IMG/VR virus record: IMGVR_UViG_3300019742_000002
Coordinates: 1-64,000 of that record
Source of the DNA: a virus
Length of the DNA stretch: 64,000 nt
Strand: one strand, 5' to 3'
A program made the translations under genes and the position numbers. Shown here one piece after another: positions 1-64,000 of this stretch; positions within the stretch are counted from its first letter, which is position 1, and the number at the start of each line of letters is the position of its first letter. The notes beneath the pieces are model-generated. The model was not told the origin of the DNA, ran no database searches, and saw only the letters and a list, made by a program, of their open reading frames with translations.

Positions 1-119
1 TTTAAAAAAATAAATTAATAAACACTTTAGTTAATATTTTAATTATTTATATTATAGCTAATGGATGTTTAAAATATTTGATATTCTTTAATTATTTATA
101 AAAAAGATAGAACTATCTT
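1..119 (-). promoter_or_regulatory. Promoter and terminator-like hairpin, related to the unit at 62461-62593
   Basis: Non-coding. On the minus strand a TATAAT box lies at 56-51 and transcription would run off the left edge. Bases 1-80 match, in inverted orientation, the segment 62461-62560: both have a TTTAAACA run, then TTAGCTATAATATA, then a block reading AACTAAAGTG. A short palindrome (104-119, 7-bp arms AAGATAG and CTATCTT), followed on the minus strand by a T run, lies just upstream and would end transcription arriving from the right. The same palindrome terminates the copy near 62580. A small RNA is inferred, not shown. Confidence 0.45.
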
Positions 120-177
120 AAATCCATTTTATAGTACTATTATGAAATGTTTCATATATCGCATTATCAATAACCTC

Positions 178-285
178 CTATACACTATTTCCATTATCTA
201 GTGTATCTTGGTAAGCTTTCTTAGAATTAACTATAGCCGATTCTACAATTTCTTTCTCTAACTCATCCATTTCTATATCAGTCAT
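178..285 (-). CDS. Small hypothetical protein (35 aa)
   Basis: An ATG at 285 is preceded by a strong GGAGGAATAA ribosome site and opens a 35-codon acidic, probably helical reading frame (starts MTDIEMDELEKEI) ending at an amber TAG. The same frame continues past the TAG for another 17 codons to a TAA near 124. The TAG may therefore be a mutation in a once longer gene, or the natural end. It lies 15 bases downstream of the endonuclease gene 301-1230 on the same strand and would be co-transcribed with it. No family recognised. Confidence 0.5.
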   Translation of the reverse strand: MTDIEMDELEKEIVESAIVNSKKAYQDTLDNGNSV

Positions 286-300
286 TTATTCCTCCAATCT

Positions 301-1230
301 TTATTTATTTCCTTTTCTTGAAATCATCCCATACTCCCATCCATTAGATAAATGTTCGTCTACCTCTGATAATATAACATATTTATTCTTGTCTAGCTCA
401 ACATTCTTCATCATTTTAGATTTACAGGTCTCTCCTACTTCCCACCATTTAGGTAAATCCCAATCTTCATTTTTAAAACTTTCAAATTTATTTAAAACAC
501 TTTGTCTATCATTGTTCCATTCGTTTTCCCAAATAACAATAACTTGCCAACCTAGTCTTCTCAGCCTGAAATTTTTTGCTCTATCTTTTTTCCATTTTTC
601 TTTTGCTGTCATTTTAATCATTTTAATATAATCATCTGGTTTGTATATTATAGGATTTGCATGATAGAGGTCTCCATTATATTCTATAATTATTTTCTTT
701 TCAAAATTAACTATATCACACATCATACCTTCAACAAATTGCTCAACTAAGAAACCATCCACTTTTAATATATCTCCTATTTCTTGTTGTGCTTTGGATA
801 TATAACCAATTGACGAACCTTTAAATATTTTCTTATAATGTTCCTCTTTCATCTTAGGGTCATCGTCCAACATTTTATGAAAAATTCTACTTGCATTTTG
901 TCTCTGTTTTATATAAATTGAGTACTCTTCATCCGTCATTGCATCTACTCTTTCTCTACTAAAACGACCTTTATTAGGTTTTAATGTACCGTCTTCGTTA
1001 TAATTTCCTTTTATTCCTGCCAGAGAACATAATAAAGGTCTAGCACAATTACCACAATATTCTTTATTAATCAATCTCAATCGTCTTTCAAATATAAAAC
1101 TACTATACTCAAAAACTTTATTACACATTTCACACTTAAATTCATAAATCGGATTAGCTAATTTACAACTCTTGTGTAGTTTGCCCTTTTTGGTATATTT
1201 TAATTTGTTATGAGAATATTTTATTATCAA
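301..1230 (-). CDS. Putative homing endonuclease, Vsr-like (PD-(D/E)XK) with N-terminal zinc finger
   Basis: 309 aa. The N-terminus has paired Cys motifs (FKCEMCNKVF near residues 32-41 and YCGNCARPL near 58-66), which look like a zinc finger. The C-terminal part has the core of very-short-patch-repair-like nucleases found in phage free-standing homing enzymes: CDIVNFEKKIIIEYNGDLYH, then KKDRAKNFRLRRLGW and VIVIWENEW. The start is a TTG at 1230 behind AAGGG, because the nearest upstream signal is a minus-strand late promoter TATAAATA at 1258-1251. The gene is thus expected late although its neighbours are early. It probably cuts a related phage genome and spreads itself. The class is clear; target and activity are inferred. 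Confidence 0.7.
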   Translation of the reverse strand: MIIKYSHNKLKYTKKGKLHKSCKLANPIYEFKCEMCNKVFEYSSFIFERRLRLINKEYCGNCARPLLCSLAGIKGNYNEDGTLKPNKGRFSRERVDAMTDEEYSIYIKQRQNASRIFHKMLDDDPKMKEEHYKKIFKGSSIGYISKAQQEIGDILKVDGFLVEQFVEGMMCDIVNFEKKIIIEYNGDLYHANPIIYKPDDYIKMIKMTAKEKWKKDRAKNFRLRRLGWQVIVIWENEWNNDRQSVLNKFESFKNEDWDLPKWWEVGETCKSKMMKNVELDKNKYVILSEVDEHLSNGWEYGMISRKGNK

Positions 1231-1250
1231 TTTATAACCCTTTTTTACTA

Positions 1251-1258
1251 TATTTATA
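1251..1258 (-). promoter_or_regulatory. Late promoter (TATAAATA) of the endonuclease at 301-1230
   Basis: Minus-strand TATAAATA lies 21 bases upstream of the TTG start, with AAAAAAGGG between. This is the spacing seen at the virion genes. Confidence 0.65.
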
Positions 1259-1344
1259 AAAAAGGTACGGTACTAATTCAATAGTTTAAATAACATTTTT
1301 AACTGTCTTTTTAAAATGGTTTATTGAACCCATATCTATAAATT

Positions 1345-1698
1345 TCATATATTCCCTTTTTCTTGTTTAACATTTTCATTACCAAATGTATATAAGTCTT
1401 CACCATATTTTTCAACTGATTTCATCATTTCGTGAATATTCATAATAATTTCAAAAGAAATATCGTCAATATGTTCATTTGGATAGGAACTCATAAATTC
1501 TTCTTTATTTGGATATATATAGGTATTCCTAATATATCTACCGTAAGAATGATGATAATCAATTAATGACTCCTTAGTACCATCATTTTCTAAAAACTCT
1601 TTTAAAGCATTTGGTTCATTTTGAAAACCTTTTAGTTCATCCATAAATATTTTATATGTTAGTGGATTTGGTCTTTGTTTTGGTATTACTAATTTCAT
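1345..1698 (-). CDS. Hypothetical protein (117 aa)
   Basis: Starts at ATG 1698 behind AAGGAG, 4 bases after the stop of the 50-aa gene 1703-1855, so the two form an operon. The protein is mixed charged and helical, without Cys pairs, membrane segments or a signal peptide. Its start MKLVIPKQRPNPLTYKIFMD and the segment EFMSSYPNEH suggest a soluble protein. No family recognised. It is followed by about 100 bases with the late promoter of the endonuclease. Confidence 0.65.
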   Translation of the reverse strand: MKLVIPKQRPNPLTYKIFMDELKGFQNEPNALKEFLENDGTKESLIDYHHSYGRYIRNTYIYPNKEEFMSSYPNEHIDDISFEIIMNIHEMMKSVEKYGEDLYTFGNENVKQEKGNI

Positions 1699-1702
1699 TT
1701 CT

Positions 1703-1855
1703 TTATAACTCCTTACAACAAATTTTTCTATGTTTATGAAAATCTTCTCTAGCTTGTGACTCTTTTAACATTTGTTTTAACATATCAATTACACAAATTA
1801 AACTATCTATCTTATCTTTATCGGATATTTCCAATTTATCTATATTATTTTTCAT
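1703..1855 (-). CDS. Small hypothetical protein (50 aa)
   Basis: ATG at 1855 behind TTAAGGAATAAAG. The product is a short charged helix (MKNNIDKLEISDKDKIDSLI, then a leucine- and lysine-rich stretch) ending in a KICCKEL tail. It is directly upstream of, and probably co-translated with, the 117-aa gene. Its size, ribosome site and tight spacing support a real gene. Function unknown. Confidence 0.6.
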   Translation of the reverse strand: MKNNIDKLEISDKDKIDSLICVIDMLKQMLKESQAREDFHKHRKICCKEL

Positions 1856-2014
1856 TCTTTATTCCTTAATAAATTTGCTATATATTTCTAGTTTCATATA
1901 CGGATTCTATTTCAAATGATTCGATAGAAGATTTAAGAGAGTTTGACATATACAATGAATTATTTTCTAAATATATGTATATATCAGTATCATTCACTAC
2001 CTAAATAAATGAAT

Positions 2015-2175
2015 CTATCTAAAATTTTGCTTAATAGCAATAATACCATTAATTTCTATAACTTTTGATAAACCACTCCAAGGGTGGTCTAGTGGTGTTT
2101 TATTATTAATAAATCAAACCCATCTCTTATAACTTCTATAACTTTATTACTATCATATAGTAATAATTCTCTCAT
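2015..2175 (-). pseudogene. Small early gene broken by a -1 frameshift
   Basis: ATG at 2175 overlaps the stop of 2172-2567 as ATGA. The first frame gives about 25 sensible residues (MRELLLYDSNKVIEVIRDGF) and then stops at a TAG. Shifting by -1 at the AATAATAAAAC run gives a second stretch that ends cleanly at a TAG (TPLDHPWSGLSKVIEINGI, 2015-2017). Together they read as one 54-aa protein. It may be a decayed gene, a sequencing error in an A-rich run, or a programmed frameshift. The site is not a classical slippery heptamer. Confidence 0.45.
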
Positions 2176-2567
2176 ATATTATTCTCCAATCTGTATAATA
2201 CATCTATATCTATTTTACTATCACTATAGTCTAAAATAGGGTGATAATAAACAAAATCCTCATCTGAAGAGATAGATATAAAACCCTTTAATACACTTGC
2301 TGAGGTTTCATCAAAAAAGTAAAATTGTTCTCGTTTGCCATATCTGTGATAAACTATACCACCATTCATTAAAAATTTAGAAGCCTCTTTCTTAGAATCA
2401 AATAATCTAATACTTTGATAAAATTCTAACTCTTTTTGATAATTATCTCTTACATTTTGATTGTCTATAGTATAAACTTTTGATGTTTTATATCCATTAA
2501 GATAGTCTAAGCTTCTTTTAATATCTTCTCTCCAGTCTAACATACGCTGATTTAATTCTTTTGACAT
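2172..2567 (-). CDS. Hypothetical protein (131 aa)
   Basis: ATG at 2567 behind AAAGGATATAAA. The N-terminal half is helical and charged (MSKELNQRMLDWREDIKRSL). The C-terminal half is rich in aromatic residues and beta-like (GGIVYHRYGKREQFYFFDE). No membrane or signal segment. It sits between the zinc-motif gene at 2580 and the broken gene at 2015 in one minus-strand early operon, and its stop overlaps the next start. No family recognised. Confidence 0.65.
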   Translation of the reverse strand: MSKELNQRMLDWREDIKRSLDYLNGYKTSKVYTIDNQNVRDNYQKELEFYQSIRLFDSKKEASKFLMNGGIVYHRYGKREQFYFFDETSASVLKGFISISSDEDFVYYHPILDYSDSKIDIDVLYRLENNI

Positions 2568-2579
2568 TTTATATCCTTT

Positions 2580-2825
2580 TTAGTCCAAATCTTCTATAAA
2601 TTCATAACCTAAATTCTCTAATATTACTTCCCTATGTTCACAATATTGTGAGTGATTAAGAATATTACCATTAATTTGAGGGTCGGGTATTCCACAATCA
2701 ACACAACAGTAATAGGGATTACCGTCACCTATTGGTTCATTTTCGTAAGAGTTGTTATAGAATATATTATTATCTTCATCCATTATAACCTCTTCATTTG
2801 TTTCAATATGCTTTAATTTTACCAT
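2580..2825 (-). CDS. Hypothetical zinc-motif protein (81 aa)
   Basis: The start is set at ATG 2825, because the upstream in-frame ATG at 2864 lies on top of the TATAAT box of the promoter, whereas 2825 has AAAGGATTTAAA in front. Residues in YYCCVDCGIPDP plus a later HSQYCEHRE give a Cys/His cluster that could bind one zinc ion. The N-terminus reads MVKLKHIETNEEVIMDEDNN, a beta-hairpin-like start common in small phage proteins. Function unknown. Confidence 0.65.
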   Translation of the reverse strand: MVKLKHIETNEEVIMDEDNNIFYNNSYENEPIGDGNPYYCCVDCGIPDPQINGNILNHSQYCEHREVILENLGYEFIEDLD

Positions 2826-2853
2826 TTTAAATCCTTTATCTTTTATTACTCTA

Positions 2854-2876
2854 ATTATAGCCACATAAACTTAATC
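2854..2876 (-). promoter_or_regulatory. Phage early/middle promoter
   Basis: On the minus strand TTAAGTTTATGTGGCTATAATTAG carries the shared TTAAGTTTA box, 6 bases and TATAAT (2859-2854). It drives the operon 2015-2825. Confidence 0.6.
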
Positions 2877-2893
2877 TATTGTTGGGTTTTTGT

Positions 2894-3457
2894 TTATTTG
2901 TTATGTATATCCAAAATCTCCCTAAAAAATGATAAAAGAATTTCATCTTTAACATCCTCTAAGTTTATAGGATGTATTTTACAGTTATAATCAGCATAAT
3001 ATAGTATACCTTGGTTGGCATATCTAAAACTGCCATATCTATATAAGATATTATCTAATTCTTCTCTAGTTTTTGTTCTAGTATAGTTGGTGATGTTTGT
3101 ACGAATTGCATTTATCTTTATTGTTTTATCTACTTCTATTCTTTTTGATTCTATTTTATAAGAATAGTATTCCACAATATCATCAATATCTTCTAGGTTA
3201 TCATATAGTCCTTTATTAAAAATAGTAGTTGTACCGTAGTAGTATATATTTTCAATTGTATTATCTCTATTGACTATTACGGAAAATCTCTCGTTATTTA
3301 GGTTGGTATATATGTACTTTCTATCATTTACTTTTTTAGTAAGTTTAAGAGCATTACAGTTAACAAAATCAAATACTCCATAACAACCATCTCTATAGTA
3401 TTCGTCCAACTCTTTATCACTATTATATACATAGAATATTTTATTTAGTTTTACCAT
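2894..3457 (-). CDS. Hypothetical protein (187 aa)
   Basis: ATG at 3457 behind AAAGGATTTAAA, downstream of its own TTTAAGTTTA/TATAAT promoter at 3533-3512. The protein is rich in Asn, Tyr and Ile and looks beta-rich in the first half (FYVYNSDKELDEYYRDGCYG) and helical near the end. No transmembrane or zinc motif was seen. It stands alone rather than in a tight operon. No family recognised. Confidence 0.65.
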   Translation of the reverse strand: MVKLNKIFYVYNSDKELDEYYRDGCYGVFDFVNCNALKLTKKVNDRKYIYTNLNNERFSVIVNRDNTIENIYYYGTTTIFNKGLYDNLEDIDDIVEYYSYKIESKRIEVDKTIKINAIRTNITNYTRTKTREELDNILYRYGSFRYANQGILYYADYNCKIHPINLEDVKDEILLSFFREILDIHNK

Positions 3458-3511
3458 TTTAAATCCTTTTATAAGAGAGTTTAAATTTTGTTTCTCTCTT
3501 TTATTACTCTA

Positions 3512-3556
3512 ATTATAGCCAAATAAACTTAAACCATTATTAATTTTATATAAATA
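3512..3556. promoter_or_regulatory. Divergent early (-) and late (+) promoter pair
   Basis: The minus strand carries TTTAAGTTTA (3533-3524) and TATAAT (3517-3512) for gene 2894-3457. The plus strand carries TATAAATA at 3549-3556, 19 bases before the start of gene 3576-4430. Confidence 0.65.
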
Positions 3557-3575
3557 TCAATAAAAAGGTTCATAA

Positions 3576-4430
3576 ATGAGTAATTTTCAAAAATATAGAG
3601 ATTTTGGTACTAAAATAGCTTGTGATAAAAAACTAACGGAATATAATAGAAAAATTCTTGATGTAAGGTCTAAGTTTTATTCTGCTAAAGAACTCTCCGA
3701 TATTATAGCAAATAAATTAGATGAATTATTAACTCAACCTTTACCAACAAATACAAAAACCTATGATATTAATTCTCTTGAAACTGCTACATTTTTGGAA
3801 AGAATTATAAAACCTAATATTATAAAAATCCCTTTGGTACTTGCCGAAATTTTAATTCCTCAAAATATTAAGGTTGAGACTTTATCTAATATTGATACAT
3901 CAAATCCTGCTGAACTATCCGATATAGCTTCTGAATATATTAATCAAGAAATGGAAACTTTTCTAAATGACCCCGAAAAATCAGTTGATGAGGTATTTAG
4001 TTTTTTAGATACACTTTCACCTCTTATTACTAATTCTTTCTATATAGAAGTATTTGGGCTATTAGATAGATTAAATCATTTTATAATTAAAACTAAATTT
4101 ATACAAGGATATATTGAACAAAAAGAAGCTTATAATATTCTAATGACTTATTGTAAATTTGATGAAAAATCTTTGATAAATGATTCGTTTCTTTGGACTA
4201 ATTATGAAGAGGATTTTATTTTACCTATTAATATTAATGATGGTAAGATAAAACTTACTAAATTCTTTGAAAATCCTACTCAATCTAAAAAAGAAAAACT
4301 TAATAGAATTGAGGTAGAATATTTTAGATATTTGGAGCAAAGAGGTAAAGTTTTAGATAAACTCAAAAGCTTAACACAAGATGTTGATGATGATAAAAAT
4401 CCTGTGTTATTAGCTGAGAGCCTAACCTAA
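3576..4430 (+). CDS. Putative virion or assembly protein (284 aa)
   Basis: ATG at 3576 behind AAAAAGG and the late promoter TATAAATA at 3549, so it is expressed with the structural genes. It is the first + strand gene before the baseplate genes 25 and 6. The protein is acidic and mostly helical, without membrane segments. Segments such as EILIPQNIKVETLSNID and a long middle helix suggest a folded structural or chaperone protein. In T4, wedge genes cluster here, so a baseplate role is possible, but I recognise no family. Confidence 0.6.
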   Translation: MSNFQKYRDFGTKIACDKKLTEYNRKILDVRSKFYSAKELSDIIANKLDELLTQPLPTNTKTYDINSLETATFLERIIKPNIIKIPLVLAEILIPQNIKVETLSNIDTSNPAELSDIASEYINQEMETFLNDPEKSVDEVFSFLDTLSPLITNSFYIEVFGLLDRLNHFIIKTKFIQGYIEQKEAYNILMTYCKFDEKSLINDSFLWTNYEEDFILPININDGKIKLTKFFENPTQSKKEKLNRIEVEYFRYLEQRGKVLDKLKSLTQDVDDDKNPVLLAESLT

Positions 4431-4694
4431 ACTAGGTATTTTATATAGCCTTGATTTGGTTTTAAGGTTATATATTTGTTTTATGTTGAATATACTATCC
4501 TCTATATTTTTATACTTGTTACATAATTTATTGAACTCTTTTTTAAGTTCAGTATAATTAATCGCTCTTGAATATTCTCTATATTGGTGTGAATTATATG
4601 TACTATATAATTCCTTTAATTTATGTATCTCTATGTATATAGAATTTCTAATTTCATACAGTCTTATTAGTTCGTTTTCGTCTTTTAAATTCAT
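4422..4694 (-). CDS. Hypothetical coiled-coil protein (90 aa)
   Basis: ATG at 4694 behind AAAGGATTAAATT. The start overlaps the last 41 bases of gene 4654-4884, an unusually long but credible overlap because both have good ribosome sites. The 3' end overlaps convergently the end of the + strand gene 3576-4430 by 9 bases. The protein is helical and charged (LIRLYEIRNSIYIEIHKLKE). No family recognised. Confidence 0.6.
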   Translation of the reverse strand: MNLKDENELIRLYEIRNSIYIEIHKLKELYSTYNSHQYREYSRAINYTELKKEFNKLCNKYKNIEDSIFNIKQIYNLKTKSRLYKIPSLG

Positions 4695-4884
4695 AATTTA
4701 ATCCTTTGTTGTTTTCTAAATATTTCTTAAGTACACCTAATGCTGATAATTTAGCTCCTGTTATAGTTTTATTAATGTATCCAACAGCTGTATCATTTTT
4801 ATATTCAACTCTTGATAAATATCCACCATCAATGCTATCATGAGTATAGTATCTCATTCCATTTATATTGGTAAATATCTCCAT
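4654..4884 (-). CDS. Hypothetical protein (76 aa)
   Basis: ATG at 4884 behind AAAAGATTAAATT. A compact beta-like N-terminus (MEIFTNINGMRYYTHDS, GGYLSRVEYKN) is followed by a short helix with GAKLSALGVLKKYLEN and a basic tail. It belongs to the four-gene minus-strand operon 4422-6224. Function unknown. Confidence 0.55.
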   Translation of the reverse strand: MEIFTNINGMRYYTHDSIDGGYLSRVEYKNDTAVGYINKTITGAKLSALGVLKKYLENNKGLNYEFKRRKRTNKTV

Positions 4885-4887
4885 AAT

Positions 4888-5130
4888 TTAATCTTTTATT
4901 CTATCAATATACTCTTCCAAATCAAATATAGATGTCTTTAGATTTTCTATTTGGTCATTATGAAATTTATATCTCATCTTTAGTTCATCTAAATGTTTGT
5001 TATTGTGATTCTTATCCATTAATAAATTATCTATTTCATAAATCCTTTCTTTATGTTCTTCAATTTGCTCATAATTTTCTTTAATCTTCTCTCTAGTTGA
5101 TTCTATTTCTTTAGTATTATATGAACTCAT
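4888..5130 (-). CDS. Hypothetical coiled-coil protein (80 aa)
   Basis: ATG at 5130, overlapping the stop of 5127-6224 by 4 bases (ATGA), so translation is coupled. Nearly the whole protein is one charged helix with heptad-like spacing (TREKIKENYEQIEEHKERIY, then LKMRYKFHNDQIENLKTSI), which predicts a coiled coil. Partner unknown. Confidence 0.6.
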   Translation of the reverse strand: MSSYNTKEIESTREKIKENYEQIEEHKERIYEIDNLLMDKNHNNKHLDELKMRYKFHNDQIENLKTSIFDLEEYIDRIKD

Positions 5131-6224
5131 AGTGAAATCCTATCTATAATTTTTCTAACCTTATCAGAAGATACATTCTTAGGATTTGTAAATAATTCAG
5201 AAACCTTTTGTTTAGCTTCTGTTTTGGTATATGTTGGTAATATCTCAACACTATCTACTATCATACAAGAAGTTCCATTAAAATCTACAGCATATTTACC
5301 ATTAATTTCACCATAATATATAGCTTGTGTCTCAAAGCCATCATCTCTTTTAGCTAGAACTATATCACCTTGTTTGACAGGTTTTTTAGTTGGTTTTAGT
5401 AAAGCTTCCTCATAAGAGATAACTTTAAAATCACCTGATACTAAAAAATCTAATGTACTATCATAAACTGTATAGTTATTATAGCCATCATTTGATATAT
5501 CAAGACAAGTTTTGTCATCGTGCATATATAAAAATTTATCTAACGGTATTTTTAAAATATTATTATTCAACCATCTTAACAATTCTCTATATTTTTCCTC
5601 AGTATCACAATGTACAGCTACATCACTCAGTAGCAAATCTTTATTAAACTCTACCAAATTTACTTCTTTAGTTGGTTTTAGTAAAGCTTCTTTATAGGAG
5701 ATAACTTTATATTTATCTCTTATAAATCTATCTTTATTATCATCAACAATATATTCACTATGTATATCATCATATATTAAAATACAAGTATTCTCTTTAT
5801 GTTTATATAAAAAACTATCCAATTGTATATTAAAAACATTAGAATTAATCCACTTCAATAATTCTCTATATTTTTCTTGGGTATCACAATGTACAGCTAT
5901 ATTACCACTAAGCGAATCTAAATCAAATTCTACCATTTTATTATCCAAATCTAAATCGTATTTTCTCTTAATATCTTTAAATTGAACAACATCGAGACTT
6001 CTATCTTTATAGTAATCAATATGTGCATTACATACAGTTCTATGTACTATATAAAACATACCACAATCTTCATTAACTAACCATTTTTCTTCAAGACTAG
6101 TATCTATTTTTATATCTTTGTATAAGGATGATAATAAAACCTCCAATTCTTTAGCTTCCTCTTTAGTTTCGCAATGAATACCTATTTTCTTATTGATAAT
6201 TGTATCTAAATCAAACTCTACCAT
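5127..6224 (-). CDS. Hypothetical protein with three tandem about 93-residue repeats (365 aa)
   Basis: ATG at 6224 behind AAAGGAAATAAA. Three repeats begin near residues 1, 97 and 189. Each has VEF(D/N)xD, a strand with IHC or VHC, then (D/E)T(Q/E/K)E and a helix (EKYRELLKWINSN in the second). Single copies of this VAVHCDTEE-type domain are common in small phage proteins of unknown role. Here it is triplicated, and a C-terminal segment GDIVLAKRDDGFETQAIYYG adds a small beta-rich domain. The repeats probably arose by duplication within the gene. Function unknown. Confidence 0.6.
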   Translation of the reverse strand: MVEFDLDTIINKKIGIHCETKEEAKELEVLLSSLYKDIKIDTSLEEKWLVNEDCGMFYIVHRTVCNAHIDYYKDRSLDVVQFKDIKRKYDLDLDNKMVEFDLDSLSGNIAVHCDTQEKYRELLKWINSNVFNIQLDSFLYKHKENTCILIYDDIHSEYIVDDNKDRFIRDKYKVISYKEALLKPTKEVNLVEFNKDLLLSDVAVHCDTEEKYRELLRWLNNNILKIPLDKFLYMHDDKTCLDISNDGYNNYTVYDSTLDFLVSGDFKVISYEEALLKPTKKPVKQGDIVLAKRDDGFETQAIYYGEINGKYAVDFNGTSCMIVDSVEILPTYTKTEAKQKVSELFTNPKNVSSDKVRKIIDRISL

Positions 6225-6253
6225 TTTATTTCCTTTATTATTTTATTCTTATA

Positions 6254-6288
6254 ATTATAACCAACTAAACCTTAAAGTTTTATAAATA
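6254..6288. promoter_or_regulatory. Divergent early (-) and late (+) promoter pair
   Basis: The minus-strand TATAAT (6259-6254) with the upstream TTTAAGGTTTA box serves the operon 4422-6224. The plus-strand TATAAATA at 6281-6288 serves the gene 25 homologue. The two boxes abut as TTAAAGTTTTATAAATA. Confidence 0.65.
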
Positions 6289-6311
6289 ATCTTAAAAGTA
6301 GAGGTAAATTT

Positions 6312-6665
6312 ATGGAATATATTGATATTAATTCTAACATTAATCAAACTAATGTATCCGGTGAAAGTGCTATAAAAAATAGTGTAGTAAATATATTAAC
6401 CACCGAAGTTGGGTCTGTACCGGGTCATCCTGAATTTGGTTCTGCTGTTGTTAAGTATTTGTTTCAACCACTTGACCCCTTGACTACAGAAATGATAAAA
6501 GTAGAGGTAAGATATGCCCTTGAAAGATGGGAAACTAGAGTAACAATTAAGGATATTATAGTTAAAGAAGATATAGATTATAATAGATTAGATGTAGAGA
6601 TTATATATTTTATAAAAGTTGATAGAGATGTTGAGAATACTTTACTATATAGTTTTGTTAGATGA
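6312..6665 (+). CDS. 25: Baseplate wedge protein gp25 (lysozyme-like fold family)
   Basis: 117 aa; T4 gp25 is 132. The central part VPGHPEFGSAVVKYLFQPLD and RYALERWETRVTIKDI match the gp25/GPW family, whose members occupy the inner ring of the wedge and contact the sheath initiator. ATG at 6312 behind AGAGGTAAATTT and the late promoter at 6281. It is followed at 33 bases by gene 6, as expected for baseplate wedge partners. The family assignment is firm. Confidence 0.85.
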   Translation: MEYIDINSNINQTNVSGESAIKNSVVNILTTEVGSVPGHPEFGSAVVKYLFQPLDPLTTEMIKVEVRYALERWETRVTIKDIIVKEDIDYNRLDVEIIYFIKVDRDVENTLLYSFVR

Positions 6666-6669
6666 TTTT

Positions 6670-6677
6670 TATAAATA
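6670..6677 (+). promoter_or_regulatory. Late promoter (TATAAATA) of gene 6
   Basis: TATAAATA starts 4 bases after the stop of gene 25, with AAAAAGAGG before the ATG at 6699. Confidence 0.65.
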
Positions 6678-6698
6678 AATTAAAAAGAGGATATTAAT

Positions 6699-9600
6699 AT
6701 GCTAACAATAGTACCGTATCAATTGGATACAATTAAAGAAGATTTAAAAACAAAGGCTGTAGGATTAGGATATACTGACGCTATACAAGAGGGTTCTAAT
6801 ATTTCACAATTAATAAATCTTCTTAGTTATGCTACTTTATACCCTAACTTAAACTTTACTTTTGGATTAAATGAGATGTTTTTAACACAAGCCACTGACA
6901 GAGCTAATGTTCTAAAACACGCAAGAGATAAAGGATATATTAGTAAAAGAATGCAATCGTATCAATATAAAATTAAACTATTGACTAATAAATATGGTGA
7001 AATTACATTAAATAAATACCAACAATTTTCATCTAATGGAAATAATTATATCTATATGGGGGACTCTATCACAAATGTATATGGAAACTATGCTTATATT
7101 AAGCTACTTTCTAACGAATTTAATAATAGCTTAGATAATACCTATATTGATAATATTTTAGAAGAATCTAATATAGTTACAGAAGATGGTCAGGTTTGTT
7201 ATATATATAGCAAAGAGATTGGAACTTCTAACAAATTGTTAATAAAAACATTAGATGATGAGGATTTACCTATATTTTCTACACTTCCAAAAGAAATCTA
7301 TACACACGATGGAACATATTCAGGAGGATATAGAAATCTTCAAAAAGTCGGTGAAATTGATTCTTATATTACCTCTACTGATGGAAATGAATTTAAGATA
7401 CAAATTACAACGGATACACCCGGAGATTTTCCTATATTTACGGAAGTTATTGAAAATAAAGCACTAAATCAAAATGGTTCTATATTTAAGTTTGATACTG
7501 ATGTAGCAAATCCAATCAAATATATAAAATCTATAGTAGTGGACTCCTCATCAGAGAGTATAGATTTACTTAGTGTAGAATATAATGAAGGTGATTATAA
7601 TGCTAGTATACCAACAGGTCAATTATCTATTATAGAAAACCATCCAAATACCGATATATCCACTGATGTAGATTTTAATGCTAATATAGATACTACTCAC
7701 AATATTATAGAATTAACAGGGGTACAATTAGTAAAAGGTTCAAATAATATAGATATATCTACGAACGATTTAAGTTTTATAGGTAATACAATCTCTATAT
7801 TACAACAATCATATCAAGATACTGAATCTAAAATTGTAAGTGGTTCTACTATCCAATTAACACAAGATAATATAGATATAGTTCTTTATGTTATTATTAG
7901 AAGTACCTCATCAACTCTTATAAGTAATTTTAGTTGGACTACCGATGGAGTTATAACAATTTTAGATGAATTTAATGCACCTGATACACAATATGATGGA
8001 TTAAATGTAGATATTGATTTTAAATATATAGAGGATTATACAAATGTTGATGATATTAACATATCCTATACATATAATAACAATACACTTGCAGGTGAAC
8101 CAATAACAGTGACTTATGAATATGATATTGGAGGTGATGGATTCTTAGATAAAAAGTTTTTCTTTAGTGATTTAAGAGGTGAATATTTAGATAATGAGAC
8201 TAATTGGGAAGGTTTTTATGCAAATTCTTTTGACCCCGAAACATCCATATTAACCTTTGATATATCAGGTACTAATAATTTATATGTTAGTATAGAAAAT
8301 AATGGAATTTTTGAAGACCCTTTGCAATTGAATGAAGCTATAGAATCTCCTTATAGAAGGACTAGGTTTTCAAATGGTGTTGTATTCGACGAGAGTACTT
8401 GTTTTGCTTCTATAAATAACACAGAACTAAAAAACACAATAGAGATAGTTGTGAAAGAGGGTGAATTAAGAAGATATAGTGATGTGGATGATTTATCAGA
8501 ACCTTTGTATCCAAATCAAACTTTTATTATTAATAATGATATGGAAGATTCGGGATATTTTATGATAGATGCTGATACTATTGAAAATAATGGTATTGAG
8601 ATGTTTGTAACAAGAACTATAGATGATGGTTCTTTAGTGACTGATGAGGTTTGGACTAAAAGAGAGCTTTTGTTACCTGAGAAAAAACTAGAAGAGGATA
8701 AGACTTTTATTATACTATCTGACTTAAATTACGAAAATTATGTAAATATCTATACTAGATATGCAGGAACAGGAACGGCTTTAGGGTTAGGTTCAACTAT
8801 TAAATTGAATATGATATATTCAAGTGGTTCAAATGGATTTACTAATGATATAATAGAACCTATTGATAATACTGATTTTATTGGAACAATGTATGATGAG
8901 GATTTAAATATCCCTAATATTGTCTATATAGAGGGGTCTGATAAAGAATCCACACAAGATATAAAAGATAATGCTTTATTATTTAACAATACAGCATCAA
9001 GAGCCGTTACCAAAAATGATTATTTAACAATAGTAAATTCTCAGCCATTTATAGGGGATACTGAAATTTGGGGTGGAGAGGATATAGTACCTACACCTGT
9101 ACCCGGTCATATATATATAACGGCTATACCAACATCTAAACCTAGTGATTTTGTTCTAATTAATAATGAGTATATATTAACATCTACTAACACAGATTTA
9201 TTCTACCCTACATATTATCAAATAACAGGTAAAGATAGTTATATAGACTATGATGCAAGTACAGAAGCTGAGGTATTATTTAATATTATAGATAAATATA
9301 AAGTAATGACACTACAATTGGATTATGTTAAAACTATTTATTTAGATTTTAAGTTAGATATAAGGATTCTTAAGAAAACTTTCTTTAAGAGTACTGAGGA
9401 GATAAATGATGAGATGTTTAATAAGATAAAGGATTATTTCTATACTAATATAGAGACATATAACTCAAACTTCTTCAACTCAACAACAACAAAATATATA
9501 GATTCGGTTCTAGGTGATGATTTTGGTTTTGAAATGAATGTAGATTTTAGTGTGGAGTTGTTTGATTATATAGACGACCCCGATAGAGGAGTTTTTACCA

Positions 9601-10469
9601 ACTATAGTATGAATTATTTAGATGATACTCCTTATAACGGTTATAAGGATACCTTTGTGTTTGAAATGCCTATATCACTACCTTTAGACGGATTGTTTGA
9701 GGATAATATAATAGAGTTAGATGGTTCAATAACTTATGGTAATTTAATATATGAAAATTTAACAAATATTAATACAAACGATTTTCTAAAAGTGAATGAT
9801 AGAATATATGTAGGAGGACTGGAAACATCAAACTATAATCCAATTTCAAACTCTAGTTATATAAAATTACCTATAATGTATACCGAAAATAGGAATAGTA
9901 TTGTAGAAGAGTTTGTAGTGGGTGAGTATAATATATACCCTAAGAAAAAGATTATAATTCTTAAGATATTTGTGGATAAATATCTAAATCAAGATAATTA
10001 TGAGCAAAGATATTTGGTTAGTTCTGGTGATTTGGTTCTTGAAGACCCTATATTAAAAAATGGATATGTGAATAATTTTGGTGAATGGATTAGGTTTGAT
10101 ATTGGAGGAGTCCCTGATGAAGTTGGAGATTATTCTGATAATGTAGGGACTCCATTAGATGATTGGATTCCAAGACGATTAATAGATATAGAATTAAGTA
10201 CAAATTTATTGGATGGTTCTTTTAACACAAGTGTTTTAGATTCATATAAAACTAATGAATATTTTACTACACCTATTCCGTTTGGTTATATAAATCAAGA
10301 GAAATACGATATAGACCCTCTTGACATAACTATAGAATATGTAAGAGAGTTACCACTACCAAGAGATTCTTTTATGTCATCTAAAGAATTGTCTATAAAT
10401 CCAAAAGGTGACAATATTGAGAGTTTAAGGAATGTTTTCAATAGATTAAGAGAGGTTAGGTTTATCTAA
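6699..10469 (+). CDS. 6: Baseplate wedge protein gp6, unusually long
   Basis: 1256 aa, against about 660 in T4. The N-terminus matches gp6 (GSNISQLINLLSYATLYPN, then GLNEMFLTQATDRANVLKHA), and the region around residues 750-800 (NNTASRAVTKNDYLTIV) is the baseplate-J type core that makes the inner ring of the wedge. The middle (about residues 100-700) is an expanded, Asp/Asn/Ser/Thr-rich, beta-like insertion absent from T4 gp6. The C-terminus ends RNVFNRLREVRFI. Head-proximal wedge dimers of gp6 link neighbouring wedges in T4. A late promoter lies at 6670. The identity is firm; the insertion's role is unknown. Confidence 0.8.
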   Translation: MLTIVPYQLDTIKEDLKTKAVGLGYTDAIQEGSNISQLINLLSYATLYPNLNFTFGLNEMFLTQATDRANVLKHARDKGYISKRMQSYQYKIKLLTNKYGEITLNKYQQFSSNGNNYIYMGDSITNVYGNYAYIKLLSNEFNNSLDNTYIDNILEESNIVTEDGQVCYIYSKEIGTSNKLLIKTLDDEDLPIFSTLPKEIYTHDGTYSGGYRNLQKVGEIDSYITSTDGNEFKIQITTDTPGDFPIFTEVIENKALNQNGSIFKFDTDVANPIKYIKSIVVDSSSESIDLLSVEYNEGDYNASIPTGQLSIIENHPNTDISTDVDFNANIDTTHNIIELTGVQLVKGSNNIDISTNDLSFIGNTISILQQSYQDTESKIVSGSTIQLTQDNIDIVLYVIIRSTSSTLISNFSWTTDGVITILDEFNAPDTQYDGLNVDIDFKYIEDYTNVDDINISYTYNNNTLAGEPITVTYEYDIGGDGFLDKKFFFSDLRGEYLDNETNWEGFYANSFDPETSILTFDISGTNNLYVSIENNGIFEDPLQLNEAIESPYRRTRFSNGVVFDESTCFASINNTELKNTIEIVVKEGELRRYSDVDDLSEPLYPNQTFIINNDMEDSGYFMIDADTIENNGIEMFVTRTIDDGSLVTDEVWTKRELLLPEKKLEEDKTFIILSDLNYENYVNIYTRYAGTGTALGLGSTIKLNMIYSSGSNGFTNDIIEPIDNTDFIGTMYDEDLNIPNIVYIEGSDKESTQDIKDNALLFNNTASRAVTKNDYLTIVNSQPFIGDTEIWGGEDIVPTPVPGHIYITAIPTSKPSDFVLINNEYILTSTNTDLFYPTYYQITGKDSYIDYDASTEAEVLFNIIDKYKVMTLQLDYVKTIYLDFKLDIRILKKTFFKSTEEINDEMFNKIKDYFYTNIETYNSNFFNSTTTKYIDSVLGDDFGFEMNVDFSVELFDYIDDPDRGVFTNYSMNYLDDTPYNGYKDTFVFEMPISLPLDGLFEDNIIELDGSITYGNLIYENLTNINTNDFLKVNDRIYVGGLETSNYNPISNSSYIKLPIMYTENRNSIVEEFVVGEYNIYPKKKIIILKIFVDKYLNQDNYEQRYLVSSGDLVLEDPILKNGYVNNFGEWIRFDIGGVPDEVGDYSDNVGTPLDDWIPRRLIDIELSTNLLDGSFNTSVLDSYKTNEYFTTPIPFGYINQEKYDIDPLDITIEYVRELPLPRDSFMSSKELSINPKGDNIESLRNVFNRLREVRFI

Positions 10470-10494
10470 CTTTCTCTATCTTTCTCTAATAAAC

Positions 10495-11049
10495 TTATTC
10501 GATTTCATTTGAGTAATCCCAAAATTCATCTACGGTCATATCCATGGCTTCAGGTTTAATATCTATTTTTGGGTTACTCTTTTTAACTTTTCTAACTTTT
10601 GGTAATGTTACATTACTTCTTTTTATTGATAAACCATTACTATTAGATAATCTTATGACTTTATGATTATAAGTATCTTGTAAAATATAATGTTTTGATA
10701 TGTTTATTCTATTCCTTATATCTAAATATCCCACTTTTCCGTTAGTTAATCTAAGAGTTGATATAATAGTTAATATATTATCTTGCCTTGTGATTAGTAT
10801 ATAGTAATCTCTATCTCTCCAATCTTTAAAATTAACAACTATTGAACTATTACCAAAACTTAATAATCCGTACCTTATAGATAATTTAACAATATCCTTA
10901 TAGTCACCTTTCAATAAGTCCATATCCCTTGATGTCAAAGAATCTTCATATCTTCCTTTATATGAATGAATTGATTTATTCACAATTAATGTTTTATGTT
11001 GCATTTCAATTGTAAAATATTTAACACTTTTATGTATAGAGTTTCTCAT
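10495..11049 (-). CDS. Hypothetical protein (184 aa)
   Basis: ATG at 11049 behind AAAGGAAATTT, transcribed from the minus-strand promoter at 11099-11078. It is mostly beta-like in the first 130 residues (KTLIVNKSIHSYKGRYEDS, SSIVVNFKDWRDRDYYILIT), with a basic linker SNVTLPKVRKVKKSNPK and an acidic end. A single early gene lying between two late baseplate genes. No family recognised. Confidence 0.65.
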   Translation of the reverse strand: MRNSIHKSVKYFTIEMQHKTLIVNKSIHSYKGRYEDSLTSRDMDLLKGDYKDIVKLSIRYGLLSFGNSSIVVNFKDWRDRDYYILITRQDNILTIISTLRLTNGKVGYLDIRNRINISKHYILQDTYNHKVIRLSNSNGLSIKRSNVTLPKVRKVKKSNPKIDIKPEAMDMTVDEFWDYSNEIE

Positions 11050-11077
11050 AAATTTCCTTTATCTTTTAATATATCTA

Positions 11078-11111
11078 ATTATATCCACTTAAACTTAAAG
11101 TTTTATAAATA
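11078..11111. promoter_or_regulatory. Divergent early (-) and late (+) promoter pair
   Basis: The minus strand has TTTAAGTTTA (11099-11090) and TATAAT (11083-11078). The plus strand has TATAAATA at 11104-11111, 22 bases before the ATG of 11133. Confidence 0.65.
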
Positions 11112-11132
11112 TCTCTAAAAAGGAGTATAAAT

Positions 11133-13049
11133 ATGGATGAAACTTTAATACCCGAAAATTTTAAAGATATTGATAATATAGCTAAATCTATGGAAATCTA
11201 TACAGAGGGTAGTAAAGAACTAAATAAACTTACTCTAAATCCTATAGATTTACTAGATATTGATTTTCTTATAGACAAATATAATACAACTCTTAATGAA
11301 AATTACAGTAAAATCAAGGAAGAACTTTTCAAGATACACTTAAATGAGGTGTATAATGTCTTTGAACAGGCACAAGAATCAGAAGATATTTACAACAAGC
11401 TTAAAGAGGTTTATAGTTATTATGGAATAACTGATGAGGTAAAGTTAGGGTATCAATTAGAGGATACTATAAATCAAGAATATATAGATTCATCACGAGA
11501 ATACAAAACATCTAAAGGTAGAAAAAAAGCTTTTTATTTCATACACGATATTATAAATAAGGTTAATCTTCAAGAGATAGATAATACAAATTTTATAGAT
11601 ATTATAGAGGGTTCAAATATAGACCCAAATTTACCATATCATTATACAATTAAAACAGCCTTATATAAAGAGGTTGTTGAGGAAACTTTAATACCTCTTG
11701 CTCATCCTTTAGGTTTTATATATTCTTTTATTAAATTTATAGAAACTAGTTTTGAGGATTATTTTAATTTAGATGTTACCGAAGAGATAGGAGACCTTTT
11801 TACCAATTGTTATTCTGAAAGTGGTATTATTCAAACCCCAATAGACGAAACTAATTTCGGTGTACTTTCAAATTATGAAGAAATAACAAGTATCGTAGAT
11901 TCTACCAATAGAGTCGTATTAGATTTTAACGCCATTAACCCTTTTGTACCTCTTGCAATAGAGGATGGTTTTAGATTAGTTAAAGATTATAATGGTTCTT
12001 TATATAAATTCGATAAGCAACTCAAAAAAACAGTAGGATTAGATATAGAGTATCTAAGAATTTCTGAAATAGAGATAGAGGATGGAATGGGTGAATATGA
12101 GATTTTTATGTTTAGTAATGAAATGGACGCTATAGAGCTTATTAGATTCCAACTATATAGAGTACAAGATATTACTGATTTAATTGTTAAATTTAAAATT
12201 AAGGATGATTTACCTAATAAATGGTACATATCTAATATACCTTTGAATAATACCAATATTTATGATGATAGATTATATGATTATAACTTAATAACACCAG
12301 CTAATATTTTTGAGAATGCCTTAGACTATGACGGAAAATTTGTAGAGGAATATACTGATTGTGAGCTTATATTCAATCGTACATATACATATATAGTTAT
12401 CACGGATGATTCGGAATTCACTAATAAAAAACTAAAAAATACCTATGAATATTGGTCAAGATTAACTATGTATAATATACCTCTAGTTTGTACTACATAC
12501 GATTCTATAGACAATCCTTTATACGATTATAATGAATCTATAGAATCTTACTATGCTTATTGTGAAAATACTGAAAATATAAGATATGATGACCCAGATA
12601 ATTCTTATGATGATGAAAATATAGTATATGAAAGTAGTGGACAATTAGGTGTTTATGACGATAATATGATTTATGATGAAGATGGTGTATATGATGATGA
12701 GAATAAAAAACATATATTACATAGATTTGATACAGGGTATAACTCAACATTAGATAATAATAACCTTCCTAGTATTGTTGGTAGAATGGAACACTACTTT
12801 GCACCTGATTACCAAACAGATTTGGACTTAATAAGTTCTCCAACACTTTTACAAGATTACATAGATGGAAATATAGGAAATGATGAGTATTCAGCTAGAG
12901 AGGATTTTATAATGGGTGTTTATATTGGAGGTGTTTTACAAATTGATAATAATATAGGTGCTTTGGTTAGAGATATAAAATATGATGAGATTAATGCTTT
13001 AGGTATAGAGTCTAAATATGATAGTGTTGATGATTTTTATAAATATTAA
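11133..13049 (+). CDS. Virion structural protein, candidate baseplate wedge component (638 aa)
   Basis: Late promoter at 11104 and AAAAAGGAG ribosome site. It follows gene 6, the position of wedge genes 7 and 8 in T4. The first 240 residues are helical; SREYKTSKGRKKAFYFIHDI and PLAHPLGFIYSFIKFI resemble segments of other phage baseplate or tail proteins. The second half is extremely rich in Asp, Tyr and Asn (for example YDDNMIYDEDGVYDDE), like tail proteins that fold with ions. I cannot place it in a named family. A clear terminator follows at 13047. Confidence 0.6.
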   Translation: MDETLIPENFKDIDNIAKSMEIYTEGSKELNKLTLNPIDLLDIDFLIDKYNTTLNENYSKIKEELFKIHLNEVYNVFEQAQESEDIYNKLKEVYSYYGITDEVKLGYQLEDTINQEYIDSSREYKTSKGRKKAFYFIHDIINKVNLQEIDNTNFIDIIEGSNIDPNLPYHYTIKTALYKEVVEETLIPLAHPLGFIYSFIKFIETSFEDYFNLDVTEEIGDLFTNCYSESGIIQTPIDETNFGVLSNYEEITSIVDSTNRVVLDFNAINPFVPLAIEDGFRLVKDYNGSLYKFDKQLKKTVGLDIEYLRISEIEIEDGMGEYEIFMFSNEMDAIELIRFQLYRVQDITDLIVKFKIKDDLPNKWYISNIPLNNTNIYDDRLYDYNLITPANIFENALDYDGKFVEEYTDCELIFNRTYTYIVITDDSEFTNKKLKNTYEYWSRLTMYNIPLVCTTYDSIDNPLYDYNESIESYYAYCENTENIRYDDPDNSYDDENIVYESSGQLGVYDDNMIYDEDGVYDDENKKHILHRFDTGYNSTLDNNNLPSIVGRMEHYFAPDYQTDLDLISSPTLLQDYIDGNIGNDEYSAREDFIMGVYIGGVLQIDNNIGALVRDIKYDEINALGIESKYDSVDDFYKY

Positions 13050-13080
13050 CAAAAGGAAGGCTTAGATATTCCTTTTGTTA
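13047..13080 (+). terminator. Rho-independent terminator after 11133-13049
   Basis: A perfect 12-bp stem (TAACAAAAGGAA with TTCCTTTTGTTA, loop 13059-13068) contains the stop codon in its first arm and is followed by TTTATT. Confidence 0.75.
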
Positions 13081-13103
13081 TTTATTAAATTTTTATACTC
13101 TTT

Positions 13104-13499
13104 CTAGTATCCATTCTCGTAGAAATTCATACCTATACTAATAACATCGTCCCAATTATCGGTGGTATCCACATTATAATCTCCAAAAACATCTATATAA
13201 TTATTACCTCTATCACTAACCTCAATTACGAATAACTTAGTACTACCTCTATTAATTGAATAAGATGGTTTTTCATAAACCTTATACTTTTTTGGATTTC
13301 TTCCATAATCATCATAGACTATATCTTCATCAATACCATCATAAAATACAAGTTCAGTACCTTCAGGTAATTTTTTACCCTTAACAAACTTTTTTAAAAT
13401 TCTCTTCATATTAGAATTTTCCATTCTTGTGATGTTATCACTCTCAGATAATTCACTCTCCATAAATTTAACAAAACCCTCATTTAACTTATTACTCAT
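13104..13499 (-). CDS. Putative internal head protein with capsid-targeting-like N-terminus (131 aa)
   Basis: ATG at 13499 behind AAGGAG. The N-terminus KLNEGFVKFMESELSES is nearly the same as that of gene 15010-15303 and like 48370-48870, whereas the rest differs. In T4 a short Phe-rich N-terminal signal ending at a prohead-protease site sends internal proteins into the prohead. The pattern F..F(M/I/V)...L(S/N)E fits that. It has an early-type promoter at 13560-13539, and a palindromic TATTTATAAATA at 13589-13600 could add a late start. The body is basic then acidic, of unknown fold. The packaging role is inferred. Confidence 0.5.
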   Translation of the reverse strand: MSNKLNEGFVKFMESELSESDNITRMENSNMKRILKKFVKGKKLPEGTELVFYDGIDEDIVYDDYGRNPKKYKVYEKPSYSINRGSTKLFVIEVSDRGNNYIDVFGDYNVDTTDNWDDVISIGMNFYENGY

Positions 13500-13526
13500 T
13501 TATAACTCCTTAATTTTTAATTTCTT

Positions 13527-13594
13527 TAAATGTACCTAATTATAGTCTAATAAACTTAAACTAACTTTAAATACAAAACCTTTTATATTATTTA
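13527..13594. repeat. 68-bp direct repeat, copy 1 (carries an early promoter)
   Basis: Nearly identical to 15331-15398 (I see one mismatch). It holds the minus-strand TTTAAGTTTA (13560-13551) and TATAAT (13544-13539) that drive 13104-13499. The two genes downstream share an N-terminal peptide, so promoter and leader peptide seem to have been duplicated together. Confidence 0.75.
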
Positions 13595-13600
13595 TAAATA
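13589..13600. promoter_or_regulatory. Palindromic late promoter TATTTATAAATA
   Basis: It contains TATAAATA on both strands. On the plus strand (13593-13600) it serves 13619-14215. On the minus strand it could give late transcription of 13104-13499. Confidence 0.6.
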
Positions 13601-13618
13601 TTAACAAAAGGAATTATA

Positions 13619-14215
13619 ATGAACTTAGAAGATAATACAAATGATATAGTCGGTCATTTTAGAATAGAATTAAGAAAAAATGATGGAACTATTGAAGTAT
13701 TTGAAGAAAAGAATTTAATTATGGATACAGCTAGAGAAAATATGGCTAATTTAGTCGGTGGATATTCTTTAGGAAATCCTATCAATAAATTTGTACTTGG
13801 TACTAAAGGTCATATAGGGACTGATGTACTTACATTTAAACCTGTTGGTTCTTACGGTTTTGATTCAACAAGAACTGAATTATTTTCAGAGGAGAGTTCT
13901 GATTATACATATCAAATAGATTTTGATACAGTCTCTAGTAATGATATAGAAACAGATGCTCTAGCTGTTGGGGAGATGCAAGGTTCGGGTGTTACAAGTC
14001 TTTGCTCAGTTACTAGAACAATTTTTGAAAGAAGTGTTAAATTTGAGATAACTATACCAGCAGAAGCAGGAAATCCTATTGACGGTTCTAATGCAATTGG
14101 TTATACAGAAGCAGGATTATATGCTGACAATCTATTGTTTAGTCAAAAGACCCTATCAGTAATTGCCAAAGATGAAACTAGTGAGATATATGTCAGTTGG
14201 ACAATAATATTTTAA
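13619..14215 (+). CDS. Putative virion protein (198 aa)
   Basis: Late promoter at 13593 and AAAAGGAATTATA before the ATG. The layout is one seen in many phage tail or head decoration proteins: a strand-rich N-terminus (GHFRIELRKNDGTIEVFEEK), NKFVLGTKGHIG in the middle, and a C-terminal block GYTEAGLYADNLLFSQKTL ending SWTIIF. The family is usually annotated only as phage structural. It lies between the baseplate genes and the gp26-like gene. Exact location in the particle unknown. Confidence 0.6.
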   Translation: MNLEDNTNDIVGHFRIELRKNDGTIEVFEEKNLIMDTARENMANLVGGYSLGNPINKFVLGTKGHIGTDVLTFKPVGSYGFDSTRTELFSEESSDYTYQIDFDTVSSNDIETDALAVGEMQGSGVTSLCSVTRTIFERSVKFEITIPAEAGNPIDGSNAIGYTEAGLYADNLLFSQKTLSVIAKDETSEIYVSWTIIF

Positions 14216-14219
14216 ATTA

Positions 14220-14227
14220 TATAAATA
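14220..14227 (+). promoter_or_regulatory. Late promoter (TATAAATA) of 14245-14961
   Basis: TATAAATA lies 5 bases after the preceding stop, followed by AAAAAGGAATTAA and the ATG. Confidence 0.6.
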
Positions 14228-14244
14228 AAATAAAAAGGAATTAA

Positions 14245-14961
14245 ATGTTAAAGTATATACAAAAAAAAGAAAAGTTCAATATCAAAATAGGCTCAAAAGA
14301 GGTTAATTATATCAAATGGACAGGTAAACATCAAAGAGATTATCTAATAGCTTTGGAAAAATCAAAAGAAACTGATGTAACCGATAAGATGATTTTTGAT
14401 TCACTTATTAAACCTTGTGTGGATGAAAAAAATATAGTTCTTTCCCAAAATGAACAAAGATTACTTTTAATTGATATGAGAAAAAAGGGGATTGGAGAAA
14501 CTTTTGAGGATGAAATAGAATGTCCTATATGTAAAAATAAGAAAAAAGTTAAATTAAAATTAGATGATATTATAAAAGAATTTAAAGAATCTAAATGGGA
14601 TGTTATCGAAAAGGACGATATAAAGATAACTATTGGAGAAATTAAGAGTAATAAAGATAAAGATATTTTAATTCCATCTAATGGTGCTATAAAATATGTA
14701 TTTAATGATTTTTTCTTGCATATTAAGAGTATTGAATATAATGGTGAAGTTCACGAGGTTAAAAATATAAAAATTGTTGATAAGTTTTTTCAAGATATGC
14801 CGTCGGATGTTTCTATGTACTTTTTTCAAGAGTATGAAAAGATGACTGATAAATTGGTTCTTGAATATGATTTTATTTGTGATAATGAAGATTGTGATAG
14901 TAAGATTGATGAACCTTATGTAGTTAATTATGATAGGATACCTGGGTTTTTGTGGGTGTAG
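14245..14961 (+). CDS. 26: T4-type baseplate hub protein (gp26/gp51-like)
   Basis: 238 aa; T4 gp26 is 208. It shows the plan of the T4 baseplate hub family: an N-terminal beta segment (FNIKIGSKEVNYIKWTGKHQ), a helical part, then ECPICKNKKKVKLKLDDIIK with one CxxC and a later CDNEDCDSK, which together could hold a zinc ion, and a C-terminal YDRIPGFLWV. gp26 helps assemble or guide the central hub in T4. It is placed between baseplate and head genes. The family is likely; whether it is gp26 or gp51 is uncertain. Confidence 0.6.
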   Translation: MLKYIQKKEKFNIKIGSKEVNYIKWTGKHQRDYLIALEKSKETDVTDKMIFDSLIKPCVDEKNIVLSQNEQRLLLIDMRKKGIGETFEDEIECPICKNKKKVKLKLDDIIKEFKESKWDVIEKDDIKITIGEIKSNKDKDILIPSNGAIKYVFNDFFLHIKSIEYNGEVHEVKNIKIVDKFFQDMPSDVSMYFFQEYEKMTDKLVLEYDFICDNEDCDSKIDEPYVVNYDRIPGFLWV

Positions 14962-14972
14962 AATATTAATAT

Positions 14973-14990
14973 AGACCCTCTCGGGTCTTT
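14973..14990 (+). terminator. Rho-independent terminator
   Basis: AGACCC, TCTC loop, GGGTCT, then TTTTATA. It closes the baseplate transcription unit 12 bases after the stop of 14245-14961. Confidence 0.75.
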
Positions 14991-15009
14991 TATAGTTTAA
15001 GTACATTCC

Positions 15010-15303
15010 TTATTTAGAGTCTAACTTTTCTTTATCCTCTAAGTTTAAGAATCTATCCATACTTAGAGAAGCTATAAATCCATCATCAGCTTCAAATACA
15101 AAATTACTACCTATAACATCCATAATTCTATACCATTTACCTACTGTTAATTTATACCTAGCACTACTAGTTCCATCAGGTTTGGTGAGAAGTCTAAGTT
15201 CATCACCTCTTTTAAATTTATAGTTTCTAATATCATATACTTTTCTCTCATTTAATTCCCTCTCTATAAAATCACTAAAACCCTCATTTAATCTTTTTCT
15301 CAT
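15010..15303 (-). CDS. Putative internal head protein, paralogous N-terminus (97 aa)
   Basis: ATG at 15303 behind an AGGGAG ribosome site. The N-terminus RLNEGFSDFIERELNER matches that of 13104-13499 in 10 of 15 positions, and the DNA upstream (15331-15398) is a copy of that gene's promoter region. The remainder looks like a small SH3/KOW-type beta barrel (FKRGDELRLLTKPDGTSS, YRIMDVIGSNFVFEADD). The signal-like peptide plus early promoter suggest a protein packed into the head and injected, as with T4 internal proteins; this is inference. Confidence 0.5.
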   Translation of the reverse strand: MRKRLNEGFSDFIERELNERKVYDIRNYKFKRGDELRLLTKPDGTSSARYKLTVGKWYRIMDVIGSNFVFEADDGFIASLSMDRFLNLEDKEKLDSK

Positions 15304-15330
15304 TTTGTGTACTCCCTGTTTTCTTTTATT

Positions 15331-15398
15331 TAAATGTACCTAATTATAGTCTAATAAACTTAAACTAACTTTAAATACAAAACCTTTTACATTATTTA
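15331..15398. repeat. 68-bp direct repeat, copy 2 (carries an early promoter)
   Basis: Second copy of 13527-13594, with the same TTTAAGTTTA and TATAAT boxes on the minus strand, serving 15010-15303. Here the plus-strand late box is lost: the sequence continues TTACATTATTTACTTT. The last bases overlap the end of gene 15392-15625. Confidence 0.75.
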
Positions 15399-15625
15399 CT
15401 TTTTCTTCTACCTCTACGAACTTTTGGCTCGTCTTCAACAGTTTCAGTATCCTCAACTACAACTTCTAATTCACTAACAGGTTCTTCAATCAATAATTCT
15501 ATTTTTTTAAATTTGCTTTTATTTTTTAAAACAACCTCTACATCATCATTATACATAGCACCTACTTTTATTAATGAAGCTTGTCCATTTACCACTGCCT
15601 TAAATTCCTCTATACATTTATACAT
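15392..15625 (-). CDS. Hypothetical protein (77 aa)
   Basis: ATG at 15625 behind AAGGAGAGTAAAAG. The fold looks like a short beta segment (KCIEEFKAVVNGQASLIKVG), followed by a Val/Glu-rich stretch and a basic tail RRGRRKSK. It is back to back with the portal gene and shares its palindromic late promoter, so it is probably a late gene, possibly a small head protein like T4 gp67 or a DNA-binding one. No clear family. Confidence 0.55.
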   Translation of the reverse strand: MYKCIEEFKAVVNGQASLIKVGAMYNDDVEVVLKNKSKFKKIELLIEEPVSELEVVVEDTETVEDEPKVRRGRRKSK

Positions 15626-15648
15626 CTTTTACTCTCCTTGTTTTATTT

Positions 15649-15660
15649 TATTTATAAATA
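15649..15660. promoter_or_regulatory. Bidirectional palindromic late promoter TATTTATAAATA
   Basis: TATAAATA on the plus strand (15653-15660) serves the portal gene. The same box on the minus strand (15656-15649) serves 15392-15625, 24 bases away. Confidence 0.6.
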
Positions 15661-15680
15661 ATAAAAAAGGAATTTATAAA

Positions 15681-17189
15681 ATGAGTTCAATTACAGAATC
15701 TTTAAAAAAAGCTCTATTTAATAAACCAAAGAAAGAGGAACTATCCTCTGAACCTGATGTAGATAAAGTTGAAATACATGTAGAAGATAATATTCCTACT
15801 GGCTTTTTTGATAGTTATGATACTACATATTATGGAAATATGTCAAAAGATACATATATTCAGGAGCAAACTAGACTTATAAAAACTTATAGAAAATTAT
15901 CAAATCAACCTGAGGTAGCGAATGCCGTTTCTATTATAGTTGATGAGGCTATTTTTAGTCCGGGTTCTGATGAAATTATTGAATTAGACTTTAAAGGTGA
16001 TACTTCGGATTCTCTTAAGAAAAAATTAATACAAGAATTAAAAAATATTAATAACCAAATAAACTTAGATAAAAATATATATGCACTTTTCAATAGATTT
16101 TATATAGATGGTCAGTTAATCCTTCATACTCCATTTGTCGATAAAGATTTAAAAAAAGGTGTTAAAGATATAAAAGTTCTTAGTCCTTTAAATTTTGGAT
16201 TTAATAGAGATAAGGATGTTTGGGAATATGTAGAGACTGTTAATATAGGTGGATACACAAATACAACCTCAACAAAAGGTGGAGATATTAGTTTTGATAG
16301 AGATGAAATTATAAGAGTGGATTCGGGTATATATTCCGATAATCTTATTTTAGGTAATCTAAATGAATCGATTCTACCATCAAATATCCTAAAATCATTG
16401 GAGGACGCTCTTGTACCTATGAGATTTACAAGAAGTGTTTCAAGACGACTTTTTAATGTGAATGTAGGAAGACTTAATGGGAATAAGGCACAAGAAGCTA
16501 TGAATAAGATTAAAGAAAGTTTTAAATATAAGAAATTTTATAATCTTGAAACTGGAACTATATCTAATCAACAACATATCTCATCTCTTGTAGAGGATTA
16601 TTGGATGCCTAATCAAGGGGGTGAAAGAGGTTTACAAGTTGATACTATTGATGAGACAGGAAATCTAGGCGAACTTGGTGATATTCTACATATCAAAAGA
16701 AAGCTTTATACATCCTTAAAAGTACCCACAAATAGAATAAATGATGAGGGTTCTAATTCTGAATTTGATTTTACTGGTTCTAGTATAGATAGAGAGGAGT
16801 TAAAATTTTTCAACTTTATTTCAAGGTTAAGGAATCAATTCCTAGAATTATTTTACGAACTTCTAAAGAGAAATTCTGTAGCCAAAGGAATATGTACTCA
16901 AAAAGAGTGGGAGGATACGATTGTAAAAGATACTAAAATAAAGTTTGTTTCTGAAAATAAATTCTTTGAAAGAATGGAGAGAGAAAAATTACAGGAGTCA
17001 CTTAATCTTTTTAGAGATATTGAGGATATGGCAGGTAAATATTTTTCTTATGAATATATTTTTAAAGATGTTTTAGGAATGTCGGATGATGGTATTGAAA
17101 AATTACAAGAACAAATTAAGAAAGAAAAGGAGGATGATTTTTATAAACAATTTTATTCTAGTTCGGAAGATGGTGATGAGTGGAAATAA
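15681..17189 (+). CDS. 20: Portal vertex protein gp20
   Basis: 502 aa from ATG 15681, chosen because AAAAAAGGAATTTATAA and the late promoter lie directly upstream; the open frame extends further 5' but through the promoter. T4 gp20 is 524 aa. Matches include KTYRKLSNQPEVANAVSIIV near residue 80, SVSRRLFNVNVGRLN in the centre, and LKVPTNRINDEGSNSEFDFT before the C-terminal helical part. Twelve copies form the DNA gate and nucleate head assembly. Gene order portal, core, protease, scaffold, capsid is that of T4. Confidence 0.85.
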   Translation: MSSITESLKKALFNKPKKEELSSEPDVDKVEIHVEDNIPTGFFDSYDTTYYGNMSKDTYIQEQTRLIKTYRKLSNQPEVANAVSIIVDEAIFSPGSDEIIELDFKGDTSDSLKKKLIQELKNINNQINLDKNIYALFNRFYIDGQLILHTPFVDKDLKKGVKDIKVLSPLNFGFNRDKDVWEYVETVNIGGYTNTTSTKGGDISFDRDEIIRVDSGIYSDNLILGNLNESILPSNILKSLEDALVPMRFTRSVSRRLFNVNVGRLNGNKAQEAMNKIKESFKYKKFYNLETGTISNQQHISSLVEDYWMPNQGGERGLQVDTIDETGNLGELGDILHIKRKLYTSLKVPTNRINDEGSNSEFDFTGSSIDREELKFFNFISRLRNQFLELFYELLKRNSVAKGICTQKEWEDTIVKDTKIKFVSENKFFERMEREKLQESLNLFRDIEDMAGKYFSYEYIFKDVLGMSDDGIEKLQEQIKKEKEDDFYKQFYSSSEDGDEWK

Positions 17190-17195
17190 AAAATA

Positions 17196-17203
17196 TATAA
17201 ATA
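17196..17203 (+). promoter_or_regulatory. Late promoter (TATAAATA) of 17226-17825
   Basis: TATAAATA lies 6 bases after the portal stop, followed by ACAAGGAG and the ATG. Confidence 0.6.
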
Positions 17204-17225
17204 AAATAAAACAAGGAGTTTAAGA

Positions 17226-17825
17226 ATGAAAGAATTACAAGAAGCTATAACAGCTGTTGAGGAAGAGAGATTTAGCGATTTTTCAAAAATAATTACAACA
17301 AGTCTTAGTGACAAATTTAGAAATAACCCAAAGGTTCAAGAAATGGCTGATAGGGAATTTAGAATGAAAGGTATTCAAGATGCTTTTAGAGATATTTCTA
17401 GGAAGTTGAATGAGGATGAAAAACCTAAATTTAAAGTAGGAAACGAAGTTATATTTTATGGAGTTCAAGGTGATAAAGATAGAGGTATTATATCTAAATC
17501 TTTTAAAGATGATAATATTAGAGGTGAGAAAGTATATTTTTATGATATAGAAACCAAATCTAAATTAGTAAGAGATGTACCTGAAGGTGATATTTCTAGG
17601 AAGTTGAATGAGGATGAATTAGCTTATACAATATTGGAAAATAAATTAGCTGATAGGGAACTAAAGAAATTGGGATTCTCGTTAGTAACAAATAAAGATG
17701 GGATGAAAGAATATCAAGACGATAATAAAAATACTGTTTGGTTTAGTAGTCATTATTTAGAAACAGAAACTAATGATAAAGAGCTAAAGAAGAAGATAGA
17801 AGATATTTTAAAGTGTAAAGACTAA
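17226..17825 (+). CDS. Putative prohead core protein (gp67/gp68 position) with repeated cleavage-like site
   Basis: 199 aa, between portal and prohead protease, where T4 has core genes 67 and 68. The N-terminus EERFSDFSKIITTSLSDKF has the same Phe/Leu spacing as the capsid-targeting-like peptides of this phage. A motif DISRKLNEDE occurs twice, near residues 57 and 120; both contain LNE, which fits the L/I-x-E site cut by T4-type prohead proteases. Between and after the motifs lie two small beta-like modules, so the protein could be cut into pieces inside the head. The assignment rests on position and motifs. Confidence 0.5.
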   Translation: MKELQEAITAVEEERFSDFSKIITTSLSDKFRNNPKVQEMADREFRMKGIQDAFRDISRKLNEDEKPKFKVGNEVIFYGVQGDKDRGIISKSFKDDNIRGEKVYFYDIETKSKLVRDVPEGDISRKLNEDELAYTILENKLADRELKKLGFSLVTNKDGMKEYQDDNKNTVWFSSHYLETETNDKELKKKIEDILKCKD

Positions 17826-17836
17826 GGAGTTTAATC

Positions 17837-18733
17837 ATGAAATTAATAATAGAAAATCCTCTCATTCTTGAAACCGTTATTCAAGATGAGATGAATGAAG
17901 CTATAGGAATGTCAGAAAGAAATTACTATATTCAAGGAATTTTCTCAACACCTGAGGTAAAAAACCGAAATGGTAGAATTTACCCTAGGAGTCTTTGGGA
18001 AAGAGAAGTTAAGGAATATCAAAAGGAAATTTTAGAAAGAACTGTTAATTCATTAGGTGAAAATGAACATCCACCTAGTACCGATATTAATATAGCCAAT
18101 ACAGTTATTAGAATTGTTGAATTAAAAATCAACGAAGATGGTAATGTATGGGGTAAGGCTAAAATACTAAATGATAATACTCATCTTACAAATAAACTAA
18201 AAGGTTTTATAAAAGAGGGTATGAAAATTGGAGTATCTTCAAGAGGATTAGGTTCTGTAAATGAAGATGGTATTGTAGAGGATTTTAAGCTAATAACCTA
18301 TGATGTTGTCTCTATGCCTTCTGATTATAATGCTATGCTAACAGGTCTTCAAGAGGGTTACCAATTTCTTAATGGAATGGCTACTAATAAAGAGTTCAAG
18401 CTAGATGAATCTGGATGTATTTCAGAATGTTCTTTAGAAATTCCTAAGAAAGTTGAGAAGATTGATGAAACTACTTTAGACGAGTTTTCAGGTGATTATG
18501 TGTATGTCCAAGCATTGAAATCAATCCTAAATTCTAAAGGTGCTGAAAAATTATGTGACCTTAGTTTAGATATGAAAGAGGATGTTTTGTCTCAATTTGT
18601 AGATATGATTAGAGAATATGATGGATATGTCAAGGATTATGAAATTTATTTGGAGTCACAAGCTCTAAAAAATGATAAAACCATTGGATATAAAGAATTA
18701 GCTAAAAAGCTTAGGGAATATAATGGAAAATAA
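17837..18733 (+). CDS. 21: Prohead core protein protease gp21
   Basis: 298 aa; T4 gp21 is 212. It has the T4 protease core: YYIQGIFSTPEVKNRNGRIY, then the His motif GENEHPPSTDINIANTVIRI (His near residue 83) and the Ser motif GMKIGVSSRGLGSV (catalytic Ser near 138). It cuts scaffold, core and capsid proteins after L/I-x-E sites when the prohead matures. The C-terminal extension, about 90 residues and helical, is not in T4. ATG at 17837 behind AAGGAG; no own TATAAATA, so it is co-transcribed with 17226. Confidence 0.85.
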   Translation: MKLIIENPLILETVIQDEMNEAIGMSERNYYIQGIFSTPEVKNRNGRIYPRSLWEREVKEYQKEILERTVNSLGENEHPPSTDINIANTVIRIVELKINEDGNVWGKAKILNDNTHLTNKLKGFIKEGMKIGVSSRGLGSVNEDGIVEDFKLITYDVVSMPSDYNAMLTGLQEGYQFLNGMATNKEFKLDESGCISECSLEIPKKVEKIDETTLDEFSGDYVYVQALKSILNSKGAEKLCDLSLDMKEDVLSQFVDMIREYDGYVKDYEIYLESQALKNDKTIGYKELAKKLREYNGK

Positions 18734-18859
18734 TTTATATAAATAAGTATAGATTAATAAAAATTGGAACTTTATAAGCCTAAAAACTTATATAAATAAT
18801 AATAACTTATATGAAATAGTTTGAAAATTTAAGTTATAAAAAATTGGAGGTAAAATAAA
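18734..18859 (+). promoter_or_regulatory. Tandem late promoters of the scaffold gene
   Basis: Two TTATATAAATAA boxes (TATAAATA at 18738-18745 and 18791-18798), 53 bases apart, precede the scaffold gene, with AATTGGAGG as ribosome site. Doubling fits the high demand for scaffold. Nothing else is seen in this gap. Confidence 0.65.
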
Positions 18860-19576
18860 ATGTTAGAACAAATATTAAACGAGGCTAAGATTGATGATTC
18901 AATTAAGTCACAATTGACCGAAGCTATTGAGAAATCAATAAATATAAAAGCTCTTGAATTAGCAGAAGCTAAGAGTGAAGAATATACTACTCTTGTGGAT
19001 GCTTTTATGAGTGAAAAAACAGAAGCTTTAACTCAAATGTTAGAGAAATATCTTGACAAAGTTGTTGATGATTTTGTTGATACTAATTTAGAAACTATGC
19101 AAGAATCGGCTGATAAACAAAATTATAAAGCTGTATTAGATGGTTTTGGAGCTGTATTAGAAACAGCAGGTGTAGAGTTTATGGATATAGCTGATACTAA
19201 AAAAAGAGTAGATGAATCAAGTGACTTACACGATACTGTGGGTAGTTTAGAATCTAAAATTGATTCATTAGTTTCTGAGAATTTAGAACTTGAAAATAAG
19301 GCTAATAAATATCTAGTTACGGGTCTTAAAAGACAAATTACAGAGGGTATGTCCGATATGAAAAAAGAGAGATTTGAGAGACTTTCGAGTTTTGTTAAAT
19401 TTAATCCAAATGAACCTCAAACTTTTATCGATGCTCTTGATGATATTGCTGAATCACTTTCGGAAGATGCTCCTAGAGAAATTAAAAGGGTGAAAGAAGT
19501 TAGAGAAACTAAGATTGTTAAAGAGAATATACAAGCATCTAAAGACGATATTATGATGGGTAGACACCTTTGGTAG
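18860..19576 (+). CDS. 22: Prohead core scaffold protein gp22
   Basis: 238 aa; T4 gp22 is 269. Nearly all helical, acidic and rich in Glu, Ala and Leu (QILNEAKIDDSIKSQLTEAI at the start, a long coiled-coil middle), as scaffold proteins are. It contains many potential prohead protease sites (ILNE, QLTE). It lies between the protease and major capsid genes exactly as in T4. It forms the internal core that shapes the head and is then degraded to peptides. The call rests on position, size and composition more than on conserved residues. Confidence 0.75.
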   Translation: MLEQILNEAKIDDSIKSQLTEAIEKSINIKALELAEAKSEEYTTLVDAFMSEKTEALTQMLEKYLDKVVDDFVDTNLETMQESADKQNYKAVLDGFGAVLETAGVEFMDIADTKKRVDESSDLHDTVGSLESKIDSLVSENLELENKANKYLVTGLKRQITEGMSDMKKERFERLSSFVKFNPNEPQTFIDALDDIAESLSEDAPREIKRVKEVRETKIVKENIQASKDDIMMGRHLW

Positions 19577-19604
19577 ATTGTCCTAAATGGACTAAAATAA
19601 ATTA

Positions 19605-19612
19605 TATAAATA
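19605..19612 (+). promoter_or_regulatory. Late promoter (TATAAATA) of the major capsid gene
   Basis: TATAAATA followed by AAACAAGGAGAATTAA and the ATG at 19638. Confidence 0.65.
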
Positions 19613-19637
19613 ATATAAATTAAACAAGGAGAATTAA

Positions 19638-21053
19638 ATGAAAACAATGATAAACGAAAAAGTAAGAGAGAGTATGAAGCATACTTACGGTGAGGATATT
19701 GTAGGGCTTTTGGAGTCTGAAAGATTTCCTGCTATTCAAGAAGATAACTTAGGAACACAAGCTATAGTATTGGAAAATACTAAAAAAGAAATAGCTAGAC
19801 TTTATGAGGATACCTCTACATCAGATGTTGCTGTATTTACACCAATATTTATGCCGATGACTCGTAGAATTCAACCAGCTCTTATAGCGAATAGACTTTT
19901 GGGTGTTCAACCAATGTCACAACAAACAGGTTACATTAATACTCTAATCTTCAAATATACAGGTTTTGGGGCAGACGCTAATGATAGACTTGGTGGAAGA
20001 ATTGACCCTGGTGTTAGTTCGCAAATTATAGAAATTACTGGTCATACACTTGTAAAAGGTGATGTTATCTCTAGTGATAATGTTCCTGATACAAATCTTG
20101 CAACTGTAATATATGTAGAGGGTGATTTACTATTGATTGATACTGCAGTATTTAGTGCAGGTGGAATTGTTTATGATAATGCGGCTGTACCTGCTCAAAT
20201 TGGTGCTTTAGTTATTGCTAATACATATTCAAATCAACTTACTTTTAAGAAAATTCTAAAAGGTTACACAGGTTCACTTCCAACCACACAAGCTGAAATT
20301 CTTGGGTATGATATGAAAGAAATCGGGTTCACTGTTACACAAACTCTTATTGAGGCTAAATCAAGAAAATTGAAAGCTGAATATACTGTTGAAATGTACC
20401 AAAACTTGAAAGATACTTATGGTCTTAATGCTGATGAAGAGTTAATGAATATGATGAGTTCTGAGGTTCTTAACGAGCTTGATAGAGAAGTTATTGATTC
20501 AGTAAACTCATGGGCGGCACCATCTAGTGACTTTACAATAGCAAACGGTGCAGGTGCAAGTGGTTCTACAAGATTTGAGATGGAATCAATGGCTCATATC
20601 GGAGTTAAAATCCAAAATGAAGCTAGAGAAGTTGGAAAATTGACAAGAATGGGTTCAGCAAATATTATATTGGCTACACCAAGAGTTGTTACAGTTCTTG
20701 AACAATTGAGAGGATTTAAAGCTATTGAGAATGATTCTATGTTGAGTACAAATGTAGCTGGAGCAAGTGTTGTTGGAACATTTGGTGGAATGGAAGTAAT
20801 CCTTGATAACTTTACTGATAGAGAGTATGTTACAGTGCTTTATAAGGGAGATAATAGGGCATCTATAGGCTACTACTCACCTTACAAAGGCATCTCATTT
20901 ACTAGAGTAACTCATCCTGATACAGGACAACCTGCTATTATATTGAGTTCAAGATACGGTTTGATTGAAAACCCACTAAACCAAGATAATGGTGTTGGTA
21001 TCTTTGGTAGAACATTTGATGTTATATTTGATTCTACATCGGTATTAGCATAA
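19638..21053 (+). CDS. 23: Major capsid protein gp23
   Basis: 471 aa; T4 gp23 is 521. T4-type signatures: TPIFMPMTRRIQPALIANRL, LLGVQPMSQQTGYINTLIF, a helix KAEYTVEMYQNLKDTYGLN, and the C-terminal GKLTRMGSANIILATPRVVT. The first about 35 residues contain charged helix and FPAIQEDN, a possible prohead-protease site, so the N-terminus is probably removed on maturation as in T4. It has the best codon use and ribosome site of the block, and a terminator follows. Identity firm; cleavage position inferred. Confidence 0.85.
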   Translation: MKTMINEKVRESMKHTYGEDIVGLLESERFPAIQEDNLGTQAIVLENTKKEIARLYEDTSTSDVAVFTPIFMPMTRRIQPALIANRLLGVQPMSQQTGYINTLIFKYTGFGADANDRLGGRIDPGVSSQIIEITGHTLVKGDVISSDNVPDTNLATVIYVEGDLLLIDTAVFSAGGIVYDNAAVPAQIGALVIANTYSNQLTFKKILKGYTGSLPTTQAEILGYDMKEIGFTVTQTLIEAKSRKLKAEYTVEMYQNLKDTYGLNADEELMNMMSSEVLNELDREVIDSVNSWAAPSSDFTIANGAGASGSTRFEMESMAHIGVKIQNEAREVGKLTRMGSANIILATPRVVTVLEQLRGFKAIENDSMLSTNVAGASVVGTFGGMEVILDNFTDREYVTVLYKGDNRASIGYYSPYKGISFTRVTHPDTGQPAIILSSRYGLIENPLNQDNGVGIFGRTFDVIFDSTSVLA

Positions 21054-21059
21054 CAAAAT

Positions 21060-21085
21060 AAATTAGAGTCTTTTGGCTCTAATTT
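21060..21085 (+). terminator. Terminator after the major capsid gene
   Basis: Perfect 9-bp stem AAATTAGAG/CTCTAATTT with 8-base loop, then AATAAG. Weak U tract but well placed, 6 bases after the stop. Confidence 0.6.
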
Positions 21086-21093
21086 AATAAGAA

Positions 21094-21126
21094 AGTGTAT
21101 ATTTTAAGTAACTATACACTATAATT
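21094..21126 (+). promoter_or_regulatory. Early-type promoter within an inverted repeat
   Basis: TTTTAAGTAAC, 7 bases, TATAAT (21119-21124) fits the phage early promoter in + orientation, the opposite strand from most. An 8-bp inverted repeat AGTGTATA/TATACACT (21094-21101, 21113-21120) brackets it and could be an operator. Transcription would start near 21131, right at the stem of the leader. Confidence 0.5.
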
Positions 21127-21134
21127 ATAAAGAT

Positions 21135-21209
21135 AAAAAATCTTTTATATCCAATAAGAAACTTTACTAGGCTCAACTTATTGGATATAAAAGATTTTTT
21201 GAGCCTAGT
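21135..21209 (+). ncRNA. Leader RNA folding as an H-type pseudoknot
   Basis: A perfect 24-bp inverted repeat (21135-21158 with 21177-21200) encloses an 18-base loop. The loop part ACTAGGCTCAA (21166-21176) is perfectly complementary to TTGAGCCTAGT at 21199-21209, just past the stem. The order A-B-A'-B' is that of an H-type pseudoknot. The stem ends in TTTTTT, so it could also act as an intrinsic terminator or attenuator. It sits between promoter 21094-21126 and gene 21245. The same topology precedes the polymerase-like gene at 48181. The pairing is seen directly; the function is open. Confidence 0.6.
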
Positions 21210-21244
21210 AACTCAAATATCTTAATTAAAATTTAAGGTTATAA

Positions 21245-22018
21245 ATGAAATATACAACTCCAAAAATACCACACGAGGATTTATTCTTCAAAGATGTAAA
21301 ATTTAAAACTACAGGTTATTATGTAAAAAGATTTCCAAAAGAATTGGAAGAGTTTCTTATTATGGATTTAGATTTAAAACATTCAAAAAGATACTACATT
21401 GATTCAGTTTATAGATTCTATATAGATAATTTAGAAGAATTAAAAACAGATATTACTCCTTTTATAGAATTTTATAAATCCAATAATAAATTTTATGGTA
21501 AACCTACAATAGCTAAAACATATCCTGAATTATTAGAACAATGGATAGAGGCTACCAAAAAAACTGAATATACAGTAGAAAAATTATATGAATTATGTAT
21601 AAAAGGAGCTTTACCAAAACCAAGAGAAAAATATAATAAAATGATAGTGGATTCTTTATGTGATGAAGCAAAAGAAGAATTTAATAAAGGTGTTAAATTG
21701 TCTTTTGTTATAAGAAAATATATTAATAAAGAAGATATTAATACTCTTTGTAAATCTTGTGGTAAACCAGTTAAACAATTAACAAATGAGTGTTTAGATT
21801 GTACTAAAAGTTTAAAGCAAAAAAGAGCTTCTAAGAAAAGAGGTTTAAGAATGTTAGAAGATAAACCTTCTTATGTTAGTGTTGTAAAAGGTGATGTATT
21901 TTCAGAAGATATTCGTAGAGAAAGACTTACGATTAAATGTTCTAATTGTAATAGAGAATTTTCTTATGTATTGAACTTAGGTAAGAGACACCTATTCTGT
22001 CCAATATGTGATAAATAA
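21245..22018 (+). CDS. Zinc-ribbon protein of unknown function (257 aa)
   Basis: ATG at 21245 behind TTTAAGGTTATAA, after the pseudoknot leader. The first about 170 residues are basic and mostly helical (KDVKFKTTGYYVKRFPKELE, LEQWIEATKKTEYTVEKLYE). The last 90 hold two Cys sets: CKSCGKP with CLDC, and IKCSNCNREF with LFCPICDK, so two zinc ribbons or one split one. Such proteins often bind nucleic acid. It has no TATAAATA promoter although it lies next to the capsid gene. A 15-bp hairpin terminator follows. No family recognised. Confidence 0.65.
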   Translation: MKYTTPKIPHEDLFFKDVKFKTTGYYVKRFPKELEEFLIMDLDLKHSKRYYIDSVYRFYIDNLEELKTDITPFIEFYKSNNKFYGKPTIAKTYPELLEQWIEATKKTEYTVEKLYELCIKGALPKPREKYNKMIVDSLCDEAKEEFNKGVKLSFVIRKYINKEDINTLCKSCGKPVKQLTNECLDCTKSLKQKRASKKRGLRMLEDKPSYVSVVKGDVFSEDIRRERLTIKCSNCNREFSYVLNLGKRHLFCPICDK

Positions 22019-22020
22019 GT

Positions 22021-22052
22021 AGATAAACCTAGTTAAATAACTAGGTTTATCT
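22021..22052 (+). terminator. Hairpin terminator after 21245-22018
   Basis: Perfect 15-bp inverted repeat AGATAAACCTAGTTA/TAACTAGGTTTATCT with a 2-base loop, 2 bases after the stop. Also usable on the minus strand for the operon 22113-22740. Confidence 0.65.
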
Positions 22053-22112
22053 TGAACCCCTAACCAAAGTCTCCATATAATAAGAGTTCATTAAACCTAA
22101 TTATTCAGTCAC

Positions 22113-22268
22113 CTAATTAAAATATTTATCAAAATAGATTGTATCAAATCTTAACCTTAATAAATCAACATCATTCATATTACTAAAATCGATAGAATTA
22201 ATCTCAACATCACAAAAATACTTAATTAACTTTTTCTTAATCCCTAAAATCAAAATATCTCTAGTCAT
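22113..22268 (-). CDS. Small hypothetical protein (51 aa)
   Basis: ATG at 22268 overlaps the stop of 22265-22546 (ATGA) and has AAGGGGAG in front. Product starts MTRDILILGIKKKLIKYF and ends FDKYFN; probably a single small helical domain. Translation coupled to the upstream gene. Unknown function. Confidence 0.6.
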   Translation of the reverse strand: MTRDILILGIKKKLIKYFCDVEINSIDFSNMNDVDLLRLRFDTIYFDKYFN

Positions 22269-22546
22269 TTCACTCCCCTTCTTTCATTCCAACCAATTAA
22301 CTTTTCATTTAAAAGCTCAATCACATAACTTTCAATATTATTTGAGTTCAATACCTCTAAAAAATATTTATTATTATTTTTAGGTAGATAATTAAAATAG
22401 TGACCAATATCTCCATCTTTTAAAGCCATTAGATAAGAACTTTTATTTAAATGACTACTTATACCATCATTTGTGATAACAATATAATTACCATTTTCCA
22501 TTAAAAAGTATAACTCATCGCAAACCTCAACAAATTCTTTAATCAT
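22265..22546 (-). CDS. Hypothetical protein (93 aa)
   Basis: ATG at 22546 overlaps the stop of 22543-22740 and is behind AAAGGATATAAA. A mixed alpha/beta soluble protein (EVCDELYFLMENGNYIVITN at the start, FLEVLNSNNIESYVIELLNE later). Middle gene of a three-gene coupled operon. No family recognised. Confidence 0.6.
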   Translation of the reverse strand: MIKEFVEVCDELYFLMENGNYIVITNDGISSHLNKSSYLMALKDGDIGHYFNYLPKNNNKYFLEVLNSNNIESYVIELLNEKLIGWNERRGVK

Positions 22547-22740
22547 TTTATATCCTTTAGTGATAGCTTACACTTTATCCCATCAAATTCATAACTATAT
22601 GATTCGCTAATTCCTTGACCTATAACTACCTCTTTAGTTGTAGGTTTTAATTCACTCACATCATAACCGTTATTAACTAAGTAGTCCTCTACTATTCTAA
22701 GTACCGACTCAGCTGTTATCTTACTATTTACTTCTATCAT
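22543..22740 (-). CDS. Hypothetical protein (65 aa)
   Basis: The start is set at ATG 22740, with AAAGGATATAGA in front. The in-frame ATG at 22779 overlaps the TATAAT box of the promoter (TTTGACTATAATTATAATA) and is unlikely to be used. Product MIEVNSKITAESVLRIVEDY then SYEFDGIKCKLSL; a small alpha/beta domain. First gene of the operon 22113-22740. Confidence 0.6.
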   Translation of the reverse strand: MIEVNSKITAESVLRIVEDYLVNNGYDVSELKPTTKEVVIGQGISESYSYEFDGIKCKLSLKDIK

Positions 22741-22797
22741 TCTATATCCTTTGTGTTTTAATATTATAATTATAGTCAAATAAACTTAAGATAAAAT

Positions 22798-22932
22798 AAA
22801 AAGTATCTACGATTGAATATATTAATTTATATTTTTTAAAATTTTTTATTTTTTCTTTATTATAAGAGTTTTTATTTACAAATTTTGATTATTATAAGTT
22901 TTTGTTATAGTTTTAATCTTAGATGGTTTTAT
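22798..22932 (-). repeat. Dispersed about 130-bp repeat, copy A
   Basis: Reads on the minus strand as the family consensus: CATCTAAGATTAAAAC, two boxes of the form AAAAAC(TC)TTATAATAA, an A/T-rich middle with AAAATTTT, and the end TATTCAATCGTAGATACTT. Inverted relative to copy B, with a spacer homologous to that between copies E and F. Confidence 0.75.
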
Positions 22933-23084
22933 TATAAATGGGTATAGTATATGATTTAAGAGTTCATTAATCTATTTTGATAGTAGGTATGAGTTAGGTT
23001 ATTTAAAGAGGTTTAAAGGTGGTTTATAAGTGTGAATGAGTATTATTATATCTATATAAAATTGGAATAGTAGAAATTAAATAA
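22933..23084. other. Spacer between inverted repeat copies A and B
   Basis: No gene. The sequence AGGTTTAAAGGTGGTTTAT and its surroundings match, in inverted orientation, the spacer 62885-63060 (TTTAAAGTGGTTTAAAGGTA there). Conservation of a gene-free spacer suggests a cis-acting role. Confidence 0.55.
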
Positions 23085-23214
23085 CTACAAGATTATATCT
23101 ATAACAAAAACTTATAATAATTAAAATTTGTAAATAAAAACTCTTATAATAAAGAAAAAGAATTAAAAATTTTAAAAAATATAAATTATTATATTCAATC
23201 GTAGATACTTTTTT
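23085..23214 (+). repeat. Dispersed about 130-bp repeat, copy B
   Basis: Plus-strand copy with the boxes AAAAACTTATAATAATTAAAA and AAAAACTCTTATAATAAAG and the end ATTCAATCGTAGATACTTTT. It forms a large inverted repeat with copy A. Bases 23215-23340 beyond it hold no gene; AAAAGGGAAGTGTCTTGAAGTA resembles sequence downstream of copy C (AAGGGAAGCACTTTG). Confidence 0.75.
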
Positions 23215-23340
23215 ATTTTAATCAACTATAGTAAAATGAGTAAAACTTATATTAAAATTTAAAAGGGAAGTGTCTTGAAGTAAAAAATAAATTAACAAGA
23301 AAACTAATCACTTTAGTAATCTTATTAATTATTATATCAA

Positions 23341-23859
23341 CTATTTAAATCTCTTAGCCAAATCATAATCTGTTTGGGTAATAATTTTAAATTTATCATA
23401 TAATATAGGTGAGGTTTGGCTTTTCTTTGTGTACATCTTATGAAAATTATTATGATGTTCTTCGCACAAACATACACCATTTGAGTCTTGATAAGCCAAT
23501 GTTGGATGGGTAGCTTTGTCCCATAAGTGGTGTGCAGTTAATTTTTCTTTAGTGTGACATATATCACATTTACCCACCTCTTTAACTCTCATAGCCCAAG
23601 CTTTGAGTTTGACTTGGTCGAACTTTTTTGTTTTTGGTTGAACTTCTATACCTTTTCTTTTAGGTTTTAGTTTATTTAACTCATATTTTAAGTTATTCTT
23701 GTCTATTCTTAAAATAGACAAATTTTCTTTCAACTTAGAATTATCAACTTCAAGAACTTTAATATTATCTTTCAATATATTATAATCCTCTAGTCGAGTA
23801 TAGCCAAGATAGTTTGCTAAACTATCAATAAGTTTTGTAAATGTTGTTTTAGTGTTCAT
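23341..23859 (-). CDS. HNH endonuclease with N-terminal coiled coil (172 aa)
   Basis: ATG at 23859 behind AAAGGAAATAAG. Residues about 25-65 form a coiled coil (NILKDNIKVLEVDNSKLKEN). The C-terminal half has the HNH fold with zinc knuckle: GKCDICHTKEKLTAHHLWDK, then NGVCLCEEHHNNFHKMY. The AHH pair and the final HNNFH supply the metal site. This arrangement is typical of phage free-standing homing or restriction-like nucleases. It is near the 130-bp repeats, which may mark recombination points. Its promoter is early-type. Confidence 0.75.
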   Translation of the reverse strand: MNTKTTFTKLIDSLANYLGYTRLEDYNILKDNIKVLEVDNSKLKENLSILRIDKNNLKYELNKLKPKRKGIEVQPKTKKFDQVKLKAWAMRVKEVGKCDICHTKEKLTAHHLWDKATHPTLAYQDSNGVCLCEEHHNNFHKMYTKKSQTSPILYDKFKIITQTDYDLAKRFK

Positions 23860-23915
23860 CTTATTTCCTTTATTTTAGTATGTCTAATTATACTAAAATA
23901 AATATAAATCTAAGC

Positions 23916-24086
23916 TTAAACTCTTTTATTTATTATTATATCTTTTCTATCTTTTACAAGCTCACGAGTTGCTTTTATAAAAGTTTCAGATAACTCACTT
24001 ATAAATTGATTAGTATATGGTAAATTATTTTTTATAAGAAATGGAATTATATAAGGTTTAATCTCTTCAATTTGTTTTGTATTTAT
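23916..24086 (-). CDS. Small hypothetical protein with apparent AUA start (56 aa)
   Basis: An uninterrupted frame of 56 codons to TAA at 23916 has no ATG, GTG or TTG at its start, but an ATA at 24086 lies 8 bases after AAGGAG. The ATA overlaps the TAA stop of 24083-24295, so it would be reached by coupled re-initiation. The product after the start codon reads NTKQIEEIKPYIIPFLIKNN and has a charged C-terminus; it looks like a genuine soluble protein. A second AUA-start candidate is at 35951. Start codon inferred. Confidence 0.5.
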   Translation of the reverse strand: MNTKQIEEIKPYIIPFLIKNNLPYTNQFISELSETFIKATRELVKDRKDIIINKRV

Positions 24087-24295
24087 TTTATTTTCTCCTT
24101 ATCTAATATAAAATCATAAGCGTTACATAAAGCTTCATAATAAATATTACCATAAAATTTATCAAGATTATACACATTTCTTTTTGATATATCTTTATAT
24201 AGTGATATAGAAAACCTATTAGTGTGTTTATCTATATTGTTTGTATAACCTAAACATAAACTGTTAATTTTACCTAACATACCATCTATCTTCAT
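24083..24295 (-). CDS. Hypothetical protein (70 aa)
   Basis: ATG at 24295 behind AAAGGAATTAAAAAA. Small alpha/beta protein (MKIDGMLGKINSLCLGYTNN, then DISKRNVYNLDKFYGNIYYE). Second gene of the operon that starts with the zinc protein 24309-24620. Unknown function. Confidence 0.6.
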   Translation of the reverse strand: MKIDGMLGKINSLCLGYTNNIDKHTNRFSISLYKDISKRNVYNLDKFYGNIYYEALCNAYDFILDKEKIK

Positions 24296-24308
24296 TTTTT
24301 TAATTCCT

Positions 24309-24620
24309 TTATTTATACCCTACAATCCCTATTATTGCCCTCTTTTTGTTTCTTGTATAACCTTTACCACCACAAGTTCTACAAGTACATTTTTTCCAAG
24401 TCATTGAATCAAATTGACCACTATCAGGTAATCCTTTAGGATAAACATCAATAAATTCCGATACCTCACCTGTTCCTTCACATTCAGGACAAATAAAATT
24501 TAAACCATTTGATTTACCTAATTCTCTATTTTTATATAAGTCATAACAAGAATTATGTAATATAATACCCTTATAAACCTTACCGTCGTCTACTTGTTCT
24601 TTACAATATTCACATTTCAT
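24309..24620 (-). CDS. Zinc-finger protein with DnaJ-like CxxCxGxG repeats (103 aa)
   Basis: ATG at 24620 behind AAAGGAATAAA. Residues 3-27 have CEYCKEQ with HNSCYD, a treble-clef-like metal site. The C-terminal part has FICPECEGTGEVS and CTCRTCGGKGYTRN, the CxxCxGxG type seen in the DnaJ zinc domain. Such small proteins occur in many phages, role unknown; binding to protein or nucleic acid is plausible. Promoter TTTAAGTTTA/TATAAT-like lies at 24671-24646. Confidence 0.65.
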   Translation of the reverse strand: MKCEYCKEQVDDGKVYKGIILHNSCYDLYKNRELGKSNGLNFICPECEGTGEVSEFIDVYPKGLPDSGQFDSMTWKKCTCRTCGGKGYTRNKKRAIIGIVGYK

Positions 24621-24680
24621 TTTATTCCTTTGTTTTTATATAGTGTAATTATACCCAATTAAACTTAAAGTAACTTAAAA

Positions 24681-24809
24681 CCATCTACAATTAAAATATA
24701 ATAAAAACTTATAATAATCAAAATTTGTAAATAAAAACTCTTATAATAAAGAAAAGAATAAAAAATTTTAAAAGTTATAAATTAATATATTCAATCGTAG
24801 ATACTTTTT
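24681..24809 (+). repeat. Dispersed about 130-bp repeat, copy C
   Basis: Starts CCATCTACAATTAAAATATA and ends AATCGTAGATACTTTTTA, with both TTATAATAA boxes. Directly followed by a degenerate late promoter and gene start, as copy D is followed by an intact one. Confidence 0.75.
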
Positions 24810-24875
24810 ACAAATATCAATAAAAAAGGAGTTCAAATGTTTTGACTTTAGATAAGAGTTTGTGAACTAGACTAT
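24810..24875 (+). pseudogene. Relic of the promoter and start of a 30432-like gene
   Basis: CAAATATCAATAAAAAAGGAG and an ATG at 24838 align base for base with 30407-30432, where TAAATATC is the late box, but the box is mutated and the frame stops at the third codon (ATG TTT TGA). The next about 30 bases still resemble the start of 30432-31418 with indels. Together with copy C this is a decayed duplicate of the 30263-30470 segment. The rest of the gap to 24912 shows nothing. Confidence 0.5.
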
Positions 24876-24911
24876 AAGGGAAGCACTTTGCTAGTAAACT
24901 TAAGGTAGATT

Positions 24912-25196
24912 TTATAATTCTTTAATTTCTATTTTTAAATAAAAACCTCTTTTAACTAATAATCTATGATAAACCATTTTATCTATATAAAATATAGAAC
25001 CTTTTGTTAATCCCATAGGTAACTTATTATCTAATTGTAAATAACAATTATTACTCTCTAAAACCTTTATATGTCTATCTCTTTTATCCCTATGCCACAC
25101 CAATTCTTTAGTATCATTTATATATTCCTCTTTAAACTCTCTTACAAATAAATCTTTATCTATATATGTTTCTACATAAGGTTTACCAAAACGCAT
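24912..25196 (-). CDS. Cupin-fold protein (94 aa)
   Basis: ATG at 25196, 14 bases inside the end of 25183-25722. The pattern ELVWHRDKRDRHIKVLESNN, LQLDNKLPMGLTKGSIFYI and VYHRLLV is that of a small one-domain cupin common in T4-like phages, with His residues that could hold a metal. The substrate is unknown; several phages carry it near head genes. It is co-expressed with the FGD-domain gene upstream. Confidence 0.6.
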   Translation of the reverse strand: MRFGKPYVETYIDKDLFVREFKEEYINDTKELVWHRDKRDRHIKVLESNNCYLQLDNKLPMGLTKGSIFYIDKMVYHRLLVKRGFYLKIEIKEL

Positions 25197-25722
25197 CTTT
25201 ACTTCCTGAATAATCTAGTCCTAATTGTTTAGCATATCTAGGAAGTCTACAACTCCAATAACCTGCTGTAGTTTTGTCCGTTTTATCCTTACAATTATGT
25301 CTACTAGCAAAATTCTTTCGTGCTTTTTCATTATCTATCTTAACTTTTAATCCTGAAGTATCTCCGAATTGAACTTTAATAATATTACCTTTATTATTTT
25401 TGGTGTATACATAAAATTTCTTAGCTCCACCTCTTTTAGGAGAATTTAATTCTTTTTCTTCTAGTAAAGGATAGTCTAATAATACTTTTGTGTCATATAC
25501 TATTGCACTATTACCTATATCAGTATTTAATACTTCCATTTCAAAAATATCTAATTCGTAATCTAATTTATTTTCTCTTATATAGTTATAATATCTCTCA
25601 AACATATAACTATTAGGTCTGTATAAACATTTTAATATATTATTTGTGTCGATACTTTTTAATATCTCTTTAGTTTCTTCCTCATACAAAAACTCACTCA
25701 TACTAATAAATCTATTTTTCAT
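25183..25722 (-). CDS. Phage protein with FGD/RHNC/YWSCRLPRYAK domain (179 aa)
   Basis: ATG at 25722 behind AAAGGAGAAATAA. The N-terminal about 100 residues are helical and acidic. The C-terminal 80 carry a domain frequent in phage head-region proteins: GNIIKVQFGDTSGLKVKID, NFASRHNCKDKTDKTTAGYW and SCRLPRYAKQLGL. Its function has not been established to my knowledge; in other phages it sits near prohead genes. The N-terminus MSEFLYEEE resembles the packaging-like peptides. The paired cupin gene overlaps its 3' end. Confidence 0.55.
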   Translation of the reverse strand: MKNRFISMSEFLYEEETKEILKSIDTNNILKCLYRPNSYMFERYYNYIRENKLDYELDIFEMEVLNTDIGNSAIVYDTKVLLDYPLLEEKELNSPKRGGAKKFYVYTKNNKGNIIKVQFGDTSGLKVKIDNEKARKNFASRHNCKDKTDKTTAGYWSCRLPRYAKQLGLDYSGSKDAFW

Positions 25723-25763
25723 TTATTTCTCCTTTAATTGTTTTTGGTATACCCAAATAAAAC

Positions 25764-26438
25764 TTAAATAAAACTATAACTCTTCAAAGGAAATCTCTTA
25801 CCATTTTGATAATATTCTAATTCATAGGTTTTATTCATAAGTTTTTCTCTAACAAGCACTTTATAATTTAAATCATATTCTATATAGCCTTTGTTTTTAG
25901 GTATATTCCCATCGTATTCTAATAAAATTTTAGAACTAGATATAAAACCTTTTATATATTTATTGGTACATATAAAAATATTATATCCTTTATTTTCAGC
26001 TTTACCCCATCTATATATTATAGAATTACCTAATTTTTCGGATAGTTCTTTAAGTTCTGAATGGTCTTGTGCTTTAAATATACATAGATATTCATTTGAA
26101 TTTATATTAACTATATCTTTAGGGAGTATATAGTTCCAATAACTAACATCTTGACCACCTCTTCTTTGTAGTATATAAGCTTCATTTGGGTATCTAGGTT
26201 TTACTACAGAAATAAGCCAAGACTTTTGAGAACTAGAGGCTATATCATAATTAATAAATTTAGGGAGGTCTTTTTCTTGAATATAAAGGTATCTATTGTG
26301 AGGAGGTTTTAGGTAAATAAATTCTTCATATACAACTCCATTATTTCTCGCAGCAGTTAAGAAAGTATTATATTCTTGAACACTATAATATGGGTCAAGT
26401 GTTATGTATAGATATTTTGATTCATTTATGGGGTTCAT
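25764..26438 (-). CDS. Hypothetical late protein (224 aa)
   Basis: The start is set at ATG 26438. The longer frame from 26483 would run through the late promoter TATAAATA (26465-26458). Ribosome site AAAAGAGAGAATAAA. The protein is beta-rich with many Tyr and Asn (YLYITLDPYYSVQEYNTFLT, KAENKGYNIFICTNKYIKG). Late expression from the minus strand in an early region suggests a virion or lysis-stage role. No family recognised. Confidence 0.6.
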   Translation of the reverse strand: MNPINESKYLYITLDPYYSVQEYNTFLTAARNNGVVYEEFIYLKPPHNRYLYIQEKDLPKFINYDIASSSQKSWLISVVKPRYPNEAYILQRRGGQDVSYWNYILPKDIVNINSNEYLCIFKAQDHSELKELSEKLGNSIIYRWGKAENKGYNIFICTNKYIKGFISSSKILLEYDGNIPKNKGYIEYDLNYKVLVREKLMNKTYELEYYQNGKRFPLKSYSFI

Positions 26439-26457
26439 TTTATTCTCTCTTTTGGAA

Positions 26458-26465
26458 TATTTATA
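26458..26465 (-). promoter_or_regulatory. Late promoter (TATAAATA) of 25764-26438
   Basis: Minus-strand TATAAATA followed by TTCCAAAAGAGAG, 20 bases before the chosen start. Confidence 0.6.
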
Positions 26466-26484
26466 AAAGAGAGAACAAAACATT

Positions 26485-26775
26485 CTAACTATCTTTATAT
26501 TTTATTTTATGAAATATTTCATCCAAATATATAATGATGTCTTTATAAAACATATCTTCACAATAATATATCCCCTCATAAGACAAAGAAAGAAACGAAA
26601 GATGACCAGCAACTATTGTATACACATCATTTCTTTGATTATAAGTATATGTTTTATCATAACCCAATTTTGATATATAGGTCTCTATTAACTCATATAT
26701 TTTAATGTCTATTTTTATTCCTGATACAATAACTCTAGGTGCGTACTCGGGAAGTGGTCTTTTTATTATTTCCAT
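26485..26775 (-). CDS. Hypothetical protein (96 aa)
   Basis: ATG at 26775 behind AAAGGATGTAAT. Alpha/beta protein (VIVSGIKIDIKIYELIETYI, YTIVAGHLSFLSLSYEGIYY). Followed by the late gene 25764 after 2 bases of the ORF end. No family recognised. Confidence 0.6.
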   Translation of the reverse strand: MEIIKRPLPEYAPRVIVSGIKIDIKIYELIETYISKLGYDKTYTYNQRNDVYTIVAGHLSFLSLSYEGIYYCEDMFYKDIIIYLDEIFHKIKYKDS

Positions 26776-26811
26776 ATTACATCCTTTTATTTTTAATTAT
26801 ATATAATCAAT

Positions 26812-27129
26812 CTAGTTACTATTGGCAAAATATCTACTATTCCTATCAAATAAATCATCAACCTCAATATCTTCAATAACATATAAAGTAGAATCTATTA
26901 CACATCTCCAATTACTACTAGAGAATGTTTTTGAAATACCATCTTTTGTAGTTACTATTGCTTTGAATTCTACATTTGTATCTAATGGTTCAAGAGTAAC
27001 TTTAATATTATATCCTTGTTTCTTAATCCATTGTAAGCACTTAATTGATAACTGCGTTTGTGACATCTTTTGAATGTTGTCAGTATCTTTTAATACATTA
27101 TCTATAATTTTTTGCTTCTCTGATTTCAT
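26812..27129 (-). CDS. Hypothetical protein (105 aa)
   Basis: ATG at 27129 behind AAAGGATAAAAG. N-terminal helix (SEKQKIIDNVLKDTDNIQKM), then a beta-like centre LEPLDTNVEFKAIVTTKDG. Probably a small globular protein. First gene after the promoter at 27181-27159. No family recognised. Confidence 0.6.
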   Translation of the reverse strand: MKSEKQKIIDNVLKDTDNIQKMSQTQLSIKCLQWIKKQGYNIKVTLEPLDTNVEFKAIVTTKDGISKTFSSSNWRCVIDSTLYVIEDIEVDDLFDRNSRYFANSN

Positions 27130-27158
27130 CTTTTATCCTTTAGTTGTTTAGATAATGT

Positions 27159-27205
27159 ATTATAAACTAAATAAACTTAAACTATTATTAAAATCTTTAT
27201 AAATA
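27159..27205. promoter_or_regulatory. Divergent early (-) and late (+) promoter pair
   Basis: Minus strand TTTAAGTTTA (27181-27172) and TATAAT (27164-27159). Plus strand TATAAATA at 27198-27205 for gene 27225. Confidence 0.65.
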
Positions 27206-27224
27206 ATCTTAAAAGGATAAACAA

Positions 27225-27758
27225 ATGGCTTTTAAAATGACGGACGAACAAAAAGAATCCCATGTAATGATGAAAGGTCTCATAGATAAAAAACCAAGAA
27301 AACTTAAAGCTTCTGATTTTAAACCGGGTTCATTAATTCTATTTTCCTATAATGCTAAATATAAGAAAAATCCTTATGATAAAACTCCTTTATGCTTTGT
27401 TATATCAACCGAGGGTAGAAAATATCTATATGGTATTAATTTCTCATGGATACCACCAGCTTTAAGAAAAGGTATTATGGATATGATATTAAAGAAAAAT
27501 AAAAAGAATATTGAAAAGGGTTTAGACTTAGAAATACCTAAACTACTCCTTATGAAAATAGCTAGAATGGGTTTACCTGCTTTTAGGCGTTATTTAAAAA
27601 ACCGTGTGAGTCCATCTGGAATAATTATTGGTTATGAGAACTACGCGAAAGTTATTCACCTAAGAGGTGAACATTTTACAGGAATATCTTCCGAACAAGC
27701 TTGGAATATAGCTGTAGCCAAGATTAAAAAAAATAAGAAAAAAGTGGCTAGAAAATAG
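27225..27758 (+). CDS. Conserved phage protein, probable late or virion role (177 aa)
   Basis: ATG at 27225 behind AAAAGGATAAACA and the late promoter. Basic protein with a beta segment FKPGSLILFSYNAKYKKNPY and KTPLCFVISTEGRKYLYGIN, then a helix-rich part with SWIPPALRKGIMDMI and a Lys-rich tail. I have the impression that the F.PG.L..F.Y.AK....YDK.PL motif recurs in T4-like and marine phages, without a firm function. Isolated late gene amid early ones; possibly a DNA-end or head-completion protein, which is speculation. Confidence 0.55.
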   Translation: MAFKMTDEQKESHVMMKGLIDKKPRKLKASDFKPGSLILFSYNAKYKKNPYDKTPLCFVISTEGRKYLYGINFSWIPPALRKGIMDMILKKNKKNIEKGLDLEIPKLLLMKIARMGLPAFRRYLKNRVSPSGIIIGYENYAKVIHLRGEHFTGISSEQAWNIAVAKIKKNKKKVARK

Positions 27759-27764
27759 TCACAT

Positions 27765-28535
27765 CTAACTTTCCTCAATCCTTTTTTTAGCTATATTATA
27801 AGCTACTTGATTTTGGTCACAATATATACCTCTACGACCTAACTTTTTAGCTACTGCTATAGTTGTTCCACTACCACCAAAGAAATCAGCTACTATTGAG
27901 TTTTCATTTGATGATGCTTTTATGATTCGTTCAAGTAATTTTGATGGTTTTTGGGTACTATAAATATAATCCTCACTATCTTTAGTTTTTAAGTATCCAC
28001 TTCCATCTGCTATAGATTTTATATTCCAATAATCTTTTATTCTACTTCCATTATCGCTATTTTTTAATAAATTAATTATTGGAATGTTTGTCTTTCTGTA
28101 AACATATATATCATCGTGTTTTGTAGCAAACGGTTTTTGTTTTGAACTACCACCCGCACCATAGCACCAAACTATATTATTTAAAAAATTATCTTTACCA
28201 AATATCTCATCTAAGAGTATTTTTATATAGTGTCCTACATGCCAATCAATGTGAACATATATCGAACCTTTATCACTAAGTAGCTCTCTCATCTTTACTA
28301 ATCTAGGATAGATAAAACTTAAAAACTTTAAATCATTTTCATTTAGTATCTTATCAAACATTCCATAAACTAATGGTTCGTAATAGTTAGTTTTCTTCCA
28401 AGCTATCATATTAAACTTCTCATCTTGTTTTATCCCAAAAGGAGGGTCTATGTATATTAAGTCTATAGAATTTTCATCTAACTTATCCATTATTTCTAAG
28501 CAATCACCAATATACATATCTATTTTATTATCCAT
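27765..28535 (-). CDS. DNA methyltransferase, beta-class (N6-adenine or N4-cytosine)
   Basis: 256 aa. Catalytic motif IV IDPPFG at residues 29-34, then further on the cofactor motif VADFFGGSGTTIAVAKKLGR; this order is the beta class, like type III modification enzymes. ATG at 28535 behind AAAAGGAATTTAA. No restriction partner nearby, so it is an orphan that probably masks phage DNA from host restriction or marks it. Ends 6 bases from the convergent late gene 27225. Base modified and target not readable from sequence. Confidence 0.8.
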   Translation of the reverse strand: MDNKIDMYIGDCLEIMDKLDENSIDLIYIDPPFGIKQDEKFNMIAWKKTNYYEPLVYGMFDKILNENDLKFLSFIYPRLVKMRELLSDKGSIYVHIDWHVGHYIKILLDEIFGKDNFLNNIVWCYGAGGSSKQKPFATKHDDIYVYRKTNIPIINLLKNSDNGSRIKDYWNIKSIADGSGYLKTKDSEDYIYSTQKPSKLLERIIKASSNENSIVADFFGGSGTTIAVAKKLGRRGIYCDQNQVAYNIAKKRIEES

Positions 28536-28556
28536 TTAAATTCCTTTTATTTTTTA

Positions 28557-28742
28557 CTAACAAGTTATACCACCTATATAGACTTTCTTTTCATATTTTT
28601 CTAAATTACATTCTAAAGTTTCTAAAGTAGCTTCATCACTATAGTTATATTTAAAAGATATATTATCAAATCCTTCATCTTTGAAATGGTTTCTTAAAAT
28701 CTCTTCTAAGTCATCTAGGGTTAGTTCAACTTTCAATTGCAT
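28557..28742 (-). CDS. Hypothetical protein (61 aa)
   Basis: ATG at 28742 overlaps the last codons of 28736-28885 by 7 bases. N-terminal MQLKVELTLDDLEEILRNHF, a strand-helix start seen in small phage modulators, then a beta end with CNLEKYEKKVYIGG. Part of the operon 27765-29761. Unknown. Confidence 0.6.
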   Translation of the reverse strand: MQLKVELTLDDLEEILRNHFKDEGFDNISFKYNYSDEATLETLECNLEKYEKKVYIGGITC

Positions 28743-28885
28743 TTATGTTCCTTTAGTAGTTTAATAATTATCTTTTGGTTATTAATGATAATATTATGAT
28801 TATTACCTATGTGTTGATTAGTTATAACCCAAAGTAAAAAAACCTCTAAAATTATAATTGCTGTTGGAATTACTAAATCTTTCAT
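28736..28885 (-). CDS. Small membrane protein (49 aa)
   Basis: ATG at 28885 overlaps the stop of 28882-29193 (ATGA). Residues 4-23 form one strong transmembrane helix (LVIPTAIIILEVFLLWVI), followed by a polar Asn/Lys-rich tail. Missed by length cut-offs but tightly coupled on both sides. A membrane role such as superinfection exclusion is possible but not shown. Confidence 0.55.
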
Positions 28886-29193
28886 ACTATATTCTCATAA
28901 TTAAAATTATCTACAAATTGGTATTCTTTTTCCATAAAAATCCTACCTATCATCATTTCTAAACTTTGTTCGTCTATATACATATCGTTCTCCAAGGCAA
29001 ACTCCATTAAATCATTAGGCTTTGGACAATTATCAATCCATCCATAAAAATCTTCTAATTCATAGACATTGTTATTAATATCTACCACAAATAAACTATA
29101 CCATTTATTTGTATTTTCAACAGTAATAACTGGTTTTTTATATTCCTCACCACAATATATTAGATTAATATTTCTTGTTGATTTATATATCAT
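28882..29193 (-). CDS. Hypothetical protein (103 aa)
   Basis: ATG at 29193 behind GGAGGTTTAAA, 1 base after the stop of 29195-29761. Beta-rich first half (INLIYCGEEYKKPVITVENT, YSLFVVDINNNVYELEDFYG), helical end. No family recognised. Confidence 0.6.
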   Translation of the reverse strand: MIYKSTRNINLIYCGEEYKKPVITVENTNKWYSLFVVDINNNVYELEDFYGWIDNCPKPNDLMEFALENDMYIDEQSLEMMIGRIFMEKEYQFVDNFNYENIV

Positions 29194-29194
29194 T

Positions 29195-29761
29195 TTAAAC
29201 CTCCTTCAATTCTGCATGAAATTTAGCATATTTTCCTGATATTTCTAATATCTTTGGTTTAACACCTTCAATTTTCCAATCACCATCTTTATACTCAATT
29301 TTAGATAACTCGTTTAAAGACATATAAAGGGTGATTATACCGTGTTTAGCTTTGTATTTATAGTTAGAGCTATATTCAATAGTTTCGTCCTTATATGCTA
29401 ATTTATACCCATCTACATATAGACTTTTTTCTGAACCCATACCATAACCATCATCAAGATAGTCTAAAATTCTATGGGCTTTTTCTTTAAGTAGCTTGAA
29501 TCTTTTAAAAGAGATTCTCTTTTTAGTTTTGGTTTTTAGATTTAAATATTGTTTTTGGAGTATCTCATTAGCTTTCTTAATCTCATCTTCAACTCTATAT
29601 AATCTAAACTTTTCATAAAGTTTAGCTCTATTTCTACTTGTTGAGAAAGTATCTAATAACTTTTTGTCATCATAGTTACCTGTATATTTAGCTAATAATC
29701 TAGCCTTTTGTGGAATTGTTTTACTCTTTTCTGTTTGTTTTTTGAGTGTTTGTAAGTTCAT
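29195..29761 (-). CDS. Hypothetical basic protein (188 aa)
   Basis: ATG at 29761 behind AAAAGGATAAAAA. The first 110 residues are Lys/Arg-rich helices (KKQTEKSKTIPQKARLLAKY, KTKKRISFKRFKLLKEKAHR). The remainder is beta-like (YGMGSEKSLYVDGYKLAYKD). The charge suggests nucleic-acid contact. First gene of the operon running down to the methyltransferase. Confidence 0.6.
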   Translation of the reverse strand: MNLQTLKKQTEKSKTIPQKARLLAKYTGNYDDKKLLDTFSTSRNRAKLYEKFRLYRVEDEIKKANEILQKQYLNLKTKTKKRISFKRFKLLKEKAHRILDYLDDGYGMGSEKSLYVDGYKLAYKDETIEYSSNYKYKAKHGIITLYMSLNELSKIEYKDGDWKIEGVKPKILEISGKYAKFHAELKEV

Positions 29762-29805
29762 TTTTTATCCTTTTGTTTTTAATATAATATATTAAACTAA
29801 CTTAA

Positions 29806-30003
29806 TTATAGCTTAAAACTCATATATCTTTTTGAATTCATCTTAACTATATAGTCTACATATCCCTTAATATCTTTAACCCAATGATATATCATATTAG
29901 TATTACTTATTTGATATTTTAGAAGATTAAGATTATATGAATGAAAATCAACAATATAACCGTTATACTCTAGTATTCTCTTAGAGTTGAATTGTCCATA
30001 TTT
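29806..30003 (-). other. Open frame without a recognisable start (about 65 codons)
   Basis: Directly after the lipoprotein gene 30004-30198 a frame runs to TAA at 29806 and reads as sensible protein (GQFNSKRILEYNGYIVDFHS, HWVKDIKGYVDYIVKMNSKR). No ATG, GTG or TTG and no ribosome site stand at its beginning. It could start at a non-standard codon such as ATT, as two other genes here seem to do, or be the C-terminal remnant of a lost gene. Its end overlaps the TATAAT of the next operon. Confidence 0.3.
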
Positions 30004-30198
30004 TTATTTACAATTTTGTGGTTTAAGTGTTTTGGGATTTATCCAAACACTTAATTTCTTAGTACTGTTTAGATAATATATATTATCCACACAAATCTTA
30101 TTAAATGTACTAAATCCTGAGTTTCCTTTGGTAGTATAACTATCATCACATCCATTGATTGTCATTAATATTGCCAATATAACTAATACTCTTTTCAT
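30004..30198 (-). CDS. Putative phage lipoprotein (64 aa)
   Basis: ATG at 30198 behind AAAGGATAAAAG. The N-terminus MKRVLVILAILMTINGCDDS is a lipoprotein signal peptide with lipobox INGC; Cys 17 would be lipid-modified and the mature part about 48 residues, periplasmic. Small phage lipoproteins can block superinfection or, as spanins, help lysis. No holin or endolysin was found beside it and the promoter looks early, so exclusion is the likelier guess. Confidence 0.6.
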   Translation of the reverse strand: MKRVLVILAILMTINGCDDSYTTKGNSGFSTFNKICVDNIYYLNSTKKLSVWINPKTLKPQNCK

Positions 30199-30262
30199 CT
30201 TTTATCCTTTATTTTGTTTAGATAATATATTATATAATAAGTAAACTTAAACCAAGATAAAA

Positions 30263-30405
30263 CCATCTAAGATTAAAAAATTATTTATAGTATATAATAA
30301 AAACTTATAATAATCAAAATTTGTAAATAAAAACTCTTATAATAAAGAAAAGAATAATAAATTTTAAAAAATATAAATTATTATATTCAATCGTAGATAC
30401 TTTTT
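30263..30405 (+). repeat. Dispersed about 130-bp repeat, copy D
   Basis: Starts ACCATCTAAGATTAAAAAA, has both TTATAATAA boxes, and ends TTCAATCGTAGATACTTTTT, running into the late promoter of gene 30432. Some 10 bp longer on the left than copy C because of an extra A/T stretch. Confidence 0.75.
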
Positions 30406-30412
30406 ATAAATA
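30405..30412 (+). promoter_or_regulatory. Late promoter (TATAAATA) of 30432-31418
   Basis: TATAAATA begins in the last base of repeat copy D; AAAAAGGAG precedes the ATG. Confidence 0.65.
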
Positions 30413-30431
30413 TCAATAAAAAGGAGTTTAA

Positions 30432-31418
30432 ATGTTAGATTTTAGAGAGGAATTTAAAAACCTACAATTTAATGAAGCTATTATGTTGGAGTTAGAAGAT
30501 ATTGAGTTAGTTGAGCGTATTTTACCTTCACAAGCTATTTCATCAGCCTCAAAGAAAGATGTTAGAAAGATGTCAAGAGCTAACTTACAAAAAATCGTAG
30601 ATAAATTTACGGAGTTTGTGGCTATAGAATATCAAAAACATCCCAAAAAACAAAAATATCTAGGTAGAATGAGATTTATTACGGATACAGGAAAGATTGT
30701 AGAGTATCCTATTAAATCACTTACAAAAGATTCTTATGACAAGATTATAAAAAATAAAGAAGAGGGTAGAGGTAGAGATACATCTACGGATAAAGCTAAT
30801 AATAAATTAAGAGTTGAGGTTGGATATGGTGAATGGATTACTATAAATCTTGATAATGTATTGGGATTGATTTTTAAAGGGAAAGTATTTAGTTTAGAGG
30901 ATATATCTAGGCAAGATTTAGATAATGAAACACAAGAATCAACTATTATGAGATTTGTTAATAATCAAGCTAGAACAAAAACAAAAATAATTAATAATCT
31001 TATACCAATTCTAAAAGAGTTCAATTTTTCTAAAATACCTGATGAAGCTGACGAAGAAAAGGAAAAAAGAAAAGCTTTAAAAAGTATTAGGTCTATGAGT
31101 ACAGTTACTAAGTATATTGCTCAATCAAAAAGAGAAAAGGCTATGGATGACACCAAAGATAGCTATAGTGTTACTGTTAAAGGATACAATCCAAAAGATG
31201 ATTTGTTGCAAGTTGAGGTTAAGATAAATCTTCAAGAAGTTCTAAGTAATTTTGGTTATGATAATTTGACTTTAGGGAAAGTTCCTGAAGGTTTTTCAAA
31301 GAGTGATTGGAAAGAAAAAGTACAAAGTATAAAAGATGAGATTAGTGAGGTATTTGTAGCTAATGGGTTTAACTGTAAAGTAGGTAGAGCTTGGATTAAT
31401 TGTATAGTAGAGGGTTAA
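30432..31418 (+). CDS. Hypothetical late protein (328 aa)
   Basis: ATG at 30432 behind AAAAAGGAG and a late promoter. The N-terminus LDFREEFKNLQFNEAIMLE resembles the packaging-like peptides of this phage, with a possible FNE cleavage site. The middle is basic and helical with SASKKDVRKMSRANLQKIVD, the C-terminus alpha/beta (YSVTVKGYNPKDDLLQVEVK). Probably a virion or head-internal protein; I recognise no family. A decayed copy of its start lies at 24838. Confidence 0.6.
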   Translation: MLDFREEFKNLQFNEAIMLELEDIELVERILPSQAISSASKKDVRKMSRANLQKIVDKFTEFVAIEYQKHPKKQKYLGRMRFITDTGKIVEYPIKSLTKDSYDKIIKNKEEGRGRDTSTDKANNKLRVEVGYGEWITINLDNVLGLIFKGKVFSLEDISRQDLDNETQESTIMRFVNNQARTKTKIINNLIPILKEFNFSKIPDEADEEKEKRKALKSIRSMSTVTKYIAQSKREKAMDDTKDSYSVTVKGYNPKDDLLQVEVKINLQEVLSNFGYDNLTLGKVPEGFSKSDWKEKVQSIKDEISEVFVANGFNCKVGRAWINCIVEG

Positions 31419-31426
31419 TCCCTCTA
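31408..31426. terminator. Hairpin between convergent genes
   Basis: TAGAGGG, TTAAT, CCCTCTA spans the stop of 30432-31418. No long T tract; it may act on either strand. Confidence 0.5.
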
Positions 31427-31657
31427 TTGGTATCTAAATAATAAGTCTATTTGATGTTCAAGTTCATTAGCTTCTTCATATATCCAAATCATATAATCTT
31501 TAGTTACCTCATCTTGCTCGTATAAATCTTTTATAGAATCTACATAACCTCTTAGGTAAGAATCTCTAAAATTATTCAATTCTTTTCTATAATTATGGGA
31601 ATATTTATAATCATCTCTTAACTTTTCAAATCTAGCTATTGGCTTAAATATTTTCAT
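31424..31657 (-). CDS. Hypothetical protein (77 aa)
   Basis: ATG at 31657 overlaps the stop of 31654-31881. Strongly helical and charged (FEKLRDDYKYSHNYRKELNN, EQDEVTKDYMIWIYEEANEL). Translation coupled to the small membrane protein upstream. Unknown. Confidence 0.6.
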   Translation of the reverse strand: MKIFKPIARFEKLRDDYKYSHNYRKELNNFRDSYLRGYVDSIKDLYEQDEVTKDYMIWIYEEANELEHQIDLLFRYQ

Positions 31658-31881
31658 TTTTTGTTCCTTTTAATATAATAGTGTATGTTTAAGTATGTGA
31701 TATGTATTATAGCAATATCAGTAACCAATAATATAATTCCTAAAATTATCATTTTTATCTCCCAAATATTTTCCAAGTAACTTATATACATACCTAAATG
31801 CAATAGAGATAAAGGGGTGAATATAAGAAGTATAAATAAAGTATCCCATAAAAACCACAATATATTTTTTAATAGTTTCAT
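31654..31881 (-). CDS. Small membrane protein, two to three transmembrane helices (75 aa)
   Basis: ATG at 31881, overlapping the stop of 31881-32147 by one base. Residues about 8-30 (LWFLWDTLFILLIFTPLSLL) and 42-64 (IKMIILGIILLVTDIAIIHI) are transmembrane helices and the tail is basic. Size and topology would allow a holin or exclusion protein, but expression appears early and no endolysin is near. Confidence 0.6.
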   Translation of the reverse strand: MKLLKNILWFLWDTLFILLIFTPLSLLHLGMYISYLENIWEIKMIILGIILLVTDIAIIHITYLNIHYYIKRNKK

Positions 31882-32147
31882 TATAAATACTTAGAAAATT
31901 TTAAAATAGCATTCACTTCATATTCTGAAGGGTCACTATTAGTGATATAATCTTTTATAGATTTATCAGTAATCTCACAATCATCATCTTCAATAGATTC
32001 CATACAATCTATAATATCTTCTTTTAGGTATATAGAAATACTTGAATTCTCTATATAATCTTGCATATCATCGTAGTTATCTATTTCATCATTTTGTCTC
32101 ATTATATCGTTCATTGTGTTTTCAAATCTACAATAGCTCATATTCAT
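31881..32147 (-). CDS. Conserved MSYCRFENT-type protein (88 aa)
   Basis: ATG at 32147 behind AAAAGGATTTAAA. After two residues it reads MSYCRFENTMNDIMRQ, the recognisable start of a small acidic protein found in many phages and some bacteria. The rest is acidic and helical (DCMESIEDDDCEITDKSIKD). Function not known. First gene of a coupled operon with the membrane protein. Confidence 0.65.
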   Translation of the reverse strand: MNMSYCRFENTMNDIMRQNDEIDNYDDMQDYIENSSISIYLKEDIIDCMESIEDDDCEITDKSIKDYITNSDPSEYEVNAILKFSKYL

Positions 32148-32231
32148 TTTAAATCCTTTTGGTTGTTTAGATAATGTATTGTATAGTAACTAAACTTAAA
32201 GTACTATTAAATAGATATTCTATATGGTTAT

Positions 32232-32534
32232 TTAATAATTATTTTGATAACATTCTACATCTTTATTTATACCCTCAAAATAGCACCTAAACCAACAAAA
32301 CTCTTTTGAATCTTCTCTTATATGTTTACAATTATATAGATATGCTTTTTTAGGTTTTATTGTGAATAGGGAATTTATTATAAAATTATCCCAAGTATTA
32401 TATGGTATTGTATACGAATTGGTATATTTCTCTATACCCTTAGAATCAAATACTCTAAAATCTTGTACATATTCAACCTCTATATTCATACTCTCTAATA
32501 CATCTTTGATATTATCTCTTTTAAATTCTAACAA
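32232..32534 (-). CDS. Hypothetical late protein (100 aa), TTG start
   Basis: The frame begins TTG TTA GAA TTT at 32534, with AAAGAGGAGTGAATTT in front and the late box TATAAATA at 32562-32555, so TTG is the chosen start. The protein is aromatic-rich (NTWDNFIINSLFTIKPKKAY, CKHIREDSKEFCWFRCYFEG). No family recognised. Confidence 0.55.
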   Translation of the reverse strand: MLEFKRDNIKDVLESMNIEVEYVQDFRVFDSKGIEKYTNSYTIPYNTWDNFIINSLFTIKPKKAYLYNCKHIREDSKEFCWFRCYFEGINKDVECYQNNY

Positions 32535-32554
32535 AATTCACTCCTCTTTATTAG

Positions 32555-32562
32555 TATTTATA
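32555..32562 (-). promoter_or_regulatory. Late promoter (TATAAATA) of 32232-32534
   Basis: Minus-strand TATAAATA followed by CTAATAAAGAGGAG. Confidence 0.6.
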
Positions 32563-32587
32563 AAGAAGTTTGGATTTTATTTTACTC

Positions 32588-32686
32588 TCAACTATTTAGA
32601 GATGTATTATCAAAATAACCTAAGTCATATTCTCTCCACTCTTTTATACTATTTTTATCAAACCCACATAAAATTTTAAAATTCAT
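32588..32686 (-). CDS. Possible small protein (32 aa)
   Basis: ATG at 32686 lies within the last codons of the clamp gene 32676-33878 and opens a 32-codon frame (CGFDKNSIKEWREYDLGYFD) to a TGA. It fills the gap before the late promoter at 32562. The ribosome site is weak (GAAGAT), so it depends on coupling. Could be chance. Confidence 0.35.
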   Translation of the reverse strand: MNFKILCGFDKNSIKEWREYDLGYFDNTSLNS

Positions 32687-33878
32687 TATCTTCATATTTA
32701 AGTAATTTATCTTCAAGCTCTTTTATCCTCGTTCTTAATTCTTTAATTAATTTAGATTCATCTTCTTGAACCTTTGGTTTAGCCTTTATTACCTTTGTGG
32801 ATTTTATACTATTATAATTGAAATCTTTTGGTGTATCTTCAAGTTTTTGTTTTATATCTTTTAAATCATACAAAAATTTTTGTGGTATTGGCATAATCAA
32901 TGTATATACCTCACTTGAAACTATCTTAATAGGATGGTTGTTATCTTGTATAAATATTTCAATTTCATTCGTATCTATAGCCTTATGTACTCTTTTAGCA
33001 TCTATAACTATCTCTAATGGAGCGTCTATATTATAATCACAACTCAATCTTTGAGTATAACCTATTTTATTTTTAATATCATCGTATTCTTGAACTATAC
33101 AAATTCCATCTTGAAAAATTAATTTACATTCTTTTATTTTTTCTGTGGCTTTTTTGAGTTCTATACCATTAATTTTTATACTAATATTAAACTCTTGTTT
33201 AATAACTCGTTGATAGTCACTAGTTATATTATTTGTATATAATTTAGATGTTATTTTAATATCGTTATCTACATAGAAAGATACAAACTCTTTACCTATT
33301 TTAACTTTTTTAAGTATTATATTAGGTACAATAGCCTTTTTAGGAATAGCATATAAACCTACAGAATTAGGTGAAAATTCATTTATGGTCATGGATATTG
33401 TGTCTGTGCTAATAATTTTATGATTATTATAATCTACCAATAATCCTTTATAGACATCTAGCGCATAATTTGGATTTATTCCATCATATATAACCTTAGA
33501 GATAGGAATATCATCTTTATTAACTAGAACATCATTATTAAACATATCTTCATAATCTTTATATGTTTTGTCTATTTTTGGATTTTTTATGTTTTCAAAA
33601 GATTTTTCCAATGTCCCTGATTTTATTACAATTTGACTATCTTTAAACTCAAATTCTAAATCATCTTTAGAGTTTTTTAAAAAATTCTTAAACTCTAAAA
33701 AATCTATCTTGAAATCAGGTAAAGTTAAGGGTATTGAGCAAGATGTTTTAAATTCATAAGAACCAGTCTCTAGTAGTGTATTATTATCTTTATTTGTAAA
33801 CAATAATAAGGGTTGAGTATTTTTGTTGTAACTTTTTTGAAGATATTTCATATATCTTTTAATGTCTTTTATTTTCAT
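32676..33878 (-). CDS. DnaN-like (beta) sliding clamp
   Basis: 400 aa. Three-domain beta-clamp features: domain 2 start ALDVYKGLLVDYNNHKIIST (about residues 139-158) resembling YLNGxL...ATDGHR, a YAIPKKAIVPNII segment, NNITSDYQRVIKQEF (about 216-230) like the fPDYxRVIP motif, and VYTLIMPIPQKF (about 324-335) like the VMPM C-terminus. A charged coiled-coil tail (residues 375-398, LIKELRTRIKELEDKLLKYE) is extra. T4 uses the unrelated-length trimer gp45, so a bacterial-type clamp is unusual here. It would tether a polymerase. ATG at 33878 behind GGGATTATT. Diverged, hence moderate confidence. Confidence 0.6.
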   Translation of the reverse strand: MKIKDIKRYMKYLQKSYNKNTQPLLLFTNKDNNTLLETGSYEFKTSCSIPLTLPDFKIDFLEFKNFLKNSKDDLEFEFKDSQIVIKSGTLEKSFENIKNPKIDKTYKDYEDMFNNDVLVNKDDIPISKVIYDGINPNYALDVYKGLLVDYNNHKIISTDTISMTINEFSPNSVGLYAIPKKAIVPNIILKKVKIGKEFVSFYVDNDIKITSKLYTNNITSDYQRVIKQEFNISIKINGIELKKATEKIKECKLIFQDGICIVQEYDDIKNKIGYTQRLSCDYNIDAPLEIVIDAKRVHKAIDTNEIEIFIQDNNHPIKIVSSEVYTLIMPIPQKFLYDLKDIKQKLEDTPKDFNYNSIKSTKVIKAKPKVQEDESKLIKELRTRIKELEDKLLKYEDNEF

Positions 33879-34065
33879 AATAATCCCTTCTTATTTCCTT
33901 TATTATATTGGATTCTTTATAATCCAATAGAAACTTTCCTGATTCATTTTTAATTATATACATAAGACACTCATCTTTATTGTTACATTTGTTAAACATA
34001 GACTTAGAATATAATAAAGGTAGCTGATACTTAGCTTTTAGTTCCATTTGCCATTTATCTAGCAT
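33859..34065 (-). CDS. Hypothetical protein (68 aa)
   Basis: ATG at 34065, overlapping 34055-34447 by 11 bases and the clamp start by 20 bases. Helical with two Cys (SMFNKCNNKDECLMYIIKNE) and a basic tail. Its close coupling to the clamp suggests a linked role, but nothing further is visible. Confidence 0.55.
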   Translation of the reverse strand: MLDKWQMELKAKYQLPLLYSKSMFNKCNNKDECLMYIIKNESGKFLLDYKESNIIKEIRRDYYENKRH

Positions 34066-34447
34066 TTTTAATCTCCTTCACTAAATCGGGTACATAGACA
34101 CTAGATAGTGGGTTTTTGTCTATATACCCTTGACCTATTTTTTGAATATATCTAATTATATATTCTTTCTCTTTTTCATTCAACTCAGAATTATCAAGGG
34201 TATATTCATCAATACTATTTACAATTACACCAATTATCTGGTGAGATATATCTTTTAGTTTTCGTGTAGAGATTTTCATATTTTGATTTTTGGTAAAGTA
34301 TTCATCAATAGACATATCTTTTCTGGTAAGTATTTTTATTGAGTTATAGTTATTTCCATACTCAGCTCTCACCTCCTTTAAAGTCATTTGTTCTATCTCT
34401 AAATACTCAGTCTCTTTATTTTGATAAGATATTTCTATAATCATCAT
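34055..34447 (-). CDS. Hypothetical protein (130 aa)
   Basis: ATG at 34447 behind AAAAGGAGTGT. N-terminal beta strand, then a long helical region (NMKISTRKLKDISHQIIGVI, KEKEYIIRYIQKIGQGYIDK). Lies between the macro-domain gene and the clamp in one operon. No family recognised. Confidence 0.55.
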   Translation of the reverse strand: MMIIEISYQNKETEYLEIEQMTLKEVRAEYGNNYNSIKILTRKDMSIDEYFTKNQNMKISTRKLKDISHQIIGVIVNSIDEYTLDNSELNEKEKEYIIRYIQKIGQGYIDKNPLSSVYVPDLVKEIKNAR

Positions 34448-34456
34448 ACACTCCTT

Positions 34457-34876
34457 TTAAATTTCATAAACTGTTATATTATCAGGTAACTTATTCAGTT
34501 TAGATTTAATCATATTCTCATCTAAACCTCCGTTTAATGTTCCTAAAAGTGTCATAGCAATTGTTTTGTTGCTATTTTCCAAAGCGAATTCATTTAATTT
34601 AGAAATAGTTCTATCAATCAAATCAATAGGTGACGGATTTTTAAAATGGATTTTAGTTTGAAGTGCTATGATTCTATCTATTACCAATAGATTAAATTCA
34701 CTTAAATGTTCTATCTTATTCCCAAATTCTAAAGAAATTCCTTTAAAATTATCTCTAAAAGCCTTCGCTACACCAGCACCCATAACTAATTCACCATTCC
34801 TTTTGATAACTGAATTAGCTGTGAAACATATATAATCCTCTTCGGCTTGTAATATGTTACCTTTTTTATATTTCAT
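34457..34876 (-). CDS. Macro-domain protein (ADP-ribose binding or hydrolysis)
   Basis: 139 aa, one macro domain: DYICFTANSVIKRNGELVMG, AGVAKAFRDNF (catalytic Asn and the GAGVA loop of ADP-ribosyl-glycohydrolase-like members), IIALQTKIHFKNPSP, and the GTLNGGLD phosphate loop. Macro domains of this type remove ADP-ribose from proteins or DNA or process ADP-ribose phosphates. In a phage a role against host toxins such as DarT or NAD-linked defences is plausible but inferred. ATG at 34876 behind AAAGGAATAAA, with promoter TTTAAGTTTTATTTGG just upstream. Confidence 0.75.
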   Translation of the reverse strand: MKYKKGNILQAEEDYICFTANSVIKRNGELVMGAGVAKAFRDNFKGISLEFGNKIEHLSEFNLLVIDRIIALQTKIHFKNPSPIDLIDRTISKLNEFALENSNKTIAMTLLGTLNGGLDENMIKSKLNKLPDNITVYEI

Positions 34877-34933
34877 TTTATTCCTTTAATTTTTAGTATT
34901 CATAATCATAACCAAATAAAACTTAAAAGAACA

Positions 34934-35419
34934 TTAACCATCCGTTAAAATAGTCAAAGTACCCCAGTCAATTTTACCTGCTATGAAGACATTAAGATTA
35001 TCTAAATTAAGAGGTTTCTTAAATTTCTTTTTGATTATATTATCCACAAAACTTCTATGAATTTCATCATAATTTAACTCATCTTTTATTACTTTATATT
35101 CACAAGTATAAGTAAGTCCAACTAAAAATGAACCGGATTCATCGTGATAATTTTCATCTTCTATGAATATACATTCATCTTCTAGTCCAAGTTTCTTAAT
35201 CTCTTTTTGAAAATCTTGTATAATTTTTATGTTATTATCTAAATCATCAATATTATAAAAATTTGGTGATGATATAGAACTCCAATCAAAAAATTCTACT
35301 CCAAGATACGAATGTTCATATTTTGTACCTTTTTGATATTTTGACTTTTCTATTTGGAAATAATCCTCTATAGATTTTGCATAAGATTTTAGCTCATTGT
35401 GGTATTGTTTTGTTGTCAT
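34934..35419 (-). CDS. Hypothetical protein (161 aa)
   Basis: ATG at 35419 behind AAAGGAACAAA, overlapping the end of 35394-35597. Mixed alpha/beta and acidic (YAKSIEDYFQIEKSKYQKGT, CIFIEDENYHDESGSFLVGL). No zinc or membrane motif. Unknown. Confidence 0.6.
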   Translation of the reverse strand: MTTKQYHNELKSYAKSIEDYFQIEKSKYQKGTKYEHSYLGVEFFDWSSISSPNFYNIDDLDNNIKIIQDFQKEIKKLGLEDECIFIEDENYHDESGSFLVGLTYTCEYKVIKDELNYDEIHRSFVDNIIKKKFKKPLNLDNLNVFIAGKIDWGTLTILTDG

Positions 35420-35597
35420 TTTGTTCCTTTTTGGTTTGATTATCTATATCTCTAAGCTCTTCTATGAGTTTGAATACTTCAACAAAATTTGTTCTATAAC
35501 TAATTGTATCACAGTAAGGAGTATCGCATATTATTCCAAAATTATCTTGCTTCAAATACTTATCCATATTCTCATAATCTTCTATACTAAATACCAT
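35394..35597 (-). CDS. Hypothetical protein (67 aa)
   Basis: The start is set at ATG 35597 behind AAAGGATTTAAA. The in-frame ATG at 35639 overlaps the promoter -10 box and lacks a ribosome site. Product MVFSIEDYENMDKYLKQDNF, then FGIICDTPYCDTISYRTNF; small alpha/beta domain, Gln/Asn-rich end. Unknown. Confidence 0.55.
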   Translation of the reverse strand: MVFSIEDYENMDKYLKQDNFGIICDTPYCDTISYRTNFVEVFKLIEELRDIDNQTKKEQNDNKTIPQ

Positions 35598-35669
35598 TTT
35601 TAAATCCTTTATTTGTTTTGATATTATGATTATAGCCAATTAAAACTTAAAAGAATATTAATTTTAAAT

Positions 35670-35951
35670 CTATTCGTTATGATATTCCCATAAAACAGCA
35701 TTACAATATGCGTGAACTGCTCCGATACTTAAATCAGTTTTTCTACAATGATGTAAATGTATGGGATAGTTAAACATACCTTTTGGAAATGGTTTCTTAT
35801 TTATAGGATGCGTTTTCATAAGTTCTTTTGGTTTATCTTTTAGAGGATTTTTACAATATATACAAATACCTTTTTGTTCTTGTATATATTGTTCTTTAGC
35901 TAATTTTCTTATTGTATAGTGAGAGGTTTTGTAATTGATTGGAAGTTTTAT
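35670..35951 (-). CDS. HNH endonuclease-like protein with apparent AUA start (93 aa)
   Basis: The frame opens at ATA 35951, 6 bases after AAAGG and 1 base after the stop of the GIY-YIG gene. From there it reads KLPINYKTSHYTIRKLAKEQ, GICIYCKNPL, then HLHHCRKTDLSIGAVHAYCN and AVLWEYHNE. As I recall the family, its members start MKLPxNY, so the ATA stands exactly where Met belongs. The CxxC, HH and final Asn/His form an HNH site. Probably a homing or repair nuclease. Nuclease family firm; AUA use inferred from alignment by memory. Confidence 0.65.
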   Translation of the reverse strand: MKLPINYKTSHYTIRKLAKEQYIQEQKGICIYCKNPLKDKPKELMKTHPINKKPFPKGMFNYPIHLHHCRKTDLSIGAVHAYCNAVLWEYHNE

Positions 35952-35952
35952 G

Positions 35953-36930
35953 TTAGTCCTTTATCTTGTTCTTTCTTCTAATGACACCTGCTATCTTCTT
36001 TATAGTAGTTTCAGCCCCATCGGTATAACCCACTCTATAATGACCTTTACCTTTGACCATATAATGAGTATCTTTTAATTTTGTATAGTATTCTAATTCA
36101 TTAACTTGTATAGTGTTTTGATTTTCATTATCGGTAACCCAAACATTCCTGTTACTATGAGATTTTCTATGTCTTGCTAGGTTACTTGTTCCAATTTCCT
36201 TATCACAAATTCCACAAGGATGTCTTTCTTCTATATTTCCTTTATTGACACCTACATACAAATCTTTATTTCTCTTGTACTCTTCTTTTGGTATAGAAAC
36301 AAATTCACCTGTAGATTTTAACTTCATAGATATATTATCATTGGGTCTTATGTATAAACATTTATTCTTATGATACTCTTCTTTAGTTACAGTTATCTTC
36401 TCATTAGTGGATTTTAATCTAGTATGAATTTTACCATGATTAACGCCCTTTAGATTATCATTGGAGTCAAATTCTTCTTTCGATACATTTTTGAAATTAT
36501 TTGTTTCTATATCTATACAAGTGACTTTATCACATTGAACCGATTTATATAGGTGTGGATTTTCCCTAAACTCTTTCACCGATATAGTCATTCTTTCGTT
36601 TGTTTCTAGGTTATCAGCTGTAACTAAACCTGTCCTATCATCTCTTGAAGCTAATCCTTGGTTTTGTTCATTGAAGAATTTTGGATTAGCTCTTACATCT
36701 AATCTCATGTGTACCTTACTTTCATACCTAATTGCATCCATTGAATCCTTGCCAATATATAGAATTTTAACTCTAACTTGATTAATATTTGATTTATAGT
36801 AATCCTTTAGTTTTCCAGAACTGAAATATGTAACTCCAACATCCTCTATCTCTCCTGAATGCTTTCCTACATAATACTTTCTATTGTCCCAAGGTTCTAA
36901 CAGCTCTAGTCTATACACAAAATGTTTCAT
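35953..36930 (-). CDS. GIY-YIG homing endonuclease with NUMOD-like repeats and zinc finger (325 aa)
   Basis: Start set at ATG 36930 behind AAAAGGTATTT; the longer frame from 36960 would cross the late promoter. The N-terminal GIY-YIG domain shows FVYRLELLEP, KYYVGKHSG, YFSSGKLKDYYKS and the Glu in RYESKVH. Residues about 115-250 hold four short repeats of the type LKSTGEFVSIPKEEYKRN, like DNA-binding NUMOD motifs. A CGICDKEIGTSNLARHRKSH finger follows, then one more repeat. Such architecture belongs to phage free-standing homing enzymes. It sits just downstream of the topoisomerase genes with its own late promoter. Confidence 0.75.
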   Translation of the reverse strand: MKHFVYRLELLEPWDNRKYYVGKHSGEIEDVGVTYFSSGKLKDYYKSNINQVRVKILYIGKDSMDAIRYESKVHMRLDVRANPKFFNEQNQGLASRDDRTGLVTADNLETNERMTISVKEFRENPHLYKSVQCDKVTCIDIETNNFKNVSKEEFDSNDNLKGVNHGKIHTRLKSTNEKITVTKEEYHKNKCLYIRPNDNISMKLKSTGEFVSIPKEEYKRNKDLYVGVNKGNIEERHPCGICDKEIGTSNLARHRKSHSNRNVWVTDNENQNTIQVNELEYYTKLKDTHYMVKGKGHYRVGYTDGAETTIKKIAGVIRRKNKIKD

Positions 36931-36946
36931 AAATACCTTTTGATAA

Positions 36947-36954
36947 TATTTATA
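36947..36954 (-). promoter_or_regulatory. Late promoter (TATAAATA) of the GIY-YIG gene
   Basis: Minus-strand TATAAATA, then TTATCAAAAGG, 17 bases before the start. Bases 36961-37056 between this and the topoisomerase gene hold nothing recognisable. Confidence 0.65.
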
Positions 36955-37056
36955 AACCATTTAAATCAACCTATTTGATTAATTTCTACTTCCATATAAC
37001 ACTTTTTATCATCTAAGTATTTTAATACTCATAATATCATAGGTAAGACTTTCATA

Positions 37057-38442
37057 TCAACCTATATCTATATTATCAAGCTCTTCCAACCAAGTTTCTT
37101 TAATATCTTTATTAGTAATATCTTTAAGTTCTTTTTTCAAAGATGATATTTTCTTTCTAAGTTCTTGTACTTTTTCGTATGTTAAAGAGCTTATACTCAT
37201 TCTAAGAAGATAATCAAAGGAGTTATCTACCTTAGTTATACCATCTATGGACTTTAGTTGAGTCTCGATTTCAGTTTTCTTTTTCTTGTGGATAACTATA
37301 GAACCATCAACCACTCCCGATACAAAAAGAAATTTAGGTTCATTAATTGCTATATCACCCAATATCTTTTTGATTAGATGGTCTTTTCTTTTTTGGTAAT
37401 ATTCTAATCTAATATTAATAAAAGATTGTAATATTTCATTAGAATCCTCAAAAACTTTTATTGAATTATTTTCGGTCATACATGTATAATTTTCTGTGAA
37501 TTTAGTAATCAACCCTAAAGAATTTAGAATATTATCTTCACTCATATCAAATTTTGAATCAACTTTTACTTCAAACCTAAATTCATCTTTTTTGGTGTCA
37601 CTCAAATCTTTATAAGACTTTATAATTTTATCTTCAACCAAACTCTTTAATTTTTCTATATATGTTGTGAATCGCTTCTTACTCTTATCTGATTCTTTTG
37701 ATTTTTTATCTGACTTTAGTTGATAACCTATAGGAAGTTCGGTTATTAGTATATTCAATTTATCTATCTCGTACTTACCATAGGTCTCGTATTTGCCTTT
37801 ATCTACTTTCTTTACAATACCTCTAAATCCTTTCCAATATGGTAATAAATCATCTTGTTGATGTGTTGAGTTTTTAAGTTTTTTATACAAAATGTCTTTA
37901 ATATCTTTTGGATTTCTAGGTAATATTAACTGGGCGTGTCCTGTTCCTATACCCAAAGAACCATTAATTAGAATAAAGGGCAGTACAGGAATAAGGAATT
38001 TTGGTTCTATATTTCTTCCTTCAAATTCTTGCCCTATTAAAACTTCACTATCCAGTGAATTAAAATAGTCATTCAATTGGGATAATAATTTTACCTTTAT
38101 ATATCTTGCCTCACCCGGTTTATTATTTAGTCTTTGACCAAAATTTCCTTTAGTTCCCATCATAGATATGTTGTTTGATGTTGAATATCCTCTAGCTATA
38201 TTTATAATCACCCCTTCAATATTTTTAGCTCCACCTAAGTACTCAGTAAAATCTGAAGTTGCATTAGCTAAACTATCTACTTTTTTTAACTCTTTTATAT
38301 TATGACTTATAATAGTAAAGAGAGACTTTCTAGCTGTTGGTCTAAAACCATCAATATACGAAGCTATATTTTGGTAATTATCATTTTGAGCTTGTTGTTT
38401 AAATTCTTTCTCGAAGAAATCTGATATACTTCTTTTTCTCAT
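37057..38442 (-). CDS. 52: DNA topoisomerase II medium subunit (T4 gp52, GyrA-like)
   Basis: 461 aa; T4 gp52 is 442. N-terminal winged-helix part with SYIDGFRPTARKSLFTIISH, the active-site Tyr 114 in GEARYIKVKL, then PVLPFILINGSLGIGTGHAQ typical of GyrA/ParC. The C-terminal part is a coiled-coil dimer gate. It cuts and rejoins DNA to relax supercoils during replication, in complex with the large subunit encoded 15 bases upstream. ATG at 38442 behind AAAGGAAATAAA. Confidence 0.85.
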   Translation of the reverse strand: MRKRSISDFFEKEFKQQAQNDNYQNIASYIDGFRPTARKSLFTIISHNIKELKKVDSLANATSDFTEYLGGAKNIEGVIINIARGYSTSNNISMMGTKGNFGQRLNNKPGEARYIKVKLLSQLNDYFNSLDSEVLIGQEFEGRNIEPKFLIPVLPFILINGSLGIGTGHAQLILPRNPKDIKDILYKKLKNSTHQQDDLLPYWKGFRGIVKKVDKGKYETYGKYEIDKLNILITELPIGYQLKSDKKSKESDKSKKRFTTYIEKLKSLVEDKIIKSYKDLSDTKKDEFRFEVKVDSKFDMSEDNILNSLGLITKFTENYTCMTENNSIKVFEDSNEILQSFINIRLEYYQKRKDHLIKKILGDIAINEPKFLFVSGVVDGSIVIHKKKKTEIETQLKSIDGITKVDNSFDYLLRMSISSLTYEKVQELRKKISSLKKELKDITNKDIKETWLEELDNIDIG

Positions 38443-38457
38443 TTATTTCCTTTCATT

Positions 38458-40320
38458 TTAAAGTTCTAATATACTAAATTCATATCCATCTAACATATCT
38501 TTTCTGTCACTAGCTCGTTTACCATTTAAACATTTATCAATAAGCTCATCAGTTAATTCCTCATCTTCAATATACATAACCTCTAGCATTTGTTCTATAC
38601 CCTCTCTATCTATTATCACTTGTAATTCTTCTTTATCCCAACTTGATAAACCCTTTTTATATTCATATTTATACTTGCCTTTGGTTTCTTTTTGATGATT
38701 TCTTTGAGACTCAAAATCATAGAACCAATCAATAATATTATCCTTATTATCCGTACACATAAATAGAGGAGTTTTTAGAACCTTAATCCTCCCTTCTTTA
38801 ATTAGATTCTTTCCGTACTTATAAAACATACCAATCAATAATGAGCGAATTTGGTAACCGGCAATATCTTCATCAGCGGCAATAATAATATTTTGAAAAT
38901 TTATATCTGTTTGTGTAGTTTTGCTAAATCTAATACCTAGTATATTTGTAAAGTCTCTGAGTTTATCTGATTTTAGGATATTAGACATCGTCATATCATA
39001 AGCATTTGGTGGTTTTCCGAACATTGCGTAATGTCCAGCTTTGTCTCTACCTATAATAGATGCTAAAGATGAAGAAGCTGAGTCACCCTCGGCAAGATAT
39101 ATATCTCTCCATTCACCAATAGGTTCAAGAAACTTTTCACTATCAGGTTTTTTCTTAGTAGGTTTCTCCAAACCTTTCAATTCTTGTTGCTTTTTATACT
39201 CTTCTTTAATCCTAAAATAATCTACAATAGGATTAATAATATCTTTATTTTTGTATATCTTATCTACTAATTTATCAAAATCAATATCCTTAAAATACTC
39301 TATAAAATATCTATTAGGTGTTGTTATACTCTCTTTGGTTTGACCATCCCAATCAATTTCTCTAACATTCTTAGCTATAACCACTAAAGTCAATCTATTT
39401 CTAATATCGGCAGGTTTGATTGTTTTATATTTTTTAATAATCTTCTCTCTAAGTCTATTAACAATATTATCAATAACATAGTTGATATGAGTACCACCTT
39501 TTGATGTTTCTAACCCATTTATGTATGAGATTTGTTTAAAATCATCAGTTTCATTTGGTGTAACAGCTATAAAAAAATCATTATAACTTTCTACTATGTT
39601 TATATCATTAAGCATAGATATAAATTTTTTAGGAGTATAACTCACAACCTTTGAGTTAAATGTAAATCTAATATTAGGGTAAGTTAATGCTTGTAATAGA
39701 GTATATTCATACATTCTTTTTATGTGTTCATTGTCTATCTCAATACAATCAAATATATTAAAGTCAGGAGTAAATTTTACGGATACACCTGTTTTACCTG
39801 TTTGTTTTTGTTTTGATACTGTATGTATTAAGTTATTTTCTTTAACAATTAATTTAACTCTACCATTTATATCTTCCGATACTACAAGTAAATGTGAACT
39901 TAAAGTTGTACAAAGTTTTATACCTATTCCATTAACACCTTTTTGACCTTGCCCTCTATTATCACCATAATTAGATGAAGTATTATATTTACAAAATGCT
40001 TTAAATAAAACACTTTCTCCATCAATATCTCTAGTATCTATACCATATCCATTATCCTTTACCTCAATGGAGTTACTATCAACTTTAATATCAATCTTAT
40101 CACATCCACCCTTTATAGCAACATCAATAGGATTATCTAAAGATTCCATAAATAATTTTAACAATGCCGGTACTATGGTTGACTCTCCATATTTAATAGA
40201 TTCGTTAGTTATATTAAATCGTTCCTTTTTTATAGGATTAATTGAACCAGCTAAGTTGTGTGGTCTATTAATAATAGCTTCTCTTTGTGTCTCTTCTTTA
40301 ATAATTTCAGGTTTTTTCAT
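38458..40320 (-). CDS. 39: DNA topoisomerase II large subunit (gp39 plus gp60, GyrB-like)
   Basis: 620 aa in one piece; in T4 the same protein is split between genes 39 and 60. GHKL ATPase with SIEVKDNGYGIDTRDIDGES and GQGQKGVNGIGIKLCTTLSS, transducer domain with GLETSKGGTHINYVI, TOPRIM with IYLAEGDSASSSLASIIGRD and IIIAADEDIAGYQIRSLLIG (metal-binding acidic residues). It powers strand passage with the gp52-like subunit. ATG at 40320 overlaps 40317-40547 by 4 bases and has AAAGGAGAATT. Confidence 0.85.
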   Translation of the reverse strand: MKKPEIIKEETQREAIINRPHNLAGSINPIKKERFNITNESIKYGESTIVPALLKLFMESLDNPIDVAIKGGCDKIDIKVDSNSIEVKDNGYGIDTRDIDGESVLFKAFCKYNTSSNYGDNRGQGQKGVNGIGIKLCTTLSSHLLVVSEDINGRVKLIVKENNLIHTVSKQKQTGKTGVSVKFTPDFNIFDCIEIDNEHIKRMYEYTLLQALTYPNIRFTFNSKVVSYTPKKFISMLNDINIVESYNDFFIAVTPNETDDFKQISYINGLETSKGGTHINYVIDNIVNRLREKIIKKYKTIKPADIRNRLTLVVIAKNVREIDWDGQTKESITTPNRYFIEYFKDIDFDKLVDKIYKNKDIINPIVDYFRIKEEYKKQQELKGLEKPTKKKPDSEKFLEPIGEWRDIYLAEGDSASSSLASIIGRDKAGHYAMFGKPPNAYDMTMSNILKSDKLRDFTNILGIRFSKTTQTDINFQNIIIAADEDIAGYQIRSLLIGMFYKYGKNLIKEGRIKVLKTPLFMCTDNKDNIIDWFYDFESQRNHQKETKGKYKYEYKKGLSSWDKEELQVIIDREGIEQMLEVMYIEDEELTDELIDKCLNGKRASDRKDMLDGYEFSILEL

Positions 40321-40547
40321 AATTCTCCTTTGTTTATGGTTCTATAGCTAAAAAAGTATATATTTGAACTTGATTTAAATTTATATAAAAGTTTATCATA
40401 ACCTATGAATCTTTCGACATTTAATCCATTCAATATAATATCTAAAATCCTAGCCTGTCTCTTACTAATAAATTCAACAAATAAAAGTTTAAAACCTCTT
40501 TTATTCTTCAAAATAATATCCTCAAATTTATATAAGTATATATCCAT
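40317..40547 (-). CDS. Hypothetical protein (76 aa)
   Basis: ATG at 40547, 5 bases after the stop of 40553-40714. Hydrophobic/basic mix (DIYLYKFEDIILKNKRGFKL, NIYFFSYRTINKGEL). Its last codons overlap the topoisomerase start, so translation is coupled. Similar in style to the small gene upstream. Unknown. Confidence 0.55.
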   Translation of the reverse strand: MDIYLYKFEDIILKNKRGFKLLFVEFISKRQARILDIILNGLNVERFIGYDKLLYKFKSSSNIYFFSYRTINKGEL

Positions 40548-40552
40548 ATAAC

Positions 40553-40714
40553 TTACTTAAGGTTTCTATAAATATAATATGTTCTAGGTATATTCATAAA
40601 TATATAAAATTTATTATAACCTTCCATATAATCAAAAGACCTTGTGTAAAACCATATAAATATATCAACTTCACTTTTAATTAACTTATATTTTACTTCT
40701 AACCAATCTATCAT
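40553..40714 (-). CDS. Small hypothetical protein (53 aa)
   Basis: ATG at 40714 overlaps the stop of 40711-41007 (ATGA) with AAGGAG in front. Aromatic and basic (MIDWLEVKYKLIKSEVDIFI, YYIYRNLK at the end). Shorter than usual cut-offs but fixed by coupling on both sides. Confidence 0.55.
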   Translation of the reverse strand: MIDWLEVKYKLIKSEVDIFIWFYTRSFDYMEGYNKFYIFMNIPRTYYIYRNLK

Positions 40715-41007
40715 ATTAACTCCTTTTTGTTTATATATACATCATCTAACAACTCATAGGAGTTTGATAAAGTACCATTTATAACCTGTAAATCGTCAAT
40801 AAATTGTTTAATAGGACTTTTATTGAGTCCTAGTGATATAGCCTTAAAAACTGTTGTGGCATCATTAGATTCTATATAAACTACACCATCTTGAAGTATT
40901 AAAAAACCAAACTTTTTGAATATATTATATACCTCTTGTTTTATATCCAATCCATTTTCCCCATTTATTACAGAAAATAGGATAAACCATCTTTTTGAAC
41001 TCTTCAT
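40711..41007 (-). CDS. Hypothetical protein (98 aa)
   Basis: ATG at 41007, adjoining the stop of 41008-41280. Alpha/beta protein with MKSSKRWFILFSVINGENGL and VVYIESNDATTVFKAISLGL. Its stop overlaps the next start. No family recognised. Confidence 0.55.
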   Translation of the reverse strand: MKSSKRWFILFSVINGENGLDIKQEVYNIFKKFGFLILQDGVVYIESNDATTVFKAISLGLNKSPIKQFIDDLQVINGTLSNSYELLDDVYINKKELI

Positions 41008-41280
41008 TTACATATAATTTATTACAAAAGTTCTTATACCACCACTAACTCTAAGTCTATTATATTCTTGTTCTTGTATATATCTACAATTTCCTCCACA
41101 TTTAACTCTATATCTTTTGATATAGTTTCCATCTTTTGTACTATTTAACCAATTATAATCTCTTTGTTGATATATCCATACTTCATTTTTGGCTATATTA
41201 TATAGATATTTAGTATTATTTGCCATAGCAGTACTAGATATTATACTAACTATAGCTAGACTTTGTATTAATTTTTTCAT
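41008..41280 (-). CDS. Exported protein with signal peptide (90 aa)
   Basis: Start set at ATG 41280 behind AAAGGAAAGAA rather than at the in-frame ATG 41310. KKLIQSLAIVSIISSTAMAN is a Sec signal peptide with an AMA cleavage site. The mature part of about 70 residues is basic and has a close Cys pair (VKCGGNCRYIQEQ) that could form a disulfide in the periplasm. Possibly acts in superinfection exclusion or envelope change; inference only. Confidence 0.6.
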   Translation of the reverse strand: MKKLIQSLAIVSIISSTAMANNTKYLYNIAKNEVWIYQQRDYNWLNSTKDGNYIKRYRVKCGGNCRYIQEQEYNRLRVSGGIRTFVINYM

Positions 41281-41379
41281 TTCTTTCCTTTGGTCAATGT
41301 ATGACTTCATATTTTATAATAACTAATTAGCTATTAACCTCTTTTTATGGGTAAATTATATAGGATATTTATTTAAAAT

Positions 41380-41703
41380 TTACTCATTTTCTATTGTTAT
41401 TTCTAAATCTCTATAATATGCAAATTGTTTCAATTTTATACAATCACCTAGATATGTATCTCTAATATTTTCTTTGGTATATATTATTATACCACTTTGG
41501 TTATCTATATCAATCCACTCAAAAGATATACCCATATTTATAAGAAACTCCTCTAATTTAAGAAGAAAGTATCTATTATATATCATTAGAACCTCATAAT
41601 TATCTATATGAAAGTTTAATTTTTGAGTACCTTTTATAGCTAAATTAAATAAATTTTCGGATGTATACTCTAAATCCTCTCTCAATATAAAATATACATT
41701 CAT
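41380..41703 (-). CDS. Hypothetical protein (107 aa)
   Basis: ATG at 41703, 5 bases after the stop of 41709-41960. Alpha/beta protein (VYFILREDLEYTSENLFNLA, IEWIDIDN-like beta centre, GIIIYTKENIRDTYLGDCIK). No family recognised. Followed by an A/T-rich gap with no gene to 41310. Confidence 0.55.
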   Translation of the reverse strand: MNVYFILREDLEYTSENLFNLAIKGTQKLNFHIDNYEVLMIYNRYFLLKLEEFLINMGISFEWIDIDNQSGIIIYTKENIRDTYLGDCIKLKQFAYYRDLEITIENE

Positions 41704-41708
41704 AATAC

Positions 41709-41960
41709 TTAGACTATTTTTTGAATATTTATATGAGGTCTATTCTTTTCATCAACAAATGGTATAATGATAAAATGTTGTGGATTATTGAAATTAATCT
41801 TGATGTATGAATAAACTACTTTCATATAACTAAAGAGATGTAGATTACCTATTTCCTCTACAAAAAAAGCCTTAAGCTTAGATTGTTCTTGCATTGTAAA
41901 GTTTATTGTTGTTACATCTGGTAGTATATCTGTAGTATATTCTTTGTTTATTTGTGTCAT
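41709..41960 (-). CDS. Hypothetical protein (83 aa)
   Basis: ATG at 41960 directly after the stop of 41961-42314, with AAGGAAAATAA. Soluble protein with INKEYTTDILPDVTTINFTM and YIKINFNNPQHFIIIPFVDE. Third of a coupled row of genes. Unknown. Confidence 0.55.
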   Translation of the reverse strand: MTQINKEYTTDILPDVTTINFTMQEQSKLKAFFVEEIGNLHLFSYMKVVYSYIKINFNNPQHFIIIPFVDEKNRPHINIQKIV

Positions 41961-42314
41961 TTATTTTCCTTGTTTTTTAATTTGTTTTGTTAATATCTCT
42001 ATTCTATTTTCTAAGAAGTTATCATATTTAATTTGATTTCTTTCATTTGATTTATCGTAATAGAACCATTCAAAATCTTTTGTTTCTATAATACAACCCA
42101 ACGAAAAATTATTAATATCTCTACTTAAAGCCAATCCTAGCTTATGTAAAACCTCTTTGTTTATTTTCCAAATAAGACCATTTTCACTCATTGTCTTAAA
42201 ATCCATAGTAGGGTTTGGGTTATTATTGTGTAGAAGTTTTTGAAAGAATATTTTAGTTTCCTCTTTAGATAGTTTATCTATAGAATTGATTATATTATCT
42301 ATCTTGGTGTTCAT
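41961..42314 (-). CDS. Hypothetical protein (117 aa)
   Basis: ATG at 42314 behind AAGGAGATAA, inside the last codons of 42295-42534. Helical N-terminus (KIDNIINSIDKLSKEETKIF), beta centre FSLGCIIETKDFEWFYYDKS, helical end. No family recognised. Confidence 0.55.
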   Translation of the reverse strand: MNTKIDNIINSIDKLSKEETKIFFQKLLHNNNPNPTMDFKTMSENGLIWKINKEVLHKLGLALSRDINNFSLGCIIETKDFEWFYYDKSNERNQIKYDNFLENRIEILTKQIKKQGK

Positions 42315-42534
42315 TTATCTCCTTTATTTTACCATTCTCTCTATACATCCTTCTAACCTCTTTAATTTTTTCATAATCTCTTATAGCTTTCAAATGTTTT
42401 AAATATTGTTTATCAACGCACCCATCTTGACAACTACTACAACAAGAAGATACTTCTGTCTTCAATCTATAAAACTTCGATTTATCTTTCAATTTATTAC
42501 ATAATGAACATATTTTTTGATTATTATAACTCAT
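42295..42534 (-). CDS. Zinc-binding small protein (79 aa)
   Basis: ATG at 42534 overlaps the stop of 42531-42839. KICSLCNKLKDKSKFYRLK, then SCCSSCQDGCVDK gives two CxxC pairs, a zinc ribbon of the type found in HNH-associated or regulatory phage proteins. The rest is a basic helix (RDYEKIKEVRRMYRENGKIK). It may bind DNA or RNA. Confidence 0.6.
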   Translation of the reverse strand: MSYNNQKICSLCNKLKDKSKFYRLKTEVSSCCSSCQDGCVDKQYLKHLKAIRDYEKIKEVRRMYRENGKIKEINEHQDR

Positions 42535-42839
42535 ATCACTTCCTCTAATTTGTATTCACGAAAACATGTATCTCTATCTACCCGAGTATTATATCTATCT
42601 TTTGTAAACTCGTATATAAAATCATATAACACATTAAGACTTTCCATATCCATATCTTTTGTTGTAATTCTAATGGTGCCGGGATATTTTTCCTTTATAT
42701 TAAACTGAATTCCATATCTTTCTATATTGTCTATACCAATATAATTTTTAATATCATCAAATTGAGGTGTATTTATAAAACCCCACTTTCTTCCTATAAA
42801 CTCTCCATAACTAATATTGATTGGCATATCTATCATCAT
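42531..42839 (-). CDS. Hypothetical protein (102 aa)
   Basis: ATG at 42839 behind AAAGGAAACAAAATG. Alpha/beta protein (INISYGEFIGRKWGFINTPQ, YGIQFNIKEKYPGTIRITTK) ending in an acidic helix. First gene of the coupled group 41380-42839. No family recognised. Confidence 0.55.
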   Translation of the reverse strand: MMIDMPINISYGEFIGRKWGFINTPQFDDIKNYIGIDNIERYGIQFNIKEKYPGTIRITTKDMDMESLNVLYDFIYEFTKDRYNTRVDRDTCFREYKLEEVI

Positions 42840-42895
42840 TTTGTTTCCTTTATTTTTGTAATTATATATAATTTTTGTTTAAAATATTCACTTTT

Positions 42896-43720
42896 CTAAA
42901 CTTCCAAAACACTTATCTCATTATATGATTCATTTGGATAACATAAAGGGTTACATATAAACTCTACTCCATCCTTTTTAAAATTAATAGAACTATGAAT
43001 ATGTCCAAAGATATGATATTTAACTTTCATTCTTTTAAGTTCATTTAAGTTATCGGAATGGTATAATTTATTTGCCTCAGAACCTAAATATTTTTCATCA
43101 TTTACTATATCACAAGGAACGTGACTTACAAATATATCGCATTCTTTTATTAATTTTATTTTATTTATTTCTGATTTATAGTAAGATTCTGTATCAAATG
43201 TAGGTTTAAAATCTTTACCACCCCATCCATAGTCTATATAATACGGTTCTAATCTGCTCATAATTAACCTAGAATCGTTTGATTGTTCTTTCCAAACCTC
43301 ATCATCATTCGATACATTATACCACATAGGACATCCACCAATTTTGATACAATCAAATTCATATACATTACCATCAAGAACTTTTATATCATTTTCTTGA
43401 AGCATTTGTTTAAACTCGTTTAATCTATTTAGGGAGTTATATTTATATTTCTTTTGGATAGATTTAGAAATTAAATATAATTCGTGATTTCCAAATGTAA
43501 CTAAAACTTCCTTGTAATATGTTTTAAGTTCTTTTAGAACAGCAAGTGATTGATTATTATAGTGACCTATATCTCCTACTATAATAAGAATGTCAGCAGG
43601 TTTAGGGACTAGGTAATTATCTATATATTTTTGAAGTTCTTTTTTAAATTTAGGTGTATTTGTATCTATAGATTTAATATAAAAATCTATATGTAAATCA
43701 CTGATGTAAGCTATTTTCAT
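42896..43720 (-). CDS. Calcineurin-like metallophosphoesterase (274 aa)
   Basis: All family motifs are present: IAYISDLHID at the start, LIIVGDIGHYN, VTFGNHELYL, FVSHVPCDIV and HIFGHIHSS. These residues bind two metal ions. Substrate cannot be told; phage members hydrolyse nucleotides, RNA ends or cyclic nucleotide signals, the last being relevant to anti-CBASS defence. ATG at 43720, overlapping 43717-44079 by 4 bases. Much shorter than the gp47 nuclease at 61356 and not closely related to it. Confidence 0.75.
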   Translation of the reverse strand: MKIAYISDLHIDFYIKSIDTNTPKFKKELQKYIDNYLVPKPADILIIVGDIGHYNNQSLAVLKELKTYYKEVLVTFGNHELYLISKSIQKKYKYNSLNRLNEFKQMLQENDIKVLDGNVYEFDCIKIGGCPMWYNVSNDDEVWKEQSNDSRLIMSRLEPYYIDYGWGGKDFKPTFDTESYYKSEINKIKLIKECDIFVSHVPCDIVNDEKYLGSEANKLYHSDNLNELKRMKVKYHIFGHIHSSINFKKDGVEFICNPLCYPNESYNEISVLEV

Positions 43721-44079
43721 AAATTATCTTTATACTTTTCACACATAATATCGTAAATACCTAAAGATAAACTTTCAAAATAAGTATTATTTCTACTTGA
43801 AACTATACCCATAACCTCATTAGCAAGTTCACCACCTATTTCATAAAAGAAATCATAATCTTGAAAATAGTTTTGGGGTTCGTCTAAGCTATAATCTTCA
43901 AGAATTTGTTTAATATATTCCTTAGTTAAAAATACTATTCTATCATCTGTATAATATGATAGAATCCAATTATCTAAAAAATTATATCCTAGGTTTTCTA
44001 TAATATTTTCTCTAATCCCTACATTGTCGTCTATATCAACATCTTTTGATAAACTCTTTATATCTACTTCTAATTTCAT
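43717..44079 (-). CDS. Hypothetical protein (120 aa)
   Basis: ATG at 44079 behind AAAGGGAATAAAA. Acidic (LEVDIKSLSKDVDIDDNVGI, DEPQNYFQDYDFFYEIGGEL), mixed helix. Its stop overlaps the start of the phosphoesterase, so the two are made together. No family recognised. Confidence 0.6.
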   Translation of the reverse strand: MKLEVDIKSLSKDVDIDDNVGIRENIIENLGYNFLDNWILSYYTDDRIVFLTKEYIKQILEDYSLDEPQNYFQDYDFFYEIGGELANEVMGIVSSRNNTYFESLSLGIYDIMCEKYKDNL

Positions 44080-44092
44080 TTTTATTCCCTTT

Positions 44093-44245
44093 TTATATTA
44101 ACCCAAAACTTTTAAAATTAACTATTATACCTATAAACTCTAAAGCCGTATTTAAATCCTCAAATAAAGTAAAATTATAACCACCTATTGAGCGTTGCAA
44201 AATATGGTCTGTTGGTATATTGTGCTTATGTCCTACTTCTATCAT
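44093..44245 (-). CDS. Small hypothetical protein (50 aa)
   Basis: ATG at 44245 behind AAAAGGAGATAAT, just after the stop of 44247-44699. Reads MIEVGHKHNIPTDHILQRSI, then a helix with LEFIGIIVNF. Below usual length limits but with a strong ribosome site. Confidence 0.6.
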   Translation of the reverse strand: MIEVGHKHNIPTDHILQRSIGGYNFTLFEDLNTALEFIGIIVNFKSFGLI

Positions 44246-44246
44246 A

Positions 44247-44699
44247 TTATCTCCTTTTATTGTAATAATATTTCATCTTTGAGTTATATATTCTATCATT
44301 GGTTTCACTTATATGAGTTTCACCATATCTACTTAAAAATTCACCAACAATCTCTAAAGTATCATCACTCCTATTCCCAAAAATTGACATAACTACTCCC
44401 AAAGCTTCACCCTCATTACTGACATAGGTATCAATATCTTTTGGTTCTATATAAACCCAACTATTACTTTCCAATTCATAAAGATTCATTAAGAAACTTG
44501 TACAACTTGCTACCTTAAGATTTTTAACCATTTTAACAAAGTTTTTAGACGCTTCCTCTCCAATTTCTTTGAGAATATTGTCATGAATATGGGTGAGTTT
44601 TTCGGAATCTAAGTCCGAGATTATAGCTCCTCTTCCTGATGTATAACCGGGTCTTGAACTCATTGAATTTGGTAGAAATTTTTCTGAAATGTAACTCAT
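44247..44699 (-). CDS. Hypothetical protein (150 aa)
   Basis: ATG at 44699 behind AAAAGGATGAAAT. Contains RPGYTSGRGAIISDLDSEKL and a helical middle with EIGEEASKNFVKMVKNLKVA; the second half is alpha/beta (EALGVVMSIFGNRSDDTLEI). No membrane segment. Operon with 43717-44245. Unknown. Confidence 0.6.
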   Translation of the reverse strand: MSYISEKFLPNSMSSRPGYTSGRGAIISDLDSEKLTHIHDNILKEIGEEASKNFVKMVKNLKVASCTSFLMNLYELESNSWVYIEPKDIDTYVSNEGEALGVVMSIFGNRSDDTLEIVGEFLSRYGETHISETNDRIYNSKMKYYYNKRR

Positions 44700-44773
44700 A
44701 TTTCATCCTTTTATTTTTTTGAATAGTTTAAAATTTAATAGAACTACCTGATAATTTAGATTGGGATATAACT

Positions 44774-44995
44774 CTATATACCCTCTTCATCTTTATAAAC
44801 AGATATTCCCTTAGTATTGTCAAATACATAAGTTGAATTAGAACTAAAATCATTTAATATACCATCTTTAGAATCCAAAATAAAATCATAATACTTCATT
44901 TTGGATTCCATCTCTTTTTTAAATGAATTAAGTGATAAGCCTATTGAAAATAAAATAAAAATTATCACCAAATATATAATTATTTCAAGTATCAT
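44774..44995 (-). CDS. Small membrane-anchored protein (73 aa)
   Basis: ATG at 44995, adjacent to the stop of 44996-45274. Residues 2-22 are a transmembrane helix (ILEIIIYLVIIFILFSIGLS); the rest is a charged coiled-coil-like and polar domain. Could be an inner-membrane early protein. Function unknown. Confidence 0.55.
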   Translation of the reverse strand: MILEIIIYLVIIFILFSIGLSLNSFKKEMESKMKYYDFILDSKDGILNDFSSNSTYVFDNTKGISVYKDEEGI

Positions 44996-45274
44996 CTATT
45001 TTCTCCAAGTTTTTATTGTTAATGATTTAAATAAATTAACCAAACTATCTCTATCTTTCCTATACCACTCTCTATTTGCATAAGATTCATCCAATTCATC
45101 AAAAAGATTTTTACCTGACATCTCCATACCTATAAATGCACCAGTAATTATATTGTATAAATCACAATACTCCTTTTTATCTACTTCTACTTCTTGTACT
45201 TCACATAATAACTCGTCAAGCTGATTGAGTGTTAATAACTCTTCATTCATATATACTTGATAATATATAGCCAT
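44996..45274 (-). CDS. Hypothetical protein (92 aa)
   Basis: ATG at 45274 behind AAAGGATATAAA, after a TTTAAGTTTA/TATAAT promoter (45315-45295). N-terminal AIYYQVYMNEELLTLNQLDE followed by an acidic helix and a basic C-terminal helix. Operon with the membrane-anchored gene. Unknown. Confidence 0.6.
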   Translation of the reverse strand: MAIYYQVYMNEELLTLNQLDELLCEVQEVEVDKKEYCDLYNIITGAFIGMEMSGKNLFDELDESYANREWYRKDRDSLVNLFKSLTIKTWRK

Positions 45275-45334
45275 TTTATATCCTTTAATTTAATATCTCT
45301 AATTATAGCCAAGTAAACTTAAACTTTTATTAAG

Positions 45335-46036
45335 TTATTTAATATAAGCTATCAATCTATACTCTGATTTATCAGTTTTAGGTGTAATTGACCAAATCTC
45401 ATCATCTTTCATTCTAGTTAAATCATCCGAAATAATTGTAGATGTAATATTATCATAAAGAACTACCGAAATTCTTTTATCGTCTATCATATATTTCCAC
45501 TCTTGATTGGAATTAATAAAATTCTTCCAAAGTTTTATAGCGTTTATGTGTTGAACTGAATCGGACATAATTATATCTCCATCAAACATCATAGACTTAT
45601 ATATAGCAGTAGCCATTCTTTTACCTCTATGAGATGTATGAGTATCAATAGCTTTTACCTCTTTCACTTCACCAAATTTTTTATTTTTTACTACCTTGAA
45701 GTTCATATAACTATATATTTTAAACAATCCCTCATTACAAACTCCTAACATAGTTCTTGAAATGTTATTTGTTAATATAACATAATTCTTAAGGTTTTTA
45801 CCACCTTTATTATATATAGCATCAAAATTTCTAATATAGGATTGTGAATAATAATCTATATAATCATCAATCCCTTGTAGTTTCATTAAAGTTTCTTGTC
45901 CAAATTGACAATCCTCATACTCAGCAACAGGATTTTCATTAACATATTCAGAAAATGTTTTGAAATGATACCTATCATCCTTATAATTGTTTATATATTT
46001 TACAACAAACTCTCTAAAATCCATTATATCTTTCAT
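45335..46036 (-). CDS. GNAT-like acetyltransferase with packaging-like N-terminus (233 aa)
   Basis: ATG at 46036 behind AAAGGAGAATCAG. The region about residues 120-175 (EVKAIDTHTSHRGKRMATAI, IIMSDSVQHINAIKLWKNFI) fits the acetyl-CoA loop RGKR(M/G)A and the following helix and strand of GNAT enzymes. The N-terminus has two short Phe motifs, DFREFVVKYINN and KTFSEYVNENP. The second closely resembles the capsid-targeting peptide of T4 internal proteins (KTYQEFIAEA). It may thus be an enzyme injected with the DNA. Both inferences need testing. Confidence 0.5.
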   Translation of the reverse strand: MKDIMDFREFVVKYINNYKDDRYHFKTFSEYVNENPVAEYEDCQFGQETLMKLQGIDDYIDYYSQSYIRNFDAIYNKGGKNLKNYVILTNNISRTMLGVCNEGLFKIYSYMNFKVVKNKKFGEVKEVKAIDTHTSHRGKRMATAIYKSMMFDGDIIMSDSVQHINAIKLWKNFINSNQEWKYMIDDKRISVVLYDNITSTIISDDLTRMKDDEIWSITPKTDKSEYRLIAYIK

Positions 46037-46066
46037 CTGATTCTCCTTTTATTTATTATATCCAAT

Positions 46067-46240
46067 TTAACTTAAACTATCATAAGATAAATCTTTTAAT
46101 TTCAAATCATCTATATATTTCAATAATTCTATAAATTGATTATAAGTTATCCTATCATTTTTAATCCATTGAAATAAAACATTATATCTTTGTGTACTAT
46201 TATATAAAGTTTCCTTTAGGTTTTTGATATTTTTATTCAT
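46067..46240 (-). CDS. Small hypothetical protein (57 aa)
   Basis: ATG at 46240 behind AAAAAAGGATACT. Helical, basic (NIKNLKETLYNSTQRYNVLF, then LLKYIDDLKLKDLSYDS). The 3' end overlaps the promoter of 45335-46036. Upstream, 46241-46387 is gene-free and carries only the putative promoter. Confidence 0.55.
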   Translation of the reverse strand: MNKNIKNLKETLYNSTQRYNVLFQWIKNDRITYNQFIELLKYIDDLKLKDLSYDSLS

Positions 46241-46387
46241 ATAGTATCCTTTTTTTATTTATTGTATCTAAAAATATATTAATATAACCTTAAATCTTAG
46301 TAGTTTTAAAATTTGGCACAACTATCCCCTTTGATATTTAAGAATACATACTTTTATATGATAATTAGGTGTTAAATTTAACCTTTG

Positions 46388-48181
46388 CTATAGAAGAGCT
46401 ACCTTGGTGTATATAAATCTATCAAGAGTCATAAAACCTTTGAGTAACTGTAAACTATAGATAGTATTTGTTATTAGTTTGATAAAGAGCATCTTTCTAA
46501 TATTGTTCTTAAATCTTTTAACCCCTATCTTAATACCCTTTTTAATAGAGTGAATTAATTTAGCTCTTTTTCTTCTTTTAATAAACTCTTTTCTCTTTTT
46601 TTCTGATTCAAAATATTTAATATAACTTCTAGTTTCAGAAAAATCTATTATTTGATTGTTTAATTTCAACATCTTTTGAATTTCTTTAATATCAGTTAAT
46701 TCAAGTTTAGAAATTTCATTAATAGGAATAAGAAGTCCATCATGTACATTTACTATATGTTCAATTTTAATTTTTTTAGTACCTAGGTATGCTTTAAGAG
46801 AATTCATAATTTTAGTTTCTTCTAACATAAACATTCTTGAAATATTTTCATATCCTAAATTTCTAGCTATAATATCTAATTCTTTCATTTCTGAATTAAA
46901 ATCTTTATAAAAAGTTGAAAGTTTAAGTGCATCATGTACAGTTTTATCATCTTTTGTATTTCTATTAAAAGGAGTTAAATGTCTTCCAAATATAGCACTA
47001 AGATACTCCATTTTAAACATAGACCTAAATTCAATCTTTTTGTTAGCTCCTTGTTTACCTCTAATATTATCAATTGTATCTACATTGGACTCAATAATCT
47101 TTTTTCTATTTTTTATATATTCAATAAGACAAGGATAGTTAATAGGGTCTATATTATGGTTCTCAAAACAATTCTTTATTAATCTTGGTGCGGCATTTTC
47201 TAAATCAAATTCAATATAATCTCTAAATAATCCATTTCTTATTTTTTTAGGAATCTGATTTAAAATATCAAAAATTCTACCAGAAGATGTAAATGTTCTA
47301 TTAAAATAAATATGTTCATCTACTATATTTTTTCTTATTAATTTCATAGAATTAATATATCTTCTTCTTTGAGCTGGGTATCTCATATATCCTATATCAT
47401 TATCTAATTCATCGAGAATCTCTAAGTAATTATTGGGTAATTTAAATTTTATAATATCTTTGTAATTTTCCTTAGGAACTTCTCTTGGAATATTTTTAGA
47501 TTTAGATGTAGTTACATCATCAGAGAGTCTCATTATAACCATATCAATAGGTTTTAGAGGTTTTTGTTTAGAGGCTATATCATAAAACTCCTGATATTTG
47601 GCTAGAGAAATAGTACCATTTAGAACTTTTTTAAGAATAGTATCTACTTTTTGGACTTTTGAATATACTTGGTTACTGTTGTCATAAGGATTGTTTAAAA
47701 ATTCATAAGAAGAACAACCTGAACCATCAAAAGAATTACCTCTTCTTGTTTGATTAAGATAAAGGTTATAGAAATCTCTATATGATACAAAAGAAGATAG
47801 GGATTTTTTAAGGTAGGTATTACTAAGAGCAAGGTCACCTGTTAATTCATGAACTGAATGAGCAGAAGAAAGTAGTTTAGAAATAGATTTTAGAACATTG
47901 ATTGATAGGTTATATTTAATATATTTTTTTGCACTTTTAAATTGAATCATATCTTGAACAATACTAGGATGTGGAACTATAGAGTAACTTCTTTTTTGTT
48001 TTTCTATATTAGTAAAGGTTTTATCTGATTTAATTGCAGTATGAACTTGAATAATAGCCTCTTTTGGATTAAGGATATTTTTAATGTAGTAATAATCCTT
48101 GTGGATTGTAAGATATGTTAGGTCATAATTAAATGGATTGGTAAGTATATAATCTTTGAGGTTTTCTTTTTTAATTTTCAT
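46388..48181 (-). CDS. Divergent family-A (Pol I-like) polymerase homologue
   Basis: 597 aa. Residues 296-333 read FTSSGRIFDILNQIPKKIRN ... DYIEFDLENAAPRLI, matching the Pol I layout TGRLSS..PNLQNIP followed by motif A (catalytic Asp 326, Arg 333). Residues 374-400 with R, K and a final AIFGR fit motif B (RxxxKxxxFGxxYG), and NVHDGLLIP (His 480, Asp 481) fits motif C. No 3'-5' exonuclease motif is visible in the first 250 residues, and the C-terminal 80 are basic. T4-type phages replicate with a family-B enzyme, so this is a second, specialised polymerase. Late promoter and pseudoknot leader precede it. Template and product unknown. Confidence 0.6.
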   Translation of the reverse strand: MKIKKENLKDYILTNPFNYDLTYLTIHKDYYYIKNILNPKEAIIQVHTAIKSDKTFTNIEKQKRSYSIVPHPSIVQDMIQFKSAKKYIKYNLSINVLKSISKLLSSAHSVHELTGDLALSNTYLKKSLSSFVSYRDFYNLYLNQTRRGNSFDGSGCSSYEFLNNPYDNSNQVYSKVQKVDTILKKVLNGTISLAKYQEFYDIASKQKPLKPIDMVIMRLSDDVTTSKSKNIPREVPKENYKDIIKFKLPNNYLEILDELDNDIGYMRYPAQRRRYINSMKLIRKNIVDEHIYFNRTFTSSGRIFDILNQIPKKIRNGLFRDYIEFDLENAAPRLIKNCFENHNIDPINYPCLIEYIKNRKKIIESNVDTIDNIRGKQGANKKIEFRSMFKMEYLSAIFGRHLTPFNRNTKDDKTVHDALKLSTFYKDFNSEMKELDIIARNLGYENISRMFMLEETKIMNSLKAYLGTKKIKIEHIVNVHDGLLIPINEISKLELTDIKEIQKMLKLNNQIIDFSETRSYIKYFESEKKRKEFIKRRKRAKLIHSIKKGIKIGVKRFKNNIRKMLFIKLITNTIYSLQLLKGFMTLDRFIYTKVALL

Positions 48182-48207
48182 CTAATTCTCCTTTTTTATT
48201 TAGTCAA

Positions 48208-48289
48208 AAGTAGAATGCTGTCCTACTTCTTAAGAGAGTTCATATCAAGTGGTAGGACAGCAAAAGCACCTGTATATGAACTCTCTTAA
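48208..48289 (-). ncRNA. Leader RNA of the polymerase-like gene, H-type pseudoknot
   Basis: On the minus strand, reading downstream: TTAAGAGAGTTCATAT (48289-48274), 12 bases, GCTGTCCTAC (48261-48252), 6 bases, ATATGAACTCTCTTAA (48245-48230), 3 bases, GTAGGACAGC (48226-48217). The two perfect pairings (16 bp and 10 bp) interlock as A-B-A'-B'. An alternative hairpin AAGTAG/CTACTT (48228-48223 with 48213-48208), followed by TT, would compete with the second stem. The ATG comes 27 bases later behind AAAAAAGGAG. Pairing is seen; function is unknown. Confidence 0.65.
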
Positions 48290-48300
48290 AGACTTTATGT

Positions 48301-48308
48301 TATTTATA
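48301..48308 (-). promoter_or_regulatory. Late promoter (TATAAATA) of the polymerase-like gene
   Basis: Minus-strand TATAAATA then ACATAAAG. The start would be near 48294, just 5 bases before the first pseudoknot arm. Confidence 0.6.
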
Positions 48309-48318
48309 TATTTATTTC

Positions 48319-48359
48319 TAGTAAGATATTGGTTTATCTATATTACCAATATCTTACTA
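48319..48359. terminator. 15-bp perfect hairpin
   Basis: TAGTAAGATATTGGT (48319-48333) pairs with ACCAATATCTTACTA (48345-48359), loop of 11. No T run on either side, so it may stabilise RNA ends or block read-through into the polymerase leader. Confidence 0.6.
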
Positions 48360-48394
48360 TTCTTATTCTCTATACCTTAGCAGAGAATAAGAAT
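48359..48394. terminator. 13-bp perfect hairpin at the end of 48370-48870
   Basis: ATTCTTATTCTCT (48359-48371) with AGAGAATAAGAAT (48382-48394). The stop codon of the gene lies at the loop edge. Abuts the 15-bp hairpin, so together with the pseudoknot the segment 48208-48394 is almost wholly structured. Confidence 0.6.
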
Positions 48395-48870
48395 ACCATT
48401 TCGTCGCTGTTTTTTTTATAACTGTCAAAATTTGAGTTATTAAATATACTAGAACTACTAACATCTTTAAAAACTTGCTCCATTTCATCTTTAGAGATAC
48501 TTTTAGTTGATATAGATATATGGAAATATATCTTTCCATTTTTATAATCAACTAACTTCATATCAAATTTATGTATGTCCATTTTATTTAAAGTATTATT
48601 CAAGTATCTAATATCTTTATTTATCTTTATGGTTTTATCAAACTCTATATCTTTTGTTGTTATTAAGTCTTTAGAGGTTACTTTATCTATATTACCGTTT
48701 TTAATATAGATAACTCTAGCTTCTGTTGGAGATACAAATTTATCAAAAAAACCTATTTGACCGTCTACAGTTATAAATTTATCGTATACCTCAAATTCAT
48801 TAAAATTACCTTTACCCTCATTTAAGCTCATTTTCACAAACTCACTAAATCTCATATTTATTTTTTTCAC
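48370..48870 (-). CDS. Putative internal head protein with capsid-targeting-like N-terminus (166 aa)
   Basis: GTG start at 48870, 5 bases after AAGGAG. The N-terminus NMRFSEFVKMSLNEGKGNF has the F..F(V/I)...LNE pattern shared with 13104 and 15010 and like the T4 packaging signal, with LNE as a possible prohead-protease site. After it comes a small beta domain (YDKFITVDGQIGFFDKFVSP) and an alpha/beta part (KIYFHISISTKSISKDEMEQ). Early-type promoter upstream. Role inferred. Confidence 0.5.
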   Translation of the reverse strand: MKKINMRFSEFVKMSLNEGKGNFNEFEVYDKFITVDGQIGFFDKFVSPTEARVIYIKNGNIDKVTSKDLITTKDIEFDKTIKINKDIRYLNNTLNKMDIHKFDMKLVDYKNGKIYFHISISTKSISKDEMEQVFKDVSSSSIFNNSNFDSYKKNSDEMVFLFSAKV

Positions 48871-48978
48871 CTTAACTCCTTATTTTATATTATAGCCTAA
48901 ATCTATTTAAAAATAAACTAATCCGATAAAAGATTTTGATTTAATATCAATCTCTTTTTATTATTTATAAAATTATTT

Positions 48979-49140
48979 TTAATCTAAAATATAAAAATTA
49001 GTCCATATTAACCAAGATTTAAGTTTTTGTTGTTTACAAGCATAACAATATACACCTAAACCTTTTGAAGGATTTGGTATAATTTGGTTACACATTAAAC
49101 ATTCATTAAAAGTATATCCGTAAAATATAGATTTACTCAT
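48979..49140 (-). CDS. Small zinc-binding protein (53 aa)
   Basis: ATG at 49140 overlaps the stop of 49137-49409 (ATGA). NECLMCNQIIPNPSKGLG and VYCYACKQQKLKSW give two CxxC pairs, a mini zinc ribbon. Below length cut-offs but clearly coding. Downstream gap 48871-48978 holds the promoter of 48370-48870. Confidence 0.6.
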   Translation of the reverse strand: MSKSIFYGYTFNECLMCNQIIPNPSKGLGVYCYACKQQKLKSWLIWTNFYILD

Positions 49141-49409
49141 TTTTTATCTTCTTTATCACAATGTATTTCTAATATGGTGTCTTTTACACAAGTTACAATA
49201 TCATATAATTCATTTATAGTTGATTTTTTAGCATCATACATAAAAATCAAGGTAAATGGAAATATTATTAGTGTAGATACCATCACTAGGAAGGCTTTTG
49301 CTGATGTAGGTAAATTAAATCCTCCACTTACAAAACTCATCATCAAATATAATAAGGTTGTCAATAATAACCAAATTATAACATTTAAAACCAATCTCTT
49401 TTTTATCAT
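49137..49409 (-). CDS. Membrane protein with two transmembrane helices (90 aa)
   Basis: ATG at 49409 behind AGAGGAGAATAAA. Residues 6-29 (LVLNVIIWLLLTTLLYLMMS) and 38-60 (AFLVMVSTLIIFPFTLIFMY) are transmembrane helices, with a short Gly-rich turn between and a charged cytoplasmic C-terminus. Layout fits a class II holin, but there is no late promoter or endolysin beside it, so another membrane role is as likely. Confidence 0.6.
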   Translation of the reverse strand: MIKKRLVLNVIIWLLLTTLLYLMMSFVSGGFNLPTSAKAFLVMVSTLIIFPFTLIFMYDAKKSTINELYDIVTCVKDTILEIHCDKEDKK

Positions 49410-49420
49410 TTTATTCTCCT

Positions 49421-49765
49421 CTAATATTGAAAATCACAGTTAATATCATATAGATAATCATTAAAATCCACTTTATACATACAATTCTCAGCTAGATACT
49501 CCAACATATCTTTAAATTTAGGGTCAATTATATAGGAGTCCTTGGTATCATATCTTTGAGATACAATAGCTATATTAGTTTCATTATATGATATAACTGC
49601 TACAAAATCGTGACCTTCACCAAAATCAAAATTCTTTATATCGTTTTCTAATTCAGCTAATAATTCTTCTCTTGTGAATATATAGTCTTCATACATTAAA
49701 CCTCTGATTGTATCATTTCTACCTTGAAGATGGTAAAAGGCTTTTTCTTTTATTTCGAGTTTCAT
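49421..49765 (-). CDS. Hypothetical protein (114 aa)
   Basis: ATG at 49765 with AAGGAC upstream. Acidic alpha/beta protein (FYHLQGRNDTIRGLMYEDYI, DFGEGHDFVAVISYNETNIA). Between the coiled-coil gene 49781-49930 and the membrane protein in one operon. Unknown. Confidence 0.55.
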   Translation of the reverse strand: MKLEIKEKAFYHLQGRNDTIRGLMYEDYIFTREELLAELENDIKNFDFGEGHDFVAVISYNETNIAIVSQRYDTKDSYIIDPKFKDMLEYLAENCMYKVDFNDYLYDINCDFQY

Positions 49766-49780
49766 TTATTAGTCCTTATA

Positions 49781-49930
49781 TTATCTACTAAGATATTTTA
49801 TTATGGATTTTTCACATTCTAACTCATCTTGTATAATTTTTAGTGTTTCTTTTGCTTGTATTTCCAATTCTAATAATTTTAGAATTCTTTTCTCTTTACT
49901 TGTGATTACATCTTTAATTTTATCAGTCAT
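49781..49930 (-). CDS. Small coiled-coil protein (49 aa)
   Basis: ATG at 49930 behind AAAGGATTAAATT. Nearly all one amphipathic helix (KEKRILKLLELEIQAKETLK) with heptad leucines. Starts the operon running down to 48979. Unknown. Confidence 0.55.
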   Translation of the reverse strand: MTDKIKDVITSKEKRILKLLELEIQAKETLKIIQDELECEKSIIKYLSR

Positions 49931-49977
49931 AATTTAATCCTTTTAATTTATTATATACTAACTAACTTAAATTCTAC

Positions 49978-51087
49978 CTAAAACTCCCACAAAATCTCAT
50001 CAAATTCATCATAACATGGCACAGTAAAACTTCTCATCATACCAAGATATACATTATCATGGATAAATTTACCTTTTCTTTCACTTGCTCTTTGTTTAAT
50101 AATTTCCAAAGATGTACAAAATATGATGGACTTTTTGTGATAGTCTTTAGGGATAGAGTGAAGCCATTTTCGTCTTGATTTAATACTAAGATTTGTCATA
50201 TCAATAATAATATTTTCTCTATCTTTAACAGCCTTTTGGAACTTCTTTTGGACTAATTTATCAATCTCTTTGTGTAGGTCATTTTCGGTTAGATATTTCC
50301 AAGCTTGATTATAGTTCATATTATCGTCTATTTTAGAAATATAATCCATCATAGTATTATCTCTACTAATTACAACCTCATCTTTAATATTGTTTTTTAT
50401 GTATGTAGATTTACCTGATGAGGGTAATCCTGTCAATAAAGTTATATTTTTACTTTTATTAATAATAGGTTCATTTGAGGTGTATTTTAGAAAGGTATCT
50501 TCATTAAAAATATCTTTACCTAATCTAAGAGTATCCTCTTTTTTTGAAAATTCATCACCAAATCTTCCTAAAGAATCATATTTAACTTGATTTACAAGTG
50601 TGTAGTAATCCTCTATATCTCTGAATTTAGAAACTAACTTTTCTGGTTTATATTCCATTCCATCTTTAATATGATTAAAAAGAGTTCCGTGTAATGAAAT
50701 AGCATTAAGAATTTCTGACTTTTCTTCATCACTTAATTCAATTTCTTTTTGAAGATTATTAAGAATTTCTATAGCTAACCAAAAGGAGATTCCTTCGTGT
50801 CCTTTAAAAAATGTGCGTTGTTTCTCATTATCAATTTCTAAAGATTTTGGTTTTCCTATATCGTGGAGTAAAGCCACAATTTTGTTAATTTTAGTAGCAT
50901 TATATAGTTCAGCTACTTTACAAACCATCATTAAATGTGTCCATATTTGTCCTTCTATATGATATGGGTTAATACTATCTTTGTAATGATGGGTACAACT
51001 TTCCATATCTTTTGTTAGCTTGGGTTGAGTTACTTGAAACCATTTTATTAGTTCGTTCATAGTTGGGTTTTGTTTATTTTTGAACAT
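49978..51087 (-). CDS. HD phosphohydrolase fused to P-loop polynucleotide kinase (369 aa)
   Basis: N-terminal HD domain: PYHIEGQIWTHLMM (His 43), LLHDIGKPKS (His 75, Asp 76), FKGHEG and SLHGTLFNH. C-terminal kinase: Walker A LLTGLPSSGKSTYI (about 217-230), IIIDMTNLS and a lid SERKGKFIHD. T4 joins a kinase to a HAD phosphatase in PseT for RNA end repair; here the partner is HD. The fusion suggests nucleic-acid end healing or nucleotide turnover. ATG at 51087, overlapping 51074-51511 by 14 bases. Confidence 0.7.
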   Translation of the reverse strand: MFKNKQNPTMNELIKWFQVTQPKLTKDMESCTHHYKDSINPYHIEGQIWTHLMMVCKVAELYNATKINKIVALLHDIGKPKSLEIDNEKQRTFFKGHEGISFWLAIEILNNLQKEIELSDEEKSEILNAISLHGTLFNHIKDGMEYKPEKLVSKFRDIEDYYTLVNQVKYDSLGRFGDEFSKKEDTLRLGKDIFNEDTFLKYTSNEPIINKSKNITLLTGLPSSGKSTYIKNNIKDEVVISRDNTMMDYISKIDDNMNYNQAWKYLTENDLHKEIDKLVQKKFQKAVKDRENIIIDMTNLSIKSRRKWLHSIPKDYHKKSIIFCTSLEIIKQRASERKGKFIHDNVYLGMMRSFTVPCYDEFDEILWEF

Positions 51088-51511
51088 TTGTTTCCTTTAC
51101 AAACCCATAAGCCATACAACCAAATCTAACATCTAAATCAATATCATCAATACCTTTAATACTCACCTTACCTGATATTGATGTCAATTTAGTTCCATTT
51201 GGTATAAAATTATATAAACTAAGAGGAATCACAACAAGTCTATTATCCCAATTACCAAATCCTAATTCATAAAGTTCTTCTTTTGAATATATAGAAAAAT
51301 CAATTCCTTTAACTTGATTAGGTATATTATTCATAGCTAATTTAAGCTCTTTTACACAAAAATCAGAACTCCAATTATATGCACAAATCTGTGCAGAAGT
51401 TCTTGATAAACTATCATTGTGTAACCTAATAATATCTTTTATGGAAACCCTTTCAATTACAATATCGTATCCACTTTTAAACTCTCTTGTGTATATTTTT
51501 TTATTAATCAT
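51074..51511 (-). CDS. Hypothetical protein (145 aa)
   Basis: ATG at 51511 behind a weak AAAGGTATAAAG. Alpha/beta protein (YDIVIERVSIKDIIRLHNDS, GTKLTSISGKVSIKGIDDID). The end overlaps the start of the HD-kinase gene, so the two are coupled and may act together. No family recognised. Confidence 0.6.
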   Translation of the reverse strand: MINKKIYTREFKSGYDIVIERVSIKDIIRLHNDSLSRTSAQICAYNWSSDFCVKELKLAMNNIPNQVKGIDFSIYSKEELYELGFGNWDNRLVVIPLSLYNFIPNGTKLTSISGKVSIKGIDDIDLDVRFGCMAYGFVKETNVQK

Positions 51512-51585
51512 CTTTATACCTTTTATTTTTATTAATTATATCAAAATCAAACTTTAATAAAGCTTAATCAAAATCTTCACAAAAA

Positions 51586-51801
51586 CTACTTTATGAGTTT
51601 TGTCCTGTTTATATCTTTTGCTACTCTTGGTTTACATTTAATAGCAACTATAGTATTAGGGTCTATAAAATATCTCACAAGAGCTACATGGTCTAAATCA
51701 TATCTATCACATTCGTCAATAGCATCTCTAATCTCTTTTGGTGATACAGCATAATCACACCCATTTAGTATTAATATAGCAATTAGTATTATTGTTTTCA
51801 T
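51586..51801 (-). CDS. Putative lipoprotein (71 aa)
   Basis: ATG at 51801. KTIILIAILILNGCDYAVSP is a short lipoprotein signal with lipobox LNGC (Cys 15). The mature part is about 57 residues, charged, with two further Cys. The ribosome site is poor. Second phage lipoprotein in the window beside 30004-30198; their mature parts do not look alike. An envelope role such as exclusion is a guess. Confidence 0.55.
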   Translation of the reverse strand: MKTIILIAILILNGCDYAVSPKEIRDAIDECDRYDLDHVALVRYFIDPNTIVAIKCKPRVAKDINRTKLIK

Positions 51802-51866
51802 TTATTTAGTCATTTTTTTATTTATTATATCCAAACTAAACTTCAGTATAGTTTAATTGAAAGCTA

Positions 51867-52061
51867 TTATATCAAAGATTTCTCTTCTTTAATATATTTT
51901 ATCTCATTTTCAATATACTTTACCTCTAAATCAGTTAAAATATTTTCGTATTCTACTAATAAACCTATCAAAGATTTCTCTTTATCTACAAGTAGTTGAA
52001 GTTTTCCTCTCTTCATGGTATCATTAAAACCTTCTATTTTGCTTTTTAAAGATGTTCTCAT
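51867..52061 (-). CDS. Small coiled-coil protein (64 aa)
   Basis: ATG at 52061 behind AAAGGATTTAAA. Charged helix (LKSKIEGFNDTMKRGKLQLL, VEYENILTDLEVKYIENEIK). The motif KSLIGL appears again as KSLI at the C-terminus. Unknown. Confidence 0.55.
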   Translation of the reverse strand: MRTSLKSKIEGFNDTMKRGKLQLLVDKEKSLIGLLVEYENILTDLEVKYIENEIKYIKEEKSLI

Positions 52062-52136
52062 TTTAAATCCTTTTCTTTTTAATTTATTTATTATACCCTC
52101 TTTAGACTTTAATATAACTTAAACTATAAACTATAA

Positions 52137-52400
52137 CTATTTCACTAAAATCATCTCACCATTTTCAACATTATTATCATATATAGTAGTAAATCTATAT
52201 CCACCTATATTAACATTAAATCTACTAATCTTTTCAAAAGGTTTTATATATGATGTACTATTACCGTATTCTTTGAATTGAATATTATAACTAATAATCA
52301 AATAAAAGATTTTTGTATTGGCTAAGATATATTTAAAATCTTCTATACTTGTGTCTATGTTTAAACTTATTTGTCTTATGGCTTCATAATTAAGAGTCAT
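52137..52400 (-). CDS. Hypothetical protein (87 aa)
   Basis: ATG at 52400 behind AAGGATGTTGG, 9 bases after the stop of 52410-53774. Helical start (YEAIRQISLNIDTSIEDFKY) and beta-rich end (FNVNIGGYRFTTIYDNNVEN). Unknown. Confidence 0.55.
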   Translation of the reverse strand: MTLNYEAIRQISLNIDTSIEDFKYILANTKIFYLIISYNIQFKEYGNSTSYIKPFEKISRFNVNIGGYRFTTIYDNNVENGEMILVK

Positions 52401-52409
52401 CCAACATCC

Positions 52410-53774
52410 TTATTTAATTAACTTTACAGCATTTTTAGCCTCTTCTATAGATTTTCCTGATGCTATCGTTGAAATAAATATAGCATCTTGTCGAACCTTA
52501 GTCTCGTACTCTTTAGTTTTAGTTTCCAGCATTTTAGCAAATTTAGTACCTCTATTATTTACATCGGATAAATATTTTGTGGTGTGAGTATCATCAATTT
52601 GAATTTGCATAAGATTTTCTACTACTGTATGTACCTTTTCAGCCGTTGCTTCGGTTAATCCTGATACCAATATTGATGTCTCTTCCCACATTTTTTGAAA
52701 ATCATCTACATTGGATAATAAAGAACCTATAGCTGATTCATCAGTTAAATCTGCTTTCTTAGATGGTAAATCTTGACCTAGTTTTATAATAGTTGCTTGT
52801 GTCGCTATAAAAGCTCCTTCTACTTTAACTACCCTATCATTTAATTTGGCTATATGTGATTGAATTTGAGATTTAAGTAAAGTATCTCTAATTGGTATAT
52901 CGGAGGGATTATCATAAACCTCTAATTCAACATTTAATTTATTGAGAATTTCATTAGATGCTTTTGATTGAGCTACCATATTTGATTTTGCTTCTTGTAA
53001 ACCCTCAGCTATTACTATTAATTTCTCGTGCTTATCATAGATGATACCAAACAATTCATCAATATTTACTTGTACAGATTTATGTTCTGTTTGAATATCT
53101 TTAACCGAGTTTCCTATAGAATTGATAAGAGGTATCTTATTAAAATACTTATTAATAAGTGATATTTTTGTTGGTTTATTCGTTTGTAATTCCTCAATCT
53201 TACTCTTAGCTTCCATAAAAGATTTAACTAATAATTTATTATCCCCTAGCGAATGTTCATTATTAATTTTCTTAGATACTTCGGAGGTTTCCGATATAAC
53301 CTTTTGAAATTGTTCTTTAAGTGATGAGGTGTTGTCTATGTCTATATGAACCTCTTTAGCTTCTTGAATTAGTTCAGTTACGGGTAACATATTTTTACCT
53401 TTATTTGTCATTTCTTCTTTCAGTTGTAGTCTTTTATATTCACTTTTCCTAGCTTGTGAAATAGTTGAATAAATAGAGTCTATAGCTTTTTCTATAATTG
53501 TAGATGATACCTCTTGATATATACCACATTCCAATTTAAAACCTTCTAACCATTCTTGATTATCATTTATTGGTATAAATTTGATTTTTGTGTCATATAA
53601 ATATAATCTTCCTTCAATACCTCCGCATTCCTCTACTATATCAAAATATTCTTTTGAGGTTCTATCTTGGTAGAACTTTAGATAATATCGAGATTTGTCT
53701 GCATCAACACTCTCTATAACATCATAACTATTATTATATCTCTTTACAATCAAATTTTTATAAACTTCGTTCAT
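52410..53774 (-). CDS. TelA-like coiled-coil protein (454 aa)
   Basis: ATG at 53774 behind AAAGGAAATAGAG. The first 110 residues form an alpha/beta domain (YYLKFYQDRTSKEYFDIVEE, WLEGFKLECG). The rest is almost all coiled coil. The stretch ISLINKYFNKIPLINSIGNS followed by HKSVQVNIDELFGIIYDKHE resembles the core of TelA/toxic-anion-resistance proteins, which bacteria use in stress and which some large phages carry. Function in phage unknown. The match is weak, so it may be just a long coiled coil. Confidence 0.45.
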   Translation of the reverse strand: MNEVYKNLIVKRYNNSYDVIESVDADKSRYYLKFYQDRTSKEYFDIVEECGGIEGRLYLYDTKIKFIPINDNQEWLEGFKLECGIYQEVSSTIIEKAIDSIYSTISQARKSEYKRLQLKEEMTNKGKNMLPVTELIQEAKEVHIDIDNTSSLKEQFQKVISETSEVSKKINNEHSLGDNKLLVKSFMEAKSKIEELQTNKPTKISLINKYFNKIPLINSIGNSVKDIQTEHKSVQVNIDELFGIIYDKHEKLIVIAEGLQEAKSNMVAQSKASNEILNKLNVELEVYDNPSDIPIRDTLLKSQIQSHIAKLNDRVVKVEGAFIATQATIIKLGQDLPSKKADLTDESAIGSLLSNVDDFQKMWEETSILVSGLTEATAEKVHTVVENLMQIQIDDTHTTKYLSDVNNRGTKFAKMLETKTKEYETKVRQDAIFISTIASGKSIEEAKNAVKLIK

Positions 53775-53855
53775 CTCTATTTCCTTTTATTTAAAATCTT
53801 TTATAGATTTATTAAATCTAATCATTTGTTTCGCAATCATCTTGAACAAATTTTC

Positions 53856-54062
53856 CTAAGGTATATTTTCCATTTCAATATCTTTCAAAAATTTCTTAAG
53901 ATTAGATGTATAAAATCTATGAGTTCCTGAAATATATTCAGAGATTATACTTATTTTGTCTATCCACTTTTTTTGAATATCTACTATAAAAGTAGCATCT
54001 AATCCCAGAGGTTTGTAATATATCTCGTAAACCTCTTTATTTGATTTTATTATCGTTGTCAT
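53856..54062 (-). CDS. Hypothetical protein (68 aa)
   Basis: ATG at 54062 inside the end of 54037-54306, behind AAAGGAAAAAT. Alpha/beta (IKSNKEVYEIYYKPLGLDAT, ATFIVDIQKKWIDKISIISE). The gap 53775-53855 downstream has only short frames. Unknown. Confidence 0.55.
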   Translation of the reverse strand: MTTIIKSNKEVYEIYYKPLGLDATFIVDIQKKWIDKISIISEYISGTHRFYTSNLKKFLKDIEMENIP

Positions 54063-54306
54063 ATTTTTCCTTTAGTATATCTATTAATTCTACAAAATTT
54101 ATCAAAATTAGATTAGGATTTTCTTTCATTTCTAAATTTAAACTTAATAAATCTATATTATTTAAGGTTTCAAATTGAGCTATATTACCTTTAACTAATG
54201 TGTCTTCATTTATTTTAGATAGTGAATGGTATAAAAATTCATTATATTTATCATAAATAGATACCAAAATCTCCTTGAAATCTTTTGTTACTAAATATTT
54301 AGTCAT
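54037..54306 (-). CDS. Hypothetical protein (89 aa)
   Basis: ATG at 54306 behind AAAGGAGATAAGG. Helical and acidic (LVTKDFKEILVSIYDKYNEF, LLSLNLEMKENPNLILINFV). Coupled to 53856-54062 by a 26-base overlap. Unknown. Confidence 0.55.
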   Translation of the reverse strand: MTKYLVTKDFKEILVSIYDKYNEFLYHSLSKINEDTLVKGNIAQFETLNNIDLLSLNLEMKENPNLILINFVELIDILKEKYDNDNKIK

Positions 54307-54406
54307 CCTTATCTCCTTTGAAATATTTTTTTAACCATCTTTTATCCTTTTTTTTATTTTTTAAGATATGTAATTATCTACTAACTAAGCTTATATATAA
54401 CTTAAA

Positions 54407-54709
54407 CTATAAAAGTATTTCACTAATTACCCTACTATCAATATTATTATCTCTAAAAAAATCTATAGTAAACCTCTCTTCATCTAATATACTTTGTAAA
54501 CCCTCATCTCTTGTTTTATAAAGTTGAAATTCAAATACTGAATTAGACTTGTTATCTTGGTCTGGATTTGTATGGTAAAAATAATTTATTTGTATATCAT
54601 CCCCATCCGAGAGAATTTTAATTCCAATTACCTCTATTTCTATCACCTCACCTTTCTTAGATTCCACAAAACCTATATCACCTACATCATACTTAGTTTC
54701 TATTTTCAT
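54407..54709 (-). CDS. Hypothetical protein (100 aa)
   Basis: ATG at 54709 behind AAAAGGATAAAAG. Beta-rich start with a possible small barrel (YDVGDIGFVESKKGEVIEIE, IQINYFYHTNPDQDN) and a helical end. First gene after the divergent promoter at 54741-54775. Unknown. Confidence 0.6.
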   Translation of the reverse strand: MKIETKYDVGDIGFVESKKGEVIEIEVIGIKILSDGDDIQINYFYHTNPDQDNKSNSVFEFQLYKTRDEGLQSILDEERFTIDFFRDNNIDSRVISEILL

Positions 54710-54740
54710 CTTTTATCCTTTTTTATTTTTAATATTTCTA

Positions 54741-54775
54741 ATTATATACTAACTAAGCTTAAAGTTTTATAAATA
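54741..54775. promoter_or_regulatory. Divergent early (-) and late (+) promoter pair
   Basis: Minus strand TTTAAGCTTAGTTAGTATATAAT serves the early operon 53856-54709. Plus strand TATAAATA at 54768-54775 serves the tail-fibre module. Confidence 0.6.
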
Positions 54776-54795
54776 AATATAAAAAGGAGTATAAA

Positions 54796-55044
54796 ATGGC
54801 AAATACAGCTTATGAAGAATATCCTAAATCAAATTCTTGGGTAAAAGTAGATTATATAACAACAGGGTTTCAGGCTAAAAATCCAAGAGGTTTTGAATAT
54901 GGTATAAAAACTGTTGATTCATTACCCTTAGACACCGATGAGATTTTTACTTGTGTATATTTAGAAACTGTTACATACGCAACAGGTAATTTTCTATATG
55001 TTAGAAATAAAGAACAAAATATTAATATTACAGTGAGGGTTTAA
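54796..55044 (+). CDS. Small late protein of the tail-fibre module (82 aa)
   Basis: ATG at 54796 behind AAAAAGGAGTATAAA. Beta-rich, no Cys (SNSWVKVDYITTGFQAKNPR, NFLYVRNKEQNINITVRV). Two bases separate it from the fibre gene, so it is probably a fibre-linked baseplate attachment or connector protein. Family unknown. Confidence 0.55.
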   Translation: MANTAYEEYPKSNSWVKVDYITTGFQAKNPRGFEYGIKTVDSLPLDTDEIFTCVYLETVTYATGNFLYVRNKEQNINITVRV

Positions 55045-55046
55045 TT

Positions 55047-58000
55047 ATGAGTACAGATTGGGACGGAATAGGTGGAGGAGGTACGACTACTCCTGTTGTG
55101 GATAACTTAACATCCACCAGTACAACAGATGCACTTTCAGCTAATCAGGGAAGGGAACTAAAGGTTTTAGTAGATGGTATAATAACAGGTATAAGAATAA
55201 TAGATAATTGGAATGCTACTACAAATACTCCTGATATTTCCATAGTAACTCAATCAGGAGATGCCTATATAGTAAATATAGCAGGTTCTACTGATATTGG
55301 AGGAATAACCGATTGGAAAATAAATGATATTGCTTTAAAAACTGATTCGGGTTGGCTTAAAATAGACAATACAGAAGATGTCACTATACTTAAAGATGCT
55401 GATATTGGCGTAAATGTACAAGCTTATGATGTAGATATAGTTTCGGATTCAAATTATATACACACTGATAATAACTATACTACAACCGAAAAAACCAAAT
55501 TAAGTAATATAGAAGAAAATGCCAAAGATGACCAAAATGCAAGTGAAATTCCTACTACTAATATAATAGGTACTCCTACAATAGCAAATGATGTCAAACA
55601 ACAATTAGACTATGTTAATACAAGTGGTATTATTGAAGGTTGTGACTTAACCGATAATGGAGATGGTACAATTTCTACCTCTGATGGACATGCTTTTCTT
55701 AGACCTACTAGTGGAGATGATTTATCTCCTTTAATATTAGTCCAAGGTACAGGTACAACTAATATCACTTTAATTGATGGTGAAACAAATTATGTCTATT
55801 TAGACTATAATGGCGGAAGTCCTATTTGTAAATCAACTACAATTCAAAGTGATATAGATTGTCAATCAAAATGTTTAGCTTATATTATTTATAGAAATGG
55901 TACTAAACTTCATGTAATAGATGATAGACAACATGGATTAGATGCTAGTAGGAAATCAAGAAAAGTTATGAGAAGTCTATCAAGATTTATTCATCAAGGT
56001 GATGGTTCTATTTTAGGAGAAGTTGGTAATCTCGGATTGAGTTTAACATCAGGTAGTTTTTTCTATACAGTCACAGAAATACCTCATCCTGCTTTTGATA
56101 CAAGTATAGTTGGTACAGCTAATGAAAATACTTTTGTACTTCATTATAGAGATGGATTAGGTGGATTCATTGATGTAGAAGGTGTTAAAGTAATAGATTC
56201 AACTGTTTATGATAATGGATCGGGGATTCCTACAAGTATCTCAAATAATAAATATGGTGTATCATGGGTATATATATTGAATGATACTCCTAGTGAACTT
56301 CATGTTGTGATGGGTCAAGATGAGTATGGAAGTCAATCAGAAGCTGAAAATGCTTCGTTACCAAGTACATTACCTAATATATTGGTTGGATTAGGTGCTT
56401 TAGTTGGATTTGTAGTTTATCAAGAGGGTAGTATTAATTTTGATAATATATTAAGTGCTTTAGGTAGAACTTTTAGCTCATCTTCTCCGACTGAACATGA
56501 CGGATTAAGTGGATTAAATGTAGGTGATTATCAACATTTAACAGTTGATGAAAAAACTTATATAACTTCTAATATAGAAGATTTGTTACAAATTAATTTA
56601 GATACTAATGAACCAACAGGTTTTATTAGAGAACAAAAACAAACTTTAGGAGTAATAGAATTTAGTCCAGACGGAACTAAAATAATATCCAAAAAAGGAG
56701 ACGAAACCATTTCTATCAGAACAGATGGATTATTTTATGACGGTTCTATAGCTACAGCTAGAGAATTTGCTATTAGTCCTTTATCTGTTGTAGATGGTGG
56801 AGACGATACATTTTCTATCTACATTGAAGGTATAAAATACATTAAAACAAGTACTGAAAAAATTACCTTATTAGATACTAGTGGATTAAAATTTGTATAC
56901 TTTGATAGAGTAACAAAAACACTTTCTGTTGGTTCTACATTTAGTTTTGATTATTTTGAAGATTCTCCTATTGTTTCTACATTTTATTGGAATACTAATA
57001 CACAAAAATTAGTAAATTTTGGAGATGAAAGACATGGTATAACCATGGACGGATTTACTCATAGATACCTACATTTTACCCAAGGTACTAAATACATATC
57101 AGGAATGGAGATTCAAGGAATGTCAAACGGTTCTCCTACATTTACACAAGTTACATCAGGGTTAGCTTATGATGAGGATGTAGATATGTATCCTTTACAA
57201 CAATCAACTCTACCATTTCTTCATAGAGCTGGTACAAGTTGGACTGTTGAAACTGATAATAACAGTATCGCATATTTGGTTGGTGGAGTTACACAATTTA
57301 ACTGTGATACAAATTATGTAAATTATGGTGTATCAGGTGTTGATTATATTCCATCAAACTCTTATGAATTAAGAGATGTTACTGGTAATGATAGAATGAT
57401 TATGTTCTTTATACTAACTAATAATATTGAATTCCCTTATGTTAAAATATTGGGTCAAAAAACTTATGCTAGTTCTACAACTGCTAGAGCTGATGTTGAG
57501 AAAGCAATTGAAGAGCTGAAACTAGATGGACTTCCTACACCAGAATTTATGCCAATTGGAGCTGTGATAGTAGATAGTTCAGGAAATCTTGATGATATTA
57601 CTTCTGATGAGATATTTGTAGATTTAAGAAAATATATAGCAGGTGGAGTTGGTTCTATATCAGGAGTTGCTAGTATTCATAATGATACAACTGGCAGAGA
57701 TTCGGCAGACGCTCATCCTATAAGTGCTATTACAAATTTACAAACAGAATTAGACAGTAAGGCTAATATAGTAGGTGGTAACAATTTTACTGGGGCAAAT
57801 AAGGTTATCCCAGTTGCTACCAATACAATGGCATTAGACTTTGCTATTAACACAAACTTTAGAGTAGATACACTTACTGCTACAACAATTACAGCTTTAA
57901 ATGTAACTGGAGCAAATGGTTTAAGTGGCAGGATAGAAATAGGAAGTATGGCAACACCAGCTGATACTATTACTGGATGGAGTACAGAATACAATACTGG

Positions 58001-58091
58001 TGGATTAGGTACTCTGTCATCTACAGGTTTTACGGTTATCGCTTATGTTGTACGAGATGGTATGATTTATCTATACCAAGTAGGTGTATGA
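55047..58091 (+). CDS. Tail fibre protein (1014 aa)
   Basis: ATG at 55047 behind GGGTTTAATT. The N-terminus has GGGTTTPVVDNLTSTSTTDA and LSANQGRELKVLVDG, the recurring phage fibre motif. The middle alternates beta-rich segments with Gly/Ser/Thr, including HLTVDEKTYITSNIEDLL typical of fibre repeats. The C-terminal about 120 residues form a distal domain ending in YVVRDGMIYLYQVGV. Long fibrous trimer that contacts the host surface. G+C is visibly higher than in neighbouring genes in parts, as is usual for exchanged fibre genes. Confidence 0.75.
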   Translation: MSTDWDGIGGGGTTTPVVDNLTSTSTTDALSANQGRELKVLVDGIITGIRIIDNWNATTNTPDISIVTQSGDAYIVNIAGSTDIGGITDWKINDIALKTDSGWLKIDNTEDVTILKDADIGVNVQAYDVDIVSDSNYIHTDNNYTTTEKTKLSNIEENAKDDQNASEIPTTNIIGTPTIANDVKQQLDYVNTSGIIEGCDLTDNGDGTISTSDGHAFLRPTSGDDLSPLILVQGTGTTNITLIDGETNYVYLDYNGGSPICKSTTIQSDIDCQSKCLAYIIYRNGTKLHVIDDRQHGLDASRKSRKVMRSLSRFIHQGDGSILGEVGNLGLSLTSGSFFYTVTEIPHPAFDTSIVGTANENTFVLHYRDGLGGFIDVEGVKVIDSTVYDNGSGIPTSISNNKYGVSWVYILNDTPSELHVVMGQDEYGSQSEAENASLPSTLPNILVGLGALVGFVVYQEGSINFDNILSALGRTFSSSSPTEHDGLSGLNVGDYQHLTVDEKTYITSNIEDLLQINLDTNEPTGFIREQKQTLGVIEFSPDGTKIISKKGDETISIRTDGLFYDGSIATAREFAISPLSVVDGGDDTFSIYIEGIKYIKTSTEKITLLDTSGLKFVYFDRVTKTLSVGSTFSFDYFEDSPIVSTFYWNTNTQKLVNFGDERHGITMDGFTHRYLHFTQGTKYISGMEIQGMSNGSPTFTQVTSGLAYDEDVDMYPLQQSTLPFLHRAGTSWTVETDNNSIAYLVGGVTQFNCDTNYVNYGVSGVDYIPSNSYELRDVTGNDRMIMFFILTNNIEFPYVKILGQKTYASSTTARADVEKAIEELKLDGLPTPEFMPIGAVIVDSSGNLDDITSDEIFVDLRKYIAGGVGSISGVASIHNDTTGRDSADAHPISAITNLQTELDSKANIVGGNNFTGANKVIPVATNTMALDFAINTNFRVDTLTATTITALNVTGANGLSGRIEIGSMATPADTITGWSTEYNTGGLGTLSSTGFTVIAYVVRDGMIYLYQVGV

Positions 58092-58678
58092 TGTTTGGAT
58101 ATTTATTAGGTGCTACTAATACTCAAAGTGAGATAATACCATACGCTAGATACTTATTGAAAAATGATGCAAATGACAGTATAGGGGATAAAGATGGGGC
58201 AATTGTAGGAGGTAACATAACTTTTGATGGTACACAGGCTACTTTTGATGGCAATTCGATAATTCAAACTCAATTAGCTCTAAATATTTATACATACTCT
58301 TTTAATTTTAAATTTACACTATTCTCAACATCTGGGTACACCTTTTTGACAGACTCAACAACCAGAGTAGTAATAGCTGTATATGAGAATAACCTTTTAT
58401 TATTCAATAATGGATTTATCACAATTGATACAAATGTAATAGACATTAATACTGAGTATAATATCGTAGCTGTATTTGATGGTGATCAATCTACTATCAA
58501 TTTGAATGGGACTACTTATATTAACACCATAATACCAACGCAACTTGCGTCTTTTTTTTTAATGGGTGGGGAAAAGAGCAACACTGCTGGTCTTGCTCTG
58601 GATGGAACTATGCGTAACTTTAATGTCTATGACAGAGCTTTAACTGAAAGTGAAATAAACATATTAGCAAATCAATAA
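58088..58678 (+). CDS. LamG-like (concanavalin-fold) fibre-tip adhesin (196 aa)
   Basis: Start at ATG 58088, overlapping the fibre stop; a second ATG at 58091 is equally possible. The open frame extends upstream inside the fibre gene but that is a shadow. The protein has the laminin-G/pentraxin pattern: YSFNFKFTLFSTSGYTFLTD, VAVFDGDQSTINLNGTTYIN, and the closing MRNFNVYDRALTESEINIL. Such domains bind sugars. It probably forms a tip or accessory receptor-binding protein. Coding DNA is clearly more G+C-rich than the phage average, which suggests recent acquisition. Confidence 0.65.
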   Translation: MMFGYLLGATNTQSEIIPYARYLLKNDANDSIGDKDGAIVGGNITFDGTQATFDGNSIIQTQLALNIYTYSFNFKFTLFSTSGYTFLTDSTTRVVIAVYENNLLLFNNGFITIDTNVIDINTEYNIVAVFDGDQSTINLNGTTYINTIIPTQLASFFLMGGEKSNTAGLALDGTMRNFNVYDRALTESEINILANQ

Positions 58679-58689
58679 AAGGAAAATAA

Positions 58690-59247
58690 ATGCAAGTATA
58701 TATATTAAGTACAAAGAAAATAGAGGATATTAAGATACATAAAAATATGTATTTAAATAAATTGAATGATGTAGAACTTAGAGATTTAGGAGTTCTTAGA
58801 GTAGTTATAGACCCTATCTGTAATACTAATTTTTATGATATTGAGCAGGTTGGAGTACAAGATGGTAATATTTGGAGAGTTGGTTGTGTATCTACCCCTA
58901 AAAGCATTGAAGATATTAAGATATATCTTAATGATATAGTTAATAGGGTTGCAAGAGATAAGATTAACGCAATCACTTCAAAATATACTCCAGCAGAGAT
59001 GGCAGTTTGGTACACGCTAGAAGCTGAAGCTCTGAATGATGATAGTACAGGAATACTAGGAGCTGAGGCACTTATAGCAGGTATCCCATTTGAAGATTAT
59101 AGAGATAATATTTTAGCTAAAGCAACAAGTTTTAAGGATTTCAAGACTCAGGTCTGTGGTACTAGAGCTAAGTTATCTCTACAGATAGAGGCACTCTCTA
59201 CACTAGAGGAGTGTATTGAGTTTGAGGTTACTGCTAAGAGTTGGTAA
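58690..59247 (+). CDS. Tail-fibre-associated protein, possible assembly chaperone (185 aa)
   Basis: ATG at 58690 behind AAAAGGAAAATAA, after the LamG gene. The second half reads RVARDKINAITSKYTPAEMA and VWYTLEAEALNDD, a layout found at the end of many fibre-assembly or fibre-cap proteins (R..KI..I...YT..EM..W..L..EA). N-terminal part is alpha/beta with IEDIKIHKNMYLNKLN. Higher G+C like its neighbour. Role inferred from position. Confidence 0.5.
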   Translation: MQVYILSTKKIEDIKIHKNMYLNKLNDVELRDLGVLRVVIDPICNTNFYDIEQVGVQDGNIWRVGCVSTPKSIEDIKIYLNDIVNRVARDKINAITSKYTPAEMAVWYTLEAEALNDDSTGILGAEALIAGIPFEDYRDNILAKATSFKDFKTQVCGTRAKLSLQIEALSTLEECIEFEVTAKSW

Positions 59248-59489
59248 TTGATAAGTGTAGTTCTTGTTTTTGGTGGTTTGATAGAATTTTATGGTTAGAT
59301 TGATGTAAATGTTGTAAAGAGCATGATAGGACACTACTCAAACAAACACATAACTAGGTACAAAGCTGATGTTTTGTTGTTCAAGTAATGTTTGTAGAGT
59401 TAGACTAGGTTGGATTGTATATTCTAAGTTTAAGAGTGTACAATTCCTAAAAATAAAAGATTAAAATATACCAAAGCTAATTAATAAAT
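59248..59489. other. Gene-free junction after the fibre module
   Basis: No frame, repeat or terminator with a clear stem was found. The G+C content drops from about 40% near 59250 to the phage average by 59450, so the right border of a horizontally acquired fibre block may lie here. Confidence 0.4.
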
Positions 59490-59957
59490 CTATATATAAC
59501 TCTCAATAGTAAAATTATCATAAACTAATCCAATGTCTAGGGTGATTATTTCATCCTCTGATATTGAGTTAAATTCTAAATCACCTATAGATTCTATTCT
59601 AGCTGAATGATATGTAACTTTTAAAATATTATGCCCATTATCATCTTGTAAAACTATCCAAGCTTGACCTTCTAAATCAGAACCTAATCCCTTATCTTGC
59701 TCTCTCATTACAAAAATAGTGCTCATTATACTTTGCCAAGTTTCTAATTTCTCATCAACTATTATATTTACATTCAAAGCATTAAAAACCAAAGTATCAC
59801 CCGTTAAAAAACCCTCAACAGAACTTTTACTAGTTTTAATATGACTAAAAGCAACACCCGGTAAATTTACTTGTTGAATGTTATAAAGTACATTATCTGT
59901 AAATAGAGTTGTTCCAAAATAATAATTAGAATTATGAGTAAAGTTTTTGTTTGACAT
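59490..59957 (-). CDS. gp19-like tail tube family protein (155 aa)
   Basis: ATG at 59957 behind AAGAGGTATTT, with a late box at 59982-59975 and an early-type promoter further up. YYFGTTLFTDNVLYNIQQVN, LPGVAFSHIKTSKSSVEGFL, TGDTLVFNALNVNIIVDEKL and TWQSIMSTI follow the beta-sandwich layout of T4-type tube or baseplate tube-initiator proteins (gp19/gp54 family). T4 gp19 is 163 aa. It is alone on the minus strand among + genes. Whether it is the tube subunit itself or a paralogue cannot be said. Confidence 0.55.
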   Translation of the reverse strand: MSNKNFTHNSNYYFGTTLFTDNVLYNIQQVNLPGVAFSHIKTSKSSVEGFLTGDTLVFNALNVNIIVDEKLETWQSIMSTIFVMREQDKGLGSDLEGQAWIVLQDDNGHNILKVTYHSARIESIGDLEFNSISEDEIITLDIGLVYDNFTIESYI

Positions 59958-59974
59958 AAATACCTCTTTGATAA

Positions 59975-59986
59975 TATTTATAAATA
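59975..59986. promoter_or_regulatory. Palindromic late promoter TATTTATAAATA
   Basis: The minus-strand TATAAATA (59982-59975) serves 59490-59957. An additional minus-strand TTTTAAGTTTATTTTGGTAT box (60015-59996) is of the early type. Confidence 0.55.
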
Positions 59987-60041
59987 GTTATATAATACCA
60001 AAATAAACTTAAAATAACCTTAATTTTAAATAAAATTACAC

Positions 60042-60047
60042 TATAAT
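60042..60047 (+). promoter_or_regulatory. Early promoter of the late-sigma gene
   Basis: TATAAT at 60042-60047, preceded by TTTTAAATAAAATTACAC and followed by AACATAAAGGAG. Early or middle expression is expected for a gp55-type factor. Confidence 0.5.
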
Positions 60048-60070
60048 TAATAAAACATAAAGGAGAATGA

Positions 60071-61366
60071 TTGAGTGAAATACCTAAAAAAACCAAAAAA
60101 TCTATAAGACAATATGTACAAGAGGATGAGATTAAATTTTATATATACCTTTTTAAATATTCCCAACAATTAAAAAATATTGAAGAAATGACTAAAGAAG
60201 AAATATTAGAAAAACATAAAAAGGCCGTTCAAGCTAGATTGAAAAGAATTAAATCGAGTATTCTAAGGAAATATGAAAATTTTTTAAATGTCATTGAGGC
60301 TGGTGATAATGATTTAACTGATGAGTTTGTCTTATCAAGGTTTAATAAATTAGATAGAGATAATAAAGAAATATATACTGATTCTTTAGAGGGTATTTTT
60401 ATATATAATAAAAATAAAGAGTATGTTAAATGTTGGGAAGCACCTATAGATAGAGATTTAATTATAAAAGAATTTAATGAGAAGAGGAATAATTATATAG
60501 AATTTCTTGAAAATACGGACAATAAAAGATTTAAAAATGAGTTAGATTATGTAAAAAATATTAAAATATCTTCTAATACATCTAAGGAAAAATTTGGTAA
60601 AATTATAATGATTATGGTACATAACTTATTAAAAATGCCTAGTTTTAGTTCGTATACAGATAATTGGAGTTCTGATTTTTATTCAAATGCTGTAGAGAAA
60701 ATATTATTATATACTCATAATTATGATGAAAATATACTATCTTCTATATCAGGTCAAAAAAGTAAAGCCTTTGCATATATAACACAAGTTTGTACCAATG
60801 CTTTTAGGAATATTATAAATACAAGAAAAGAAGATGAGGAGTGTCTTAGAGATACTATTTCATTGAGTACATTTCACACCGATGGTGTATTAATAGATTC
60901 TACCAACAAAAGTACATATATTAATGAACATAACTCAATAAAAATTAGACTAAAAACTAAAGACATTCTTATAGAGATTAAAGATTATATTGATAAAATT
61001 AGAGAAACTAATTCTATAAACTTTGCTAATATATCTATAAAAACTGAGTTAAAATATTTAAAAGAGGATATAGATGAGGTTGATAAAAATAGTGACTATT
61101 ATGATTATATAGAACAACTAGAAAATAAAATAAATCATTCTAAGTTGATAGAAGATTTAAGTAACAACGAAGACGAAATTGAAGGTGTTACATTTATAAA
61201 AGATTCTAGTATTAGTTTAACTGAGGATATTTTAAACGAAATAGAGGCTTATAAAGGTTCTCTATATGTATCAATAATAAATTATAAAGAACCTATAGAA
61301 ATTGAAAAAGAGGAAATTATAGAAAAAATAGTTAAGAAAAAGGTGGATTTTACAGATGAGTTCTAA
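60071..61366 (+). CDS. 55: Late-promoter sigma factor gp55-like
   Basis: 431 aa, much longer than T4 gp55 (185). Residues about 177-265 match it: NLLKMPSFSSYTDNWSSDFY, NAVEKILLYTHNYDEN and KAFAYITQVCTNAFRNIINT, the core-polymerase and TATAAATA-recognition region. The N-terminal 170 residues (basic helices) and the last 160 are extra. It should direct host RNA polymerase to the late boxes listed here. Start is TTG at 60071, 5 bases after AAAGGAG. The gp47-like gene overlaps its end by 11 bases. Confidence 0.75.
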   Translation: MSEIPKKTKKSIRQYVQEDEIKFYIYLFKYSQQLKNIEEMTKEEILEKHKKAVQARLKRIKSSILRKYENFLNVIEAGDNDLTDEFVLSRFNKLDRDNKEIYTDSLEGIFIYNKNKEYVKCWEAPIDRDLIIKEFNEKRNNYIEFLENTDNKRFKNELDYVKNIKISSNTSKEKFGKIIMIMVHNLLKMPSFSSYTDNWSSDFYSNAVEKILLYTHNYDENILSSISGQKSKAFAYITQVCTNAFRNIINTRKEDEECLRDTISLSTFHTDGVLIDSTNKSTYINEHNSIKIRLKTKDILIEIKDYIDKIRETNSINFANISIKTELKYLKEDIDEVDKNSDYYDYIEQLENKINHSKLIEDLSNNEDEIEGVTFIKDSSISLTEDILNEIEAYKGSLYVSIINYKEPIEIEKEEIIEKIVKKKVDFTDEF

Positions 61367-62459
61367 AGTTATTATATTAGGAGATACTCATTTTGGTATC
61401 AAGAAGTTTTCGTTAGAATTTCTTGATAATCAACTAGAACTTTTTAATTCTCAAATATTTCCATATATGCAAGAGAATAATATAAAAGAAATATATCAAT
61501 TAGGAGACCTTTTTGATAATAGAACAACAGCTGAAGTTGGTTGGCTAGAGAGTGTTAAATCTAAATTCTTTGAGACTCTAAAAGAAAAAGATATAGTTCT
61601 ATATACTCTATTAGGAAATCACGATATTTATTTCAGAGAGTCAAGAGAAATATCTTTAATCGAAACATTTTCTGAACTATACCCTAATAATTTTAAGATA
61701 TTTAAAGAGAGAACTTCAATAAATCTTTTGGGTAGAGAAACATATATAGTGCCTTGGATTACTAAAAATGAATCTCTTGAATATAATGAAATAAAAGATA
61801 AAGAAATCATTTTAGGTCATTTTGAAATTAGAGATTTTAGTATGGTTAAAGGTCATGTGGATAAATCGTCAAAACTAACTAAAAACTTTTTTAAAACTGA
61901 TACTAAAGTAGATAGAGTGTTTTCGGGTCATTATCATCTAAAAAATACAGATTCTGATATAAAATATTTAGGTACACCTTTTCAACTAACTTTTGCTGAC
62001 CATAAAGAAGAAAAGGGTTTTTATGTATGGGATGGTTGGAATTTAGAATTTATAGAGAATACTTGCACTAAAAGATTTATAGAAATTCATTATAATGATT
62101 CAAATTTAGATGGTAATGTTGAGGTTATAGGATTAGCTAAAGAAAGTTTATATTATACCAAAGACGAGTTTAAGGATACTTTAGAGAGTTTAGAAAAACA
62201 CGATTGTAAATTTATAGTAAAAGAATCTAAAAATAGAGATTTTGACGATATTATATTTAACATAAAAGAATCTAAAATAAAAGTATCAATATCTAATCAA
62301 CAAGAAGTTAAAGAGCTTATAGGTGATGTAACAAATATTGATGAAAGTGTTCTCAAAGATACTAGAAAATTTATATTAGATAAAGTGAAAGATAGTGATG
62401 AAAATTTAGTTCCTACTTTATTGGAAATTTTTAGTGATTTGGATTCAATTACAAGCTAA
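61356..62459 (+). CDS. 47: Recombination nuclease gp47 (SbcD/Mre11-like)
   Basis: 367 aa; T4 gp47 is 339. Metallophosphoesterase motifs in order: IILGDTHFGIKKF, YQLGDLFDNRTT, TLLGNHDIYFRES, ILGHFEIRDF, VFSGHYHLKN. With gp46 it forms the nuclease-ATPase that trims DNA ends for recombination-driven replication. In T4 gene 46 follows directly; here the next 800 bases are non-coding repeats, so gp46 must be elsewhere. ATG at 61356 inside the end of the gp55-like gene, behind AAGGTGG. Confidence 0.8.
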   Translation: MSSKVIILGDTHFGIKKFSLEFLDNQLELFNSQIFPYMQENNIKEIYQLGDLFDNRTTAEVGWLESVKSKFFETLKEKDIVLYTLLGNHDIYFRESREISLIETFSELYPNNFKIFKERTSINLLGRETYIVPWITKNESLEYNEIKDKEIILGHFEIRDFSMVKGHVDKSSKLTKNFFKTDTKVDRVFSGHYHLKNTDSDIKYLGTPFQLTFADHKEEKGFYVWDGWNLEFIENTCTKRFIEIHYNDSNLDGNVEVIGLAKESLYYTKDEFKDTLESLEKHDCKFIVKESKNRDFDDIIFNIKESKIKVSISNQQEVKELIGDVTNIDESVLKDTRKFILDKVKDSDENLVPTLLEIFSDLDSITS

Positions 62460-62486
62460 TTTTTAATATTTTAAACAAGTATTAGC

Positions 62487-62593
62487 TATAATATAGACAA
62501 TTAAAAAAGATTAACTAAAGTGTTTATTAGTTTTTCTTATTAATTTATTTTTTTAAAATATGAAAGCAAATTTAAGATAGCTCTATCTTTTTT
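62487..62593 (+). ncRNA. Candidate small RNA with own promoter and terminator
   Basis: TATAAT at 62487-62492 follows TTTAAACAAGTATTAGC. About 80 bases later AAGATAG, CT, CTATCTT, then a T run (62574-62593) is an intrinsic terminator. Between them there is no convincing reading frame. The promoter and the sequence AACTAAAGTGTTTATTA are repeated, inverted, at 1-80. Unit inferred from signals. Confidence 0.45.
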
Positions 62594-62615
62594 CATATTT
62601 AAAACTTTTTATATA

Positions 62616-62657
62616 AAATACCTCCGTTTAATTCCCTTTTTTACATTTCATCTATAA
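62616..62657. repeat. 42-bp inverted repeat, left arm
   Basis: AAATACCTCCGTTTAATTCC and the following bases are the reverse complement of 63238-63279 with two mismatches. The arms bracket repeat copies E and F, making a nested palindromic region of about 660 bp. The minus-strand reading of this arm includes an AACGGAGGT ribosome-site-like sequence. Confidence 0.75.
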
Positions 62658-62743
62658 GTTTTAATTCATTAATATATAACTATAAAAAGATACTCTTCAA
62701 TTAAACATAATAAATAATATCTATAGTTTACAGTTGCTCAAAA

Positions 62744-62884
62744 GAGTATCTACGATTAAATATATTAATTTATAACTTTTAAAATTTTTTATTCTTTTCT
62801 TTATTATAAGAGTTTTTATTTACAAATTTCACTTTTTATAAGTTTTTATTATATTTAAACTATTATATTCAATCGTAGATACTC
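62744..62884 (-). repeat. Dispersed about 130-bp repeat, copy E
   Basis: Both ends are near-perfect terminal inverted repeats (GAGTATCTACGATTAAATATA and TATATTCAATCGTAGATACTC). Minus-strand orientation. The second TTATAATAA box is altered to TTATAAAAAG. The nearby spacer 62885-63060 holds no gene. Confidence 0.7.
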
Positions 62885-63060
62885 TTTATAAATTTCATAT
62901 AGTAATTCACTTTATCTACTATAGTCAATCAAAACAATACTTCAATATAAACTATGTACTATTTAATCATCCATAAACTACCTTTAAACCACTTTAAATA
63001 ATATATCCTATACCTTACTATTAAAATCAATTAATAAAGCCTTAAAATACCCAATAAAAT

Positions 63061-63190
63061 CATCTATGATTAAAACTATAATAAAAACTTATAATAATCA
63101 AAATTTGTAAATAAAAACTCTTATAATAAAGAAAAAGAATTAAAAATTTTAAAAGCTATAAATTAATATATTCAATCGTAGATACTTTTT
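63061..63190 (+). repeat. Dispersed about 130-bp repeat, copy F
   Basis: Starts CATCTATGATTAAAAC, carries both TTATAATAA boxes, ends TTCAATCGTAGATACTTTTT. Inverted relative to copy E; their spacer matches that between copies A and B in inverted orientation. Confidence 0.75.
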
Positions 63191-63237
63191 TATTTTAAAT
63201 GATTAAGTAATTATATACTATAGATATTAAATGATGA

Positions 63238-63279
63238 TTATAGATGAAATGTGAAAAAAGGAATTAAACGGAGGTATTT
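63238..63279. repeat. 42-bp inverted repeat, right arm
   Basis: Reverse complement of 62616-62657 with two mismatches. Its right end touches the stop of 63280-63837. Confidence 0.75.
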
Positions 63280-63837
63280 CTATAAAAGTTTCACATTCCA
63301 ATACTGTATATCACTCTCTTTTAGATTGTATGGATTTGTATAATATCTTGTTCTATTTCTAAAGGCATTAATTCTACATCTTTTATTTCTTGCCTCAAAA
63401 TATTTTATAAGCTCATCACCACCTCTAAAGAATATATTAAATAAAGGTTTTAATATACCCTCAAATCTACTATCACTTATTTCATTTCTTAATTTAACTG
63501 ATATAATTTGCATACATAAAGGATGTGAGTTTTTTGTTTTGTGGCAATAAGAATGTAAATCTTCTAATTTAGGTACTGTTGTATACCCACTAGTTTTAAT
63601 AGGAGAATTACTCATATTTATTGTATAATCCTTTCTATCTACCCTTAAATACATATCCAATTTTCTAATATCACCTCTAATATCACCACCGTTAGTATTA
63701 AAACTTATACGAAATGACGAACTTTTATCAATAACTATATATTCATTCAACGAAATATTTTTATAACTAGTATCTTTATCCTCTAAATATTGAACAATAT
63801 ACTCAACTACATTTTCTAATAAACTTTTAATTTTCAT
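63280..63837 (-). CDS. Hypothetical protein (185 aa)
   Basis: ATG at 63837 behind AAAAGGGTATAAT, from the promoter TTTAAGTTTAAGTGGGTATAAT. Helical N-terminus (SLLENVVEYIVQYLEDKDTS), central beta part SFRISFNTNGGDIRGDIRKL, and a basic C-terminus (KRCRINAFRNRTRYYTNPYN). The LLENVVEYI start is mildly like the packaging peptides. No family recognised. Confidence 0.6.
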   Translation of the reverse strand: MKIKSLLENVVEYIVQYLEDKDTSYKNISLNEYIVIDKSSSFRISFNTNGGDIRGDIRKLDMYLRVDRKDYTINMSNSPIKTSGYTTVPKLEDLHSYCHKTKNSHPLCMQIISVKLRNEISDSRFEGILKPLFNIFFRGGDELIKYFEARNKRCRINAFRNRTRYYTNPYNLKESDIQYWNVKLL

Positions 63838-63862
63838 ATTATACCCTTTTATATTTTGTTAA

Positions 63863-63895
63863 TTATACCCACTTAAACTTAAATCTTTATAAATA
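63863..63895. promoter_or_regulatory. Divergent early (-) and late (+) promoter pair
   Basis: Minus strand TTTAAGTTTA (63883-63874) and TATAAT (63867-63862). Plus strand TATAAATA at 63888-63895 for the gene at 63916. Confidence 0.65.
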
Positions 63896-63915
63896 ATCCT
63901 AAAAGGATACCTAAA

Positions 63916-64000
63916 ATGTCTATACAAGATATAATTAACAATAAAACTACCTCAACATCTCCAACAAATTCTTACAGGGCTACTGTAGTTGATGTTGAAG
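63916..64000 (+). CDS. Start of a late gene, possibly baseplate hub gp5 (partial)
   Basis: ATG at 63916 behind AAAAGGATACCTAAA and a late promoter; cut off by the window edge after 28 codons. The visible peptide includes SPTNSYRATVVDVE, like the start of the OB-fold of T4 gp5-type hub proteins (YxAxVVDVxDP...GRVKV). Too short to be sure. Confidence 0.4.
   Translation, partial: MSIQDIINNKTTSTSPTNSYRATVVDVE

Follow-up and report, generated by a model that had tools for sequence, protein, structure and literature searches.

The window, by which we mean the whole stretch of 64,000 nucleotides analysed here, is part of a 91,723-nt T4-like virus record. The T4-type capsid gene gp23 occupies 19638-21053, and a truncated homing endonuclease gene (HEG) is inserted 3′ of it. 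From gp23 onwards, the order is a small hairpin (21059-21086), an early-type promoter, a structure built of a stem A and a helix B, and the ATG at 21245. The small hairpin, formed on the plus strand 3′ of the gp23 stop codon by 10 bp between TAAATTAGAG and CTCTAATTTA, is a possible terminator of gp23 transcripts; the terminator consensus scan gave no match there. The early-type promoter (21102-21125, plus strand) consists of TTTTAAGT at 21102-21109 and TATAAT at 21120-21125, a motif common to many genes of the phage, and its transcript start is predicted at about 21132. It resembles the C. jejuni consensus TTTAAGTnTT/TATAAT (PMC3824568). In the window and its relatives, the early promoter sequence is TTTAAGTTTAnTTGGCTATAATTA, which resembles promoters of Campylobacter jejuni (PMC3824568), and late promoters are TATAAATA, located 25-30 nt 5′ of the ATG. 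Because of these two motifs, the early one being C. jejuni-like, a Campylobacterota host is suggested. A perfect 8-bp inverted repeat, AGTGTATA-N11-TATACACT (21094-21120), lies across the -35 region of the early promoter, is unique in the window and is a possible operator. Elsewhere in the window, AATCGTAGATACT was found 7 times versus 0.16 expected (22802, 23197, 24793, 30389, 62745, 62871 and 63174), and its copies sit inside longer dispersed intergenic repeats. Directly 3′ of the stop codon of the truncated HEG, a 15-bp hairpin (22021-22052) was terminator-like on the minus strand in the terminator scan.

The gene at 21245-22018 (plus strand) encodes a protein of 257 aa (P0001). It had been taken for a zinc-ribbon gene from the sequence alone, but all zinc-ribbon matches of P0001 were sub-threshold, and sequence comparison identified it as a truncated homing endonuclease gene. 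Its relative in the related phage L001 is 79% identical and 550 aa long, and this full-length protein matched PHROG 3339 ‘homing endonuclease’ with E=5.5e-107. DNA homology between the window and L001 breaks off near 21793 and is restored near 22094, indicating that the window copy kept the N-terminal region, has a divergent zinc-ribbon segment as its end, and lost the nuclease domain that is present in L001. By this comparison, the window gene is a remnant of a free-standing HEG family (PHROG 3339 type) adjoining gene 23.

Stem A and helix B in the leader

A 24-bp perfect stem whose loop pairs over 11 bp with the bases just past it had been proposed to lie between the early-type promoter and gene 21245-22018. 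The structure was recovered as described, with TTTTAAGT and TATAAT just upstream. Stem A pairs a 24-nt 5′ arm at 21135-21158 with A′ at 21177-21200, perfectly and around an 18-nt loop, and exceeds every other perfect hairpin of the 64-kb window in length. Helix B pairs 21164-21176, within the loop of A, with B′ at 21199-21211 in 13 perfect base pairs, of which 11 lie beyond the stem because bases 21199-21200 are claimed by both A and B. The A-B-A′-B′ score of this leader was 84, whereas the maximum in 40 block-wise dinucleotide shuffles of the 91.7-kb record was 56, so that 0/40 shuffled genomes reached it. The leader RNA was also far more stable than its shuffles (z = -6.4), with nested-fold energies in which pseudoknots are not modelled. 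Since A′ and B′ have no linker and overlap by two bases, the complete 24-bp A and the complete 13-bp B are incompatible. A simple distance calculation suggests that B can form once about 7-8 A-U pairs have opened at the foot of A. Leaving pseudoknot penalties aside, this cost would be covered by helix B, for which -19 kcal/mol is predicted as a free duplex.

Two further hairpins were recognized downstream. P1 is a possible alternative hairpin that pairs TTTGAG (21198-21203) with CTCAAA (21212-21217). It can be extended by AAGAT (21191-21195) with ATCTT (21219-21223) to span 21191-21223, and it excludes A, B and P2. P2 (21219-21239) was obtained from fold prediction; it pairs ATCTTAA with TTAAGGT and would bury the SD (AAGG, 21235-21238). 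Rfam gave no match at or above the gathering score, and a phage DNA search with the locus returned zero matches. The exact stem A sequence was found elsewhere in L001 only.

Stem A starts with six A residues and A′ ends with six U, which invites the explanation that an A6-stem-U6 bidirectional intrinsic terminator separates gp23 from the next gene and is not part of the mRNA of gene 21245. However, the U6 pairs with the A6 inside the stem and leaves no unpaired U-tract, the stem is A/T-rich, and the U-tract is not common to other leaders of this shape. Helix B would have no explanation, and the early promoter at 21102-21125 would serve nothing if all transcripts stopped at 21200. The structure was not called by the terminator scan either, although the loop limit of 8 would exclude stem A anyway. 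A terminator is therefore very unlikely.

The sequence-only reading had also claimed that two genes of this phage carry such leaders, and a topology scan agreed. The second leader (48216-48290, minus strand) has a 17-bp stem and an 11-bp docking helix, lies 5′ of gene 46388-48181 and, with a score of 64, is the only other strong structure in the 91.7-kb record. Its gene encodes P0002, whose structure prediction was useless (pLDDT 37). The P0002 family has leaders of this kind in three phages (46388-48181 on the minus strand, L016:1782-3977 and L182:10084-11427). It has motifs like FDLENAAPRLI and VHDGLLIP, which look polymerase-palm-like by eye, a resemblance that is unproven, and the L016 member carries an HNH endonuclease domain. 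By its own sequence, no relatives of P0002 were found in viral contigs.

The pairings of both helices are conserved with covariation. Over the 191-nt intergenic region, the window and L001 differ by two substitutions and a 1-nt indel. Both substitutions pair with each other in helix B, one in each arm, turning A-U into C-G, a compensatory change. A simple count of the 37 pairs against all possible pairs of positions, with one base in three taken as complementary, puts the chance of this at about 7e-4. Among five leaders of the gp23-HEG type, the 38 pairs of A and B were 98.4% paired and 12 were changed on both sides, which was matched by 0/500 shuffles. P1 was 100% paired, with three covarying pairs, in the nine leaders whose A′ ends in a late promoter. 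P2 also covaries, shares bases with P1 and buries the SD. Two mutually exclusive hairpins that both covary would be the mark of an RNA switch. Because the sequences are few and related, the covariation counts are supportive and not conclusive.

Recurrence of the leader shape in related phages

All fetched loci were scanned for long stems whose loop pairs with the 3′ flank. Related phages yielded 21 distinct strong A-B-A′-B′ structures, at least 17 of them 5′ of HEGs or HEG remnants and 2 of them 5′ of P0002-like genes. The site is just 5′ of start codons: an ORF start lay at most 45 nt away on one side in 17/21 structures, and on both sides in 0/21. In the 181 loci around HEG relatives (1.01 Mb), 20 structures scored at least 60, while 8 shuffles gave none. 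The association with HEGs is subject to ascertainment, because the loci were fetched largely with HEG queries. Where stretches were taken whole (the window genome of 92 kb, 100 kb of G019, most of G010, half of G017 and 35 kb of G020), 5 of the 7 strong hits lay 5′ of HEG or P0002-like genes. Two G020 structures (L184 and L185, score 61-64) were set aside as GU-rich or long-looped and outside the pattern.

The leaders precede several kinds of genes. Directly 3′ of gp23, they precede HNH-type HEGs in L015, L016 and L017 and a relative of these in L260. At a second site, 3′ of a gene ending ...VEFSEIFV, HNH HEGs follow the leader in L015_526, L040, L062, L078 and L083, a decayed HEG follows it in L020, and an unrelated leader with an unrelated HEG occupies the same kind of site in L098. 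Other leaders precede a 731-aa protein with an HNH domain (L016_1673), an HNH HEG (L190), full-length EDxHD-type HEGs (L196 and L232), HEG remnants (L242 and L260b) and a 447-aa P0002-like protein (L182). In L020 (317-540), the leader is intact although the HEG that follows carries a frameshift and has lost most of its sequence. L260 has two near-identical leaders, one of them 5′ of the HEG remnant. On the other hand, the topology was missing at most other phage HEG loci scanned, so the A-B-A′-B′ leader is not a general HEG feature. In the Campylobacter phage NCTC12673, it was present at none of the endonuclease genes, and one hit of score 54 was found elsewhere.

The stem and loop sequences are unrelated among these leaders and the topology is common to them. 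The earlier statement that shape and not sequence is shared thus extends to 5′ leaders of related phages, and this recurrence supports the common phage mechanism that had been suggested. In the genomes seen, leaders of different genes differ in the sequence of B (L016, L040, L015, L054, L020, L078 and L260). The same B (GTCGTGGTTCTG) was found in different phages at two distinct loci, a pattern that swapping of docking modules could produce. The otherwise unrelated leaders L098:3016-3074, L190:3684-3742 and L242:2313-2375 have loops that start with CTCTTC followed by CGGT-like bases.

Inverted repeats would covary at the DNA level too, and HEG leaders do occupy recurrent insertion sites (3′ of gp23 and 3′ of the gene ending ...VEFSEIFV), as might a palindromic or nested inverted repeat marking a mobile gene insertion or recombination site. 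Such a DNA-level element is nevertheless extremely improbable: A, B, P1 and P2 all accept G-U pairs, the structure is one-sided, at the gene 5′ end, and several members pair the SD itself.

L001 has a near-identical leader and P0002-like genes have leaders of this topology. The full-length orthologue of the window HEG in L024 carries the same zinc ribbons but has an early leader that is short and plain, without A-B-A′-B′. This bears on the other possibility raised by the sequence-only reading, two RNA-protein pairs, which in the manner of T4 gp32 would make the zinc-ribbon product bind its own pseudoknot leader and block its translation. In favour of this, the T4 zinc protein gp32 binds its own leader at a pseudoknot (PMC3014915), and an A/U-rich unstructured stretch also follows the window structure. 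However, closely related genes have leaders unrelated in sequence, and the same shape precedes different protein classes, HNH-class endonucleases among them. Together with the L024 orthologue, these results make autoregulation highly improbable; the zinc-ribbon protein was dropped as an RNA partner, its gene being a truncated HEG.

Predicted SD accessibility and proposed translational repression

Predicted SD accessibility was compared over the 95 genes of the phage with a recognizable SD. The median was 0.76; the window HEG, at 0.08, was second lowest of the 95, and its SD is predicted to be sequestered by RNA structure. P0002 ranked 10 of 95 (0.25), and structure-led genes in the relatives likewise crowd the low end. 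With B′ engaged, the predicted accessibility fell from 0.66 to 0.09 in L017 and from 0.87 to 0.25 in P0002, and docking also lowered it in L015 and L016gp23. In the window leader, docking left the predicted value unchanged at 0.22. For an RNA starting at A′, and for such 5′-truncated RNA only, the extended P1 becomes possible and the predicted accessibility was 0.53; this is only a hint that cleavage of stem A might release the window leader.

Among the relatives, the SD appears to be linked to docking in three recurrent arrangements. In the first, B′ is enclosed by P1, and nine leaders of relatives carry the late promoter TATAAATA where A′ ends; RNAs started there would lack A and B. The A′ arm of the window has TATAAAAG only and no TATAAATA. 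In the second, the 5′ end just before A pairs, as P0, with the anti-SD just after B′, a geometry in which docking and P0 would be sterically exclusive. P0 was significant in L016_1673 (p=0.0002), L098 (p=0.007) and L190 (p=0.04), and is also readable in L242; it was not significant in the window leader (p about 0.39). In L098, L190 and L242, AAGAG at the 5′ end can pair with CTCTT 3′ of B′. In the third, the SD lies within B′ itself (L196 and L232, and also L234, where the downstream ORF has just 49 aa). In the L234 structure (6665-6732, also in L235), a 20-bp hairpin has a 10-nt loop, CCTCCCAG, that can pair with CTGGGAGG, the SD of this small zinc-finger-like ORF, a direct SD capture by the hairpin loop.

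We therefore read the window structure, with a probability of roughly two in three, as a translation-repressing 5′ leader of a free-standing HEG, belonging to a recurrent class of loop-docking pseudoknots that keeps HEG translation low. Stem A would form at the very 5′ end of the RNA, because early transcription is predicted to start 2-4 bases before A. B′ would then dock into the loop of A, and the downstream hairpin P2 would bury the SD. An anti-sequestor helix (P1 or P0) has its two strands on either side of B′ in the better-resolved relatives, and docking would therefore pull these strands apart and free the anti-SD strand; in other relatives the SD would be hidden directly, as part of B′. 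Late RNAs from TATAAATA, in one subfamily, lack A and B, and repression would therefore be lifted late, as for T4 I-TevI. Of these elements, the window leader shows only the docking structure and the hairpin that buries the SD, and any switching by it would be hypothetical; that a cut in the long stem, for example by RNase III, releases it is a guess. Because its HEG is truncated, the window leader may be a relic. For the class, the most likely role is to keep endonuclease translation low or to delay it.

A strong stem that begins right after the predicted start site, 2-4 nt from it, could also act as an mRNA-stabilising 5′ cap that blocks 5′-end-dependent decay and plays no part in translation. 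We consider this unlikely, since it leaves the conserved docking helix B, the exclusivity of P1 and P2, the buried SD sites and the SD inside B′ unexplained, and since the late RNA of the late-promoter subfamily would be without the stem.

More broadly, phage selfish genes may repeatedly use an RNA device of which the repressing leader is one case, a proposal to which we give a little less than an even chance. A long 5′ hairpin would capture its own 3′ flank with its loop, docking would break an anti-sequestor helix or hide the SD and turn translation off, and repression would be relieved by a late promoter within the stem or once the stem is lost or cleaved. The device would have been re-invented or shuffled between unrelated endonuclease families. 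Its sequences would be free to change while the pairings hold, and leaders in one genome could therefore stay mutually non-pairing. If the class holds, harmful gene expression could be timed or limited by a module that needs no fixed sequence, and the structure would serve as a signature for finding unannotated selfish genes.

Comparison with known leaders

Among open-access papers searched for this subject, none reported a pseudoknot leader of a homing endonuclease in its title or abstract. According to a 2010 review, the gene 32 leader may be the sole viral pseudoknot that serves translational autoregulation (PMC3014915). In T4, T2 and RB69, this pseudoknot lies about 35-70 nt 5′ of the start codon and is followed by an A/U-rich stretch with the SD, as in the window; gene 32 encodes an ssDNA-binding protein, which binds it (PMC3014915). 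Unlike gene 32, the window leader has a 24-bp stem and precedes a truncated HEG, and no protein ligand is indicated here. The seg43(25) gene of Aeromonas phage 25 (PMC2988022) is similar in that a very stable hairpin lies 5′ of the RBS of an HEG, with the RBS outside the hairpin, but a docking helix is not described there. As to position, T4 segD (PMC2988022) and two NCTC12673 endonuclease genes 3′ of gp23 are likewise free-standing HEGs adjoining gene 23, although segD, unlike the window HEG, is a GIY-YIG enzyme in antisense orientation.

The closest likeness is to T4 I-TevI, SegB and Aeh1 MobE, which have SD-sequestering RNA structures, I-TevI having a late promoter that escapes its structure (PMC2988022). 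As in this group, which also includes I-TevII and I-TevIII, the genes are HEGs of T4-like phages whose SD is buried by RNA structure, and one subfamily of relatives has a late promoter within the structure, whose RNAs cannot fold into it. The I-TevI-group leaders are described as hairpins, whereas here the loop of a long stem pairs with the 3′ flank. The window leader further differs from I-TevI in that its stem has no late promoter and a separate small hairpin holds the SD. The class can thus be regarded as a pseudoknot version of the T4 I-TevI/mobE RNA switches, with the late-promoter feature carried by relatives rather than by the window leader.

Follow-up and report, generated by a model that had tools for sequence, protein, structure and literature searches.

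A candidate mobile, homing-type gene of a T4-type phage encodes a family-A-like polymerase and follows an interlocked leader RNA

Introduction

What might a polymerase gene that resembles DNA polymerase I, preceded by a highly structured leader RNA, be doing in the genome of a T4-type phage? We studied this question on a 64,000-nucleotide stretch of viral DNA (positions 1 to 64,000 of the IMG/VR record IMGVR_UViG_3300019742_000002), referred to here as the window, which contains an intact 597-aa ORF. The reading toward which we lean is that this ORF would encode an active, minimal family-A-like polymerase of a mobile, homing-type gene that is not part of the replication machinery, is expressed late behind a two-state leader, and extends DNA at nicks or breaks.

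Sequence and fold of the 597-aa protein

The gene and the motifs of its product are located as follows.

46388..48181 (-): family-A-like polymerase gene, 597 aa; intact ORF, with homologues in G016, G009/G010, G002 and G014 and matches in a fold search
47193..47281 (-): GR-x8-P-x3-R-x2-(L/V)-F block through motif A (G301 to A330); ungapped spacing identical in the window, L054 and L069/L082
47180..47218 (-): motif A, IEFDLENAAPRLI, with the putative catalytic Asp 326 (invariant, n = 5; predicted strand 263-267 of the model)
46985..47026 (-): motif B, RSMFKMEYLSAIFG, with Lys 390; R-x3-K-x7-F-G in the window
46733..46750 (-): motif C, NVHDGL, with the putative catalytic Asp 481 (HD invariant; predicted beta-hairpin)
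46391..46594 (-): basic C-terminal tail, residues 530-597, in the same place as the HNH endonuclease of the G009 homologue

The GR pair, the motif A Asp and the motif C His-Asp pair are the defining residues of the family-A catalytic core found in Pol I and the T7 polymerases. In the 597-aa protein, SSGR occupies residues 299-302, NQIP residues 308-311 and VHDG residues 479-482, with D326 in between, just as the original prediction had placed them; the complete set consists of TSSGRIFDILNQIPKKIRNGLF, motif A IEFDLENAAPRLI (D326), motif B RSMFKMEYLSAIFG (R386-x3-K390-x7-F398-G399) and motif C NVHDGLLI (D481). That these motifs stand above chance follows from the match to a 542-aa homologue in G016 (25% identity over 443 aa, E 3e-33) and from their conservation in a five-way alignment of the window protein with four new homologues, whose identity to it is 16-27%: G301-R302, D326, Y355, N358, E455 and H480-D481 are invariant in all five sequences. 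Retention of the motif A Asp and of the motif C His-Asp at such low identity argues for an active enzyme. Motif B is more variable; K-x7-F-G is also present in G016 and a Lys can be aligned by hand in G002 and G014, but the corresponding region of G009 is clearly different and not conserved. Motif C reads VHDE in G016, NHDE in G002 and LHDA in G009. The great divergence of the family, the loss of motif B in G009 and the homing-type niches of the homologues (see below) would also fit a catalytically dead polymerase fold that acts as the DNA-binding or targeting domain of a homing system, as the non-nuclease parts of other homing endonucleases do; we regard this as quite unlikely in view of the invariant catalytic residues.

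In annotated collections the 597-aa protein is an orphan, because nothing meaningful was found for it in Pfam, PHROGs, PDB chains, 50,697 phage records and 72,556 plasmids. PF00476 (DNA_pol_A) gave no match to it at E 10 in searches whose positive controls rang, and in a profile-profile comparison with Escherichia coli Pol I and T7 gp5 the alignment was confined to the VHDE block and lacked significance. Formal membership in family A is weakened by these two results, and the protein is best termed family-A-like on the basis of its motifs and its modeled fold. Searches with tblastn in phage and plasmid records were empty or returned chance matches, and eight-residue back-translated searches of viral and genome collections yielded zero relatives of the window protein. 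Homologues came to light when relatives of the phage were fetched via its portal protein and their records searched, followed by a scan of IMG/VR with an ungapped motif pattern, to which we owe the G016 homologue. A gapped version of the pattern gave a single match, to a carbamoyltransferase, that we rejected as chance, and the matches of the ungapped GR-to-motif-A pattern in genome_contigs were discarded as chance frames.

Modeling with AF2 from the single sequence gave a pLDDT of 35, and a usable core was obtained only with the five-sequence alignment (pLDDT mostly 70-90 over residues 244-509, the N-terminal part being unmodelled). In this model, motif A falls on a strand and motif C on a beta-hairpin. 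In Foldseek searches of viral proteins it matched family-A-like proteins (E 1.3e-5 to 2e-3, prob 1.00), one of them named 'Putative DNA polymerase I' and another a phage RNA polymerase; in the PDB it matched KlenTaq (prob 0.92, E 0.11, TM about 0.3 with the N-terminal part unmodelled), human mitochondrial RNA polymerase, Taq and Pol nu, with E-values of only 0.1. Together with the conserved motifs, these matches favour the family-A-like palm that had been proposed from the sequence, and we consider it likely that the 597-aa protein contains a polymerase core. It would be a previously undescribed DNA-polymerase-I-like enzyme.

With the family-A DNA polymerases (Pol I/KlenTaq, T7 gp5 and phage Pol I-like proteins) the window protein shares the GR...P..R..F block, the motif A Asp, the Lys-FG of motif B and the HD(G/E) of motif C, and its model matches KlenTaq and viral Pol I-like proteins. 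It differs from them in the missing PF00476 match, in its family's motif A, D(L/I)xxA instead of DYSQIE, and in being found with homing-type genes. No exonuclease or proofreading domain was recognised in it, as had been noted at the outset, and no nuclease domain was detected in the protein by domain searches or beside its gene. A further difference is the absence of the steric-gate Glu: the position D+5 of motif A is A331 in the window protein and Ala, Leu or Ile in the homologues, so that the sugar choice of the polymerase is not predictable. The missing Glu, as well as the mitochondrial and phage RNA polymerases among the fold matches, could be taken to indicate a single-subunit RNA polymerase-like enzyme for late transcription. 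We consider this improbable, given that motif C is HDG, HDE or HDA and not HDS, that DNA polymerase I and viral Pol I-like proteins come closest in fold, that no promoter-binding domain was recognised, and that such a function would leave the HNH fusion and the intron niches of the homologues unexplained.

Homologues and their genomic niches

G009 and G010 encode an identical 731-aa homologue, the C-terminal third of which matches phage homing endonucleases of the HNH type (phrog_655, 2.9e-13, L054 residues 458-668; phrog_12434, 1.7e-12); this is the only homologue in which an HNH nuclease domain was found. Its gene is situated between those for the portal and the prohead protease. The start of the protease gene occurs a second time, in diverged form, ahead of the polymerase gene, and the two occurrences are direct repeats at a distance of 2,973 nt. 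The 447-aa homologue of G002, with GRLY, YDINTS and NHDE, is encoded at L050 9284-10627 between a piece of the tail sheath gene (8846-8884) and a group I core (10986-11318), and a second, decayed polymerase-HNH copy lies antisense in another interruption of this sheath gene, after residue 488. In G016, the sheath reading frame stops after residue 490 and adjoins the antisense polymerase gene; by analogy with G002, this break is presumably an intron. G014 carries a frameshifted copy between its sheath and portal genes. About six group I introns, which carry endonuclease and polymerase ORFs on both strands, divide the whole tail sheath gene of G002 (L050 937-14374) into at least seven pieces, and a perfect 23-nt direct repeat flanks the polymerase gene of G016 (L082 31-53 and 1835-1857), a possible insertion mark. 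Rfam reported no group II intron RNA around the polymerase genes, and no empty site was found for the window copy.

The loci of the homologues thus show sporadic insertion in or beside conserved genes, in G002 with group I introns, and a mix of intact, fused and broken copies of this kind is typical of selfish homing genes (PMC2988022, and general knowledge). Positions inside or between structural genes and next to group I introns, sporadic presence, decay, a late box, a structured leader, and the HNH domain of one homologue are all features shared with the homing endonuclease genes of T4-type phages (seg, mob, I-Tev; PMC2988022); the differences are that the window protein is a polymerase core without a recognised nuclease and that the Shine-Dalgarno sequence of its gene is not buried. 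These locations speak for a mobile, homing-type gene and not for the role in packaging, repair or defence evasion that had been envisaged. The polymerase gene is therefore probably of this mobile kind, and the window copy itself would then be mobile as well.

Might the phage instead use the protein as its regular polymerase for replication or repair, perhaps in place of a missing T4-type family-B enzyme, with the likeness to mobile genes being incidental? The catalytic residues are kept, the ORF is intact, and we found no family-B polymerase or gp43-like protein in the 91.7-kb record (no match to PF00136, DNA_pol_B) or in a 100-kb relative, although these records may be incomplete; the notion of a second polymerase beside a family-B enzyme accordingly did not find its counterpart in the record. 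Against such a standing function speak the sporadic occurrence of the homologues at different loci, their decay in G002 and G014, the fusion of one of them to a homing nuclease, the position of two in interrupted sheath genes, and the late box and homing-gene-type leader in place of early expression. We therefore judge it unlikely and retain the mobile, homing-type gene as the preferred reading.

The leader RNA of the polymerase gene

The leader (48182-48296) folds with -36.5 kcal/mol (z = -4.8), in agreement with the structured RNA originally proposed, and contains an interlocked a-b-a'-b' arrangement of two helices, S1 and S2, that had been missed. On the transcribed strand, the order of its elements is TATAAATA, S1a, S2a, S1b, S2b, Shine-Dalgarno sequence and ATG.

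48301..48308 (-): TATAAATA, late-promoter-like box, first base 19 nt before S1; the motif alone is common by chance
48274..48289 (-): S1 5' arm, 16/16 complementary
48252..48262 (-): S2 5' arm, within the S1 loop, 11/11 complementary; also supported by a swap test
48230..48245 (-): S1 3' arm, complementary to the S1 5' arm
48216..48226 (-): S2 3' arm, complementary to the S2 5' arm, end 34 nt before the ATG
48206..48230 (-): alternative hairpin S3 (48221-48230 / 48206-48215), a competitor of S2 according to the predicted fold
48188..48192 (-): Shine-Dalgarno sequence AGGAG, unpaired in the predicted fold

Inclusion of two upstream hairpins lowers the z-score to -9.3, but these hairpins probably belong to the end of the preceding gene. 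They are perfect tandem hairpins of 15 and 14 bp (48319-48395) and are probably terminator or 3' end structures. A terminator role of the leader itself was rejected because S2 is not followed by a U-tract. Rfam had no match at the leader, and an exact search with one leader arm gave 21 single matches that are apparently due to chance.

Late expression of the polymerase gene, which had been proposed on account of the TATAAATA box, is plausible. The box occurs 53 times in the window versus 39.7 expected, so that on its own it is weak evidence of a late promoter; better evidence is its spacing, as the three intact polymerase leaders all have it at a distance of 14-22 nt ahead of S1.

A leader class shared with homing endonuclease genes

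Besides several polymerase genes, many homing endonuclease genes from unrelated families are preceded by leaders of this architecture. The class is defined by the a-b-a'-b' double repeat, with an S1 of 16-26 bp and an S2 of 10-13 bp; its loci have no sequence in common, and compensatory changes occur within the helices. A strict scan of 334 kb of DNA from the phage and its relatives detected 10 interlocked repeats and none in five shuffles, and a relaxed scan of 382 kb gave 15 matches and none in ten shuffles. Each of these 15 lies ahead of a polymerase-like or a homing-endonuclease gene (one of the endonuclease genes being frameshifted). In the 12 leaders that we tabulated, the end of S2b is 26-37 nt away from the start codon. 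Among 473 ORFs, an interlocked leader is located before 10 of the 38 homing-endonuclease or polymerase ORFs and before 1 of the 435 others (Fisher p = 3.5e-11, a value that overstates independence since several leader matches are near-copies from overlapping phages).

A second member of the class lies in the window, and the G001 copy with which it is compared below comes from a relative with 99% portal identity.

21135..21211 (+): second leader, S1 24 bp, S2 13 bp; near-identical copy in G001
21245..22018 (+): truncated homing-endonuclease gene behind the second leader, 257 aa; intact in G001 with 550 aa

Relative to this leader, the G001 copy carries a double change in S2 that converts A-T to C-G. 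The endonuclease gene behind it is broken after 257 of 550 aa, and its leader is still perfect. The S2 sequence of the endonuclease leaders, at a constant position, is GGTCGGTTTA, GTCGTGGTTCTG, TAGCGGGGTTTA or CCGCCAGGTTG, and every version has a perfectly matching partner of its own. In a swap test, the true S2 partners paired over 10-13 bp and those from unrelated leaders over 3-8 bp.

Whether the leader stays with the polymerase gene has a mixed answer: it is kept beside the homologues of G009/G010 and G002 and is lacking at the polymerase gene of G016 (z = +1). Campylobacter phage F361 has neither leader nor polymerase motif. The presence of the leader next to the polymerase at three homologous loci would be in keeping with the proposal that the enzyme uses its leader RNA, or another dedicated molecule, as template and thereby serves packaging, repair or defence evasion. 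Yet a leader of this class is also found ahead of many endonuclease genes that have no polymerase, and it is therefore not a template dedicated to this enzyme; moreover, G016 has the polymerase without the leader, and no sequence is common to the leaders of different loci. We consider this proposal highly improbable.

A repeat at 88547-88680 of the record (G000; L045:4547-4680) was excluded from the class because of its 38-nt spacer and 75-nt distance. It is an interlocked inverted repeat of 18 perfect bp and 15 bp, maybe a distant form of the leader, and precedes an ORF (L045 4755-7457, +) for a 900-aa protein with primase-like and helicase-like stretches.

How the leader might act

In the tightest leaders, S1b and S2b are separated by 0-3 nt, and it follows from geometry that a single molecule cannot contain full-length S1 and S2 at once; for these cases we rejected a classical H-type pseudoknot in which both helices are full, as linkers of 0-3 nt cannot span an S1 of 16-24 bp. 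The S3 hairpin contains S2b in several leaders. The S1 hairpin would hold the 5' arm of S2 in its loop, with the 3' arm of S2 directly following, and the leader may thus be a two-state switch in which S1 (with S3) and S2 exclude each other, or may form a contact between the S1 and S3 loops. In the leaders of NUMOD-type endonuclease genes, TATAAT is present 9-10 nt before S1 in some, and TATAAATA within or just after S1b in all; with this placement, early transcripts would include the element in full, and late ones would retain just its 3' part.

Expression of T4 homing endonucleases is delayed via late promoters and leader hairpins (PMC2988022), a logic that the present leaders parallel, except that the Shine-Dalgarno sequence is not buried here. 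With the leader hairpins of I-TevI, segB, mobE and seg43(25) of Aeromonas phage 25 they share a strong 5' structure before mobile genes and early plus late promoters; they differ in having two interlocked, mutually exclusive helices plus a third hairpin and no sequence conserved between loci. The closest of these is seg43(25), in that its Shine-Dalgarno sequence is free. Most likely, the leader times or dampens the expression of homing-type genes. With a structure that is kept while the sequence of its 10-26 bp helices changes completely from locus to locus, it would be a new and clear example of selfish genes regulated by RNA.

A possible mechanism of spread

As far as we are aware, homing genes rely on the host phage for all of their DNA synthesis. 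In the mechanism that we propose, the window gene would be transcribed late, probably from the TATAAATA box, and its leader would time or dampen expression as in the homing-endonuclease class. The product, a minimal polymerase of palm and fingers, would aid the spread of its gene by extending DNA ends where a homing nuclease has nicked or broken the DNA; this nuclease is fused to the polymerase in G009/G010 and would be supplied in trans for the window copy. We offer such nick-primed synthesis as a tentative suggestion. A shade more speculative still is the idea of a new kind of mobile gene that has its own family-A polymerase, spreads by synthesis primed at an HNH-made nick or break, and shares a sequence-free two-state leader with homing endonuclease genes. 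It would be the DNA-polymerase counterpart of the group II intron proteins, which likewise combine a polymerase (a reverse transcriptase) and an HNH nuclease in one mobile-element protein, as G009/G010 does; the motifs are family-A-like here and not those of reverse transcriptases. How nicking HNH endonucleases of the mob type cause homing is an open question in the T4 literature (PMC2988022), and a homing-type gene family with a built-in polymerase, in one case fused to an HNH nuclease, would make it directly testable.

Additional observations

A reverse transcriptase gene (L044:10165-11247, -; record 74165-75247; RVT_1 5e-22, PADLOC RT_III-A 3.5e-33, YADD motif) is located directly after an HNH/NUMOD1 endonuclease gene, and the N-terminal segment of its product resembles the start of a neighbouring 806-aa AAA protein. 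Long imperfect inverted repeats are present in intergenic regions (window 22793-23218 and 62740-63191; L044 16425-16576), the last two with AGTATCTACGATTGAATATAATA-like arms. The ORF at 49978-51087 (-) of the window encodes an HD and AAA_33 protein that matches the polynucleotide kinase/phosphatase region of F361, and tandem imperfect direct repeats, about 280 nt apart, are found at 5382-5942 inside the ORF 5127-6224 (-).
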